In this document: positions 1 to 46,468 of the stretch, one piece after another
Numbering within the stretch: the stretch's first letter is position 1
How the letters are laid out: the number at the start of each line of letters is the position of its first letter
NCBI GenBank assembly: GCA_020356105.1
Contig: CP070634.1
Coordinates: 865,078-911,545, forward strand
DNA: 46,468 nucleotides
Direction of reading: 5' to 3'
Source: Rhodospirillales bacterium
Lineage (GTDB): Bacteria; Pseudomonadota; Alphaproteobacteria; UBA8366; JADFVY01
Program-made: the position numbers and the translations under genes
Notes under the pieces: generated by a model
What the model was told of the DNA's origin: nothing
Databases searched by the model: none
The model's input: the letters and a program-made list of their open reading frames with translations, nothing else

Positions 1-516
1 GACTGGCTGGCGCTGCTGCCCGATACGCCGGCGCCCCGCGCCGTCGTACCGGCGCCGCTGCCGGTGCTGGACTGGCTGCCGCAGACGCGGGGCTGCGCCG
101 GCCCCGGCACGCAGGCGCTGGTGGAGCGGATCGCGGCGGCGGCCGATACGCTCCCCTGGGGCCAGAATTACGATGCCTCGGACTTCGGCGCCGCCTTCCA
201 GGCGCGCTACGGCTTCATGGAGCTGATCGGACCGCGCGGGCCCCTCGCGGCCAGCGAGATCGCCTGCGGCCTGCTGCTGTTCGCGCCCGAAACGGAGTAT
301 CCGCAGCACCGCCATGAGGCGGAGGAACTCTATGTCGTGCTCGCCGGCCGCGCCGAATGGCGGGCCGGAGACGAGTCCTATGCCGTTGCGCCGCCCGGCG
401 CGGTGCTGCACCGCCCGTCCTGGATCCCGCATGCCATGCGCATGGGGGCGGAGCCGATGCTGGCGCTCTATCTGTGGCGCAGCGGCGACCTGATGCAGAA
501 ATCGGAGATCGGCTGA
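1..516 (+). CDS. DMSP-lyase-like cupin protein (5' truncated by window start)
   Basis: The reading frame is open from base 1, so the N-terminus lies outside the window; 171 codons are visible. The C-terminal half is a cupin barrel with the metal-binding signature QHRHEAEELY (HxHxxEE, then Tyr) and a second-motif histidine in RPSWIPHAM. This pattern matches the dimethylsulfoniopropionate lyase family (DddL/DddQ-like, Pfam DMSP_lyase), enzymes that split DMSP into dimethyl sulfide and acrylate using a bound divalent metal. No acrylate-handling genes are visible nearby, so DMSP as the substrate is inference. Another small-molecule-lyase cupin of the same fold is possible. It converges on the chemotaxis receptor gene to its right, with a strong GC hairpin between them. 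Confidence 0.7.
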   Translation, partial: DWLALLPDTPAPRAVVPAPLPVLDWLPQTRGCAGPGTQALVERIAAAADTLPWGQNYDASDFGAAFQARYGFMELIGPRGPLAASEIACGLLLFAPETEYPQHRHEAEELYVVLAGRAEWRAGDESYAVAPPGAVLHRPSWIPHAMRMGAEPMLALYLWRSGDLMQKSEIG

Positions 517-523
517 GGCGGAC

Positions 524-544
524 GCCGGCGGCGCAGCCGCCGGC
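524..544. terminator. GC-rich hairpin between convergent genes
   Basis: A perfect 9-bp inverted repeat (GCCGGCGGC / GCCGCCGGC) with a 3-nt loop lies between the stop codons of the cupin gene and the convergent chemotaxis receptor. There is no T-run on either side, so it may act as a bidirectional terminator with help or simply protect 3' ends. The pairing is seen directly; the function is inferred from position. Confidence 0.5.
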
Positions 545-559
545 AAGCAGCCTGTTCGG

Positions 560-2716
560 TCAGGTGCTCCTGACCTCGGCGATGAAACGTTCGATCTCGC
601 CGCGCAACGCTTCGGCCTGGCGGCTCAGCTCGGCCGAGGCATTGAGTACCTGGGTCGACGATTCTCCGGTCTCCCGCGCGGCGCGGGAGACGCCCTCGAT
701 GCTGGACGAGACTTCGTTGGTCCCGGCTGCGGCCTGCTGGATGTTCGCGCCGATCTCGCCGGTCGCGGCATTCTGTTCCTCGACCGCCGAGGCGATCGTC
801 GTCGCGATATCGCTGACCTCCCGGATGGTGCCGCGGATCGCCTCGATGGCCCCGACGGCGCTCTGGGTTTCGTCCTGGACCGACAGGATCTGCTGCGAGA
901 TCTCGTCGGTCGCCCTGGCGGTCTGGCTGGCAAGGTTCTTGACCTCCTGGGCGACGACGGCGAAACCCTTGCCGGCCTCGCCGGCCCGCGCCGCCTCGAT
1001 CGTCGCGTTCAGCGCGAGCAGATTGGTCTGCCCGGCGATGTCGTTGATCAGATCGACAACCTCGCCAATTCGCGCCGCAGCCTTCGTCAGTTCCTGAACC
1101 GTCTCGTCGGTCCGGTTCGCCCGCTCGACGGCGCGTTGCGAGATGTCGGCCGACTGGCCCGCCTGTTGTCCAATGTCCGCGATCGAGGCGCTCAGTTTCT
1201 CGGCCGCGGTCGCAACCGTGCTGACATTCGCCGTCGCCTCACGGGATGCCGCCGCCACGGTGGCCGATTTCTGGCTTCCCTGATCCGCGGTTTGTGCCAT
1301 CTGCGCTGCGACACCCTCCATCTGGCGGATCTCCTCGGTCACCGACTCGACGACGCCCTTGACCTGCGCCTCGAAGCGGTCGGCGAGCTCCAGCATCGAG
1401 GCGCGCTTCTCCTCTTGCGCCTTGGCGTCGCGGTCACGCCGCTCCTGCTGCAGGCGGTCTTTTTCGATCGCATTCTCGCGGAAGACCTGAAGCGCACGGG
1501 CCATGGCGCCAATCTCGTCGGCACGCGTGATCCAGGAGATTTCAATTTGTCGGTCGCCAGCGGCAAGGCTTTCCATCGCGCGTGTCATGCGTCCCAACGG
1601 CCACGTCACCCGCCACAGGACGATCCAGAACGACAGCGCGATCGCCGTTCCGCCGGCGATCAACAGGATGATGTCGACCCTGATATGCCTCTCGCCGCGG
1701 GCTACCGCGCTTTCGGCGATCGTCGCCGACGCCGCGCCGGCAAGCCGGGCGAGTTCCGCCACCGCCGATGACACGGCATTCGACCGGGCGCTCCAGTCGT
1801 CAGCCGTCGCAGCGTAGGAGCCGCCCGCCATGCCCGCGCGCAAGACGTCTTCTCGCAACCGCTGATATTCGGTGAATGCCGCTGCGATCCGGCGATGCGC
1901 GGCGACGATCGCCGCATCCGCAGTGGGGCGCGAAGCGTAGCTTTGCACCACGGCCCAGCCGCCGTCGATATGTCCGCGGCAAACACCGAGCTGAAGGATC
2001 TGATCCGCCGAGAGGCGTGTACCGCCGGAAATCACCGCAGCCAGAACCTCGCGCTCGCGCGCCGAGTATTCGGCGATCTTCCAGACCGCCTGCTTGAGCG
2101 CCGCGAGTTCCTGTATTCGAGAGAATCGGGGCGGGAAATCGAGCGTATCGTCCGGTCGGAACTCAGCCGCCAGCCGCAATCGCTCGAGCGCCTCGATGAC
2201 CGACGACGCGGTGGAAACCCAGCGCGTCTCCAGCTCGTCGTCGGCAACTCGTCCGCCGCCCTGCCGGAGCGCGCCATCGACACGTTGGCGCAGGGCCTCC
2301 AGGGCTTTCGTACTCTGACGGACCGCCGCAATATGCGTCTCGAGTGCCGATCCGCCGACGTGACTCAAATCGTTGAGCGCGGCTTCGATCAATGTTCCGG
2401 CCGAAGCTCTGTCACGGGCAATCCGCTCAAGCAATCCCGGGTCGCCGATGCCTTTGTAGCCGCCGATGCCGAGGGCACGGGCCGTCGCCTCTCGCTCGGC
2501 CGCAAGGGCGGCGGCCGCCTCGAGCATTCGATCGCCGATCGCACCCGCGACGGCGGCGGCCATCGCGTTGTCGCGCTTATGCGTCGCATCGATGGTCAGG
2601 GCAATCGTGTAATAGCCGATGATTCCGGTCAGAACGCAGAGGATCGCCATCAGGCTGTTCCGGACGCTCAGCACGGTGTGTGGTCGATGTGACACGGGAT
2701 CGGTCAATCGCTCCAT
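560..2716 (-). CDS. Methyl-accepting chemotaxis protein (NIT-like sensor, HAMP)
   Basis: 718-residue transmembrane chemoreceptor. A first membrane helix lies near residues 18-38. A long, all-helical periplasmic region follows, containing an [12 protein letters not shown] stretch reminiscent of nitrate/nitrite-sensing (NIT) domains. A second helix ([20 protein letters not shown]) leads into a HAMP linker and a coiled-coil signalling domain. The kinase-contact hairpin tip is canonical ([20 protein letters not shown], then [16 protein letters not shown]). No C-terminal NWETF-like tether for CheR/CheB is present. I chose the ATG at 2716 because GGGGGAGA precedes it; a longer open frame to 2827 has no such site. 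A second receptor gene with a closely similar signalling region lies upstream on the same strand. The ligand is unknown; the NIT assignment is tentative. Confidence 0.9.
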
Positions 2717-3069
2717 GAGCCTCGATTCTCCCCCAAGCCGGCACGAGACCGGCAAAAATAATTTTTTAAAATCAGAATAATCTCGTTGACACCTATTGTT
2801 TACTTTCTCCCCTCGATGACAATACAAACAAGATCACAATTTGGTCATCGGCAAGATTTACTGGCAACAATGATGCGAACAAATACAACTTGGCCGCGCA
2901 CCGTCTTTGTCGGAAGGTTGCGGAAACTTCTCCTGGGGTCGCGCAGACTCCCGAATAGATTTAGGAAAACCTTACCTATTTTGGGTTAACGCAAACCTAA
3001 CGTGCGGAATTCCGCGGCCTCGCCCTGCCTTCAACATGCGGCACCGGCTTGGCGGCGGCGACAGTTCCG
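2717..3069. other. AT-rich intergenic region between two chemoreceptor genes
   Basis: About 350 bp without a convincing gene, clearly more AT-rich than its surroundings (e.g. the AAAAATAATTTTTTAAAA tract near 2754). It should hold the promoter of the downstream receptor gene (minus strand) and the end of the upstream one. A 12-bp perfect palindrome, GCGGAATTCCGC, lies at 3004-3015. I found no convincing sigma-70 or FliA (sigma-28) promoter on the minus strand. Confidence 0.5.
2737..2753 (-). promoter_or_regulatory. Hairpin just upstream of the ribosome binding site
   Basis: GCCGG and CCGGC pair around a 7-nt loop, directly upstream (minus strand) of the GGGGGAGA ribosome binding site of the chemoreceptor gene and directly downstream of an A/T-rich tract. 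It could influence translation or mRNA stability, but the stem is only 5 bp, so this is weak. Confidence 0.25.
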
Positions 3070-4779
3070 TCAGACGGTCTTCACGTCGCGCAGAAAGGCG
3101 TCGACTTGAGCGCGCAGACCTTCCGCCTGGCGTGTCAACTCACCCGAAGAGGCCAGCACTTGGGCCGCGGCACCGCCAGCCTGGTTTGCGACTTCGGTCA
3201 CGCCGGCTATGTTGCTGTTCACCTCGGACGTCCCGCGCGCTGCTTCCCGCACGTTGCGGGCGATCTCTTGCGTCGAGGCCCCCTGCTCGTCAACCGCGGT
3301 GCTGATCGTCGTGGCGATGTCGTTGACCTCGCCGATGACGGTGCGGATCTTCCCGATTGCGTCGACCGCGCCGTTGGTCTCGGTCTGCACGGCGAGGATC
3401 TGCTGCGAGATCTCCTCGGTCGCCCTGGCGGTCTGATTTGCGAGGTTCTTGACCTCGCTCGCGACGACGGCGAAGCCCTTGCCTGCCTCGCCGGCACGGG
3501 CCGCCTCGATCGTTGCATTCAGCGCCAGGAGGTTGGTCTGGCCGGCGATATCGTTGATCAAGTCGACAACCTCGCCGATGCGACCCGCCGCAGTGGCCAG
3601 GCCCTGCACCGTCTCGTTGGTGCTGTCCATCTCGCGTGCAGCGTCGCGCGCGATCTTCGCCGACCGGCCGACCTGTCTCCCAATCTCGGCGATCGAAGCT
3701 GACAGTTGTTCGGCGGCGACGGCCACGGTCTGCACGTTTGCGGACGCCTGGTCGGATGCCGTCGCCACAGCGGCGGCCTGGCCACTCGCCTGCTCGGCGG
3801 TCGACGACATGCGCTGCGCCGTTGTCTCCAACTCGGCTGCCGCCGTCGCCATGGCGTTCAGCACCCCGGTGACCTCGCCGTCGAATCCGGTGACCAGCCC
3901 CTCGATTCGAACCGCCCGCCGTTCGCGTGCCAGCTGACCGGTTTCGCGCTCACGCGTCAGCTCCTCGTTGCGGATCATGCTTTCCCTGAAGACCAGCACC
4001 GCGCGTGCCATCTCACCCAGCTCGTCGCCGCGGTCGGCTCCCGGGATCTCGGTTTCGGAATTTCCGTCCGCCAGACCGTGCATCGCTCCGGACAGGGCCT
4101 CCATGGGTGCGACGAGCCATTTGCGATTTCCCAGAAGAAAGCCCAGAACAACCGCGATCTGGATCAGCCCAATCAGCAAGGCGGCGGTCAACGCGAAGCC
4201 GTTCAAGGTGTCGACCCTGCCGTAGACTTCTCCGGCAGCGGCTTTTCGCGCCAGGCTGAGTTCACTCGCCAAGACCTCCAGCGCCGCCAGTGCCGGACCA
4301 TCGTCGATCTTCACCGCCGCGTCGATCTCGCTGGCCGAGAGTTCGTTCCGCATCATCTGTATGACCGTCTGCAGAGCCGCGGCATATTGGCCGATAACAT
4401 CGCGCAGGTCCTGCAGCGCCTGACGTTCGCGATCGTTCACGCCGAGTTCGATATAGACGTTGATGGCGCGATACGCGTCATCGACCTTGCGGCCGGCCCG
4501 TGAGATTCGGACCATTTCCCCCCGCAGGACGAAATTCTTGAACTCGTGAATGAGACCGCCATAGCCAAGCGATGCGCGCAGTTCGCCAAGCGTATCGGAT
4601 TTGCTGCCGGGCCCCCTCTCGAAGGATTCCCAGGTCCTGCCAAGTTGGTAGGATTCCAGGAAGACCCTCAGCGACACGGCGACAATCAAGAGCGCAACGA
4701 CGCCCAGCGCGACAGACATCCATGTCCCCGCGGTCTTCATCCGCGTGTTCAGCAGAAGGTATCGCAATAACCGGCGCAT
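3070..4779 (-). CDS. Methyl-accepting chemotaxis protein (HAMP, 4-helix-bundle type sensor)
   Basis: 569-residue chemoreceptor: an N-terminal membrane helix near residues 20-40, a helical periplasmic domain of about 150 residues, a second helix (LTAALLIGLIQIAVVLGFLL), a HAMP domain and a long cytoplasmic signalling coiled coil with the conserved tip [20 protein letters not shown]. There is no C-terminal pentapeptide tether. The ATG at 4779 is chosen because GGGGAGA sits 3 nt upstream; starts at 4806 (ATG) and 4812 (TTG) lack a ribosome binding site. The short sensor resembles four-helix-bundle 4HB_MCP-type domains, but I cannot name a ligand. It lies downstream of choline dehydrogenase on the same strand with a gap of about 100 bp, so co-expression is possible but unproven. 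Confidence 0.9.
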   Translation of the reverse strand: MRRLLRYLLLNTRMKTAGTWMSVALGVVALLIVAVSLRVFLESYQLGRTWESFERGPGSKSDTLGELRASLGYGGLIHEFKNFVLRGEMVRISRAGRKVDDAYRAINVYIELGVNDRERQALQDLRDVIGQYAAALQTVIQMMRNELSASEIDAAVKIDDGPALAALEVLASELSLARKAAAGEVYGRVDTLNGFALTAALLIGLIQIAVVLGFLLGNRKWLVAPMEALSGAMHGLADGNSETEIPGADRGDELGEMARAVLVFRESMIRNEELTRERETGQLARERRAVRIEGLVTGFDGEVTGVLNAMATAAAELETTAQRMSSTAEQASGQAAAVATASDQASANVQTVAVAAEQLSASIAEIGRQVGRSAKIARDAAREMDSTNETVQGLATAAGRIGEVVDLINDIAGQTNLLALNATIEAARAGEAGKGFAVVASEVKNLANQTARATEEISQQILAVQTETNGAVDAIGKIRTVIGEVNDIATTISTAVDEQGASTQEIARNVREAARGTSEVNSNIAGVTEVANQAGGAAAQVLASSGELTRQAEGLRAQVDAFLRDVKTV

Positions 4780-4882
4780 CGATCTCCCCGGGGCGCTCGA
4801 ACCCATCGACAATGGATACGTATGAATGATTAATTAAAGGTGTGCGTAACCGGCATTGCTCCTCTCGGAGGCCGCAATACGG

Positions 4883-6544
4883 TCAGCGCTGCGCCGTCCG
4901 CCAGTCAGGATGGATCCAGGCTCGCCGGTTGGAGGGCGGCAACGGATCGCGCCCGAGGATGTGGTCGCTTGCCTTCTCGCCCGTCACGAGCGACGGGCCG
5001 TTGAGGTTGCCATTGGTGATCCGGGGAAAGATCGAGCTGTCCGCGACCCGCAAGCCGGCAACGCCGATGACCCGACATTGCGGATCGACGACGGCCATGG
5101 AATCGTTGGCTGCACCCATGCGGCAGGTACCGCAGGGATGGTAGGCACTCTCCACCGCATCGCGGATGAAATCGTCGAGCGCATCATCACCTGCAACCGT
5201 CTCGCCCGGCGATATCTCGCGCCCGGCATAGGGTTTGAAGGCCCTCTGCCCAAAGATTTCGCGGGTTAGCCGAATGCAGATGCGGAAATCCTCCCAGTCT
5301 CTTTCGTGCGACATGTAGTTGAACCGGATGACGGGCGGATCTCGCGGATCGGCCGAGCGAAGCCGGACATCGCCACGGGACGGAGAGCGCATGGGGCCGA
5401 CATGGGCCTGAAATCCGTGGCTCTTCGCGGGGGCCTTTCCGTCGTATCGGATCGCAACGGGCAGGAAGTGGTACTGGATATCCGGATATTGCACGCCGGC
5501 CCGCGAACGCACGAAGGCCGCGCTCTCGAAGTGGTTGGTCGCGCCATGGCCGCTGCGAAAGAACAGCCACTGCGCCCCGATAATGGCTTTGGAGATCGGG
5601 TTCAGGTGCTTGTACAGCGTGATCGGCTTGAGGCACTCCATTTGAAGATAGAGTTCGAGATGATCCTGCAGATTCTCGCCGACGCCTGGCCGGTCAGCAA
5701 CGACATCGATGCCGTGCCGGCGCAATTCCGCCGCCGGACCGATGCCGGACAATTTCAGGATTTTCGGTGAATTGAGGGAAGAGGCGGCAAGGATCACTTC
5801 GCGCCGCGCGCGGATGCTCTCGATACGGCCGCCGCTCTCGTATTCGACGCCGACCGCGCGCCGCCCCTCGAACAGCACGCGGCGGGCCAGCCCTCGCCGC
5901 AAGGCAGCGTTGGGCCGCCGGAGCGCGGGTTTGAGATAGGCATTGGCGGCCGACCAGCGACGTCCGCGCCATACCGTCATCTCCATCGCCCCGAACCCCT
6001 CCTGTTTTTCACCATTGTAGTCCTCGGTGACCTGGTAGCCGGCCTGGCGCCCCGCCTCGATGAACGCGTCGAATAGAGGATTCCGTCGCGCGCCGCGGGT
6101 CACGTGCAGCGGTCCGTCCACGCCGCGCCAGCCTTCCTGACCGCCATGCGCATGTTCCATGCGTTCGAAATAGGGCAGCATGTCCTTGTAAGCCCACCCC
6201 GTGGCGCCCTGCTCGTCCCAGTGATCATAGTCGCAGGCATGACCGCGGACGTAGACCATGCCGTTGATCGAAGACGAGCCGCCGATGACCTTGCCCCGGG
6301 GGCAGGCCAGTCGCCGCCCGCCGAGATGCGGTTCGGGTTCGGACCAGTAGCCCCAGTCGTATCGCCGCATGTTCATCGGATAGGACAGCGCGGCCGGCAT
6401 CTGGATGAACGGCCCCATATCGCTTCCGCCGTATTCGACGACAACGACCGAGTGCCGCCCGTCCTCGGACAGCCGATAGGCCATGGCGCAACCGGCGGAG
6501 CCGGCGCCGACGATGACATAGTCGGCCTCGCGCGGGTTATCCAT
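4883..6544 (-). CDS. betA: Choline dehydrogenase-like GMC oxidoreductase
   Basis: 553-residue flavoprotein of the glucose-methanol-choline family. The FAD-binding Rossmann motif [18 protein letters not shown] is at the N-terminus. The GMC signatures [14 protein letters not shown] and the [17 protein letters not shown] type follow. The C-terminal catalytic pair is visible as His469 in HPCGTCRMG and Asn515 in NGNLNGPS. The family oxidises choline to betaine aldehyde at the membrane, feeding electrons to quinones. The choline-specific call rests mainly on the divergent neighbours choXWV; other alcohol dehydrogenases of this family look similar. No betaine aldehyde dehydrogenase (betB) or BetI regulator is in the window, so the second step to glycine betaine must be encoded elsewhere. 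Confidence 0.8.
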
Positions 6545-6863
6545 CGCTATCCGGTCCGTCAGGCCGGGCGGCCGCCAGCTTCAACGCGGGCCCGGCGGCC
6601 AACGCATGTCCGCGAATGGCGGCGATCTTCCCTACGAGCGGCCGACCACAATGGACCGGACACCCTGCGCCGTTCGACATGATGGCCTCCCGCATCGTCG
6701 TGGTTCCGTCGGCTGGGGCAGAGCATTCTTTTTTATCTTCGACAGTTGATCAAGCAAGATCGCGATCCGTTGCGTCATGCCACGGAAATGGGCAGGATAC
6801 GCGCTTGGAAAACGACGAAATGCGGCGGTGACCGCGGAACCGAGCAAAGACAGGGAGATAACG
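6545..6863. promoter_or_regulatory. Divergent control region between betA-like gene and choXWV
   Basis: About 320 bp separates the divergent choline dehydrogenase and choline-uptake genes and must contain both promoters. An AT-rich stretch (CATTCTTTTTTATCTTCG near 6725) is followed by the 8-bp palindrome TTGATCAA near 6746, a plausible regulator contact, but I cannot match it to a BetI operator with confidence. No gene is supported here. Confidence 0.4.
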
Positions 6864-7814
6864 ATGCTCAAGACCACCTTGCGCGGCGGGGCGCTGGCCG
6901 CCCTCCTGGCGTTTACTGTTTCTACCGCTCACGCGGCCGCGGAGCCGGCCGCGTGCAAAACGGTCCGATTCTCCGACGTTGGCTGGACCGACATCACGGC
7001 GACGACTGCGGCGACCTCGGTTGTGCTCGAGGGGCTCGGTTACAATCCGACGGCGCAGGTGCTCTCGGTACCGGTGACGTATGCGAGCATGAAGAACAAG
7101 GACATCGATGTCTTCCTCGGCAATTGGATGCCGACCATGGAGGGCGATATCAAGCCGTTTCGCGATGAGGGCTCGGTGGCCGTCCTGGGAGTCAATCTCG
7201 AGGGCGCCAAATACACCTTCGCGGTGCCGAAATATGTCGCCGATGGCGGCCTGCGCGATTTCGCCGATATCGCGAAATTCAAGGATAGGCTCGACGGCAA
7301 GATTTACGGCATCGAGCCGGGCAACGACGGCAACCGGTTGATCCTCGAGATGATCGAGAAGAATGCGTTCGGCCTGAAGGACTTCGAATTGGTGGAGTCG
7401 AGCGAACAGGGAATGCTGGCGCAGGTCAGGCGCGCGACGTCGCGCAAACAATGGGTCGTCTTCCTCGGCTGGGAGCCGCATCCGATGAACAGCAATTTCG
7501 AGCTGGCCTATTTGTCCGGCGGCGATGACTGGTTCGGCCCGAATTACGGCGGCGCTACCGTCTACACCAACACCCGCGCCGGCTATGCAAAGGAATGCCC
7601 GAATGTCGGACGGTTGCTGAAGAACCTGAGATTCAGCCTGGCCATGGAAAACGAGATTATGGGTGCGATCCTCGACGATGGTGTCGAGCCCAACAGGGCG
7701 GCGTCGGCATGGCTGAAAAAGAATCCGGCCGTCCTCCAGGGGTGGCTGGAAGGCGTCCAGACGGTCGACGGCGGCGATGGCCTGTCGGCGGTCCGCAAAC
7801 ATCTTGGGCTCTGA
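6864..7814 (+). CDS. choX: Choline ABC transporter, periplasmic binding protein
   Basis: 316-residue OpuAC/ProX-type binding protein with a signal peptide (ALAALLAFTVSTAHA, cleavage near residue 24). Four aromatic residues correspond to the choline-binding box of Sinorhizobium ChoX: Trp41 (FSDVGWTDIT), Trp88 (FLGNWMP), Tyr117 (EGAKYTF) and Trp203 (FLGWEPHP). This constant offset of two from the known residues makes choline the expected ligand. The ATG at 6864 is preceded by AGGGAG; the longer open frame to 6777 has no ribosome site and would bury the signal peptide. It is the first gene of choXWV. Binding protein delivers choline to the ChoW/ChoV importer. Confidence 0.92.
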   Translation: MLKTTLRGGALAALLAFTVSTAHAAAEPAACKTVRFSDVGWTDITATTAATSVVLEGLGYNPTAQVLSVPVTYASMKNKDIDVFLGNWMPTMEGDIKPFRDEGSVAVLGVNLEGAKYTFAVPKYVADGGLRDFADIAKFKDRLDGKIYGIEPGNDGNRLILEMIEKNAFGLKDFELVESSEQGMLAQVRRATSRKQWVVFLGWEPHPMNSNFELAYLSGGDDWFGPNYGGATVYTNTRAGYAKECPNVGRLLKNLRFSLAMENEIMGAILDDGVEPNRAASAWLKKNPAVLQGWLEGVQTVDGGDGLSAVRKHLGL

Positions 7815-7905
7815 GCGACCCTGAGCGGGGCAACGGGGATGACCGGGCCCGACGGGTCCGGTCACCTTGCATGACGGCCGAAACGCGACTGGAGGCGCAG
7901 GGAAC

Positions 7906-8751
7906 ATGCTGGACTGGCTGACCGACAACAAGATTCCCCTAGGTCGGTGGATCAAGGGATTTGTCGACTTCCTAAACGAGAACGTCGCGTGGTTTTTCGA
8001 CCTCATATCCGACGTTCTCGGGTTCCTGATCGAAGGCTTCATCTGGATTCTCGATTGGATGCATCCGCTGGCGCTGACCGCTATTGCAGCCGCGCTTGCC
8101 TGGCGGCTCCACCGGTCGTGGAAGCTGGTTCTGCTCGTCGTCGCATCTCTGCTACTGATCCTCAACCTGGGTTACTGGACCGCGACGATGGAGACCCTTG
8201 CGCTCGTGCTGTCGGCGACCTCCATCTGCATGCTCATCGGCATTCCGCTCGGAATCGCAGCAGCGCATCGGCCGTGGCTATATACGGGGCTGCGTCCAAT
8301 TCTCGATCTGATGCAAACGATCCCGACCTTTGTCTATCTGATCCCGACGCTGATCCTGTTCGGCCTCGGTGTCGTGCCGGGCCTCATTTCGACCGTCATC
8401 TTCGCCATTCCCGCGCCGATCCGGCTCACATATCTGGGGATCTCCGGCGTACCGAAGCAGTTGCTCGAAGCGGGCGAGGCGTTTGGCGCAACCCAGCGGC
8501 AGTTGCTTTGGAAGGTTGAGCTGCCGCACGCCCTGCCAACGATCATGGCCGGTCTGACACAGTGCATCATGTTGTCGCTGTCGATGGTGGTCATCGCGGC
8601 CCTGGTCGGTGCGAACGGTCTCGGCAAACCCGTCGTGCGAGCTCTGAACACGGTCAACATCGCTCAGGGGTTCGAGGCCGGGCTGGCGATCGTCATCGTG
8701 GCCATCCTGCTTGACCGGTTCTTCAAGCAGCCGGGAGAGACCAAGGGTTAG
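7906..8751 (+). CDS. choW: Choline ABC transporter, permease
   Basis: 281-residue inner-membrane permease of the glycine-betaine/proline (ProW/OpuAB) type. Hydrophobic helices cover most of residues 30-275. The cytoplasmic EAA loop that docks the ATPase reads LLEAGEAFGATQRQLLWKVE. The ATG at 7906 follows GGAGGCGCAGGG, a good ribosome site; the upstream TTG at 7867 is not needed. The gene ends 4 bp before choV, indicating one transcript. A roughly 90-bp gap after choX is typical where the binding protein is made in excess. Confidence 0.92.
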   Translation: MLDWLTDNKIPLGRWIKGFVDFLNENVAWFFDLISDVLGFLIEGFIWILDWMHPLALTAIAAALAWRLHRSWKLVLLVVASLLLILNLGYWTATMETLALVLSATSICMLIGIPLGIAAAHRPWLYTGLRPILDLMQTIPTFVYLIPTLILFGLGVVPGLISTVIFAIPAPIRLTYLGISGVPKQLLEAGEAFGATQRQLLWKVELPHALPTIMAGLTQCIMLSLSMVVIAALVGANGLGKPVVRALNTVNIAQGFEAGLAIVIVAILLDRFFKQPGETKG

Positions 8752-8755
8752 GCCG

Positions 8756-9955
8756 ATGGCTGTCGTCGAATTCCGCAACGTCGACGTGATCTTCGGCGCT
8801 GACACGACCGCTGCATTGACAATGCTGGACAACGGGGCCGAACGCGACGCCATCCTTGAGGCGACCGGCGCGGTGGTCGGCGTCCACGATGCATCTCTGG
8901 CCGTCGAGGAAGGCGAAATCTGTGTGCTGATGGGTTTGTCCGGCTCCGGAAAATCATCGCTGCTGCGCTGCGTCAACGGCCTCAACAAGGCGACCCGGGG
9001 GCAGGTCCTGGTGGCGGACGCGGGTGGCACCATCGACGTCGCATCCTGCAGCGCCGCGACACTACGCCGCCTGCGCTCGCAACGTATCGCCATGGTGTTC
9101 CAGCAATTCGCATTGTTGCCATGGCGCACCGTGGCGGAGAATGTCGGGCTCGGTCTCGAATTGCGCGGCATGTCCAAGGCGGCCCGAGACGCGATTGTCG
9201 AGGACAAGCTCAAGCTGGTTCACCTGGAGCAGTGGAAGGACAAGTACGCGCACGAGCTGTCGGGCGGCATGCAACAGCGCGTCGGGCTCGCCCGGGCGTT
9301 CGCCACGGATGCGGATATCCTGCTGATGGACGAGCCGTTTTCCGCGCTCGACCCGTTGATCCGCGAACACCTGCAGGACGAGTTGCTGGAGCTGCAGCGC
9401 TCTCTCAAGAAGACCATCGTGTTCGTCAGCCACGATCTGGACGAGGCGCTGAAACTCGGCACGCACATCGCGATCATGCAAGACGGCAAGATCATCCAGT
9501 ATGGCCGGCCGGAGGAGATCGTGGCCCGCCCGGCGACAGAATACGTCCGCGCGTTCGTCGCAAATGTGAATCCACTGAACGTATTGCGAGGGGTCAGCCT
9601 GATGCGGCCGACCGCCTCCCTCGACCGGGCGCCCGGTGCGCCCGATACCGTGTGTCTGGACGAGGCGGGAGAACACCGCTGCCGTCTCGACGAGTCATCC
9701 AGGCCGGAAGCCTTCTTCAGTGGCGACAGGGATGCCGACTGCGTCGCCTGGTCTCCCGACCTCGCGCTCGAGACCGTCCGGGATTCCTTCGTATCGGGGA
9801 CACCGGATATTCCCATGCGCGCCGCGATCGAAATCCGTCACGCAACGGGTCGTCCGATGCCCATGATCGATCGTGACGGCGTTCTGATCGGCGTCATCGG
9901 CGAGAACGAACTGCTTGCCGGCATGATGCGGCGGTCCGGCCGGCTGGACTCATAG
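8756..9955 (+). CDS. choV: Choline ABC transporter, ATP-binding protein
   Basis: 399-residue ATPase of the ProV/OpuAA type. Walker A is GLSGSGKSSLL, the Q-loop is VFQQFALLP, the ABC signature is LSGGMQQRVGLARAF, Walker B is ILLMDEPFSALD, and the switch histidine is in VSHDLDEA. The extra C-terminal 110 residues end in a CBS-like segment (MPMIDRDGVLIGVIG). In this family such domains sense ionic strength or nucleotides; that role here is inference and the CBS pair is incomplete. The ATG at 8756 lies 4 bp after choW. Confidence 0.92.
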   Translation: MAVVEFRNVDVIFGADTTAALTMLDNGAERDAILEATGAVVGVHDASLAVEEGEICVLMGLSGSGKSSLLRCVNGLNKATRGQVLVADAGGTIDVASCSAATLRRLRSQRIAMVFQQFALLPWRTVAENVGLGLELRGMSKAARDAIVEDKLKLVHLEQWKDKYAHELSGGMQQRVGLARAFATDADILLMDEPFSALDPLIREHLQDELLELQRSLKKTIVFVSHDLDEALKLGTHIAIMQDGKIIQYGRPEEIVARPATEYVRAFVANVNPLNVLRGVSLMRPTASLDRAPGAPDTVCLDEAGEHRCRLDESSRPEAFFSGDRDADCVAWSPDLALETVRDSFVSGTPDIPMRAAIEIRHATGRPMPMIDRDGVLIGVIGENELLAGMMRRSGRLDS

Positions 9956-9985
9956 GGATTCGGTGCTCTTTATCCGACCCGCCTG

Positions 9986-10837
9986 CTACTGTCCAAGTCC
10001 CATCTGTCGCAGGATCGCCCGCGTGGCCGGGTGACTTTGCTCGTCCATGCCGGTCAACACCGTAAAGTGATTGGTCCCGGGAATCGCCTCAGCAAGGGCC
10101 GGAACGCCCCGCGCGCCCCAGATCTCTGCCATCGCCTTCGATTGACGGCGGAAGGCATCCGTCTCGTCGCCGCCCCAGAACAGCGCCAGTGGCGCCGCTG
10201 CGGCGGGGTCGAGAAAGAGCGGGCTGTTGCGGCGGGCGGTCTCGGTGTCCATGCCGACCTTCTCATTGATCGTCGTGTCGACAAGCGGAATGAGGTCGAA
10301 AAGACCGCTGATCGACACGCCACCCTTGACCAGATCTGCCGGCAAGCCCTCGGCGAACCCGTCCCAGTCGGTCGCCATCGCCATGCCCACCAGCTGTCCG
10401 CCGCAAGAATGGCCCGAAACCGTTAGATTGTCGGGGTTCCCGCCGAACCGCTCGGCCTCGCGCCAAAGCCACGCGAGCGCGGCGCGAATCTGACGCCCGA
10501 TCTCGTCGATGGTAACGGCAGGGCACAATCCGTACTCGACCACAGCGACATGGGCGCCGGCTGCGACCAGCGGCCGCGCGACGAAACTTGAGGACTTACG
10601 GGTGTTGGCCTGCCAGTAGCCACCGTGAATATACATGTGTACGGGAGCGCCCTCCGCATCGGCAAGAAACAGATCCAGCATCTCGGAGTCGCTGTCGCCG
10701 TAGGCAAGGTCGAGTGCCTTGTGCACTGCCTCAGCCTCCCACGCAACACTCTTCTCGGCCCATTCGGCAATCAGTTCCGGATGTTCCGGTACGTTCGCGC
10801 GATTGTTGTACTGGCGCTCCAGTTCGGGATCGATCAT
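9986..10837 (-). CDS. Alpha/beta hydrolase, kynurenine formamidase-like
   Basis: 283-residue alpha/beta-hydrolase. The oxyanion motif HGGYW and nucleophile elbow GHSCGG (Ser) are those of the arylformamidase/kynurenine formamidase subgroup of the esterase-lipase family. A C-terminal Asp (GGDETD) and His (PGTNHFTV) complete the triad. Members hydrolyse N-formylkynurenine or small esters and amides. No tryptophan-catabolism genes accompany it. Instead it is the last gene of the liv/EctB-like unit, suggesting it cleaves an acyl or amide group of the imported solute (inference). The ATG at 10837 follows GAGGAGG; the frame continues upstream to 11002 but would overlap livF by over 100 bp. It lies 58 bp after livF. 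Confidence 0.8.
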   Translation of the reverse strand: MIDPELERQYNNRANVPEHPELIAEWAEKSVAWEAEAVHKALDLAYGDSDSEMLDLFLADAEGAPVHMYIHGGYWQANTRKSSSFVARPLVAAGAHVAVVEYGLCPAVTIDEIGRQIRAALAWLWREAERFGGNPDNLTVSGHSCGGQLVGMAMATDWDGFAEGLPADLVKGGVSISGLFDLIPLVDTTINEKVGMDTETARRNSPLFLDPAAAAPLALFWGGDETDAFRRQSKAMAEIWGARGVPALAEAIPGTNHFTVLTGMDEQSHPATRAILRQMGLGQ

Positions 10838-10895
10838 GTTTGTCCTCCTCTGGCGCCGGTCCGGTCGACCCCGGCCCCATTGGCCGAACCCGCCA

Positions 10896-11596
<701 letters not shown>

Positions 11597-11597
<1 letters not shown>

Positions 11598-12400
11598 CAC
11601 GCCGCGCCCCCGAGATACGCCGCTCGCACGTCGGGATCGGCGCGAATCGCATCCGGGGTGCCGCTGGCAACCGCTCGGCCGTAAACGAGGACACTGATTC
11701 TGTCGGCCAGCGCGAAAACCGCATCCATGTCATGCTCCACCAGCAGAATCGCCACCCTGCCCTTTAGTTCCGCGAGCAGGGTGATCAGTCGCACCGACTC
11801 CTCGCGGCCCATCCCGGCCATGGGCTCGTCGAGAAGCAACACCTTCGGTCGTGTTGCGAGCGCCATCGCAAGTTCGAGCTGGCGTTGCTCGCCATGCGCC
11901 AGCGTGCCGGCGCGCACATCCGCCCTGGCGCCGAGGCCGACCGATTCAAGCAGGGCCCGTGCCGGGGCGCGCAGCACGGGATCGCGCCGGGCGGCGCGCC
12001 AGAACCGAAAACTGTGGCCGGCATGAGCCTGGATCGCCATCGACACGTTGTCCTCGGCGGTGAACCCGCGAAACAGGCTGGTGATCTGAAACGATCGCGC
12101 CAGCCCGAGCCGGGCCCGGGTGTCGGCGCCAAGACCGGTGACGTCCTGGCCCGCGAACCACACGCTGCCTGAATCCGCTGTGAGCTCGCCGGAGAGCTGC
12201 GCGATGGCGGTCGTCTTGCCGGCACCGTTCGGGCCGATCATCGCGTGGATTTCGCCGGAACGCAGCTCCAGCGAGAGACCGTCCACCGCGACGATCGCGC
12301 CGAAGCGCTTGCGGAGATCGCGCGCGCGAAGCAGATCGGTCTTGCCGTCGATTCCAGGGACCGCTGCTTCGTCCGCCGAAAGACCGGTGCTCTCGACCAT
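11597..12400 (-). CDS. livG: Branched-chain amino acid-type ABC transporter, ATPase LivG
   Basis: 267-residue ATPase with Walker A MIGPNGAGKTTAIAQL, Q-loop SFQITSLF, signature LAHGEQRQLELAMAL, Walker B VLLLDEPMAGM and switch His in LVEHDMDAVF. The variant signature LAHGEQ and the Asp-Glu-Pro-Met-Ala-Gly run are LivG hallmarks. The ATG at 12400 is taken because the EctB-like gene ends 2 bp upstream; the frame runs further upstream only in the wrong frame of that gene. Confidence 0.9.
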
Positions 12401-12402
12401 GT

Positions 12403-13659
12403 TCACCCGATCAGGACCGCTGCCACGGCCCGTTCCAGGATGTCGAGCCCCTCGGCCAGACCCGTATCGCCGATCGTCAAAGGCGGCGATACCTTGACGA
12501 CCTCGTCGTCCGCGCCGCAGGTTTCGACGACAAGACCGTTCTCGAATGCGGTCGCGGCGACCCGCGCGGACACCTCGGGTCGCTCCCAGGCGATGCCCTG
12601 CAGCAGGCCAATGCCTTTGACATGGGCGGCGTTGGCCCCGCCGACCGCGGCTATCGCGGCCAGCCGCTCCGCCACTGTATCGGCCTTGCGCTTGATCTCT
12701 GCCTCGAACCGTCCGGTCTTCCAGTAGTCGAGCGCGGCCCTGGCCGCGACGAATGCCAGGTTGTTGCCCCGGAACGTGCCGTTGTGCTCGCCCGGCCGCC
12801 ATTGGTCGATCTCAGGCCTTATCAGCAACATTGCCAGGGGCAATCCGATGCCGCCGATCGATTTCGACAGGCACACGATGTCCGGATACAGGCCGGCCCG
12901 CTCAAAGCTGAAGAACGGCCCGCAGCGACCGCATCCGGCCTGGATGTCATCGACGATGACCAGGATACCATGCCGCTCCGCCAGTTCGGTCAGCCGTCGC
13001 AGCCAGTCCGTCGATGCGACGTTCAGCCCGCCTTCGGCCTGCACGGTCTCGACCAGAAACGCGGCCGGAAGATCGATCCCGCTGCCGTGATCTTCGATCA
13101 ACCGCTCGATCAGCGCGATCGTATCGGTGTCGAGACCGAAATAGCCGTCGAAAGGCAAGCGTGTCACATTGGCAAGCTCGATCCCGGCGGCCCGCCGCTT
13201 GCCGCGGCTCGCGGTCGCGGCGAGCGAACCGAGCGTCACCCCATGAAAGGCGTGCGTGAACGCGGCGACCGTCGGCCGGCCCGTCACCTTCCGCGCCAGC
13301 TTCAGCGCCGCTTCGACGGCATTCGTTCCGGTCGGCCCGGTGAACTGGATCTTGTACTCCAGTCTTCTTGGTTGCAGCACGATGCCGTTGAAGGCCTCCA
13401 TGAACTCGCCTTTGGCACGGGTGTGCATGTCCATCGCATGCAGGATGCCGTCGGCCTCGAGGTAGCGGACAACCGCATCCTTGATCGCGCGATCGTTGTG
13501 ACCGTAATTGAGCGCGCCGCAGCCGGCCAGAAAATCGATGTAGCGGCGCCCGCCGCGATCGAACAACTCGTGGCCGCGTGCGCGCTCGAAGACGGTCGGA
13601 AACGCGCGGCAATAGAACTTGACCTCAGACTCGAGCGCGGAAAATACGTCGTGTGACAT
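12403..13659 (-). CDS. EctB-like class III aminotransferase (diaminobutyrate type)
   Basis: 418-residue PLP-dependent enzyme closely resembling L-2,4-diaminobutyrate:2-oxoglutarate aminotransferase (EctB/DoeD). It starts with ALESEVKFYCRAFPTVF and shows GALNYGHN, FTGPTGTNAVEAALKLARK, VDDIQAGCGR and GEHNGTFRGNNLAFV. The PLP lysine is Lys266 in CLSKSIGG. EctB acts in ectoine synthesis, DoeD in ectoine breakdown. No ectA, ectC, doeA or doeB is visible. It sits inside a liv transporter unit (2 bp before livG), so transamination of an imported omega-amino acid is more likely than ectoine synthesis (inference). The ATG at 13659 matches EctB N-termini; the frame extends to 13809. 186 bp separate it from livM. 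Confidence 0.85.
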   Translation of the reverse strand: MSHDVFSALESEVKFYCRAFPTVFERARGHELFDRGGRRYIDFLAGCGALNYGHNDRAIKDAVVRYLEADGILHAMDMHTRAKGEFMEAFNGIVLQPRRLEYKIQFTGPTGTNAVEAALKLARKVTGRPTVAAFTHAFHGVTLGSLAATASRGKRRAAGIELANVTRLPFDGYFGLDTDTIALIERLIEDHGSGIDLPAAFLVETVQAEGGLNVASTDWLRRLTELAERHGILVIVDDIQAGCGRCGPFFSFERAGLYPDIVCLSKSIGGIGLPLAMLLIRPEIDQWRPGEHNGTFRGNNLAFVAARAALDYWKTGRFEAEIKRKADTVAERLAAIAAVGGANAAHVKGIGLLQGIAWERPEVSARVAATAFENGLVVETCGADDEVVKVSPPLTIGDTGLAEGLDILERAVAAVLIG

Positions 13660-13845
13660 CCAGCTGTCTGCCCCATGTGATTGCACCGGCGGTATCGCGA
13701 GGCCCGGCCCAGCTTCGAGTTTAAGGCGTCGGCATCGGACGAGCCGCGCGACGTCGCGGCCGGCCTGTCGAATACGCATCCGGCAGCATGCCCCAGCGAT
13801 CATCGGCAATCGAGTCCCAAGAGCGACCCGTGGCGGGATCGGTCG

Positions 13846-14850
13846 TCACGATTCGGAACCGTCTTGCGCGCCGATAAGCCAGCCGTATATGCCCCGCCGC
13901 GCGAACAAAACGACAAAAATCAGGACCGGGCCGAGCACGATCATCCAATGCTCGGTCCATGCGGACAGCACCTCTTCGAGCAACAGAAACGCGGCGGCTC
14001 CGAAAACCGGGCCAAACAACGTTCCCATTCCGCCCAGGATCACCATGACCATGATTTCACCCGACCTGGTCCAGTGCATCAGCGACGGGCTGACGAATTC
14101 AGTCTGGTTGGCGATGAGGGCGCCCGCAAGGCCCGCCGCCGCGCCGGCGATCGAGAAACAGGCCAGCTTGTATCTGTAGGTTGGGAATCCCAGCGCCGTC
14201 ATGCGACGTTCATTTTCCCGCACACCGCGAATAACCATACCGAATCGTGATCCGACGGCCCTGTGACCAAACCCGAGAAACAGCAGCAACACGGCAAGGC
14301 AGACATAGTAGAACGTGGTATCGTCCGACAGGTCCATCCACGGAATTTGGCTGCGCCCGTACATGCTCAGGCCGTCATCGCCCCCATAAGCCTCCAGCGA
14401 TACGAAGAAGAAATACAGCATCTGCGCAAACGCCAGGGTAATCATGATGAAGTAGACGCCACCGGTGCGCAGGCTCACCGAGCCGATGATCAACGCCAGC
14501 AGGCCGGCGACACCGGCCGCCGCCGGCCAGACGATCAGGCCGCTGTCGCTGCCGGGGATAAGTCCCAGAAATGCCGTCCCTTCGAAGCCATGCACGAACA
14601 GGATGCCGACAACGTAGCCACCCGTGCCGAAGAAGGCCGCGTGGCCGAAGCTGACCATGCCGCCGAAGCCGAGAATCAGGTCGAGACTCGCCGCCGCAAG
14701 GCCGTAGATCAGGATGCGGCTCGCAAGGCTGACATAGAACGGCTCGTCCAGCACCAGCGCCACCGGTGGCATCAGCACCAGGAAGACAAGAGCGCCGAGA
14801 TGCACGGCGTGGCGCCGGGTAAACGCACTTGATCGCGTGACATCAGCCAT
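13846..14850 (-). CDS. livM: Branched-chain amino acid-type ABC transporter, permease LivM
   Basis: 334-residue polytopic membrane protein with about 9 hydrophobic helices. The LivM signature GLAAASLDLILGFGGMVSFG, then HAAFFGTGGYV, is near residues 50-80, and a conserved loop GVRENERRMTALG precedes the last helices. It forms the heterodimeric channel with LivH. Its ATG overlaps the livH stop by 8 bp, so translation is coupled. Confidence 0.9.
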   Translation of the reverse strand: MADVTRSSAFTRRHAVHLGALVFLVLMPPVALVLDEPFYVSLASRILIYGLAAASLDLILGFGGMVSFGHAAFFGTGGYVVGILFVHGFEGTAFLGLIPGSDSGLIVWPAAAGVAGLLALIIGSVSLRTGGVYFIMITLAFAQMLYFFFVSLEAYGGDDGLSMYGRSQIPWMDLSDDTTFYYVCLAVLLLFLGFGHRAVGSRFGMVIRGVRENERRMTALGFPTYRYKLACFSIAGAAAGLAGALIANQTEFVSPSLMHWTRSGEIMVMVILGGMGTLFGPVFGAAAFLLLEEVLSAWTEHWMIVLGPVLIFVVLFARRGIYGWLIGAQDGSES

Positions 14851-15763
14851 GGGCGGGGAACAATCCGCTCGGTCGCCAGATCAGGATGCCGGCCATCAAG
14901 ATGTAAATCGACATCGACGCCAGCGAGGCGCCGACACCGTCGGCCGTCGCCGGGTCCAGCATTAGACGAAACAAACCAGGCAGGAAGGCTCGGCCGAGCG
15001 TGTCCACCAGACCAACCAGGAGGGCGCCGACGAGCGCACCGCGAATCGATCCGATGCCGCCGATCACGATCACGACGAAGGTGAGGATCAGGATGCCCTC
15101 GCCCATGCCCACCTCGACCGCGAAGATCGGCCCCGCCATTGCGCCGGCAAGGCCGGCAAGCGCAGCTCCGAGTCCAAAGACCAGCGTGTAGAGGAGCCGG
15201 ACATTTACACCGAGCGCCCCGATCATCTCCCGGTTGCTCGCGCCGGCCCGAATCAGCATGCCGACCCGGGTGCGGGTGATCAGTAAGTACAGGAAGGCCG
15301 CCACCGCGATGCCGACCACGATGATCGCCAGGCGGTACATTGGATATGGCGCGCCGGGGATGATCTCGACCGTCCCCGACAAGGCTTGCGGCACATCCAT
15401 GAAGATGGCTCGCGGGCCCCAGACGATGCGCACCAGTTCATTGAAAAACAGGATCAAGCCGAATGTCGCCAACACCTGGTCCAGATGGCTGCGCTCGTAC
15501 AGGGACCGCAGGGCGATCCACTCCACCGCCATGCCGGTTATCGCGGCCGCCGGGAGTGCCGCAAGCAGGCCCAGGATGAACGAACCGGTCCAGTGGGTCA
15601 CCGTCGCTGCGACAAACGCACCCACCATGTAAAGGGAGCCGTGCGCAAGATTGATCAAATCCATGATGCCGAATACGAGGGTCAGCCCAGCCGCAAGCAG
15701 GAACAGCATGACCCCCAGTTGCAGCCCGTTCAGAATCTGTTCTAGAACCAGCAGCGCATTCAT
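14843..15763 (-). CDS. livH: Branched-chain amino acid-type ABC transporter, permease LivH
   Basis: 306-residue membrane protein. The LivH hallmark near residues 20-45 is LTLVFGIMDLINLAHGSLYM. About 8 hydrophobic helices follow, along with a cytoplasmic loop GASNREMIGALGVNVRLLY for ATPase docking. The start ATG at 15763 gives MNALLVLEQILNGLQ, the usual family N-terminus. It pairs with LivM (8-bp overlap downstream). A 175-bp gap with a stable hairpin separates it from livK upstream. Confidence 0.9.
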   Translation of the reverse strand: MNALLVLEQILNGLQLGVMLFLLAAGLTLVFGIMDLINLAHGSLYMVGAFVAATVTHWTGSFILGLLAALPAAAITGMAVEWIALRSLYERSHLDQVLATFGLILFFNELVRIVWGPRAIFMDVPQALSGTVEIIPGAPYPMYRLAIIVVGIAVAAFLYLLITRTRVGMLIRAGASNREMIGALGVNVRLLYTLVFGLGAALAGLAGAMAGPIFAVEVGMGEGILILTFVVIVIGGIGSIRGALVGALLVGLVDTLGRAFLPGLFRLMLDPATADGVGASLASMSIYILMAGILIWRPSGLFPAHG

Positions 15764-15826
15764 CAGGTGTTCCGTGAGAATTCGCGGCGCCGAACCGGTC
15801 GACCCGCGCTGTTACCTGCCCCTGCC

Positions 15827-15864
15827 GGATCGGCGCCACGTTTGCGCCGGCCCGGCGCCGATCC
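15827..15864 (-). promoter_or_regulatory. Intercistronic hairpin between livK and livH
   Basis: Perfect 11-bp inverted repeat GGATCGGCGCC / GGCGCCGATCC with a 16-nt loop in the 175-bp gap after the binding-protein gene. There is no T-run downstream on the minus strand. Such hairpins often stabilise the binding-protein mRNA or partly stop transcription, giving more binding protein than permease; that role is inferred. Confidence 0.5.
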
Positions 15865-15938
15865 CCCTTTCAACGGCCCGCGCCGTCGGGGCGATGTGAC
15901 TCGAGTCCCTTGTCACATGCGCCAGCGCGGGGCGACCG

Positions 15939-17114
15939 TCACATGATGCAGTCCTTGGCGTATGCGTCCTGATGGTCGCTGAAGACCTTGCCGACGATCT
16001 TGTTGGTCAGTTCACCCTGCTCATTTCGGTAGACTTGCCGGATGTAGATATCCTGAATCGGATGATGGTTCGCGCCGAAGCGGAAATTGCCGCGCACGGA
16101 TTCAAAATCCGCCTTCGTGAGCGCGAGGCGAAAGGCACTCTTGTTGGACATGTCGCCTTTGACGGCCGCCAAGGCGGATCCGATCAGGCGGGCCGCATCG
16201 TAACCCTGGCTGGCGTAAAGTGACGGACGCCTGCCGTGTTCAGCGATGAAATCCGCAACAAAGGCGCGGTTCGCCGCATTTTCGATGTCGGCGTTCCACT
16301 GCGAAGAGTTGTACACGCCGACGGCGGCGTCACCGACCGGGCCTAGGATCGTCTCGTCAAACGAGAACGCCGGGCCGAACAGGGGTATCTCGTCATTCAA
16401 CCCCGCCTGGGCATATTGTTTGAGGAAGTTGATCCCCATGCCGCCAGGCAGGAAGAAGAACACGGCATCCGGATTGGCCGCGCGCAGCGCCGAAATCTCG
16501 GCAGCGTAATCCTTCTGTCCCAATTTGGTGTAAACCTCGCCGGCAAGACCGCCCTTGTAGAAGCGTTTGAAGCCGGCCAGCGCATCCTTGCCAGCCGGAT
16601 AGTTGGGGGCGAGAATGTAGACGTTCTTGAAACCCTTATCCGAGACGTGCTGGCCCATCGCCTCATGCAGGTTGTCGTTCTGCCAGGCGACATTGAAGTA
16701 ATTCTCGTTGCACATCTTCCCGGCAAGGGCCGATGGGCCCGCGTTGGGGCTGATATAGAACGTGCCGCCCCTGGTCACGCCCGGAACCACGGCCATTGCC
16801 AGATTCGACCACACGATACCGGTCATGATGTCGACCTTGTCGGATTTGATCATCCGATCGGCGATCTGTTTGGCGACCTCGGGCTTGCGGGCGTCATCGG
16901 AGACAATGAGCTGCACCGGAACACCGCCGAGCTTGCCGCCGCCTTGCTTGAGCGCCAGTTCAAAACCGTCGCGTATATCGATGCCCAGGCTGCTGCCCCC
17001 CCCCGAAAGCGTCGTGATCATGCCGACCTTGATGCCATCCGCCAGTGCCGGTGCCGTGAACCCTACTCCGGCCGCCGCGGCGATGGTCAATATGAACCGT
17101 AATTTCCTGCACAT
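15939..17114 (-). CDS. Branched-chain amino acid-type ABC transporter, periplasmic binding protein
   Basis: 391-residue LivK-type (type I fold) binding protein. The signal peptide is residues 1-25 (ILTIAAAAGVGFTAPALA). The mature protein begins DGIKVGMITTLSGGGSSLG, then has GIDIRDGFELALKQGGG, the usual first-lobe pattern. The ligand may be a branched-chain amino acid, amide, aromatic acid or other solute; residues alone do not settle it. GGGAG lies 9 nt upstream of the ATG. First gene of the livK-livH-livM-aminotransferase-livG-livF-hydrolase unit. Confidence 0.88.
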   Translation of the reverse strand: MCRKLRFILTIAAAAGVGFTAPALADGIKVGMITTLSGGGSSLGIDIRDGFELALKQGGGKLGGVPVQLIVSDDARKPEVAKQIADRMIKSDKVDIMTGIVWSNLAMAVVPGVTRGGTFYISPNAGPSALAGKMCNENYFNVAWQNDNLHEAMGQHVSDKGFKNVYILAPNYPAGKDALAGFKRFYKGGLAGEVYTKLGQKDYAAEISALRAANPDAVFFFLPGGMGINFLKQYAQAGLNDEIPLFGPAFSFDETILGPVGDAAVGVYNSSQWNADIENAANRAFVADFIAEHGRRPSLYASQGYDAARLIGSALAAVKGDMSNKSAFRLALTKADFESVRGNFRFGANHHPIQDIYIRQVYRNEQGELTNKIVGKVFSDHQDAYAKDCIM

Positions 17115-17180
17115 CGAATTGTTCTCCCGTCTTCCGGTTTGTTGTTTCGGATCACGAACATATCACCGTTTCGCCTTATC

Positions 17181-17208
17181 TTTATACCGAGGTCGGCAGC
17201 GCGCGCAA
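17181..17208 (-). promoter_or_regulatory. Candidate sigma-70-like promoter of the liv unit
   Basis: On the minus strand a -35-like TTGCGC (17208-17203) and a -10-like TATAAA (17186-17181) are separated by 16 nt. They lie about 67 bp upstream of the livK-type start codon and just after the MFS gene. Both boxes deviate from consensus; predicted by eye only. Confidence 0.4.
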
Positions 17209-17229
17209 ACGGACAAGCTTCGAACGCCT

Positions 17230-18486
17230 TCAGGGGGGTGTTGGCGTTGCGCGTTCGAGTAGCACGATCATCCGCCGCCGGCGCTGCCACAACAAGATCA
17301 TGGCCAGCAGGCACAGACATCCACCGACGGCAAGCGGCAAGCGCAGCCCGAACGGTCCGGACAACGCACCCATAACCACGGATCCCACCGCCGGGCCGCC
17401 TCGGAAGATAGCGCCGTAGAGGCTGAGCACTCGTCCACGCACCCTGTCCTCCACGGCGCGCAGGATCAAGGTCTGGGTGGCGATGGCGCTGGACACCATG
17501 GCGCCGCCGAAGATCGCCGCAGCCGGGACCGCGACCCAGAACAGCGGAGTCCCGGTAAACAGCAACAACGATGCCCCACAGCCTCCGCCGCCGAGCAGAG
17601 CGATCATCAGCAGCCCGGCAGCGTTGCCTCGCTTGGCCAGCCAGATTCCCCCTGCCACCGCGCCGAGCCCGATCGCCGACGTCAACCAGGCCAGCCCGCT
17701 CGCACCGCGCGCGAATACCTCGTCCGCAAAACCCGGCAACAATTCTCCGATCGGCCGGGCCAGGACAGAGATCGTCAACATTAGCAGCAACAACGGACCG
17801 ACCGCCGGATGGCGAGCCGTATAGCGCACCCCCTCCGCAATCTGCGCCAACATCCCGTTCTCCGAGTCGAGCACCGGCCCGGTGGCTTCGATGCGCAACC
17901 GCGTCAGCGCGAACAACAGCGTGAACACCGTTGCCCCGTATAGCGCGAATGTGGGCGCCACCCCCCACCAGGTAATGATGGGGCCGGCCAGCGCCGGGCC
18001 GAGAAAACGCGCCAGGTTGAAGATCAGCGACGATATCGCGACCGCCGCCGGCACATCGTTCGCCTTCACCAGCGACGGAACGAGAGACAGCCGCACCGGC
18101 ATGTAGACCGCCCTGACGGCCCCAAAGAAGGCGTTCAGCAGGACGAGGGAGAAGATCTCGATCAACCCCGACCAGGTCAGCGCAAACAACACCAGAGTTT
18201 GCAGCAAAGAGAGTGTCTGACAGAGCAGCGCCAGCCTGAGACGGTCCAGGCGGTCTGCCAGAACGCCGGCGAACGGCCCCACGACGACGGCTGGAAACAG
18301 GTCGGCGAATGCGACAACCCCGAGCCAGAAACCGGAATGAGTCAGCTCCCAGGTCAGCCAGCCGACACCGAGCCTCTGGACCCAGAGCCCGATCAGGGCG
18401 ACTGCGCTGCCCGCGGTAAAGATTGCGAAATTGCGATTGCCGAAGGCGCTGCGGATCGCACCGAAATCGGCCAGGGCATTTGCCAT
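17230..18486 (-). CDS. MFS transporter (EntS/MFS_3-like exporter)
   Basis: 418-residue protein with 12 hydrophobic helices. An MFS motif-A-like loop GVLADRLDRLRLALLCQ follows helix 2, and the family start FGNRNFAIFTAGSAVALIGLWVQRLG is seen as FGNRNFAIFTAGSAV. This is the MFS_3/EntS-like group, proton-driven exporters of siderophores, drugs or other small molecules. The substrate is unknown. It runs in the same direction as the liv unit 115 bp downstream, but a candidate promoter lies between. Start ATG at 18486; the ribosome site is weak. Confidence 0.8.
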   Translation of the reverse strand: MANALADFGAIRSAFGNRNFAIFTAGSAVALIGLWVQRLGVGWLTWELTHSGFWLGVVAFADLFPAVVVGPFAGVLADRLDRLRLALLCQTLSLLQTLVLFALTWSGLIEIFSLVLLNAFFGAVRAVYMPVRLSLVPSLVKANDVPAAVAISSLIFNLARFLGPALAGPIITWWGVAPTFALYGATVFTLLFALTRLRIEATGPVLDSENGMLAQIAEGVRYTARHPAVGPLLLLMLTISVLARPIGELLPGFADEVFARGASGLAWLTSAIGLGAVAGGIWLAKRGNAAGLLMIALLGGGGCGASLLLFTGTPLFWVAVPAAAIFGGAMVSSAIATQTLILRAVEDRVRGRVLSLYGAIFRGGPAVGSVVMGALSGPFGLRLPLAVGGCLCLLAMILLWQRRRRMIVLLERATPTPP

Positions 18487-18608
18487 TGGGATGTGATCTT
18501 TCCCGTTATCGTCAAGTACCAGTAATTCCGATTTCGAAACGCTGCGGTAACATTTCCGCGGCTATTATGTGCGGCATTTCCAGGGTTTTGGAACAGGAGC
18601 ACCGTACG

Positions 18609-18914
18609 ATGCAAACACCAGCCGTCGAAATAGCCGATCTGCGACGCATCGTAAATCGCTTGCTCGACCACATCGAAAGCAACGGGAAACGGTCGATTGC
18701 GCTGAATCAGACGTTTTACTGGGATGTGCCCGAGGAAGACCGCTATGGCATAGATGACCGGCCAGGGAATCTGGACGTTCGGTCGTTGCATGACGACTGG
18801 GATTGTATCCGCTTTCTCGTTGAAGAGGGTGAAGAACCGATCGTCGACCAACTCAGTGAAGCCGCGACGCTGCTCAGGTACATCGGTGACAGCCTGCGTG
18901 AAGAGATTGACTGA
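18609..18914 (+). CDS. Small hypothetical protein
   Basis: 101 residues, acidic, no signal peptide or membrane helix. A predicted N-terminal helix (IADLRRIVNRLLDHIES) is followed by TFYWDVPEEDRYGID and an acidic helical end. I do not recognise the family. The ATG at 18609 follows AGGAG by 9 nt; the longer frame to 18423 overlaps the divergent MFS gene and has atypical composition. A TATTAT box at 18563-18568 may be a -10 element. The next gene begins 30 bp downstream, so it may share a transcript with the two tandem membrane proteins. Confidence 0.75.
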   Translation: MQTPAVEIADLRRIVNRLLDHIESNGKRSIALNQTFYWDVPEEDRYGIDDRPGNLDVRSLHDDWDCIRFLVEEGEEPIVDQLSEAATLLRYIGDSLREEID

Positions 18915-18944
18915 CCGCGCGGCGGCAGCGGCTGTGACAGCAGT

Positions 18945-19811
18945 ATGAGCAGGAAGCGCCTTTATCTGGTTGTCGGTTCCCTGTGGGCGCTACTGCTCGG
19001 TTTGGGATCGGGTTTGGCTGCCGCGGCCGCCGCGGCGGCCATCGCATGGCTGTTTTTGTTCGGCGATTCGAGCTGGCCGACTTGGACGGGCTGGGCCATC
19101 CCCGCCTTCGGGATTTTGGTCGGATTTGCGACCTTTGCCAGCGCCGTATTTGTCGCTCGCGTCGTGGCCAATCGTCATGGCGCAAAGAACGCAGGGCCGG
19201 CCGATGGGCGCGGCGGTGGCGCGTTTGCCTGGGGCCTTCTCGTCGTAGGCCTCGTCATCGCCGTCGGATTCGCATGGCAGCAGTACGGTCGGAGCAAGCA
19301 GATCGAACGAGCCCGGGCCGCCATCGATACGGCGGCCCTCTATTTCCCGATGCTGCTGTCCGAGACACACCGGATCGTCGACATCGCCGTCGAGTGGCCG
19401 GACGGAGATACAGATGGGCAGGCAACCGTGACTCTTGATGGCCTGCGCACAGGGCAGTATCGCCTCGATTGGCATGTCCATGACAAAGTGTACGAGCGCT
19501 CGCTGCTGACTGGCGGGGAACCGCTGTCCCTTTCGCCCGGTCGAAGCATGATGAGCGTCACAATGCCGGTCCAATCGGTGATCGAAGGGTATCGGGCGTT
19601 GCTGAACCGACATGACGCCAACGTCCTCGTCGATGAGTGGTTCGTCTTCGAAGCACAATTGATGCCGATTCTCACCACATACGAAACGTCGCAACTGCCA
19701 CCGCACGAACTGCACAATCTCGCCAATGGCTGGTCGGCCCTGATACGACGGTCGAGCGCGGAATTTCCGGTCCGATTCTTCTTGTACGGGCAGGTTGGGT
19801 CATGGGACTGA
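18945..19811 (+). CDS. Hypothetical membrane protein, tandem paralogue A
   Basis: 288 residues. Three hydrophobic helices lie near residues 5-38, 48-72 and 90-112, followed by a soluble domain of about 170 residues, probably outside the cytoplasm. The soluble part contains a beta-rich segment (GQYRLDWHVHDKVYERSLL). The next gene encodes a paralogue: the N-terminus aligns (RLYLVVGSLWALLLG with KLYAAAGLVWGLVLG), as does the end (AEFPVRF with TSFAVRF). Family and function unrecognised. ATG at 18945, weak ribosome site. Its end overlaps the next gene by 10 bp if that gene starts at 19802. Confidence 0.8.
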   Translation: MSRKRLYLVVGSLWALLLGLGSGLAAAAAAAAIAWLFLFGDSSWPTWTGWAIPAFGILVGFATFASAVFVARVVANRHGAKNAGPADGRGGGAFAWGLLVVGLVIAVGFAWQQYGRSKQIERARAAIDTAALYFPMLLSETHRIVDIAVEWPDGDTDGQATVTLDGLRTGQYRLDWHVHDKVYERSLLTGGEPLSLSPGRSMMSVTMPVQSVIEGYRALLNRHDANVLVDEWFVFEAQLMPILTTYETSQLPPHELHNLANGWSALIRRSSAEFPVRFFLYGQVGSWD

Positions 19812-20710
19812 ACGACGCTGCGCAATCGGGCCGTGACTTCGGTGACGCCCATTCCGGCGGTATGAAGATCCAGAAGCTTTATGCGGCCGCAGGACTGGTC
19901 TGGGGGCTCGTCCTTGGACCGGATGCCGGGTTATACGCGGCACGCGTCATGGGCAGCGTTGCCTGGCTTTACCAATTCGAAAACGGCGCGTGGGCGGATT
20001 GGGTGATTATTCCGTTCGGCGCGATCATCGGCCTGACGGTCCTGTTTTCCTGTTATCAACTCGGCTCGGCCGCCGGGCACCGGTACGACGAAGCGACGTC
20101 GAAACGGCTGAAACACGCGAAGTCCGTCCCTTGGGCCGTGCTGATCGTCGGCGTAGCGGTGGGGGTGATGACCACCCTGACGATCGAGGACAGGCAACGT
20201 GCCGTGGTGCGTTATGTCGAGGCGCAGAGGCAGGCCGCTGCGCGGCTGCTTGCTCTTTCCGACCGCCTTCACAGGATTACGGGATACCGGGTCGAGTGGC
20301 CGGGCGGCGGCGAGCCGGGCCGCATTGACCTTTCGTTCAGGGGAAGGCGCAAGGGAGACTACCGGTTCGAGTGGAAGATATTGTCGCAAGGCGGGACCGA
20401 GCCGCTTCTCGGAGGCGGCTACAACGTCCGGCTGGGCGAAGCGTACAAGACAACGAGCCTATCGTTCAGCGCGACGGACCTGGCCAACGCATACGTTCTG
20501 CAAATGAAGACGCCCGGACGTATCGTTGCGGTCGATGAACGGTTCCGGCTTCTGCTAGAATTGCGCCCCCTGCTGGCAGCGAAAGACTGGGCCGCTCTGC
20601 CCGAGGACGAGCCGGTGCGGCTGGACGAAGGCGAGTCGATACTTCTCAAACGTGCCGAAACATCGTTTGCGGTGCGGTTCGAAGCGCGCGGAGGACGGGT
20701 TGTCTGGTAG
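19802..20710 (+). CDS. Hypothetical membrane protein, tandem paralogue B
   Basis: 302 residues from the ATG at 19802. Same layout as its upstream neighbour: helices near residues 25-58, 68-90 and 112-130, then a soluble domain with GDYRFEWKILSQGGTEPLL mirroring GQYRLDWHVHDKVYERSLL of paralogue A. Both share the GYRVEWPGG / DIAVEWPDG motif. Homology would place the start at the ATG at 19862 (MKIQKLY), but only 19802 has a plausible ribosome site (GGCAGGTTGGG). Function unknown. An internal gene duplication with divergence is the simplest explanation. Confidence 0.78.
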   Translation: MGLNDAAQSGRDFGDAHSGGMKIQKLYAAAGLVWGLVLGPDAGLYAARVMGSVAWLYQFENGAWADWVIIPFGAIIGLTVLFSCYQLGSAAGHRYDEATSKRLKHAKSVPWAVLIVGVAVGVMTTLTIEDRQRAVVRYVEAQRQAAARLLALSDRLHRITGYRVEWPGGGEPGRIDLSFRGRRKGDYRFEWKILSQGGTEPLLGGGYNVRLGEAYKTTSLSFSATDLANAYVLQMKTPGRIVAVDERFRLLLELRPLLAAKDWAALPEDEPVRLDEGESILLKRAETSFAVRFEARGGRVVW

Positions 20711-20786
20711 CCCTCAGATCGCCCGGGGATGACATCGTGTGGGTCGGCGGCTTGACGTTGCCGCGTCATCACCCGAAATTCGATGC

Positions 20787-23444
20787 ATGAGCGCAGAAGC
20801 CCGAACGCCGGGGAATGCCCCGCAAACCATTTGGCTCAAGGATTATCGGCCGCCCGATTGGTCGGTCGAGAGCGTCGCCCTGGAATTCGATCTCAATGAA
20901 GAGACGACGCGCGTTGCGGCTCATCTCGATCTGCGACGCAGATCCGGCGTTGCGAGCAAGCCGCTGATCCTCGACGGGCAAGACCTCAAGCTGCTGTCCA
21001 TCGCGGTGAACGGCAGGCCGGTGCCCACCGGACAATATCGGTTGACCGCGGATTCTCTGATCCTGGAGAACCCGCCGACCGCGTTTACACTGGACACGGA
21101 GGTCGAAATCCGGCCGCAAGACAACACCGCCCTGGAAGGCCTTTACAGGTCGGGCGGCACGTTCTGCACCCAGTGCGAGGCCGAGGGATTCCGGCGAATC
21201 ACATTCTTCCCCGATCGGCCCGACGTGATGACGACGTTCCGCACCACGATGACCGCCGACCAAACGCGCTATCCGGTGCTGCTGTCGAACGGCGATCTGG
21301 TCGAAAGCGAGATTTTGCCGGAAGGCCGCCACCGGGCGGTGTGGGAGGATCCCCACCCCAAACCCTCTTACCTCTTCGCGCTGGTCGCCGGCGACCTCGC
21401 GTGCGTCGAGGATACCTATACGACTGCTTCGGGCCGTGCCGTCCAGCTCCGGATTTATGTTGAACCCGGCAATGAGGACCGCTGCGCCTGGGCGATGCAA
21501 TGCCTGAAGAACGCCATGCGCTGGGACGAGACGCAATATGGCCTGGAATACGATCTGGGCATATTCATGATTGTTGCGGTCAGCGATTTCAACATGGGCG
21601 CGATGGAGAACAAGGGGCTGAACATCTTCAACGCGAAATTCGTCCTGGCCCGGCCCGAGACCGCGACCGACAGCGATTACGCCTTTATCGAAAGCGTCAT
21701 CGCGCATGAATACTTCCACAATTGGACGGGCAATCGGGTCACGTGCCGCGACTGGTTCCAGCTTTCTTTGAAGGAGGGGTTGACGGTATTTCGGGACCAG
21801 CAATTCTCGGCCGACATGCGCGGCGCGGCGGTGAAAAGAATTGGTGACGTCCGCGCGTTGCGAGCCCGACAGTTTCCTGAAGATGCCGGGCCGCTTGCGC
21901 ATCCCGTGAGGCCTGATTCGTATATTGAGATCAATAACTTCTATACCGCCACGGTCTATGAAAAGGGCGCGGAGATCGTACGCATGCTCCACACCCTGCT
22001 GGGCGACGACGGATTTCGAAACGGCATCGATCTGTATTTTCGGCGTCACGACGGGCAGGCCGTGACCTGCGACGACTTCGTCGCCGCAATGGAGTCGGCG
22101 ACCGGTGGCGATCTGTCGCAGTTCCGGTTGTGGTATGGACAGGCGGGTACGCCACGAGTCGAGGTCGAGGGGCGCCATGACGCGGTCGCCAAGACCTACG
22201 AGCTGACGTTTCGGCAGACGACACCCGCGACTTCGGGCCAGGATACAAAGAAACCGCTGCACATCCCCATTTCGATCGGCTTGCTCGACAGCGCAGGGCA
22301 TGAAATACCGCTCTGCCAAGAAGATGGGGACCATGCGGCTGGCGCTACCCGCACGCTGGAGCTGCGGGAGCCGGTTCAGACGTTTCGGTTCGTCGGTGTG
22401 GACACCCCGCCGACACCGTCCGTCCTGCGGGGCTTTTCGGCTCCGGTCATCGTTGAACAAGAGCTCTCTCTTGAGCAGCGGTTCCACCTGATGATCCACG
22501 ACACCGACCCGTTCAACCGCTGGCAGGCAGGACAGGATATCGCCGTGGATCTGCTGCTGGCCAGCGTCCGGGCAATTCAACGCGGCGGCTCAGCGGCGGG
22601 GCACGTGGCCTTCGCCAACGCCTTGCGGTGCGTCATCGAGGACGCGACGCTCGACCCTGCATTCGTGGCCGAGATGCTGGCGCTGCCGAGCGAGGAAGTC
22701 GTCGCCGACCGCTTGCAGGTGATCGACGTGGATGCCGTACACAAGGCGCGCGAGAGCTTGCGTCGACAGCTCGCTGGCGAACTCCGGGACTGCCTGCTCG
22801 CCGCGTATCACCATCATGCCGGCAACGCACCTCCGTCGGCTTCGCCCGAAGCGGCCCGTCATCGCGCGCTGAAGAACAGGGCATTGGGCCTTCTCATGGC
22901 GGGAGGCGAGGCGGAGATCGACGATCTTTGCTACGCCCAGTTCGAGACGGCCAAGACCATGAGCGATTCGATCGCGGCGTTGTCGTTCCTGGCGCATGGC
23001 AGCTCGCCGCACCGCCGACGGGCCTTGTCGGAGTTTCGGCAGCGCTGGGCCGAGGATCGCCTGGTGCTCGACAAATGGTTCATGGTCCAGGCAACCGCGC
23101 CGCGACCTGATACGCTGGTCCGGGTGCGCGAACTAATGCGGGATTCCGCCTTTTCTTTGCGAAACCCGAACAAGGTGCGCGCCCTGATTGGTGCCTTCGC
23201 CGGCGCCAATGCGGTGTGTTTCCATGCCGCGGACGGCTCGGGTTATCGATTTCTCGCCGATCAGGTGCTGGAGCTCGATCCGGTCAACCCACAGGTCGCG
23301 GCCCGATTGTTGACTCCGCTGGGACGCTGGCGCCGATTCGATGCGCATCGGCGGAATATCATTCGCGGGCAGTTGCGGCGCATACTCAAGCGTCAAGGAT
23401 TGAGCCGCGACGTTTACGAAATCGCGGCAAAGACATTGGGTTAG
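20787..23444 (+). CDS. pepN: Aminopeptidase N
   Basis: 885-residue M1-family zinc metallopeptidase, the usual length for PepN. The zinc site HEYFHNWTG gives His307, Glu308, His311, with Glu330 (LKEGLTVF) exactly 18 residues further. The substrate-N-terminus motif GAMENKGLN precedes it. It cleaves N-terminal residues from peptides in the cytoplasm. The ATG at 20787 is chosen by family length; no strong ribosome site. It converges on the outer-membrane protein gene downstream, with hairpin-forming repeats between them. Confidence 0.95.
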   Translation: MSAEARTPGNAPQTIWLKDYRPPDWSVESVALEFDLNEETTRVAAHLDLRRRSGVASKPLILDGQDLKLLSIAVNGRPVPTGQYRLTADSLILENPPTAFTLDTEVEIRPQDNTALEGLYRSGGTFCTQCEAEGFRRITFFPDRPDVMTTFRTTMTADQTRYPVLLSNGDLVESEILPEGRHRAVWEDPHPKPSYLFALVAGDLACVEDTYTTASGRAVQLRIYVEPGNEDRCAWAMQCLKNAMRWDETQYGLEYDLGIFMIVAVSDFNMGAMENKGLNIFNAKFVLARPETATDSDYAFIESVIAHEYFHNWTGNRVTCRDWFQLSLKEGLTVFRDQQFSADMRGAAVKRIGDVRALRARQFPEDAGPLAHPVRPDSYIEINNFYTATVYEKGAEIVRMLHTLLGDDGFRNGIDLYFRRHDGQAVTCDDFVAAMESATGGDLSQFRLWYGQAGTPRVEVEGRHDAVAKTYELTFRQTTPATSGQDTKKPLHIPISIGLLDSAGHEIPLCQEDGDHAAGATRTLELREPVQTFRFVGVDTPPTPSVLRGFSAPVIVEQELSLEQRFHLMIHDTDPFNRWQAGQDIAVDLLLASVRAIQRGGSAAGHVAFANALRCVIEDATLDPAFVAEMLALPSEEVVADRLQVIDVDAVHKARESLRRQLAGELRDCLLAAYHHHAGNAPPSASPEAARHRALKNRALGLLMAGGEAEIDDLCYAQFETAKTMSDSIAALSFLAHGSSPHRRRALSEFRQRWAEDRLVLDKWFMVQATAPRPDTLVRVRELMRDSAFSLRNPNKVRALIGAFAGANAVCFHAADGSGYRFLADQVLELDPVNPQVAARLLTPLGRWRRFDAHRRNIIRGQLRRILKRQGLSRDVYEIAAKTLG

Positions 23445-23450
23445 CAAACG

Positions 23451-23475
23451 GCGTCCTGGCCCGGACGCTGGCCAG
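23451..23475. terminator. Overlapping hairpins between convergent pepN and outer-membrane gene
   Basis: GCGTCC/GGACGC (23451-23456 and 23463-23468) and CTGGCC/GGCCAG (23456-23461 and 23470-23475) form alternative stems in the 50-bp gap between convergent stop codons. No T-run. Likely terminator region for one or both genes. Confidence 0.35.
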
Positions 23476-23494
23476 CCCGGTCGAGCTTTGACGC

Positions 23495-24664
23495 TCAGCC
23501 GCCAAAGATCATTTCAAGGCGAAAGAGTATACCGGGCACCGGCTCGTAATCTCTGGCCCTGCGCATGGCGAGCTGAGGGGCAGCTTCAAGGAACAGCCAG
23601 TCGCGCCAGATTTGCCGGCGATAGCGGAGCCGCAACGTCGTTTCGTCGAGACGGTGCGGATCGGTGCGAAACGAGTTGAGGATCTGGTATTCGAGGGCTG
23701 TCTTCTTGCTCAGCGGCTGGAACAGCGAGAAGTTCACGCCATAGAAGTAATTGGGGTCTTCTTCCAGCCAGACCCCGTTGATTTCCCATCGGAAGAGCAT
23801 TTCGGCCGGCAACGCGCGGTCGAGACCCAGGAGTGTCCGAGACTCCAGACCGTCGAGAGAGTAGTAGCGGAACCGCTGGACGAAGCGGAAATTCCAGAAT
23901 TCGTTCAGCCCGACCTGGGCGCGGTAACGCGCACCGAGGAACGGATTGGGATCGTAGCCGTCGAAATCCAGCCCGACACGCAAGCTGATGGACCGCTTGG
24001 GGTCGTTGCGCAGGAAATAGGAGAGTGCCGCGGTGAGGCTATCAAGTCCCTGGTCCAAAGGCTCGGACGCGGGTGGCGCAGTGTCGGCCAGCGTGTCCTC
24101 ATCCGCTTCGCCGGCGCTCAGGACCTCGAGCCGCAACCGTTCATCCAGGGCCGGTAACTTAAGGTAGAGACGGGCCTTCGCGTCGACATCGACTCCCTCG
24201 TATTCTTCCACGAAACTGTCGATGCGAAGCCGCAGCCGCGATTCGTTGACCTCCGCCTCGTAGTTCTCATTGGCGAAGAACCCATCGAGCCATGAGGCAA
24301 GACCGCGTACGCCTGCGGACGTGTACGCGTGGCCGGCATCGATGAATCCGGGCGACCCATCGTCGTCTTCCGGGACATCTTCGGCGGGCTCCGGGTCACC
24401 GCTCTCCGCCGTATGGTCGACGGGCGCCGTGTCCACAGCCTCCGTTGCCTCTTCCGGTCGTGCCGCGCCGTCGTCGTGGTCGGCCGGAACGTCGCTGGCT
24501 GGTGCGTCGCCGTTTTCGGCCGAATCTTCGATCGGCAGCGCCCCCTCAACCGGTATCGGCGCGTCGGCGGAACGAGCCGCACTCCCGGCTAGCGCCACGA
24601 AGAACGTGAGGGCGATGGTCATAAAACGCCACATCCGTCCAGTGCCGGAAATGTCTCGGTTCAC
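23495..24664 (-). CDS. Probable outer-membrane beta-barrel protein, unknown function
   Basis: 389 residues. A signal peptide (residues 10-32, ITIALTFFVALAGSAARSADA type) is followed by a highly acidic Pro/Glu/Asp linker (about residues 33-105). The rest consists of alternating polar/hydrophobic strands rich in Arg and aromatic residues (e.g. RFVQRFRYYSLDG, FRWEINGVWLEED), typical of a beta-barrel. It ends in EMIFGG, not the usual terminal Phe. I do not recognise a named family. The GTG at 24664 has AGGAGG 11 nt upstream; ATG at 24634 is an alternative that keeps the signal peptide. An inverted repeat lies just upstream. Confidence 0.7.
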   Translation of the reverse strand: MNRDISGTGRMWRFMTIALTFFVALAGSAARSADAPIPVEGALPIEDSAENGDAPASDVPADHDDGAARPEEATEAVDTAPVDHTAESGDPEPAEDVPEDDDGSPGFIDAGHAYTSAGVRGLASWLDGFFANENYEAEVNESRLRLRIDSFVEEYEGVDVDAKARLYLKLPALDERLRLEVLSAGEADEDTLADTAPPASEPLDQGLDSLTAALSYFLRNDPKRSISLRVGLDFDGYDPNPFLGARYRAQVGLNEFWNFRFVQRFRYYSLDGLESRTLLGLDRALPAEMLFRWEINGVWLEEDPNYFYGVNFSLFQPLSKKTALEYQILNSFRTDPHRLDETTLRLRYRRQIWRDWLFLEAAPQLAMRRARDYEPVPGILFRLEMIFGG

Positions 24665-24682
24665 GAGACCACGTGCCTCCTG

Positions 24683-24699
24683 CTAACCGCACTGGTTAG
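24683..24699 (-). promoter_or_regulatory. Inverted repeat upstream of outer-membrane protein gene
   Basis: CTAACC and GGTTAG are perfect 6-bp arms around 5 nt, placed immediately before the AGGAGG ribosome site. The layout CTAACC-N5-GGTTAG resembles short TetR-type operators, but it could equally be an RNA stem near the start codon. No regulator gene is adjacent. Confidence 0.35.
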
Positions 24700-24901
24700 G
24701 CCCGCCGGTGCCAAATTGCGGGCTTCTCGCAACGGCTCGCCGGTCATCCTTTGACTCCGGGCGCGATCGGCTGCCGAATCATAGCAAACGCCGGCGCACG
24801 CCATGTTTCGGCGATGACTCGCGGCGATTCCGGGCCCGCGGACCCGGTGCAGACGACGACTCCGAGCGACAAGTTCAACATCCCGTACCACACCCCGCGA
24901 A

Positions 24902-25507
24902 TCAGGACCGGAAACTCCTGGCGGCGGCCAGGATGCGCGATACCGTGGTGATCCAGCAGGCGGTGGCAAACAGCAGCGCCAACGGCACGAAATGCTGCGG
25001 CAAGAGACAGAACGAGATGAAGGCGAGAATCGTCTCGGTGCCTTCGGTCAGCCCGCCCAAGTAATAGAGCGATTTCGAGCCGTGGATCTGCGTATCTATG
25101 CCGCGCTTCGCGGCGAACACCGCGTAGGCCAGGAAAGACGATCCGGTCCCGACGAAACTCAGCATCAAGAATGCGGCCGCGACACTGTATTCGGGGCGTG
25201 CAAGGGCGAATCCGAAGACCCAGGCGCTATAGAGAATAAAGTCGCAGACGATATCCAGATATCCCCCGACATCGGTCACGCCGGCGGCGCGGGCCACGGC
25301 GCCGTCCAGACCATCAAACAGCCGGCTGGCGAGGATCAGGCCGAGCCCCCAGCCAAAATGGCCAAGACCGATGGCCGGCACCGCAGCGACGCCGATCAGA
25401 AACCCGGTCAGGGTTACGGTGTTGGCCGAAAGCCCAAGTGCCGCCAGCCGACGGCCGGCCGCATTCAGCGGCGGGTCGATGATCGGTCGCATCGCGCGGT
25501 CGAGCAC
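24902..25507 (-). CDS. CDP-alcohol phosphatidyltransferase family protein
   Basis: 201-residue polytopic membrane enzyme. The family active-site motif D-x2-D-G-x2-A-R-x8-9-G-x3-D-x3-D is complete: DGLDGAVARAAGV followed by GGYLDIVCD. Members transfer a phosphatidyl or phospho-alcohol group from CDP-linked donors in phospholipid synthesis. The acceptor alcohol is not predictable here. The GTG at 25507 follows a GAGATAGAGA stretch; ATG at 25492 is an alternative start. It is 237 bp upstream of the outer-membrane protein gene on the same strand. Confidence 0.85.
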   Translation of the reverse strand: MLDRAMRPIIDPPLNAAGRRLAALGLSANTVTLTGFLIGVAAVPAIGLGHFGWGLGLILASRLFDGLDGAVARAAGVTDVGGYLDIVCDFILYSAWVFGFALARPEYSVAAAFLMLSFVGTGSSFLAYAVFAAKRGIDTQIHGSKSLYYLGGLTEGTETILAFISFCLLPQHFVPLALLFATACWITTVSRILAAARSFRS

Positions 25508-25595
25508 GGATCTCTATCTCGCCTGAGCCAGAGGTTCAGCTCGTCATTGTCTCCACCCCCGCCCGCCGGTGCAAGCGGCATCGGCTCGGCCGATG

Positions 25596-26408
25596 TCAGC
25601 AGGTGTTGCCTTTTCCCTTGCCGTTCTGCGCACCGCTGGGGCACGGCTGAGCGGCCTTGCCCCTCGCCTGCCCTGGACCCTGGGACTGCGGCGGCGGCTG
25701 GGTGCGCCCGACGGATTGCGGTGCGGGCACGGGCTGGGGCGTTGCAGCAGGCTGCACCGGGCCGCGCCCGCCCCCCTGGCTCTGCGGCGGAAGTTGCGGT
25801 GTTGCAGCCGGCTGCACTGGACCGCGCCCGACGCCCTGGCTCTGCGGCGGAAGCTGCGGTTGCGTTGCGGGCTGCGCCGGGCCGCGCCCAACCCCCTGGC
25901 TCTGCGGAGGAAGCTGCGGCTGCGTTGCGGACGGCGCCGCGCCGTTGCCAATCTTGTCGGTCTTAGCCTGGCCCGGCGGCTGTGTCCGGCCATAGCCAAC
26001 GCCCTTGTTTTCCGGCGGGGTCTGCCCATGGCCGTGGCCCCTGGCGTGGCCGGGGGGAACCGGCTGGGGAGGATATTTGCGGCGATGCTCGGCGTGTCGC
26101 GTGTAGGGGTGCTCGTCCCGTATGACAATCATCTGCCGTCGCCTCTCATCGAGGTACAGGAAGCCGGGTCGCTGCCGTGTCCGCCGCCATGCGCCGTTGA
26201 AGTGATAGTGATAATAGCCCGTATAGATATGGTAATAGACCATTACGTCGGGGTAGTAGTAATACTCGTAATAGGCTGGTGGTTGCGGCGCCGCGCCATA
26301 GACGACCCGCGTGTGCGTGTGCGCATGGTCGGCACAACCGGCAATACCGGGCAGCAAGGCAACCGCGGCGGTGCCGCCCATCAATCGAACGAATTTCCGT
26401 CGGTCCAT
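25596..26408 (-). CDS. Tat-exported lipoprotein-like protein, Tyr/His-rich with tandem repeats
   Basis: 270 residues. The N-terminus has a twin-arginine motif (DRRKFVRLMGG) and a lipobox-like end (LPGIAGC, Cys25), so export via Tat and lipid anchoring are plausible. Residues 46-68 contain 12 tyrosines of 23, with His60, His67 and His69; the mature N-terminus starts HAHTHTR. The C-terminal half is low complexity, with three 20-residue repeats of the type TPQLPPQSQG + GRGPVQP. No domain is recognised. A surface or cell-wall-associated structural or metal-binding role is speculation. Its complement also contains long open frames, a by-product of GC-rich repeats. Confidence 0.7.
   Translation of the reverse strand: MDRRKFVRLMGGTAAVALLPGIAGCADHAHTHTRVVYGAAPQPPAYYEYYYYPDVMVYYHIYTGYYHYHFNGAWRRTRQRPGFLYLDERRRQMIVIRDEHPYTRHAEHRRKYPPQPVPPGHARGHGHGQTPPENKGVGYGRTQPPGQAKTDKIGNGAAPSATQPQLPPQSQGVGRGPAQPATQPQLPPQSQGVGRGPVQPAATPQLPPQSQGGGRGPVQPAATPQPVPAPQSVGRTQPPPQSQGPGQARGKAAQPCPSGAQNGKGKGNTC
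25741..25940 (-). repeat. 60-bp tandem repeat inside the Tat lipoprotein gene
   Basis: Three consecutive 60-bp units (25741-25800, 25801-25860, 25861-25920) and a partial fourth. Each contains CCCTGGCTCTGCGG on the plus strand at the same phase. The unit is a multiple of 3 and encodes 20 residues, so copy number can change without frame loss. Confidence 0.85.
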
Positions 26409-26707
26409 GCTCGAATCTCCAAATTTGTACCGGCGGAACCCGCTTATCGGTCAATTCCGACCTCCGCCGCTGAATAGCCCGCTGGCCTGAAATCCCGGCG
26501 CACCCTGACCTTCGGCGCGCCGCGGCAAGCGCAAAATACACGGCATGATATCAGTCGGACTTGAACGGAAGATGAACGCCGGCCGGGATCGGCACGGCCC
26601 GGGGTTCCCACGGATTCAATCGGCTATGGTGGCACTCGAACGATCGCGGGGCGCGATCGCAACGAACCGCCAGCGGTCGCAAGCGGCGTTGACCGACGTG
26701 CCGGCCG
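26409..26707. other. Intergenic region without a supported gene
   Basis: About 300 bp between the glutathione transferase gene end and the lipoprotein gene start (both minus strand). A short plus-strand frame crosses it but runs antisense into the transferase gene and has no ribosome site. Presumably holds the lipoprotein promoter; I see no clear boxes. Confidence 0.5.
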
Positions 26708-27340
26708 TCAGGCCTGCGCGCTGTCCCGCGCGGAGACCTTTTCGCGCCAGGCTTTCAGGGCGGCTAGCCTGTCGGGCGGCGCGATATCCACGGCGCGTTC
26801 GGCGAAATCGATCGTGATGAGCGCATGAATGTCGGCCGCGGTGAAATCCGGGCCGGCGACGTATGCGCTTTCGCCCAGTCGTTCGTCCAGCATGTCCAGG
26901 AACAGCGCATAACGGCGTTTGCCCCGCTCGGCAAGCGCCGGAATCTGGGCGAAATTCTCGGCGCTCGGCACCGCACGGTCGGTAAACCGCTCGGCACCGT
27001 TGCGCAGCACCTCGACCACCGCCTGGTAGCCCTCGAGTTCGACGCGGCGCAGCCACAATTCGACCATCGCCTTATCCAGCGGCGTCGTCCCCATCAACGG
27101 CGGTTCCGGCCTGATTTCCTCGAGATAGCGCCAGATCGCAATGCTGTCGCAGATCGTCGCGCCATCGTCCAGCTCGAGGACCGGCACCGTGCAGTTCGGG
27201 CTGATCTTGCGGAAGGCATCCGTGAACTGTTCCTTTTCGCGGATATTCACGGTTTCGATATCGAGAGCGATCCCCTTCTCGGCGGCGAACATCCGCACCC
27301 GCCGAGGGCTCGGCGACAGCGGGAAATCGTAGAGCTTCAT
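26708..27340 (-). CDS. Glutathione S-transferase family protein
   Basis: 210 residues. The N-terminal thioredoxin-like domain begins MKLYDFPLSPSPRRVRMFAA, with the cis-proline motif CTVPVLELDDG and ICDSIAIWRYLEE contacting glutathione. The C-terminal helical domain includes GPDFTAADIHALITIDF. The catalytic Ser candidate is in the LSPSP loop. It likely conjugates or isomerises electrophiles with glutathione. AGAAGGAGG precedes the ATG. It begins 50 bp after the RND permease stop on the same strand, so it may belong to the efflux operon. Confidence 0.88.
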   Translation of the reverse strand: MKLYDFPLSPSPRRVRMFAAEKGIALDIETVNIREKEQFTDAFRKISPNCTVPVLELDDGATICDSIAIWRYLEEIRPEPPLMGTTPLDKAMVELWLRRVELEGYQAVVEVLRNGAERFTDRAVPSAENFAQIPALAERGKRRYALFLDMLDERLGESAYVAGPDFTAADIHALITIDFAERAVDIAPPDRLAALKAWREKVSARDSAQA

Positions 27341-27390
27341 GGTCAGGCCTCCTTCTCCCGGATCGTATGGTTACGCGGCGCAGACGGACG

Positions 27391-30300
27391 TCAGTCCGCC
27401 TGTGCCGGCGCCTCTTTCGCCGGCGCCGCGCCACCCAGGCCCTTCTTCACCCGCTCGCGCAATGCTTGGAATGCGACGAACAGCACGGGAATGAAGAAAA
27501 TCCCGACCAGTGTCGCCCCCAGCATGCCGCCGAACACGGTGGTCCCGACCGACTGCCGGCTCGCCGATCCGGCACCGCTGGCGAAGACCAGCGGCATGAC
27601 GCCAAGGACGAACGAGAATGCCGTCATCAGCACGGCGCGGTACCGCAGGGTCGCCGCTTCGAGCGCGGCATCGATAATTGGCCGCCCCTCCTCGCGCAGC
27701 TGCTTGGCGAATTCGACGATCAGGATCGCATTCTTCGCCGCAAGGCCGACGAGCAGCACGAGACCGACCTGGGCGTAGGTGTCCAGCGCAATGCCGCGGC
27801 CCATCAGGAGCACCGCCGCCCCAAGCACCGCGATACCGATCGACAGCATCACCGGAAACGGTGTCGTCCAGCTCTCATACTGCGCGACCAGGAACAGATA
27901 GGCGAAAACGACGGAGAGCAGGAGGATGAACGAGCCCGCCTGCCCCGCCTGGATTTCCTGGAATGCCATTCCCGTCCACTCGAACGTGAAGCCGGCGGGA
28001 AGCGTCGTGCCGCTGATCCGCTCCATGGCGGCGATCGCCTGGCCGGAACTGCGCCCGGGCGCGGCATTGCCATTCACCGTGGCCGAGCGGAACATGTTGT
28101 AGCGCTCGACTTGCTGGGGTCCAAGCGCGGGCCTGGATTGCATCATGCTGCGCAGCGGCACCATCTCGCCGTCCGCATTGCGGACATAGAGATTGCCGAT
28201 ATCCTCCGGCGCGCTCCTCTGGTCGGCCTCGGCCTGGATCAGGACCCGGTAGACCCGGCCGAACTTGTTGAAATCATTGACGTAGAAAGCACCGAGATTG
28301 GCCGCCAGCGTCTGGAAGACATCGTTGACCGTCACCCCCCGTGTCTTCGCCGCATTGCGGTCGAAATCGACGAATATCTGCGGCACGTTGGCGCGAAAGG
28401 TGCTGAACACGGTGCTCAGCTCTGGCTGCCCGTTGGCCTCATAGATCAGGCCGCCAAGTGCCGAAGCAAGCTCGGCCGGGCTGCGTCCCTCGGTGTCCTG
28501 GAGGACGTACTCGAAGCCGCCGGTCGTGCCAAGGCCCGGAATCGGCGGCGGGCTGAAGGGAAGGATCGTCGCCTGCGGCAGGGCGAACAGCTTGGCGCGC
28601 AGCTGCGCGGTGATTGTGTCGACATGAAGGCTCGGATCGTCGCGCTCGTCCCACGGATCAAGGGCCGCGATCAGAAAGGCCGCGTTCGGCAGGACCGATC
28701 CCGACAACATGCTGTAGCCGCCGATCGACATCACGTTTGCCACGCCGGGCGTGTCGACCAGGATCTGCTCGACGCGCTCCAGCACCTGCGCCGTGCGCGG
28801 CAGCGCCGCGGCGTCCTGCAGGCGGACGTCGACAAAGATAGCACCGCGATCCTCGGCGGGCACGAAACCGGTCGGCAATTTCTGCAAGAGCCACCCGGCA
28901 CCCACTAACAGGACGACGAACAGCGGAAGCGTGACGAGCAGCCGGCGCACCATGATCGCGACAATCCCGGAATATCCGTTCCGGCTGCCCGCGAGGATCC
29001 GTTCGAACCAGGCGAGCGGCCCGCGCTGCACAGGTTTCGGCAATTTCAGGAAGCTGGCACATAGTGCTGGGCTGAGCGTCAGGGCGTTGACGGATGAGAT
29101 CGCCACCGCCACGGAGATCGTCACCGCGAACTGTTGATAGAGCCGGCCGGTCAGCCCCGGCGTGAAGCCGACCGGCACGAACACCGCCAGCAGCACCAGC
29201 GTCGTCGCGATCACGGGCCCCGACACCTCGATCATCGCCTTGCGCGTGGCGTCGCGTGGCGACAGACCGTCGGCCATGTGACGCTGCACGTTCTCGACGA
29301 CGACGATCGCATCATCGACGACGACGCCGATCGCAAGGATGAGGCCGAACAGGCTGACCGTGTTGATCGTATAGCCCATAGCCAGCAGCGCGGCGAAGGT
29401 ACCGATCAGCGAGACGGGGATCGCGATCGTGGGCACCAGCGTCGAACGCCAATCCTGCAGGAAGACAAAGACAACCAGAATGACGAGCGCCATCGCCTGA
29501 AACAGCGTTACCATGACCTCGTGCATCGAGGTCTTGACGTAGAGCGTGGTGTCGTAGGTCACCTGGTAGGCGAGGTCTTCGGGAAAGCGCTGCGCCAGGC
29601 GCTCGAGCTCCGCCTTGATCCCGTCGGCGACGTCGAGAGCGTTGGCGTCGGGCAGCTGATAGACGGCAAGGATCGCGGCGGGCTTGCCGTTCAGGTGACC
29701 GAACCAGCCGTATTCCTGTGCTCCCAGCTCGACCCGTGCGATATCGCCGAGGCGCACGATCGAACCGTCGGTCCGGGCCCGCAGGATGATGTTTCGGAAC
29801 TCGCGCTCGTCCTCGAGCCGGCCTTTCGCGAGAATCGTGAACTCGAACTGCTGTCCGGCGGGCGCCGGCGCGGCGCCGACACTACCCGCCGAAACTTGCA
29901 GATTCTGCTCGCGGATCGCAGCGATCACGTCGCCCACGGTCAGCCCCAGCGAGGTCATGCGATCGGGCTGCAACCATACCCGCATGCCGTAATCGCGGGC
30001 GCCAAGGACCGAAACGTCGGCGACACCCGGCACGCGCGCTAACGTGTCGCGGATATTGATGCTGGTGTAGTTGCTCAGGAAGAGGTCATCATAGGTTTCG
30101 TTCGGCGAATAGACCGACGCCACCAGCAGCATCGATGTCGATTGCTTCTTTACGGAAACGCCCTGGCGAACGACCTCCTCTGGCAGCCGCGACGTGGTCA
30201 GTGAGACCCGGTTCTGGACATTGACCTGCGCCTGGTCGCCGTCAGTCCCGACCTCGAAGGTCACGGTCAGCGTGTAGCTGCCGTCGTTGGCGCTCTTCGA

Positions 30301-30540
30301 CGACATATAGATCATGTCCTCGACGCCGTTGACCTCCGCCTCGACGACGGCGGCGACGGTCTCCTCCACGACCTGTGCATTGGCGCCCGGGTAGGTTGCG
30401 GTGACCTGTACCTCTGGCGGCGTAATCTCCGGAAATTCGGCCACCGGCAATCGTGTCAGCGCCAGCAACCCGGCAAGAACGATGACGATGGCGATGACGA
30501 AGGCGAATTTCGGCCGATCGATGAAGAAGGCGCTGATCAT
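27391..30540 (-). CDS. RND efflux permease (HAE1 family, AcrB/MexB-like)
   Basis: 1049 residues, the typical length of HAE1 inner-membrane pumps. The N-terminus is [20 protein letters not shown]. The proton-relay helix 4 reads [20 protein letters not shown] with the paired Asp residues. Large periplasmic porter domains lie between helices 1-2 and 7-8. It exports drugs, dyes, bile salts or other amphiphiles using the proton gradient. The ATG lies 1 bp after the stop of the membrane fusion protein, so they are co-translated. No outer-membrane TolC-like gene is adjacent; a shared one is expected elsewhere. Confidence 0.95.
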
Positions 30541-30541
30541 G

Positions 30542-31687
30542 TCAGGAAGCCGGCTCCTGCGCGGCCGGCACCGGCGTCACCTTGGCCCCGGGCCGCACCT
30601 TCTGGATTCCCTCGACGACGACCATCTCGCCAACGACCAGCCCCTGCGTGACGACCACATCGCCATCGGTGCGTTCACCCAGCACGACCGCCCGGCTGGA
30701 AACACTGTTGTCCTCATCGACGACAAGGACGAAGGCGCCCGCTTGGTTGGTTTGCACCGCCGATTGCGGCACCACGATCATCTCCTCGGGCTCCGCGCTG
30801 ACGAGGACCACGCTGACGAACTGTCCCGGCAGTACCAGTTGCTCCGCGTTGGGAAACTCCGCAAACAGCCGGATCGTTCCGGTCATCGGGTCGGCCCGGT
30901 TGTCGAGAAAGGTGATGACGCCGGGCTCCTCGAGCATGCTGCCATTGGCAAGCCGGAGTGTCGGCGTGTATCGCCGCGACTCGCTGCCCTGCTGCGCCTG
31001 CTTGTAGTCGAGCATCTCCCGCTCGGTGATCGCGAAGGTTACCCGGATCGGGTCGACATCGACGATCGAAGCGAGAACGCCGCTGTCCGGCCCGATCAGA
31101 TTGCCCGCGTCGATCCTGCTCTTGCCGATGCGCCCGCTGATCGGCGCGACGATCCGCGTGTAACCGAGATTGAGCTCGGCCGTGGTGAGATCCGCCTTGG
31201 CGCCCGCAAGGTCGGCCTCGGCCTGCGCGGCCTTGGCCACCGCCTCGTCGAGCTCGGCCTGGCTGAGATGTCCCCTCTTGACCAGGGTTTCCGCCCTTTT
31301 GAGGTTTCTCGTCGCCTCGGTAAGAGTGGCCTCCGCCCGCTTTATTCGGGCCGCGGCCGCTGCGGCCGCCGCTTCGTATTCGGCTGGATCTATCTGGAAC
31401 AGGACTTGTCCTTGAGATACTTCTGCGCCCTCTTCGAAGAATCTCTCCAGCAGGAACCCGACCACACGCGCCCTCAGATCGACCTCGCGGTACGCGTCGG
31501 TCCGACCGACGAACTCTAGCGTCGATGCAACCGGCCGCGAGATCACCGGCGCAACCGTTACCGACGGTGCCGGCGGGGCGGCGTTGCCTTGCGCCGTTGC
31601 CGGCGGCCCGAAGGCGATCAGCGTCCCCAGGACACCACACGTGATGGCGAAGATTCGCCAGAGATTTCGCTTCGCCTGTCCCGTCAA
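30542..31687 (-). CDS. RND efflux membrane fusion protein (AcrA/MexA-like)
   Basis: 381 residues. Signal-like N-terminus ([21 protein letters not shown]), then the lipoyl/barrel-sandwich motif [20 protein letters not shown], an alpha-hairpin (about residues 100-175, rich in Ala/Glu/Lys), the second lipoyl half [20 protein letters not shown] and a beta-barrel. Links the inner-membrane pump to the outer-membrane channel. The start is TTG at 31687, supported by GGGAGG 5 nt upstream; no ATG fits. Lacks an evident lipobox cysteine at the signal end, so possibly not lipidated. Confidence 0.9.
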
Positions 31688-32255
31688 TTCCGCCTCCCGT
31701 CGCTGGTCCGGCCCTTTCGCCCGCGCTCCGGGCGAAGGGTAGCGAAGGGGGAAATGGACGGAAAGTGAAATCTGCTAGCGCTCCCGACCGTTGCCGACAG
31801 CCGGACATCGTCGCGTCTCACGTCCCCCGCTCACCCCGACATGCCGGAACAGGGGCGCGTCGCCGGTCATCCGCGATGACGCAAAGATGAACGAGATTTA
31901 ATCAACGCGAAACATCGCTGTCAGCCTGTCTCGGCCATCCTGCATGCAAAAGAGCCGGACGTCGCTTCCGACTTTGCCGGAACGATCGCAACCGGACGCC
32001 AAACCGCTCCTTCGGGGTTTCGGGACCCTCCCCCGAGGAAGCGGGAGGTTCGGCAGATCGCCGGACGGGGGCGCGGGCCCAGTTGACCCCGAGCCGCGCC
32101 CCCGAACTACTCGGCCCGGCGGCAGACACCCCCCGGTCCAACGCCGGGCCGATTGTTGAACGCGAGGCCACCGGTTGGTCGTGAGGTGATCGATTGACCT
32201 GCGGCCGCCCCCAGGGCGGGTGACCGCTCGTAACAATGATGAAGGAGCAGATGTC
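31688..32255. other. Divergent intergenic region between efflux operon and degP-like gene
   Basis: About 570 bp separates the divergent starts and must hold both promoters. An imperfect but long inverted repeat lies at 31712-31739. Another imperfect GC stem (CCTTCGGGG with CCCCGAGG) is near 32010-32036. Open frames here overlap both strands, lack ribosome sites and look spurious. No regulator gene is present. Confidence 0.5.
31712..31739. promoter_or_regulatory. Inverted repeat in front of the RND efflux operon
   Basis: CCCTTTCGCCCG and CGGGCGAAGGG pair over 11 bp with a single bulged T and a 5-nt loop, 25-52 bp upstream of the membrane fusion protein start. It could be an operator for an unlinked repressor or an RNA hairpin in the leader. 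Seen directly; function inferred. Confidence 0.4.
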
Positions 32256-33728
32256 ATGACAAACATCGCTGTACGTGCCAGCAGACTACCGTCGCTCCGC
32301 GGGAGCGCAGCCGCGCTGGCCTTCGGGTTGATCCTGGTGTGGAGTGGCCTCGCGCAGGCCGCACCGGCGCCGGACGGATTCTCCAGCCTGGCAAAGAAGA
32401 GCTCGCCTTCCGTCGTCTGGATCACAACCACCCGCGACCAGACCACGGCGGACAAATGGCCGGAACTGCCGTTCAAGTTTCCGGACAACGTGCCTTTCGG
32501 GGAGTTTTTCCGGAAGTTCGAGGAGCATGGCGGGCAAAGAATCCAGCCGCAACCCATGCAGGGCCTGGGATCCGGATTCGTCGTCGATCCGGCGGGCTAC
32601 ATCGTCACCAGCGATCATGTGATCGATGGGGCCGATGCCGTGCGCGTGAGGCTTAACGACGACCGGGAGTATGAGGCGAAGGTCGTCGGCACCGATCCGC
32701 TGACCGATATCGCCGTGTTGAAGATCGAGGCCGAGAAACCCCTTCCGGCCGTCGCTTTCGGCGATTCGGATGCGGCCGAGGTCGGTGATTGGGTGATGGC
32801 CGTAGGGAATCCCTTCGGTCTTGGCGGCACCGTCACGACGGGCATCATCTCGGCCCGCGGCCGGAATATCAATGCGGGCCCCTATGACGACTTCCTGCAA
32901 GTCGACGCCCCCATCAACAAGGGCAATTCCGGAGGTCCGCTGTTCGATATGAATGGCCGTGTGATCGGCGTCAACACGGCGATCGTCTCCCCCAACGGCG
33001 GCAGTGTCGGAATCGGCTTTGCCGTTCCGTCCAATCTGGTCGAGCCGGTGGTCGCGCAGATTCGCGAGAATGGCCGGGTCACGCGCGGCTGGCTGGGGGT
33101 GCAAGTCCAGCAACTGACTGACGAAATCGCGAGCGCCATCGGCAGCGAGGGAACGGACGGCGCCCTTGTCAGCGAGGTACTGCCGGACAGCCCCGCCGCC
33201 GAAGCCGGCCTGAGGCAGGGCGATGTTATCCGCAAGGTCGATGGAAAGGTCGTCGGCGGCCCGCGCGATCTCGCGCGCCTGATCGCCCGTCATCCGGCCG
33301 AAACCACCGTTGCGCTGGATCTTTGGCGCGATGGCGCCAAGCAAATGGTGAAGGTGGTGGCCGGCGAAATGCCGAATCGTCAACAGCTTGCCGCGGCGGG
33401 ATCGGAAGGGCAGTCGAAACATGCCGGCCGATCCGACGCGCTCGCCGCCAATCTCGCGGTCATGACGCCGGAGCTGCGCACGGAGCTACAGCTGGCGGAG
33501 AACGTGGACGGCGTCGTGATCACCGGGATCGATTCGGGGCCGGCCTTCGAGCAGGGTCTGCGCAAGGGCGATGTGATCCGCGAGATTGCGCACCAGCCCG
33601 TGACCAACCCAGCCGAGGTGGACAGGCTCGTCCGTGAAGCCGCCTCCGGGAAGAAGAAGGCGGTTCTGCTGCTGGTCAGCCGGCGCGGCCAGAACCTGTT
33701 CATCGGCCTAACGCCGGCGATCGCATGA
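32256..33728 (+). CDS. DegP/HtrA-family periplasmic serine protease
   Basis: 490 residues. Signal peptide about residues 1-35 (AAALAFGLILVWSGLAQA). Trypsin-like domain with the triad His121 (VTSDHVID), Asp151 (DPLTDIAVLK) and Ser225 (GNSGGPLF). Two PDZ domains follow, near residues 275-365 (RGWLGVQVQQL) and 395-485 (VDGVVITGIDSGPAFEQG). Do/HtrA proteases degrade or hold misfolded envelope proteins. GAAGGAG lies 8 nt before the ATG at 32256. The response regulator and kinase genes follow after a strong hairpin, a common DegP-plus-two-component arrangement; regulation of degP by that pair is inference. Confidence 0.93.
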   Translation: MTNIAVRASRLPSLRGSAAALAFGLILVWSGLAQAAPAPDGFSSLAKKSSPSVVWITTTRDQTTADKWPELPFKFPDNVPFGEFFRKFEEHGGQRIQPQPMQGLGSGFVVDPAGYIVTSDHVIDGADAVRVRLNDDREYEAKVVGTDPLTDIAVLKIEAEKPLPAVAFGDSDAAEVGDWVMAVGNPFGLGGTVTTGIISARGRNINAGPYDDFLQVDAPINKGNSGGPLFDMNGRVIGVNTAIVSPNGGSVGIGFAVPSNLVEPVVAQIRENGRVTRGWLGVQVQQLTDEIASAIGSEGTDGALVSEVLPDSPAAEAGLRQGDVIRKVDGKVVGGPRDLARLIARHPAETTVALDLWRDGAKQMVKVVAGEMPNRQQLAAAGSEGQSKHAGRSDALAANLAVMTPELRTELQLAENVDGVVITGIDSGPAFEQGLRKGDVIREIAHQPVTNPAEVDRLVREAASGKKKAVLLLVSRRGQNLFIGLTPAIA

Positions 33729-33752
33729 TCTGGACAGGGAGGTGATCGCCGA

Positions 33753-33783
33753 AGGGCCGGTCGGCATTCCGCCGACCGGCCCT
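33753..33783 (+). terminator. Strong hairpin after degP-like gene
   Basis: Perfect 13-bp inverted repeat AGGGCCGGTCGGC / GCCGACCGGCCCT with a 5-nt loop, 25 bp after the protease stop and about 100 bp before the response regulator start. No T-run, so it is either a non-canonical terminator, a partial attenuator or a 3'-end stabiliser. Confidence 0.6.
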
Positions 33784-33881
33784 GCAGCGTCTCGAGGCTT
33801 GTCATGCCAATACCATGCACCCCATATGAGGGGCAGTCCGGCACACCGACGATCCGGCCGGTTCCTTCGAAAGATGGCAGC

Positions 33882-34559
33882 ATGCGCGCGCTGGTGATCG
33901 AAGACGACGACAAGACGGCCGATTACATAATCAAAGGTCTCGCGGAGTGCGGGATCGTCGCCGATCGGGCCGAAAACGGTCCGGATGGGCTGCATCTTGC
34001 GACCACCGCCGATTACGACGCGCTGATCGTGGACCGCATGCTGCCCGGCCTGGACGGTTTGTCCGTGGTGCGCGCCCTGCGCGCGACAGGCAGCACGGTA
34101 CCGGTGTTGATCCTCAGTGCGTTGGCCCATGTCGATGAGCGGGTCAAGGGGCTGCGCGCCGGTGGCGATGACTACCTGACCAAACCCTTCGCGTTCTCCG
34201 AGCTTCACGCGCGACTGGAGGCACTGTCGCGCCGGCCGCACGCGATCGTACAGGCAACGCAGCATCAGGTGGGCGACCTGACGATGGACCTGCTGTCGCG
34301 CAAGGTGACACGGGCCGGCCAGACCATCGAGCTAAGACCGCGCGAATACAAACTGCTCGAGTACCTCATGCGCCATGCCGGCGAGGTCGTGACCCGGACC
34401 ATGCTGTTCGAAGGCGTCTGGGATTTTCATTTCGATCCGCAGACCAACGTCATCGACGTCCACATCAGCCGCCTGCGGCAGAAGATAGACAAGGATTTCG
34501 ACCGTCCGCTGATTCATACCCACCGCGGCGGCGGATACTCGATCGATGTCGGCGACTAG
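33882..34559 (+). CDS. OmpR-family response regulator
   Basis: 225 residues. Receiver domain 1-115 with acidic pocket Asp8/Asp9, phosphoacceptor Asp51 (DALIVDRMLPG) and Lys101 (LTKPFAF). Winged-helix DNA-binding domain 130-222 containing LRPREYKLLEYLMRH and the recognition region FDPQTNVIDVHISRLRQKI. The ATG at 33882 is the natural family start; the frame extends to 33804. The linked histidine kinase gene overlaps it by 14 bp, so the pair is translated together. Metal, antibiotic or envelope stress are usual inputs for CusR/QseB-like relatives; the stimulus here is not known. Confidence 0.95.
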   Translation: MRALVIEDDDKTADYIIKGLAECGIVADRAENGPDGLHLATTADYDALIVDRMLPGLDGLSVVRALRATGSTVPVLILSALAHVDERVKGLRAGGDDYLTKPFAFSELHARLEALSRRPHAIVQATQHQVGDLTMDLLSRKVTRAGQTIELRPREYKLLEYLMRHAGEVVTRTMLFEGVWDFHFDPQTNVIDVHISRLRQKIDKDFDRPLIHTHRGGGYSIDVGD

Positions 34560-35916
34560 GTTATTTGGGACCTCGACGTTTCGGATCGCCATTGTGTATC
34601 TGGCGGTCTTCGCCGCGACCTTGGCCGGCGTTCTCGGTTTCATCTACTGGTCGACCAGCGATCTGATCGAGCGACAGACGAACAACACCATCCGCGCCGA
34701 GATCCGGGGCCTGTCGGAACAATATAGGGATGAGGGTCTGACACGGCTGATCGAGATCGTCCGCGAACGCAGCCGGCGGAACGAAGACTTGGCTAACGTC
34801 TACCTGCTGACGGATCCGTTCTATCGTCCGCTGGCCGGCAATCTGGAGACCTGGCCGCAGGCGCCGGAGATCCGGGACGGCTGGGCGGAAATACGGCTGC
34901 GCCACAGCACCGATCCGGCGGAGACGGAACGCCAATTCCGGGCCCGCCTGTTCGAGCTGCAGGGGGGCTTCCATTTGATGGTCGGCCGGGATACGGCGGC
35001 GCACGGAAATTTCCGCCGCATCATGCACGAAGGCGTCGCATGGGCTTTGATTCCGGTGCTGGTCGTCGGTCTGGGCGGCGGTATCCTGGTCGGACGCTAT
35101 GCGCTGCGCCGAGTCGACGCGGTCGCGGCCACGAGTCACGAGATTGTCAGCGGCGATCTGACGCGGCGGGTTCCGCTCTCGGGCAGCGGCGACGAATTCG
35201 ATCGTCTGGCGCGCACGATCAACGAGATGCTTGATCAGATCGATGCGCTGATGACCGGCATGCGCGCCGTCACCGACAGCCTTGCCCACGATCTACGCAG
35301 CCCCCTGACCAGGGCCAGGGGCAGCATCGAGCAGGCGCTGCGCGGGGCAACGGATATCGGGACATATCGCGCGGCGCTGGAGCACACCGCAGCCGAACTG
35401 GATATGATCCTGCAAACGTTCGAGGCGCTGATCAACATCGCCCTCGCCGAAGCCGGATCGAGCCGCGAGACGATGTCCCAACTGGATCTGTCGAGGCTGG
35501 TGCAAGATCTCGTCGAAGTCTACCAGCCGAGCGCGGAAGAAGCGGGTCTAGAGCTCACGGCGAGGATTGCGCCCGGCCTTGCCGCGACCGGCCATCGGCA
35601 GCTGCTGGGCCAGGCCGTCGCCAACCTGCTGGACAACGCCATCAAATTCACGCCTCCAGGCGGACGCATCGAGGTCTTGCTCGAAACGAGAGACGACCAA
35701 TCGATCCTGCGGGTCGCCGATAACGGCCCCGGCATTCCGGCAGAACATCGGCAAAGGGTCGTGCGGCGTTTTGCGCGCCTCGACAGCAGCCGAAGCACCC
35801 CGGGAAGCGGCCTGGGCCTCAGTCTCGTCGCGGCGGTGGCCCGGTTGCATGGCGCAACATTTACGCTGGGCGACAACCAACCAGGAGTGGCCGCGATTCT
35901 TGCATTGCCCTCCTGA
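34546..35916 (+). CDS. Sensor histidine kinase (two-component partner)
   Basis: 456 residues. First membrane helix about residues 13-34, periplasmic sensor about 35-160, second helix about 163-185, HAMP (ALRRVDAVAATSHEIVSGDL), then a dimerisation domain with phosphorylatable His248 (DSLAHDLRSPLTRARG). Catalytic ATPase domain shows N-box NLLDNAIKFTPPGG, G1 DNGPGIP and G2 GSGLGLSL. Autophosphorylates and passes phosphate to the response regulator encoded immediately upstream (14-bp overlap). The sensor ligand is unknown. Confidence 0.95.
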   Translation: MSATRLFGTSTFRIAIVYLAVFAATLAGVLGFIYWSTSDLIERQTNNTIRAEIRGLSEQYRDEGLTRLIEIVRERSRRNEDLANVYLLTDPFYRPLAGNLETWPQAPEIRDGWAEIRLRHSTDPAETERQFRARLFELQGGFHLMVGRDTAAHGNFRRIMHEGVAWALIPVLVVGLGGGILVGRYALRRVDAVAATSHEIVSGDLTRRVPLSGSGDEFDRLARTINEMLDQIDALMTGMRAVTDSLAHDLRSPLTRARGSIEQALRGATDIGTYRAALEHTAAELDMILQTFEALINIALAEAGSSRETMSQLDLSRLVQDLVEVYQPSAEEAGLELTARIAPGLAATGHRQLLGQAVANLLDNAIKFTPPGGRIEVLLETRDDQSILRVADNGPGIPAEHRQRVVRRFARLDSSRSTPGSGLGLSLVAAVARLHGATFTLGDNQPGVAAILALPS

Positions 35917-35943
35917 CGGCATCGCATGCGCCGCCACGGCCGA

Positions 35944-35969
35944 GCCTGTTGCCGCGCTCGGCAACAGGC
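35944..35969 (+). terminator. Probable terminator of the two-component operon
   Basis: Perfect 10-bp inverted repeat GCCTGTTGCC / GGCAACAGGC with a 6-nt loop, 27 bp after the kinase stop. Followed by CGAAAAGAG, no T-run. Hairpin is clear; termination inferred from position. Confidence 0.55.
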
Positions 35970-36143
35970 CGAAAAGAGTTCAAAGATGAGGGAACGACGG
36001 CATTCTCGCTAAATCCGGCGTTTAACGCTTCGGCAGCGAATTTCGGACATTATTCGTGCCGGAAACCGGATTCATCGACGCCGACCGGGCCACGGAGCCG
36101 AGGCCCGTGCAAGCCGGGGGCGCAGTCGCGAGGGGAGATCACG

Positions 36144-36617
36144 ATGGACAGGTTTGCGGCGAGCAACGTTATGAAGGCGATCTTTCGCCGTCGAATGGGC
36201 AACGCCCAAAAGACCAAGCTCTTTTCCGACCTGCCGGAGAGCAGGCAGCAGCTGCTGCTCGAACACGTGAAGCTGGAGGTCGGTGAGGAACCGGTAATTG
36301 CCTACCTCGGTGGCGATGTTAACTGGTGCCTGGTCACCAATAGAGGCCTCTTCTGGCTTGATGTCGAAGGCATCCACCGCCTTTCGATCTTCGATGTTGC
36401 CCGGTTCACGCATGACATGGGGGTAGCGCTTCGGCGGGGGCATCTCGACAAGCGTCAGTTCCACGAACTGTCGGTACACACGAAGTCAGCGGAGACCTGG
36501 GTGATCCAGCTGGAGGCCGGGGCGCCCTTCTATGCGGTGTGGCGCACGCTTGATTGGATGCTGGATTGGGCCAACCGTCCCCGGCAGACGGCTTCGCCCG
36601 AGGATCGCGTCGCGTGA
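36144..36617 (+). CDS. Hypothetical cytoplasmic protein
   Basis: 157 residues, no signal or membrane helix. The middle (LVTNRGLFWLDVEGIHRLSI) has the strand pattern LTNRGL...I seen in bacterial PH-like/YokE-type domains, but the match is too short to assign. The ATG at 36144 follows AGGGGAG; the frame runs on to 35949 through the terminator and is rejected. Flanked by the two-component operon and a flavoprotein gene, with gaps of about 230 and 160 bp, so probably monocistronic. Function unknown. Confidence 0.75.
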   Translation: MDRFAASNVMKAIFRRRMGNAQKTKLFSDLPESRQQLLLEHVKLEVGEEPVIAYLGGDVNWCLVTNRGLFWLDVEGIHRLSIFDVARFTHDMGVALRRGHLDKRQFHELSVHTKSAETWVIQLEAGAPFYAVWRTLDWMLDWANRPRQTASPEDRVA

Positions 36618-36781
36618 ATCCCGCCTGAGCTGGACTTTCCAGAGGCCCGTGGGCCGCGGTTTCAAGGGCTGGTGCGCCTCGATGGATTGCAGGGCATCAC
36701 GAAGATTTTGGTTTGATGTTACCGCCGCATTCCTAAAGAGTTGCCCTTGAGTCGACAACAACCATTGGGAACATCGCCGAC

Positions 36782-38206
36782 ATGACGGATACGATCGATG
36801 CCGATCTCTGCGTCATCGGCGCGGGATCCGGCGGGCTCACCGTTGCGGCGGGCGGCGCACAAATGGGCGCCAGGGTCGTGCTCATCGAAAAGGGCAAGAT
36901 GGGCGGCGACTGCCTGAACTACGGCTGCGTCCCATCGAAGGCACTGTTGGCCGCCGGTCACGCCGCTCAGGCCATGCGCGAAGCTGCGCGCTTTGGAATC
37001 ACGAGCCTCGAACCCGAGATCGACTTCGCCGCCGTTCACGGCCACGTCCGGGGCGTCATCGACGGCATTGCACCGATGGACTCACAGGAGCGCTTCGAGG
37101 GCATGGGGGTGAATGTCATCCGTGCCGCCGGGCGTTTCACCGGCCCCCGGGAAGTCGAGGCCGGCGGGCAGCGAATTCGCGCGCGACGTTTCGTGGTGGC
37201 GACCGGGTCGACGGCCGCGATCCCGCCGATCACCGGCATCGACGACGTTCCGCTCCTGACCAATGAGACGATCTTTGACCTGAACGAGCGACCCGCGCAT
37301 CTGATCGTGATCGGCGGTGGTCCGATCGGCGCCGAGATGGCGCAGGCGCATCGCCGGCTCGGCTGCGATGTCACCGTGCTGGAAATGTTCAGTCTGCTTG
37401 GCCGCGACGATCCCGAAGCGGCCGACGTTGTCCGCCGGCGCATGCTGGCCGAGGGCATCGCCATCCGCGAGAAAATTGAGATACAGGCGCTTGCCAAAGA
37501 GGACGGCGGCATCACGGCGACCATAAAGAAGGACGGCGCCACCGAGACGATCGAGGGCTCACATCTGCTGGTTGCCGCGGGTCGCACGGTCAATGTCGAC
37601 GGGTTGGGGCTGGACGCGGCCGGGATCGAGTACAGTCCGAAGGGAATTGCCGTTGATGCGCGCCTGCGTACGAGCAACAGGCGCGTGTTCGCCATTGGAG
37701 ATGTGGCGGGCGGCTATCAGTTCACCCATGTCGCCGGTTACCACGCCGGAATCGTATTGCGCAACGCGCTGTTCTGGCTTCCGGCGAAGGCGGATCACGC
37801 CGCCGTGCCCTGGGTAACATATACCGATCCCGAACTGGCGCAGGTCGGATTGACCGACCTTCAGGCCAAGGAACGGCTGGGCGATGGAATCAACGTGCTG
37901 CGCTGGCCGTTTTCGGAGAACGACCGGGCCAGGGCCGAACACGTCGCCGACGGCTTCGCCAAGATTGTGACCGACCGGAAGGGCCGCGTCCGCGGCGCGA
38001 CGATCGTCGGCCCGCATGCCGGCGAACTCATCCTGCCCTGGGTCCTCGCGGTATCGACACGGCAGAAGATCGGCCGGATGGCCGGGGTGATCGCCCCCTA
38101 TCCGACGCTTTCCGAGGTCGGAAAACGTGCCGCGGGAAGCTACTACGCGCCGAAGCTGTTCAGCGAGCGGACCCGCAAGATCGTGCGGTTCCTGCAGAGA
38201 TTCTGA
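36782..38206 (+). CDS. Mercuric-reductase/dihydrolipoamide-dehydrogenase-like flavoprotein
   Basis: 474 residues. FAD motif VIGAGSGGLTVAAGGAQMG, redox disulfide Cys44/Cys49 (GGDCLNYGCVPSK), NAD(P)H-binding VIGGGPIGAEMAQAHRRLG, and dimerisation domain. The usual C-terminal lipoamide-dehydrogenase base (His in HAHPTLSE) is absent: the site reads IAPYPTLSE. The mercuric reductase C-terminal Cys pair and N-terminal NmerA domain are also missing. So it is neither a standard lipoamide dehydrogenase nor a MerA. This subfamily is widespread and uncharacterised; disulfide or thiol reductase activity is plausible. No mer, regulator or thioredoxin genes nearby. ATG at 36782. Confidence 0.85.
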   Translation: MTDTIDADLCVIGAGSGGLTVAAGGAQMGARVVLIEKGKMGGDCLNYGCVPSKALLAAGHAAQAMREAARFGITSLEPEIDFAAVHGHVRGVIDGIAPMDSQERFEGMGVNVIRAAGRFTGPREVEAGGQRIRARRFVVATGSTAAIPPITGIDDVPLLTNETIFDLNERPAHLIVIGGGPIGAEMAQAHRRLGCDVTVLEMFSLLGRDDPEAADVVRRRMLAEGIAIREKIEIQALAKEDGGITATIKKDGATETIEGSHLLVAAGRTVNVDGLGLDAAGIEYSPKGIAVDARLRTSNRRVFAIGDVAGGYQFTHVAGYHAGIVLRNALFWLPAKADHAAVPWVTYTDPELAQVGLTDLQAKERLGDGINVLRWPFSENDRARAEHVADGFAKIVTDRKGRVRGATIVGPHAGELILPWVLAVSTRQKIGRMAGVIAPYPTLSEVGKRAAGSYYAPKLFSERTRKIVRFLQRF

Positions 38207-38225
38207 GCGACACGGCCCGACAAAA

Positions 38226-38269
38226 GGCGGCGGGGCGCCGGGCCCGCGGCCCCGGCGCCCCTCGCCGCC
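38226..38269. terminator. Long GC hairpin between convergent genes
   Basis: GGCGGCGGGGCGCCGGGCC pairs with the region 38248-38269 with a few bulges and a 3-nt loop, filling the gap between the flavoprotein and DUF4139 gene stops. Likely bidirectional terminator. Confidence 0.6.
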
Positions 38270-40396
38270 CTAGATGTCGAGCTCGCGGATATAGTCGCCC
38301 AGGGCGGCTGTCGCGGCGTCGAGCGCCTCGCGGGCATCCTCGGTCTCGGCGAGGATGGTCTCGAGCTTGTCCTCCTGCACGTTCAACTTGCTCAGATACC
38401 GTTTGTGCAGGTCGCTGTCGCGCGGAATCCGAGCCAGATTGTCGCGAATACGGCGCTGTTCCTCATGGATCCGTTTGCGCTCTTCCTCGAGCTGCTGCAT
38501 CCGGCGTTGGTGCGTATCGACGACATCGCGCAACTCCGCCATCCGCTGCAGGGCGCTGCGCAGTCGGTCACTCAGCTCGCCGTTGCCGGCATAGGCGAGA
38601 TAGAAATCCCTGGTCTGACCGGTCAGCGCGATCGTCTGCACGCGCGGTCGGGTCAACTGGACGGTCAGCTTGGCCTCCTTGCCGGCCGCGATGGTCCGTC
38701 GGACGCGGTACTGGTCGTCGGTGAGCTCGATTTCCTTGGGATCCGGCGTCACGATCTTCCAGCCCTGCTGGCGCGGATGTTCGATCAGCACGTCGCGGGC
38801 TTCGTTGGCCGGCGCCTTGATCCGGTACACCGTGGTCTGCTCGGCCTCGTAGGTCAGCTCCAGCACACCGCGGACGATGCGGCCCCTGGCGATGACCTGT
38901 TTCGATTCGACCTCGCGGTCGATCAGGGTCTTCTGGTCGAGTGCGAAGCTGACCAGCCGCTCGTCGCCGGACGGCAGGGTCGCGAGCTGGGCGTCGCCGA
39001 CATAGGACGCGCCGTCCGGACTGGTTTCGTAGAGCGTGATGACGCCGGCCGGAAGCCCGGTCTTGCCGTCATTGGCCAGGCGAACGGCGGCAAGCGGATG
39101 CTTGTCGTGGGCCGATTGCTGGTAGAGGCCGATCCGCTCACCGGGAATATCGCGATCGATGATCGGGACCAGCACGGATTGGCCCGAGGCGACGCTCACG
39201 GGCTGCGGAATCCGGAACGTGACCTGGGTCGCCGCCTCTTTCGAGGCGGCCGCCACCAGCCGCGCCTGGCTCGGGGGCGGAAGCGGCGCCTGCGCCGCAG
39301 CCGCAGGCTCATCCGCCCGCATGGCCTCAGCCATCCGGCTGGCCCGCATCGCATCCCTCGCGTCGCTCAGATCGGCCAGCCCCACCGCGCCGCCCTCGCC
39401 CGGGAATGCCCGCTGCGCCTTGCGGAATTCCTGCTCGTAGCCGAGGTTCGCGGCGGCCAGTTCATCGACATCGAGGCTGATTGCGCCGGTGTCCGCGCGC
39501 GGCATGACCCGGCCGAGAACCTCGACCGGCACCTCCGGCCGTTGCACGTAATAGGCGGAATAGAGTGCCTGGCGGAAGGTGACCGGGTTCCCGGATACGA
39601 TCGTCAGCTCGGCATCCCGCCAGTCCTGGCCGCTCATGTTCTCGATCACCGCCCAGCCCTGGAGCCGTGCTTTTGCATCGCCCCGACCGGCCAGCGTGAG
39701 CCGGTAGGTCGCCTTCCACAGCGGCGCCGCAACCACATAGCCGACCCGCACCGTTCGCTTGTCCGTACCGCGGCTGAGCACCTGCAGCGTCCGGCGGTCG
39801 CGTGTCCGGTGTTCCGAGATTGCGGCCAGCGCGGCGTCGATCTGCGCACGCAGCTCGGGGTCGGTGAAGATCACCGAGTCCGCCTCTTCGAAGATGAACG
39901 TCTGAAGGCCGGCGGCGGTCATGACGCTGACCCGGTGCCGGGTGGTCGCCCCCCTGCCGTCGGGCAGCACCACGGACTCCGGCACCACCCGCACCAGACG
40001 GCCCTCGATCTGCCGCTGGCCGGTGGCCCGGATCTGCGACCCCGGCAGGGCGTTGAGGAGGGAAACCGGCGATTTCAGCGCCTCGGGGCCGAACGGCAGA
40101 TCCCGGAAGATCTGGGACACGGGCTCCCGCCCCGCCAGGCGAATCGCGCCGGCGGCGCCGGAATCGTCATAGACGACGATGCTTTTCAGAACGTCGTCCA
40201 CCTGGTCGAGCCGCACCGACAGGGGCAGCGTCACATCGCCCTCCACCTGGGCTTCGTACTCGAAATAGCCGACGCCGCCGGCCGACAGCATGACCCGCTT
40301 GAGCTGCAGTTCCTGTGCCGTGGCGGCGGTTGTAACGGCTAGCGTCGCGGCGGCCAGAGCCAGCGCCGCTGCCTTCAATGAAAAATCGCTAAACAC
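38270..40396 (-). CDS. DUF4139-type secreted protein with C-terminal coiled coil
   Basis: 708 residues. Signal peptide about residues 1-28 (LKAAALALAAATLAVTTAATA). The middle resembles DUF4139 proteins (VGYVVAAPLWKATYRLTLAG, then WAVIENMSGQDWRDAELTIVSG). The last 100 residues are strongly charged heptads (THQRRMQQLEEERKRIHEEQ), a coiled coil. Function of the family is not established. I chose the GTG at 40396 because GAGGAG lies 10 nt upstream and the signal peptide then starts correctly; the frame extends to a TTG at 40435 without a ribosome site. A 130-bp gap separates it from the upstream cyclase gene on the same strand. Confidence 0.8.
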   Translation of the reverse strand: MFSDFSLKAAALALAAATLAVTTAATAQELQLKRVMLSAGGVGYFEYEAQVEGDVTLPLSVRLDQVDDVLKSIVVYDDSGAAGAIRLAGREPVSQIFRDLPFGPEALKSPVSLLNALPGSQIRATGQRQIEGRLVRVVPESVVLPDGRGATTRHRVSVMTAAGLQTFIFEEADSVIFTDPELRAQIDAALAAISEHRTRDRRTLQVLSRGTDKRTVRVGYVVAAPLWKATYRLTLAGRGDAKARLQGWAVIENMSGQDWRDAELTIVSGNPVTFRQALYSAYYVQRPEVPVEVLGRVMPRADTGAISLDVDELAAANLGYEQEFRKAQRAFPGEGGAVGLADLSDARDAMRASRMAEAMRADEPAAAAQAPLPPPSQARLVAAASKEAATQVTFRIPQPVSVASGQSVLVPIIDRDIPGERIGLYQQSAHDKHPLAAVRLANDGKTGLPAGVITLYETSPDGASYVGDAQLATLPSGDERLVSFALDQKTLIDREVESKQVIARGRIVRGVLELTYEAEQTTVYRIKAPANEARDVLIEHPRQQGWKIVTPDPKEIELTDDQYRVRRTIAAGKEAKLTVQLTRPRVQTIALTGQTRDFYLAYAGNGELSDRLRSALQRMAELRDVVDTHQRRMQQLEEERKRIHEEQRRIRDNLARIPRDSDLHKRYLSKLNVQEDKLETILAETEDAREALDAATAALGDYIRELDI

Positions 40397-40526
40397 CCTG
40401 ACGTCTCCTCGTTCGGTTGCGCCGGTTATCCACAATGTCGGGCCCGGCTGAAGGAATCGAAAAATCCGGGCTCGCTAAAGTATGCCGACGGCGCGCCGCT
40501 TCGATGCCACCCAGTCGGACTTTTTT

Positions 40527-42242
40527 TCAGCCGGAGGCCTGGTCGCTTTCCGTCGGCATCGACGGCAGCAGCGCGCGCGCATCGGCTATGGCGTACACGG
40601 TCAGGGGTCTTCTTCGGCCGCGGACGACGACATTGTGCGAGTCGTATGCCGGCAGATCGATCCCGGCATGCCGCACCACCGTCTCGGAGATGACGAGCTG
40701 GCATCCGTATTCCTTGGTGAGCGCCTCCAGCCGACTTGCCGTGTTGACCGCATCGCCGATCGCTGTGATGGCGGTCGCCTGGCCATATCCCATTTCGCCG
40801 ACGATCGCCGGTCCGGCGTGGATGCCGATGCCGATCCGCAGGGGCTCGATCCCCTCGAGTATCACGCTCTCGTTGAGCTCCTGCAAGTTTTCCGACATCG
40901 CGCGCGCCGCCGCGAGCGCGCGGCGGCACGCATCATCGATCGGCCGCCTGATGCCAAAGACGGCCATCACCCCGTCACCGATGAACTTGTCGATATGGCC
41001 GCCGACACTCTCGATGGCGCCGCCCATCGCCTCGAAATACCGGTTGAGCAGGAACACCACATCGTAGGGCAGCTGCTGCTCCGACATCCGGGTAAAGGAA
41101 CGAATATCGGCGAACAGGACCGCGACTTCGGCCTCGTGGCCGTGGCTCAACATGTCACGCGACGCGGCCGCGCGCAGACCGTCGGCAGGCAGAACCAGCG
41201 GCATGACCGAGACCTGCGCGGTCGGACGGGTCTGGCAGGCCAGCCGGACGTTCGGCGGCGCGTCGATGCGCCTCAGAACGTCCCGCTCCTGCCGGTTGGG
41301 CGGCGGCAAATGCTCCAGGCCGTCTGAGACCCTGACGCGACAGGTCGAGCAACGTCCGCGGCCGCCACACACCGAGGCGTGCGGGAACTCCAGAATGCGG
41401 CTCGCCTCGAGAACGGTCGTGCCGGGCAATACCGACACGCGCCGTCCGCCGGGATAGACCAGCGCGATCTTGCGGCGGCGATTGATGCCGTCGCGCGCCA
41501 TCCGGGCGACCAGCGTCCCGCCCAAAAGGACCCAGAAGCCGATGATAAGGCCGTCCCTCGCCGTATAGAGGATCGGCAGCTCCGCCGGTCCGGGCGGGTC
41601 CGTCCGGGCGATCATCGAGGCGGTCCATTCCGGATCCTCCGCATAGGCGGCTACGGTCTGTCCCGACTTGAGGAATCCGAGAACGCCGAGCGTAGGAATC
41701 AACAGGACCGCACCGTATGTGAGCGGCATGATCCTGCGGTACCAGGGCCGGAAACGCAGCCAGAAATGCAGCCCGATGCAGGCGTGAATCCAGGCCGCCG
41801 CGAACACCACCAGCTGGCGCACCGCATTGGCCGGATCGACCACCCAGAGAACGTACAGCACCCACGGGTAGCTCGCGTCGGTGCCGGCCAGTTCGAAGCT
41901 GCCCCGCGTTCCGACCATGTGCGCGATCAGGAGTGGCGGAATCGTGAGACCGACCAGAAGCTGCACCGCCTCCCAGCCGGCCATGCGCAGCGTGTGCCGG
42001 CGGAAGATCGACCACAGCGCGAGCCCGAAATGGATCAGCAGCGAGCCATAGAGCGCGATGGTGCCGATGGGGCTGCGCCACACCGCAATGAAGAACCGGC
42101 GCCCCCACTCCATCGCCTCGAGCGATACGAGGCCGAGCGCGTGATTGGTGAAATGGGTGAGCACGAACGAGAACAGCACGAGCCCGGTGCCGAGCCTCAG
42201 GCGGGTGACGATTTGCGAGCCGCGGGCCGTCTGACTGCTCAA
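40527..42242 (-). CDS. CyaC-like redox-regulated adenylate cyclase
   Basis: 571 residues, three modules. (1) Six hydrophobic helices, about residues 15-265, with His30/His34, His71, His108 and His153/His159 placed as in SdhC/FrdC-like diheme-b membrane anchors. (2) Ferredoxin-like [2Fe-2S] domain with Cys292, Cys298, Cys301 (CGGRGRCSTC) and Cys336. (3) Class III cyclase: metal Asp379 (FADIRSFT) and Asp423 (GDGVMAVFG), purine-selecting Lys419, transition-state residues in DAVNTASRLE, which favour ATP over GTP. This layout matches Sinorhizobium CyaC, whose heme-b anchor responds to quinone redox state. The TTG at 42242 follows GGGAGG by 7 nt. It lies 25 bp after msrA on the same strand. Confidence 0.88.
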   Translation of the reverse strand: MSSQTARGSQIVTRLRLGTGLVLFSFVLTHFTNHALGLVSLEAMEWGRRFFIAVWRSPIGTIALYGSLLIHFGLALWSIFRRHTLRMAGWEAVQLLVGLTIPPLLIAHMVGTRGSFELAGTDASYPWVLYVLWVVDPANAVRQLVVFAAAWIHACIGLHFWLRFRPWYRRIMPLTYGAVLLIPTLGVLGFLKSGQTVAAYAEDPEWTASMIARTDPPGPAELPILYTARDGLIIGFWVLLGGTLVARMARDGINRRRKIALVYPGGRRVSVLPGTTVLEASRILEFPHASVCGGRGRCSTCRVRVSDGLEHLPPPNRQERDVLRRIDAPPNVRLACQTRPTAQVSVMPLVLPADGLRAAASRDMLSHGHEAEVAVLFADIRSFTRMSEQQLPYDVVFLLNRYFEAMGGAIESVGGHIDKFIGDGVMAVFGIRRPIDDACRRALAAARAMSENLQELNESVILEGIEPLRIGIGIHAGPAIVGEMGYGQATAITAIGDAVNTASRLEALTKEYGCQLVISETVVRHAGIDLPAYDSHNVVVRGRRRPLTVYAIADARALLPSMPTESDQASG

Positions 42243-42267
42243 GGCGGCGCCTCCCTGCCGTGCACAA

Positions 42268-42912
42268 CTAGCCTGTCTTCAGCAGGTCCGGAAAATACTG
42301 GCGCAGCTTGTTCATCTTGGGCAGCGCCACGCAGGCGATATAGGGCTGCGTCGGGTTGAGCGCGGCGTAGTCCTGGTGGTAGTCCTCGGCCGGATAGAAG
42401 TCCGCCAGCGGCACGATCTCCGTTACGATGGGCGCGGCGAACACCCCGGCGCCGTCGAGCTGGCGGACATAGGCCCGCGCCACCTCCCTCTGCGCCGCGT
42501 CGGCATGGAAGATCGCCGAGCGATACTGCGTGCCGACATCGTTGCCCTGGCGGTTCAGCTGCGTCGGGTCGTGCGCGACCGCGAAGAAGACGCGGAGGAT
42601 CTGGCCGAAGCTGATCCGTGCCGGATCGAAGCGCAGCCGCACGACTTCCGCATGCCCGGTGTCGCCCGAACAGACGTCGCGGTAATTCGCGGTCGCCTCG
42701 GTTCCGCCGGCATAGCCCGAGACGGCCTCGTGCACGCCATCGAGCATGCGATACACGCCCTCGACGCACCAGAAGCAGCCGCCGGCCAGCACCGCGACCG
42801 ATTCGTCCGGCGTCGCCGCGGCGTCGATGTCATGTTCGGGCGCCGGGACGCGGTCGGGGCTGACGCGCAAGCCGCCGCCGGTGTCCGCCCGGCCGCCAGG
42901 TCCAAACAACAT
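42268..42912 (-). CDS. msrA: Peptide methionine sulfoxide reductase A
   Basis: 214 residues with catalytic Cys46 in AGGCFWCVEGVY, then GYAGGTEATANYRDVCSGDTGH and RSAIFHAD, all MsrA signatures. It reduces methionine-S-sulfoxide in proteins, normally with thioredoxin. The C-terminal tail has no obvious resolving Cys, so recycling may use an internal Cys such as the one in DVCSGD. AGAGGAGG precedes the ATG at 42912; the frame extends to 42984 without support. Next gene is the redox-regulated cyclase, probably co-transcribed. Confidence 0.93.
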   Translation of the reverse strand: MLFGPGGRADTGGGLRVSPDRVPAPEHDIDAAATPDESVAVLAGGCFWCVEGVYRMLDGVHEAVSGYAGGTEATANYRDVCSGDTGHAEVVRLRFDPARISFGQILRVFFAVAHDPTQLNRQGNDVGTQYRSAIFHADAAQREVARAYVRQLDGAGVFAAPIVTEIVPLADFYPAEDYHQDYAALNPTQPYIACVALPKMNKLRQYFPDLLKTG

Positions 42913-42985
42913 GCCTTGCCTCCTCTCGTCCGCCGCACCGCTCCACGCTGTCATAGAACTCGATGCTGCGTGCCCAATTTTCAAG

Positions 42986-43996
42986 TCACGGCGCTGCGCC
43001 GCCGTCGTTGGCCGTCAGATCCAGGGTCGAGGGATGAAACAACGATTCCGGCTCGAGTCGACGGTCGGTGAGGCCATCCTCATGCGCATAGCGGGTCATC
43101 GCCGCGATCTCGTCGCGGTTGCGCCGGAAACCGTAGGGCCAGATATCGGGGCCCATGACCTGCTGCGTCTCGGCCAGCGCCGCCGCGACCCAGGGCAGGC
43201 TGACCCGCAGCACGTTGATCAGGCCGAGCTCGGCGAGCGCCAGGTCTCGCGCCGCCGCGAAGGCCCGAAACAGCTTGCCCGGCAGGTCCGGCTGTTCGTC
43301 CGCCAGCGCGCGCCGCAGCGCGAGGCAATGCATGATCGGAAAGAAGCCGGTCTGTTTGTGATAGGCGATCTCGGCCGCGCGGTAATCGGCGAAAAGCCGG
43401 GCCACCGGAACGTCTGGATCGGCGAGGCTGGACGGCGGGCGCGGCGAGATGATCGCATCGATCGCGCCGTCGGCGAGCAGCCCGTTCAGCGTCTCGTCGG
43501 GTCCGATCGGCTCAACGTCGATGTCGCCCGGCAGGTCGAGCCTGATGCGCTCGCCCTGACCGGTCTGCTCGACCCCGCCGATCCGCCACCTGACGTCGCG
43601 CACGCCGACGCCGTGCAGATCGCGCAGGATGCCGCGCACCCACAGCGCCGCGGTCTGCTGATATTCCGGCAGGCCGATGGTCCGGCCCTTCAGATCCTCC
43701 GGCCGGTCGATGCCGCGGTCGGTCCGCACATAGATGCCGGAGTGGCGGAAGGCGCGCGACAGGAACACCGGGACCCCGACATAATGCGCATCGCCGCGGG
43801 CGGTCACGGTGATGTGGCTCGACATTGACAGCTCGGTGACGTCGAAGGCGTGCTCGCGCAGCGCGGTGCGGAAGATCGCCTCGGGCTCGCCGGGCTCTGC
43901 CGCGAATGTCACGCCGGGCACCGTCACGCGGCCGTCGAGGATCGGGCGCGAGCGGTCGGTGGCCACGCAGGCCAGGGTCAGTGTGCGGTCGGTCAC
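42986..43996 (-). CDS. 4,5-dihydroxyphthalate decarboxylase-like protein
   Basis: 336 residues with a periplasmic-binding-protein type II fold but no signal peptide, as in the family of 4,5-dihydroxyphthalate decarboxylase and NMT1/THI5-like proteins. Recognised by TLACVATDRSRPILDGRV near the start, then FDVTELSMSSHI and the LPEYQQTAALWVRGIL segment. True enzymatic activity in most members is unproven, and binding of an aromatic or pyrimidine-like ligand is possible. The GTG at 43996 follows AGGAG; ATG at 44080 and a farther frame to 44173 are less likely. Divergent from hyuA, with an inverted repeat between. Confidence 0.75.
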   Translation of the reverse strand: MTDRTLTLACVATDRSRPILDGRVTVPGVTFAAEPGEPEAIFRTALREHAFDVTELSMSSHITVTARGDAHYVGVPVFLSRAFRHSGIYVRTDRGIDRPEDLKGRTIGLPEYQQTAALWVRGILRDLHGVGVRDVRWRIGGVEQTGQGERIRLDLPGDIDVEPIGPDETLNGLLADGAIDAIISPRPPSSLADPDVPVARLFADYRAAEIAYHKQTGFFPIMHCLALRRALADEQPDLPGKLFRAFAAARDLALAELGLINVLRVSLPWVAAALAETQQVMGPDIWPYGFRRNRDEIAAMTRYAHEDGLTDRRLEPESLFHPSTLDLTANDGGAAP

Positions 43997-44054
43997 AGCG
44001 ATCGGATCTCCTGCGGAAGGCGGCGGGCGAGCGCGCCGACAGGGTAGCGCATGG

Positions 44055-44072
44055 GATTGTTTGTGAACAATC
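44055..44072. promoter_or_regulatory. Candidate operator in the divergent hyuA region
   Basis: GATTGTTTGTGAACAATC: perfect 7-bp arms (GATTGTT / AACAATC) around TGTG. It sits in the 163-bp gap between the divergent genes, about 90 bp before hyuA. The TTGT...ACAA pattern suits a dimeric regulator such as GntR or LacI types. No regulator gene is in the window. Confidence 0.55.
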
Positions 44073-44159
44073 GGAGACATCCTATGGCTTGACGAAAACC
44101 TTAAAATACGTTTTTTATACTTGTTGCATTCAAGGCGCCGGCACGCAGGGAGATGCGCC

Positions 44160-46223
44160 ATGGCCTGGACCATCGGGGTCGACGTCGGGGGAACCTTTAC
44201 CGATTTCTATGCGCTGGACGAGGCGAGCGGCGCGGTGCGCGTCGAAAAGCGCCCGTCGACGCCGGACGATCCGGGCCGGGCGATCCTCGACGGCCTCGCC
44301 GCGCTGGCCGCCCGGCACGCCATCCCGCCGGCCGAGGTCAGGCGCTTCTCGCACGGCACCACGGTGGCGACCAACGCGCTGATCCAGCGCAGGGGCGGCC
44401 GGGTCGCCCTGGTCACGACGAAGGGCTTCCGCGACCTGCTGGAGATCGGCCGCCAGACCCGCCCGCACATGTACGACCTCTATCGCGATCACCCGCCGCC
44501 GCTGGTGCCGCGCCGCTTCCGTCTCGAGCTCGACGAGCGCATCGACGCCGCCGGCAAGGTGCTGCGCGCGCCCGACGACGCCGCCATCGCCGACATCGTC
44601 GCGCAGGTGCGCGAGACCGGCGCCCGGGCCTGCGCGATCTGCTTCCTGTTCGCCTTCCTCAACCCGGCGCATGAGCGAAGGCTCGCCGACGCGCTGCGGG
44701 CGGCGGACCCCGGCCTGCTGCTCTCGTTGTCCTCCGAGGTGCAGCCGGAGTTCCGCGAGTACGAGCGCTTCTCGACCACCGTGCTGAACGCCTACCTGCA
44801 GGCGGTGATGCACGATTACGTCGAGAAGCTGGAGGCGGGACTCGCCGAGGCCGTGCCGAACGCGACGTTGGGCATCAACCAGTCGAGCGGCGGGCTGATG
44901 TCGCTTGCCACGGCGCGCGACTTTCCGGTCCGCACCGCGCTCTCGGGCCCGGCCGCCGGCGTCGTCGGCGCGCTGCATGTCGCGAAATCCGCCCGCCGGC
45001 CGAACGTCATCACGCTGGACATGGGCGGCACCAGCGCCGATGTCGCCCTGGTCCGCGACGGCCATGCCGATATCGCCTTCGACCGCAGCGTGGCGGGCTT
45101 CCCGATCCGCCTTGCGATGGTCGACATCAACACGGTCGGCGCGGGCGGCGGCTCGATCGCCTGGTTCGACCGCGACGGGCTGATGAAGGTGGGACCGTTG
45201 AGCGCCGGGGCCGATCCCGGCCCGGCCTGCTATGGCCGCGGCGGTGCCGAGCCGACGGTGTCCGACGCCAACCTGATTCTCGGCCGCCTGTCGCCGCGCG
45301 GCCTGCTGGACGGCCAGATGGCGCTGGATGCGCAGCTCGCGCGCACCGCCTTCGCGCCGGCCGCCGAGCGGCTCGGCTTTTCCGTCGAGCGCACGGCGCA
45401 CGGCATGCTGGGCATCGTCGTCGCCAATATGGTCCGCGCGATCCGCACGATCTCGGTCGAGCGCGGCCACGATCCGCGCCGCTTCGCGCTGATGCCGTTC
45501 GGCGGCGCCGGGCCGCTGCACGCGCGCGACGTGGCGGCGGCGCTGGGCATCTCCGAGATCCTGGTGCCGCCGGCCCCCGGCATCGTCTGCGCCCAGGGCC
45601 TCGTCGTCTCCGACCTCAAGGAGGACTTCGTCGTCAGCCAGCGCACCCCCGTCGCGGACCCGCAAGTCCCGGACATCCAGGACATGGTGGCGGCGCTGCG
45701 CGATCAGGCCGCGGCCTGGTTCGATGCGGAGGACATCCCCGACGACGACCGGATCTACGAACTCAGCCTGGACATGCGCTATGTCGGGCAGAATTTCGAG
45801 CTGGCGGTGCCGTTCGTCCAAGCCCCGAGGCTGGCGCCCGGCGACGTGCCGGACGCCGGCGCGATGCGCCGGATGTTCTTCGCGGCGCACGACCGGGCCT
45901 ATGGCTACCACAATCCCGACGACCCGGTGGAGGTTGTCAACGTCCGGCTGACCGCGCGCGGCCGGCTCTACCGGGAGCCCGCGGCGCCGGCCGATGATAG
46001 CGCTCCGCCCGCGCCGGAGCCGTTCGAGACGCGGCCGGTCTACTTCTCGGATTTCGAAACCCCGCTCGAGACCCCCGTCTACGACCGCGCCAGGCTGTCG
46101 GCGGGCCAGCTCGTCTCCGGCCCCGCCATCGTCGAGCAGCTGGACGCCACCACGCCGGTCTGGCCCGGCGACCGGGCCACGGTCGATGCGGCCGGCAACA
46201 TCGTCATCGAGGTGCGCCCATGA
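44160..46223 (+). CDS. hyuA: Hydantoinase/oxoprolinase-type ATPase, subunit A
   Basis: 687 residues. ATP-binding fold of the HyuA/ASKHA type starting TIGVDVGGTFTDFYALDE, with TTVATNALIQRRGGRVALVT, DMGGTSADVAL and FGGAGPLHARDVAAALG. The family cleaves cyclic amides (hydantoins, 5-oxoproline) or carboxylates ketones using ATP, with a HyuB partner. The ATG at 44160 follows AGGGAG. Its stop overlaps the hyuB start (ATGA), so the two are translated together. Substrate unknown; N-methylhydantoin and 5-oxoproline variants look alike at this level. A long open frame on the opposite strand is an artefact. Confidence 0.93.
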   Translation: MAWTIGVDVGGTFTDFYALDEASGAVRVEKRPSTPDDPGRAILDGLAALAARHAIPPAEVRRFSHGTTVATNALIQRRGGRVALVTTKGFRDLLEIGRQTRPHMYDLYRDHPPPLVPRRFRLELDERIDAAGKVLRAPDDAAIADIVAQVRETGARACAICFLFAFLNPAHERRLADALRAADPGLLLSLSSEVQPEFREYERFSTTVLNAYLQAVMHDYVEKLEAGLAEAVPNATLGINQSSGGLMSLATARDFPVRTALSGPAAGVVGALHVAKSARRPNVITLDMGGTSADVALVRDGHADIAFDRSVAGFPIRLAMVDINTVGAGGGSIAWFDRDGLMKVGPLSAGADPGPACYGRGGAEPTVSDANLILGRLSPRGLLDGQMALDAQLARTAFAPAAERLGFSVERTAHGMLGIVVANMVRAIRTISVERGHDPRRFALMPFGGAGPLHARDVAAALGISEILVPPAPGIVCAQGLVVSDLKEDFVVSQRTPVADPQVPDIQDMVAALRDQAAAWFDAEDIPDDDRIYELSLDMRYVGQNFELAVPFVQAPRLAPGDVPDAGAMRRMFFAAHDRAYGYHNPDDPVEVVNVRLTARGRLYREPAAPADDSAPPAPEPFETRPVYFSDFETPLETPVYDRARLSAGQLVSGPAIVEQLDATTPVWPGDRATVDAAGNIVIEVRP

Positions 46224-46468
46224 ACGAGCCACGACCCGCCCTCGATCCCATAGGGCTGGAGATCCTCTCGAACGCGCTGCGCTCGATCACCGACGAGAGC
46301 TTCGTTGCGCTGATGAAGAGCGCCTATTCGACCAACATCAAGGAGCGGCACGATCATTCCACGGCGATCACCGACCCGCAGGGCCGCCTCGTCGTCCAGG
46401 CCGAGGAATCGCTGCCGATCCACATCGCCTCGATGATGGGGCTGATGGAATCCCTGCTGGGCAAGTTC
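46220..46468 (+). CDS. hyuB: Hydantoinase/oxoprolinase-type subunit B (3' truncated by window end)
   Basis: The first 83 codons are visible. The N-terminus contains PIGLEILSNALRSITDESF and the family-conserved KERHDHSTAITDPQGRLV. The ATG overlaps the hyuA stop by 4 bp. The product works with HyuA in ATP-dependent amide hydrolysis or carboxylation. The rest of the gene is outside the window. Confidence 0.92.
   Translation, partial: MNEPRPALDPIGLEILSNALRSITDESFVALMKSAYSTNIKERHDHSTAITDPQGRLVVQAEESLPIHIASMMGLMESLLGKF

Follow-up and report, generated by a model that had tools for sequence, protein, structure and literature searches.

Two adjacent genes, A and B, encode tandem paralogues, each predicted to combine three membrane helices with an Ig-like beta-sandwich. 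They follow a small gene, S, and all three genes are under purifying selection. The membrane proteins belong to a small, rare, unnamed and narrowly distributed family. The best explanation available, to which we give a probability of about one half, is that A and B may constitute a binding or adaptor module, anchored in the membrane and facing the periplasm, with S as its cytosolic partner.

Locus and predicted architecture of A and B

The window, i.e., the whole stretch of DNA analysed (46,468 nt), corresponds to positions 865078-911545 of a 3.86-Mb single-contig genome (G000). S, A and B are read in one direction and in this order (Table 1), and the open reading frames of both A and B are present. 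The first-pass annotation described A and B as overlapping or abutting. Starting B at an alternative in-frame ATG, 19802, would give a 10-nt overlap with A, and possibly this codon was meant. However, since in the congener (G001) the frame offers no start before the codon that corresponds to 19862, the ATG at 19862 is most likely the true start of B, leaving a spacing of 50 nt and no overlap. No clear ribosome-binding site deciding the B start was seen. Within 18400-20850 no sigma-70-like promoter was found, and terminator-like sites number four against 2.3 expected. The aminopeptidase N gene begins after a gap of 76 nt on the same strand as B. Further along the window, positions 23495-24664 of the minus strand encode a protein of 389 aa that, by reading, seems to carry a signal peptide and has no Pfam match at E 0.001.

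Table 1. Features of the S-A-B locus (positions within the window)
Feature	Position	Strand	Basis and remarks
S, small gene, 101 aa	18609..18914	+	translation; acidic, net charge -13; orthologues present in 5 of the 59 relatives searched
Gene A, 288 aa, three predicted membrane helices and predicted Ig-like domain (residues about 140-281)	18945..19811	+	
Gene B, 282 aa, paralogue of A, predicted Ig-like domain (residues about 135-276)	19862..20710	+	
VEWPDG codons of A, at the start of the predicted sandwich	19389..19406	+	alignment, sequence
MFS transporter gene (Pfam MFS_3), divergent, on the other side of S	17230..18486	-	Pfam
Aminopeptidase N gene (peptidase family M1), downstream of B	20787..23444	+	Pfam, comparison with relatives

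A and B are paralogues. Their products share 28% identity over 278 aligned positions (BLASTP, E 6e-30), and the alignment score of 302 lies far above the maximum of 59 among 500 shuffles of B. Both halves of the alignment exceed all of their 500 shuffles: the membrane part scores 138 (shuffle maximum 63) and the soluble part 172 (shuffle maximum 48). The tandem paralogy proposed in the first-pass annotation is thereby confirmed, as is the VEWPxG motif common to both proteins, which reads VEWPDG in A and VEWPGG in B. No further copies of the family were found in the G000 genome. Comparison with the congener gave dN/dS ratios of 0.05 for S, 0.27 for A and 0.15 for B, rough values because the synonymous distances (1.1-1.3) are near saturation. 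The low ratios identify S, A and B as real genes, all of them under purifying selection.

The plan of three hydrophobic stretches followed by a beta-rich C-terminal domain, also noted at first pass, is common to A and B. The stretches lie near residues 15-33, 52-70 and 92-110 in A and near 6-24, 46-64 and 89-107 in B, and three such regions are counted by hydropathy in all seven family members when windows above the threshold that adjoin or overlap are counted as one. In the AlphaFold2 models of both proteins the C-terminal domain (residues about 131-270) has block pLDDT values mostly of 81-95. The block means of the membrane part are 39-64, mostly under 60, so the packing of the helices is not predicted. 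The modelled domain is a beta-sandwich that fits the Ig-like fold (two sheets, about seven or more strands) and superimposes with Z of 9-11 (VIA-align) on solved domains which we take to be Ig-like. Foldseek alone gave a best E of 4e-4. According to the first-pass annotation, unrelated folds of A and B would have contradicted its proposal; both models show the same sandwich, although they are not independent, as the same six sequences stand behind both. The sandwich is probably oriented towards the periplasm, judging from a reading of loop charges: a short basic N terminus on the inner side followed by three helices would place it there.

The small gene S and its neighbourhood

The S product has no hydrophobic segment (hydropathy) and is probably cytosolic. 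S orthologues are present in G000, G001, G003, G004 and G005, and each of these genomes has a membrane gene of the family 3' of S on the same strand, in agreement with the linkage to the small gene suggested at first pass. The G004 contig breaks off within the membrane gene, after its first 21-22 residues. In this genome the stop codon of S and the start of the next gene share 8 nt (ATGGCTAA), an overlap that can be read as a sign of translational coupling. The constant order in five genomes out of five, together with this 8-nt sharing in one of them, argues that S and the membrane gene form a real module. That the charge of acidic S might complement that of the cytosolic loop was also considered, but this idea was dropped since the loop of the single-copy proteins carries no clear positive charge. 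S was not found on the 8,526-nt contig carrying the distant family member of G113, so it may not belong to the wider family; a weak S-like match (E 0.006) is present in G129.

The MFS gene (Pfam MFS_3) lies divergently beyond S in all five genomes with S. Only its first 24 residues precede the contig end in G005, and in G003 it is separated from S by 855 nt that include another short frame (L004:3486-3767, minus strand) coding for 93 aa, which we take to resemble a Phd-type antitoxin. The genes downstream of the family vary: aminopeptidase N in the genus under study, QueG in G003 and a TonB-type receptor (by reading) in G005. The aminopeptidase N gene adjoins the pair in the congener as well, is absent from the examined contigs of the single-copy genomes, and probably lies outside the module.

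In G003 and G005 a palindromic element of about 269 nt separates S from the membrane gene (L004:2381-2649 and L005:557-824, respectively). Its terminal inverted repeats of 35-36 nt are 100% and 94% complementary, and it looks like a miniature transposable element. The G003 element has CTAG at both ends, occupies the position of the ATGGCTAA overlap of G004 and leaves both frames open, the element end supplying a GTG start. Related pieces, with partial and both-strand matches included, number 13 in G001, 11 in G003, 29 in G005 and four in G006; none were found in G000, G002, G004 and G113.

Distribution and duplication of the family

Within the order, the family occurs in four of 43 genomes: as a tandem pair in G000 and its congener, and as one B-like copy in each of G003 and G005, which represent a sister genus. 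A search of 59 relatives with A returned the same four genomes. Among 385 genomes of the class there is one further clear relative, a 265-aa protein in G113 from another order (E 1.8e-13). The single-copy homologues that the first-pass annotation had proposed to look for thus exist in G003 and G005, with a distant one in G113. No other convincing relative was found when the class search was repeated with the G113 protein added, or in 398 genomes of the phylum; the alignment searches scored at most six candidates per genome, so some relatives may be missed. A pattern scan of named species genomes found three loci, apparently those of G001, G003 and G005, all in metagenome-assembled genomes and labelled Alphaproteobacteria, Pseudomonadota and Proteobacteria; such a scan misses distant relatives, as it did the G113 protein. 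An earlier scan of named genomes with B alone gave no relative, and plasmids gave no match. Upstream of the G113 family member, on the same strand, L015:2262-3050 encodes a putative lipoprotein of 262 aa (P0010) with no Pfam match, found only in G113 among six genomes and in none of the five searched of the window's family.

Weak profile matches in the wider searches, in G278, G366, G184, G772, G774, G474, G448, G702, G714, G452, G525 and G506, were rejected after rescoring of the loci and a reading of the open frames in two of them. Matches that reappeared scored about 10-22 bits and covered mostly membrane helices and never the whole sandwich; those of G702 and G714 did not reappear, being 53-aa frames under the 60-aa limit. 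Matches of the G113 protein in G157, G212, G231 and G137 are partial (E 2.5e-4 to 0.005).

The retained duplication described at first pass therefore holds for one genus (both genomes examined) and does not extend to the sister genus, where two genomes keep a single B-like copy; the A+B pair is not obligatory for the family. In a tree rooted on the G113 protein, the single copies cluster with B (support 96/97), while A is placed separately (95/96). The identity of B to the single copies is 40-43%, and to the A copies 28-31%. These results suggest, if marginally, that the duplication preceded the split of the genera and that A was then lost in the other genus. It is also possible, though in our opinion rather less probable, that the duplication was recent, within the genus, and that A only seems ancient through fast evolution. 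The presence of both copies in one genus only (g1) agrees with this alternative, and so do the very long outgroup branch and the marginal rejection of the tree joining A and B (p-AU 0.048), but both the best tree and the identity values speak for the earlier duplication.

Proposed role and known structural relatives

We propose that A and B are inner-membrane proteins with the N terminus inside, anchored by the three N-terminal helices, from which a long helix would lead into the periplasmic Ig-like sandwich. The ancestral unit may have comprised cytosolic S followed by one B-type membrane protein, the two being made together, and A would be the second, faster-evolving copy, found in this genus, where it sits between S and B. 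The sandwich could bind a periplasmic partner, either a protein or a glycan, A and B may assemble together or share the partner-binding role, and S would act on the cytosolic side.

A tentative alternative is that A and B function as separate proteins with different partners and form no complex, A diverging towards a new role. The higher dN/dS of A is in line with such a divergence, as is the occurrence of the B type alone in two genomes of the sister genus, which implies that B works there without A. Against this, A is still constrained, and both genomes of the genus keep it adjacent to B in an unchanged order. A further reading, which we consider improbable, is an undescribed three-part envelope device in which A and B, as paralogous membrane-anchored Ig-like receptors, would pair in the membrane and pass a periplasmic signal to acidic, strongly conserved S, synthesised in step with them, possibly in connection with the neighbouring divergent MFS exporter. 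The protein family would be relevant mainly to envelope biology in an alphaproteobacterial family that is poorly cultured, and its clear anatomy and conserved operon partner make it easy to test.

The family was not recognised at first pass. A, B and S have no convincing match in Pfam, NCBIfam, PHROGs or PADLOC by the curated cut-off, or by E under 0.001 where none is given; the best values were 0.0018 (NCBIfam, below its cut-off) and 0.003 (PHROGs). The latter belongs to PHROG 12854, of unknown function, matching residues 160-238 of A, a part of the sandwich. All seven family members lack a convincing Pfam match, and a PDB sequence search gave few hits, with E of 0.7 or more and nothing convincing among them. 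Matches to the EYxxD small membrane protein, DUF4381, Abhydrolase_9_N, holin, cytochrome bd and others were rejected, as they fell below the cut-offs and the stretches shown were membrane helices. A full-text literature search for proteins of the A/B plan returned no paper, which does not by itself establish absence from print.

The structural matches define a fold and not a function, since a large number of unrelated Ig-like domains score alike; this fold is a common one and says little about function. The best matches are to Ig-like domains with a binding or structural role and not to catalytic domains. The carbohydrate-binding domain of Wzt from Aquifex aeolicus (6o14) is a stand-alone sandwich chain of 145 residues, 115 of which align to nearly the whole B sandwich (Z 9.1, rmsd 3.5, 14% identity), not above unrelated Ig-like matches, and it is not among the best 50 structure matches listed for A; Wzt is an ABC ATPase fusion, while A and B have no ATPase domain (Pfam). 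This alignment and the presence of GH2 (glycoside hydrolase family 2) domains among the best matches would fit a glycan-binding sandwich engaged in envelope glycan handling, a reading we regard as quite unlikely, as the factor XIII and other non-glycan Ig-like domains match equally well or better, within 1-2 Z units, and the neighbours tested (the MFS transporter, aminopeptidase N and, in G003, QueG) include no glycan gene. The Ig-like domain of GH2 has the same predicted sandwich as A and B (Z about 9.5-10.5), at identities mostly of 9-16%, but A and B have no catalytic barrel. The beta-sandwich domain of factor XIII/transglutaminase resembles them in topology over 109 residues (Z 10.8 for B and 11.0 for A, rmsd 2.6) at about 10% identity. 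The papain-like core of transglutaminases has no Pfam match in A or B, where the predicted sandwich fills the soluble part and, unlike in the transglutaminases, would be anchored by three membrane helices.
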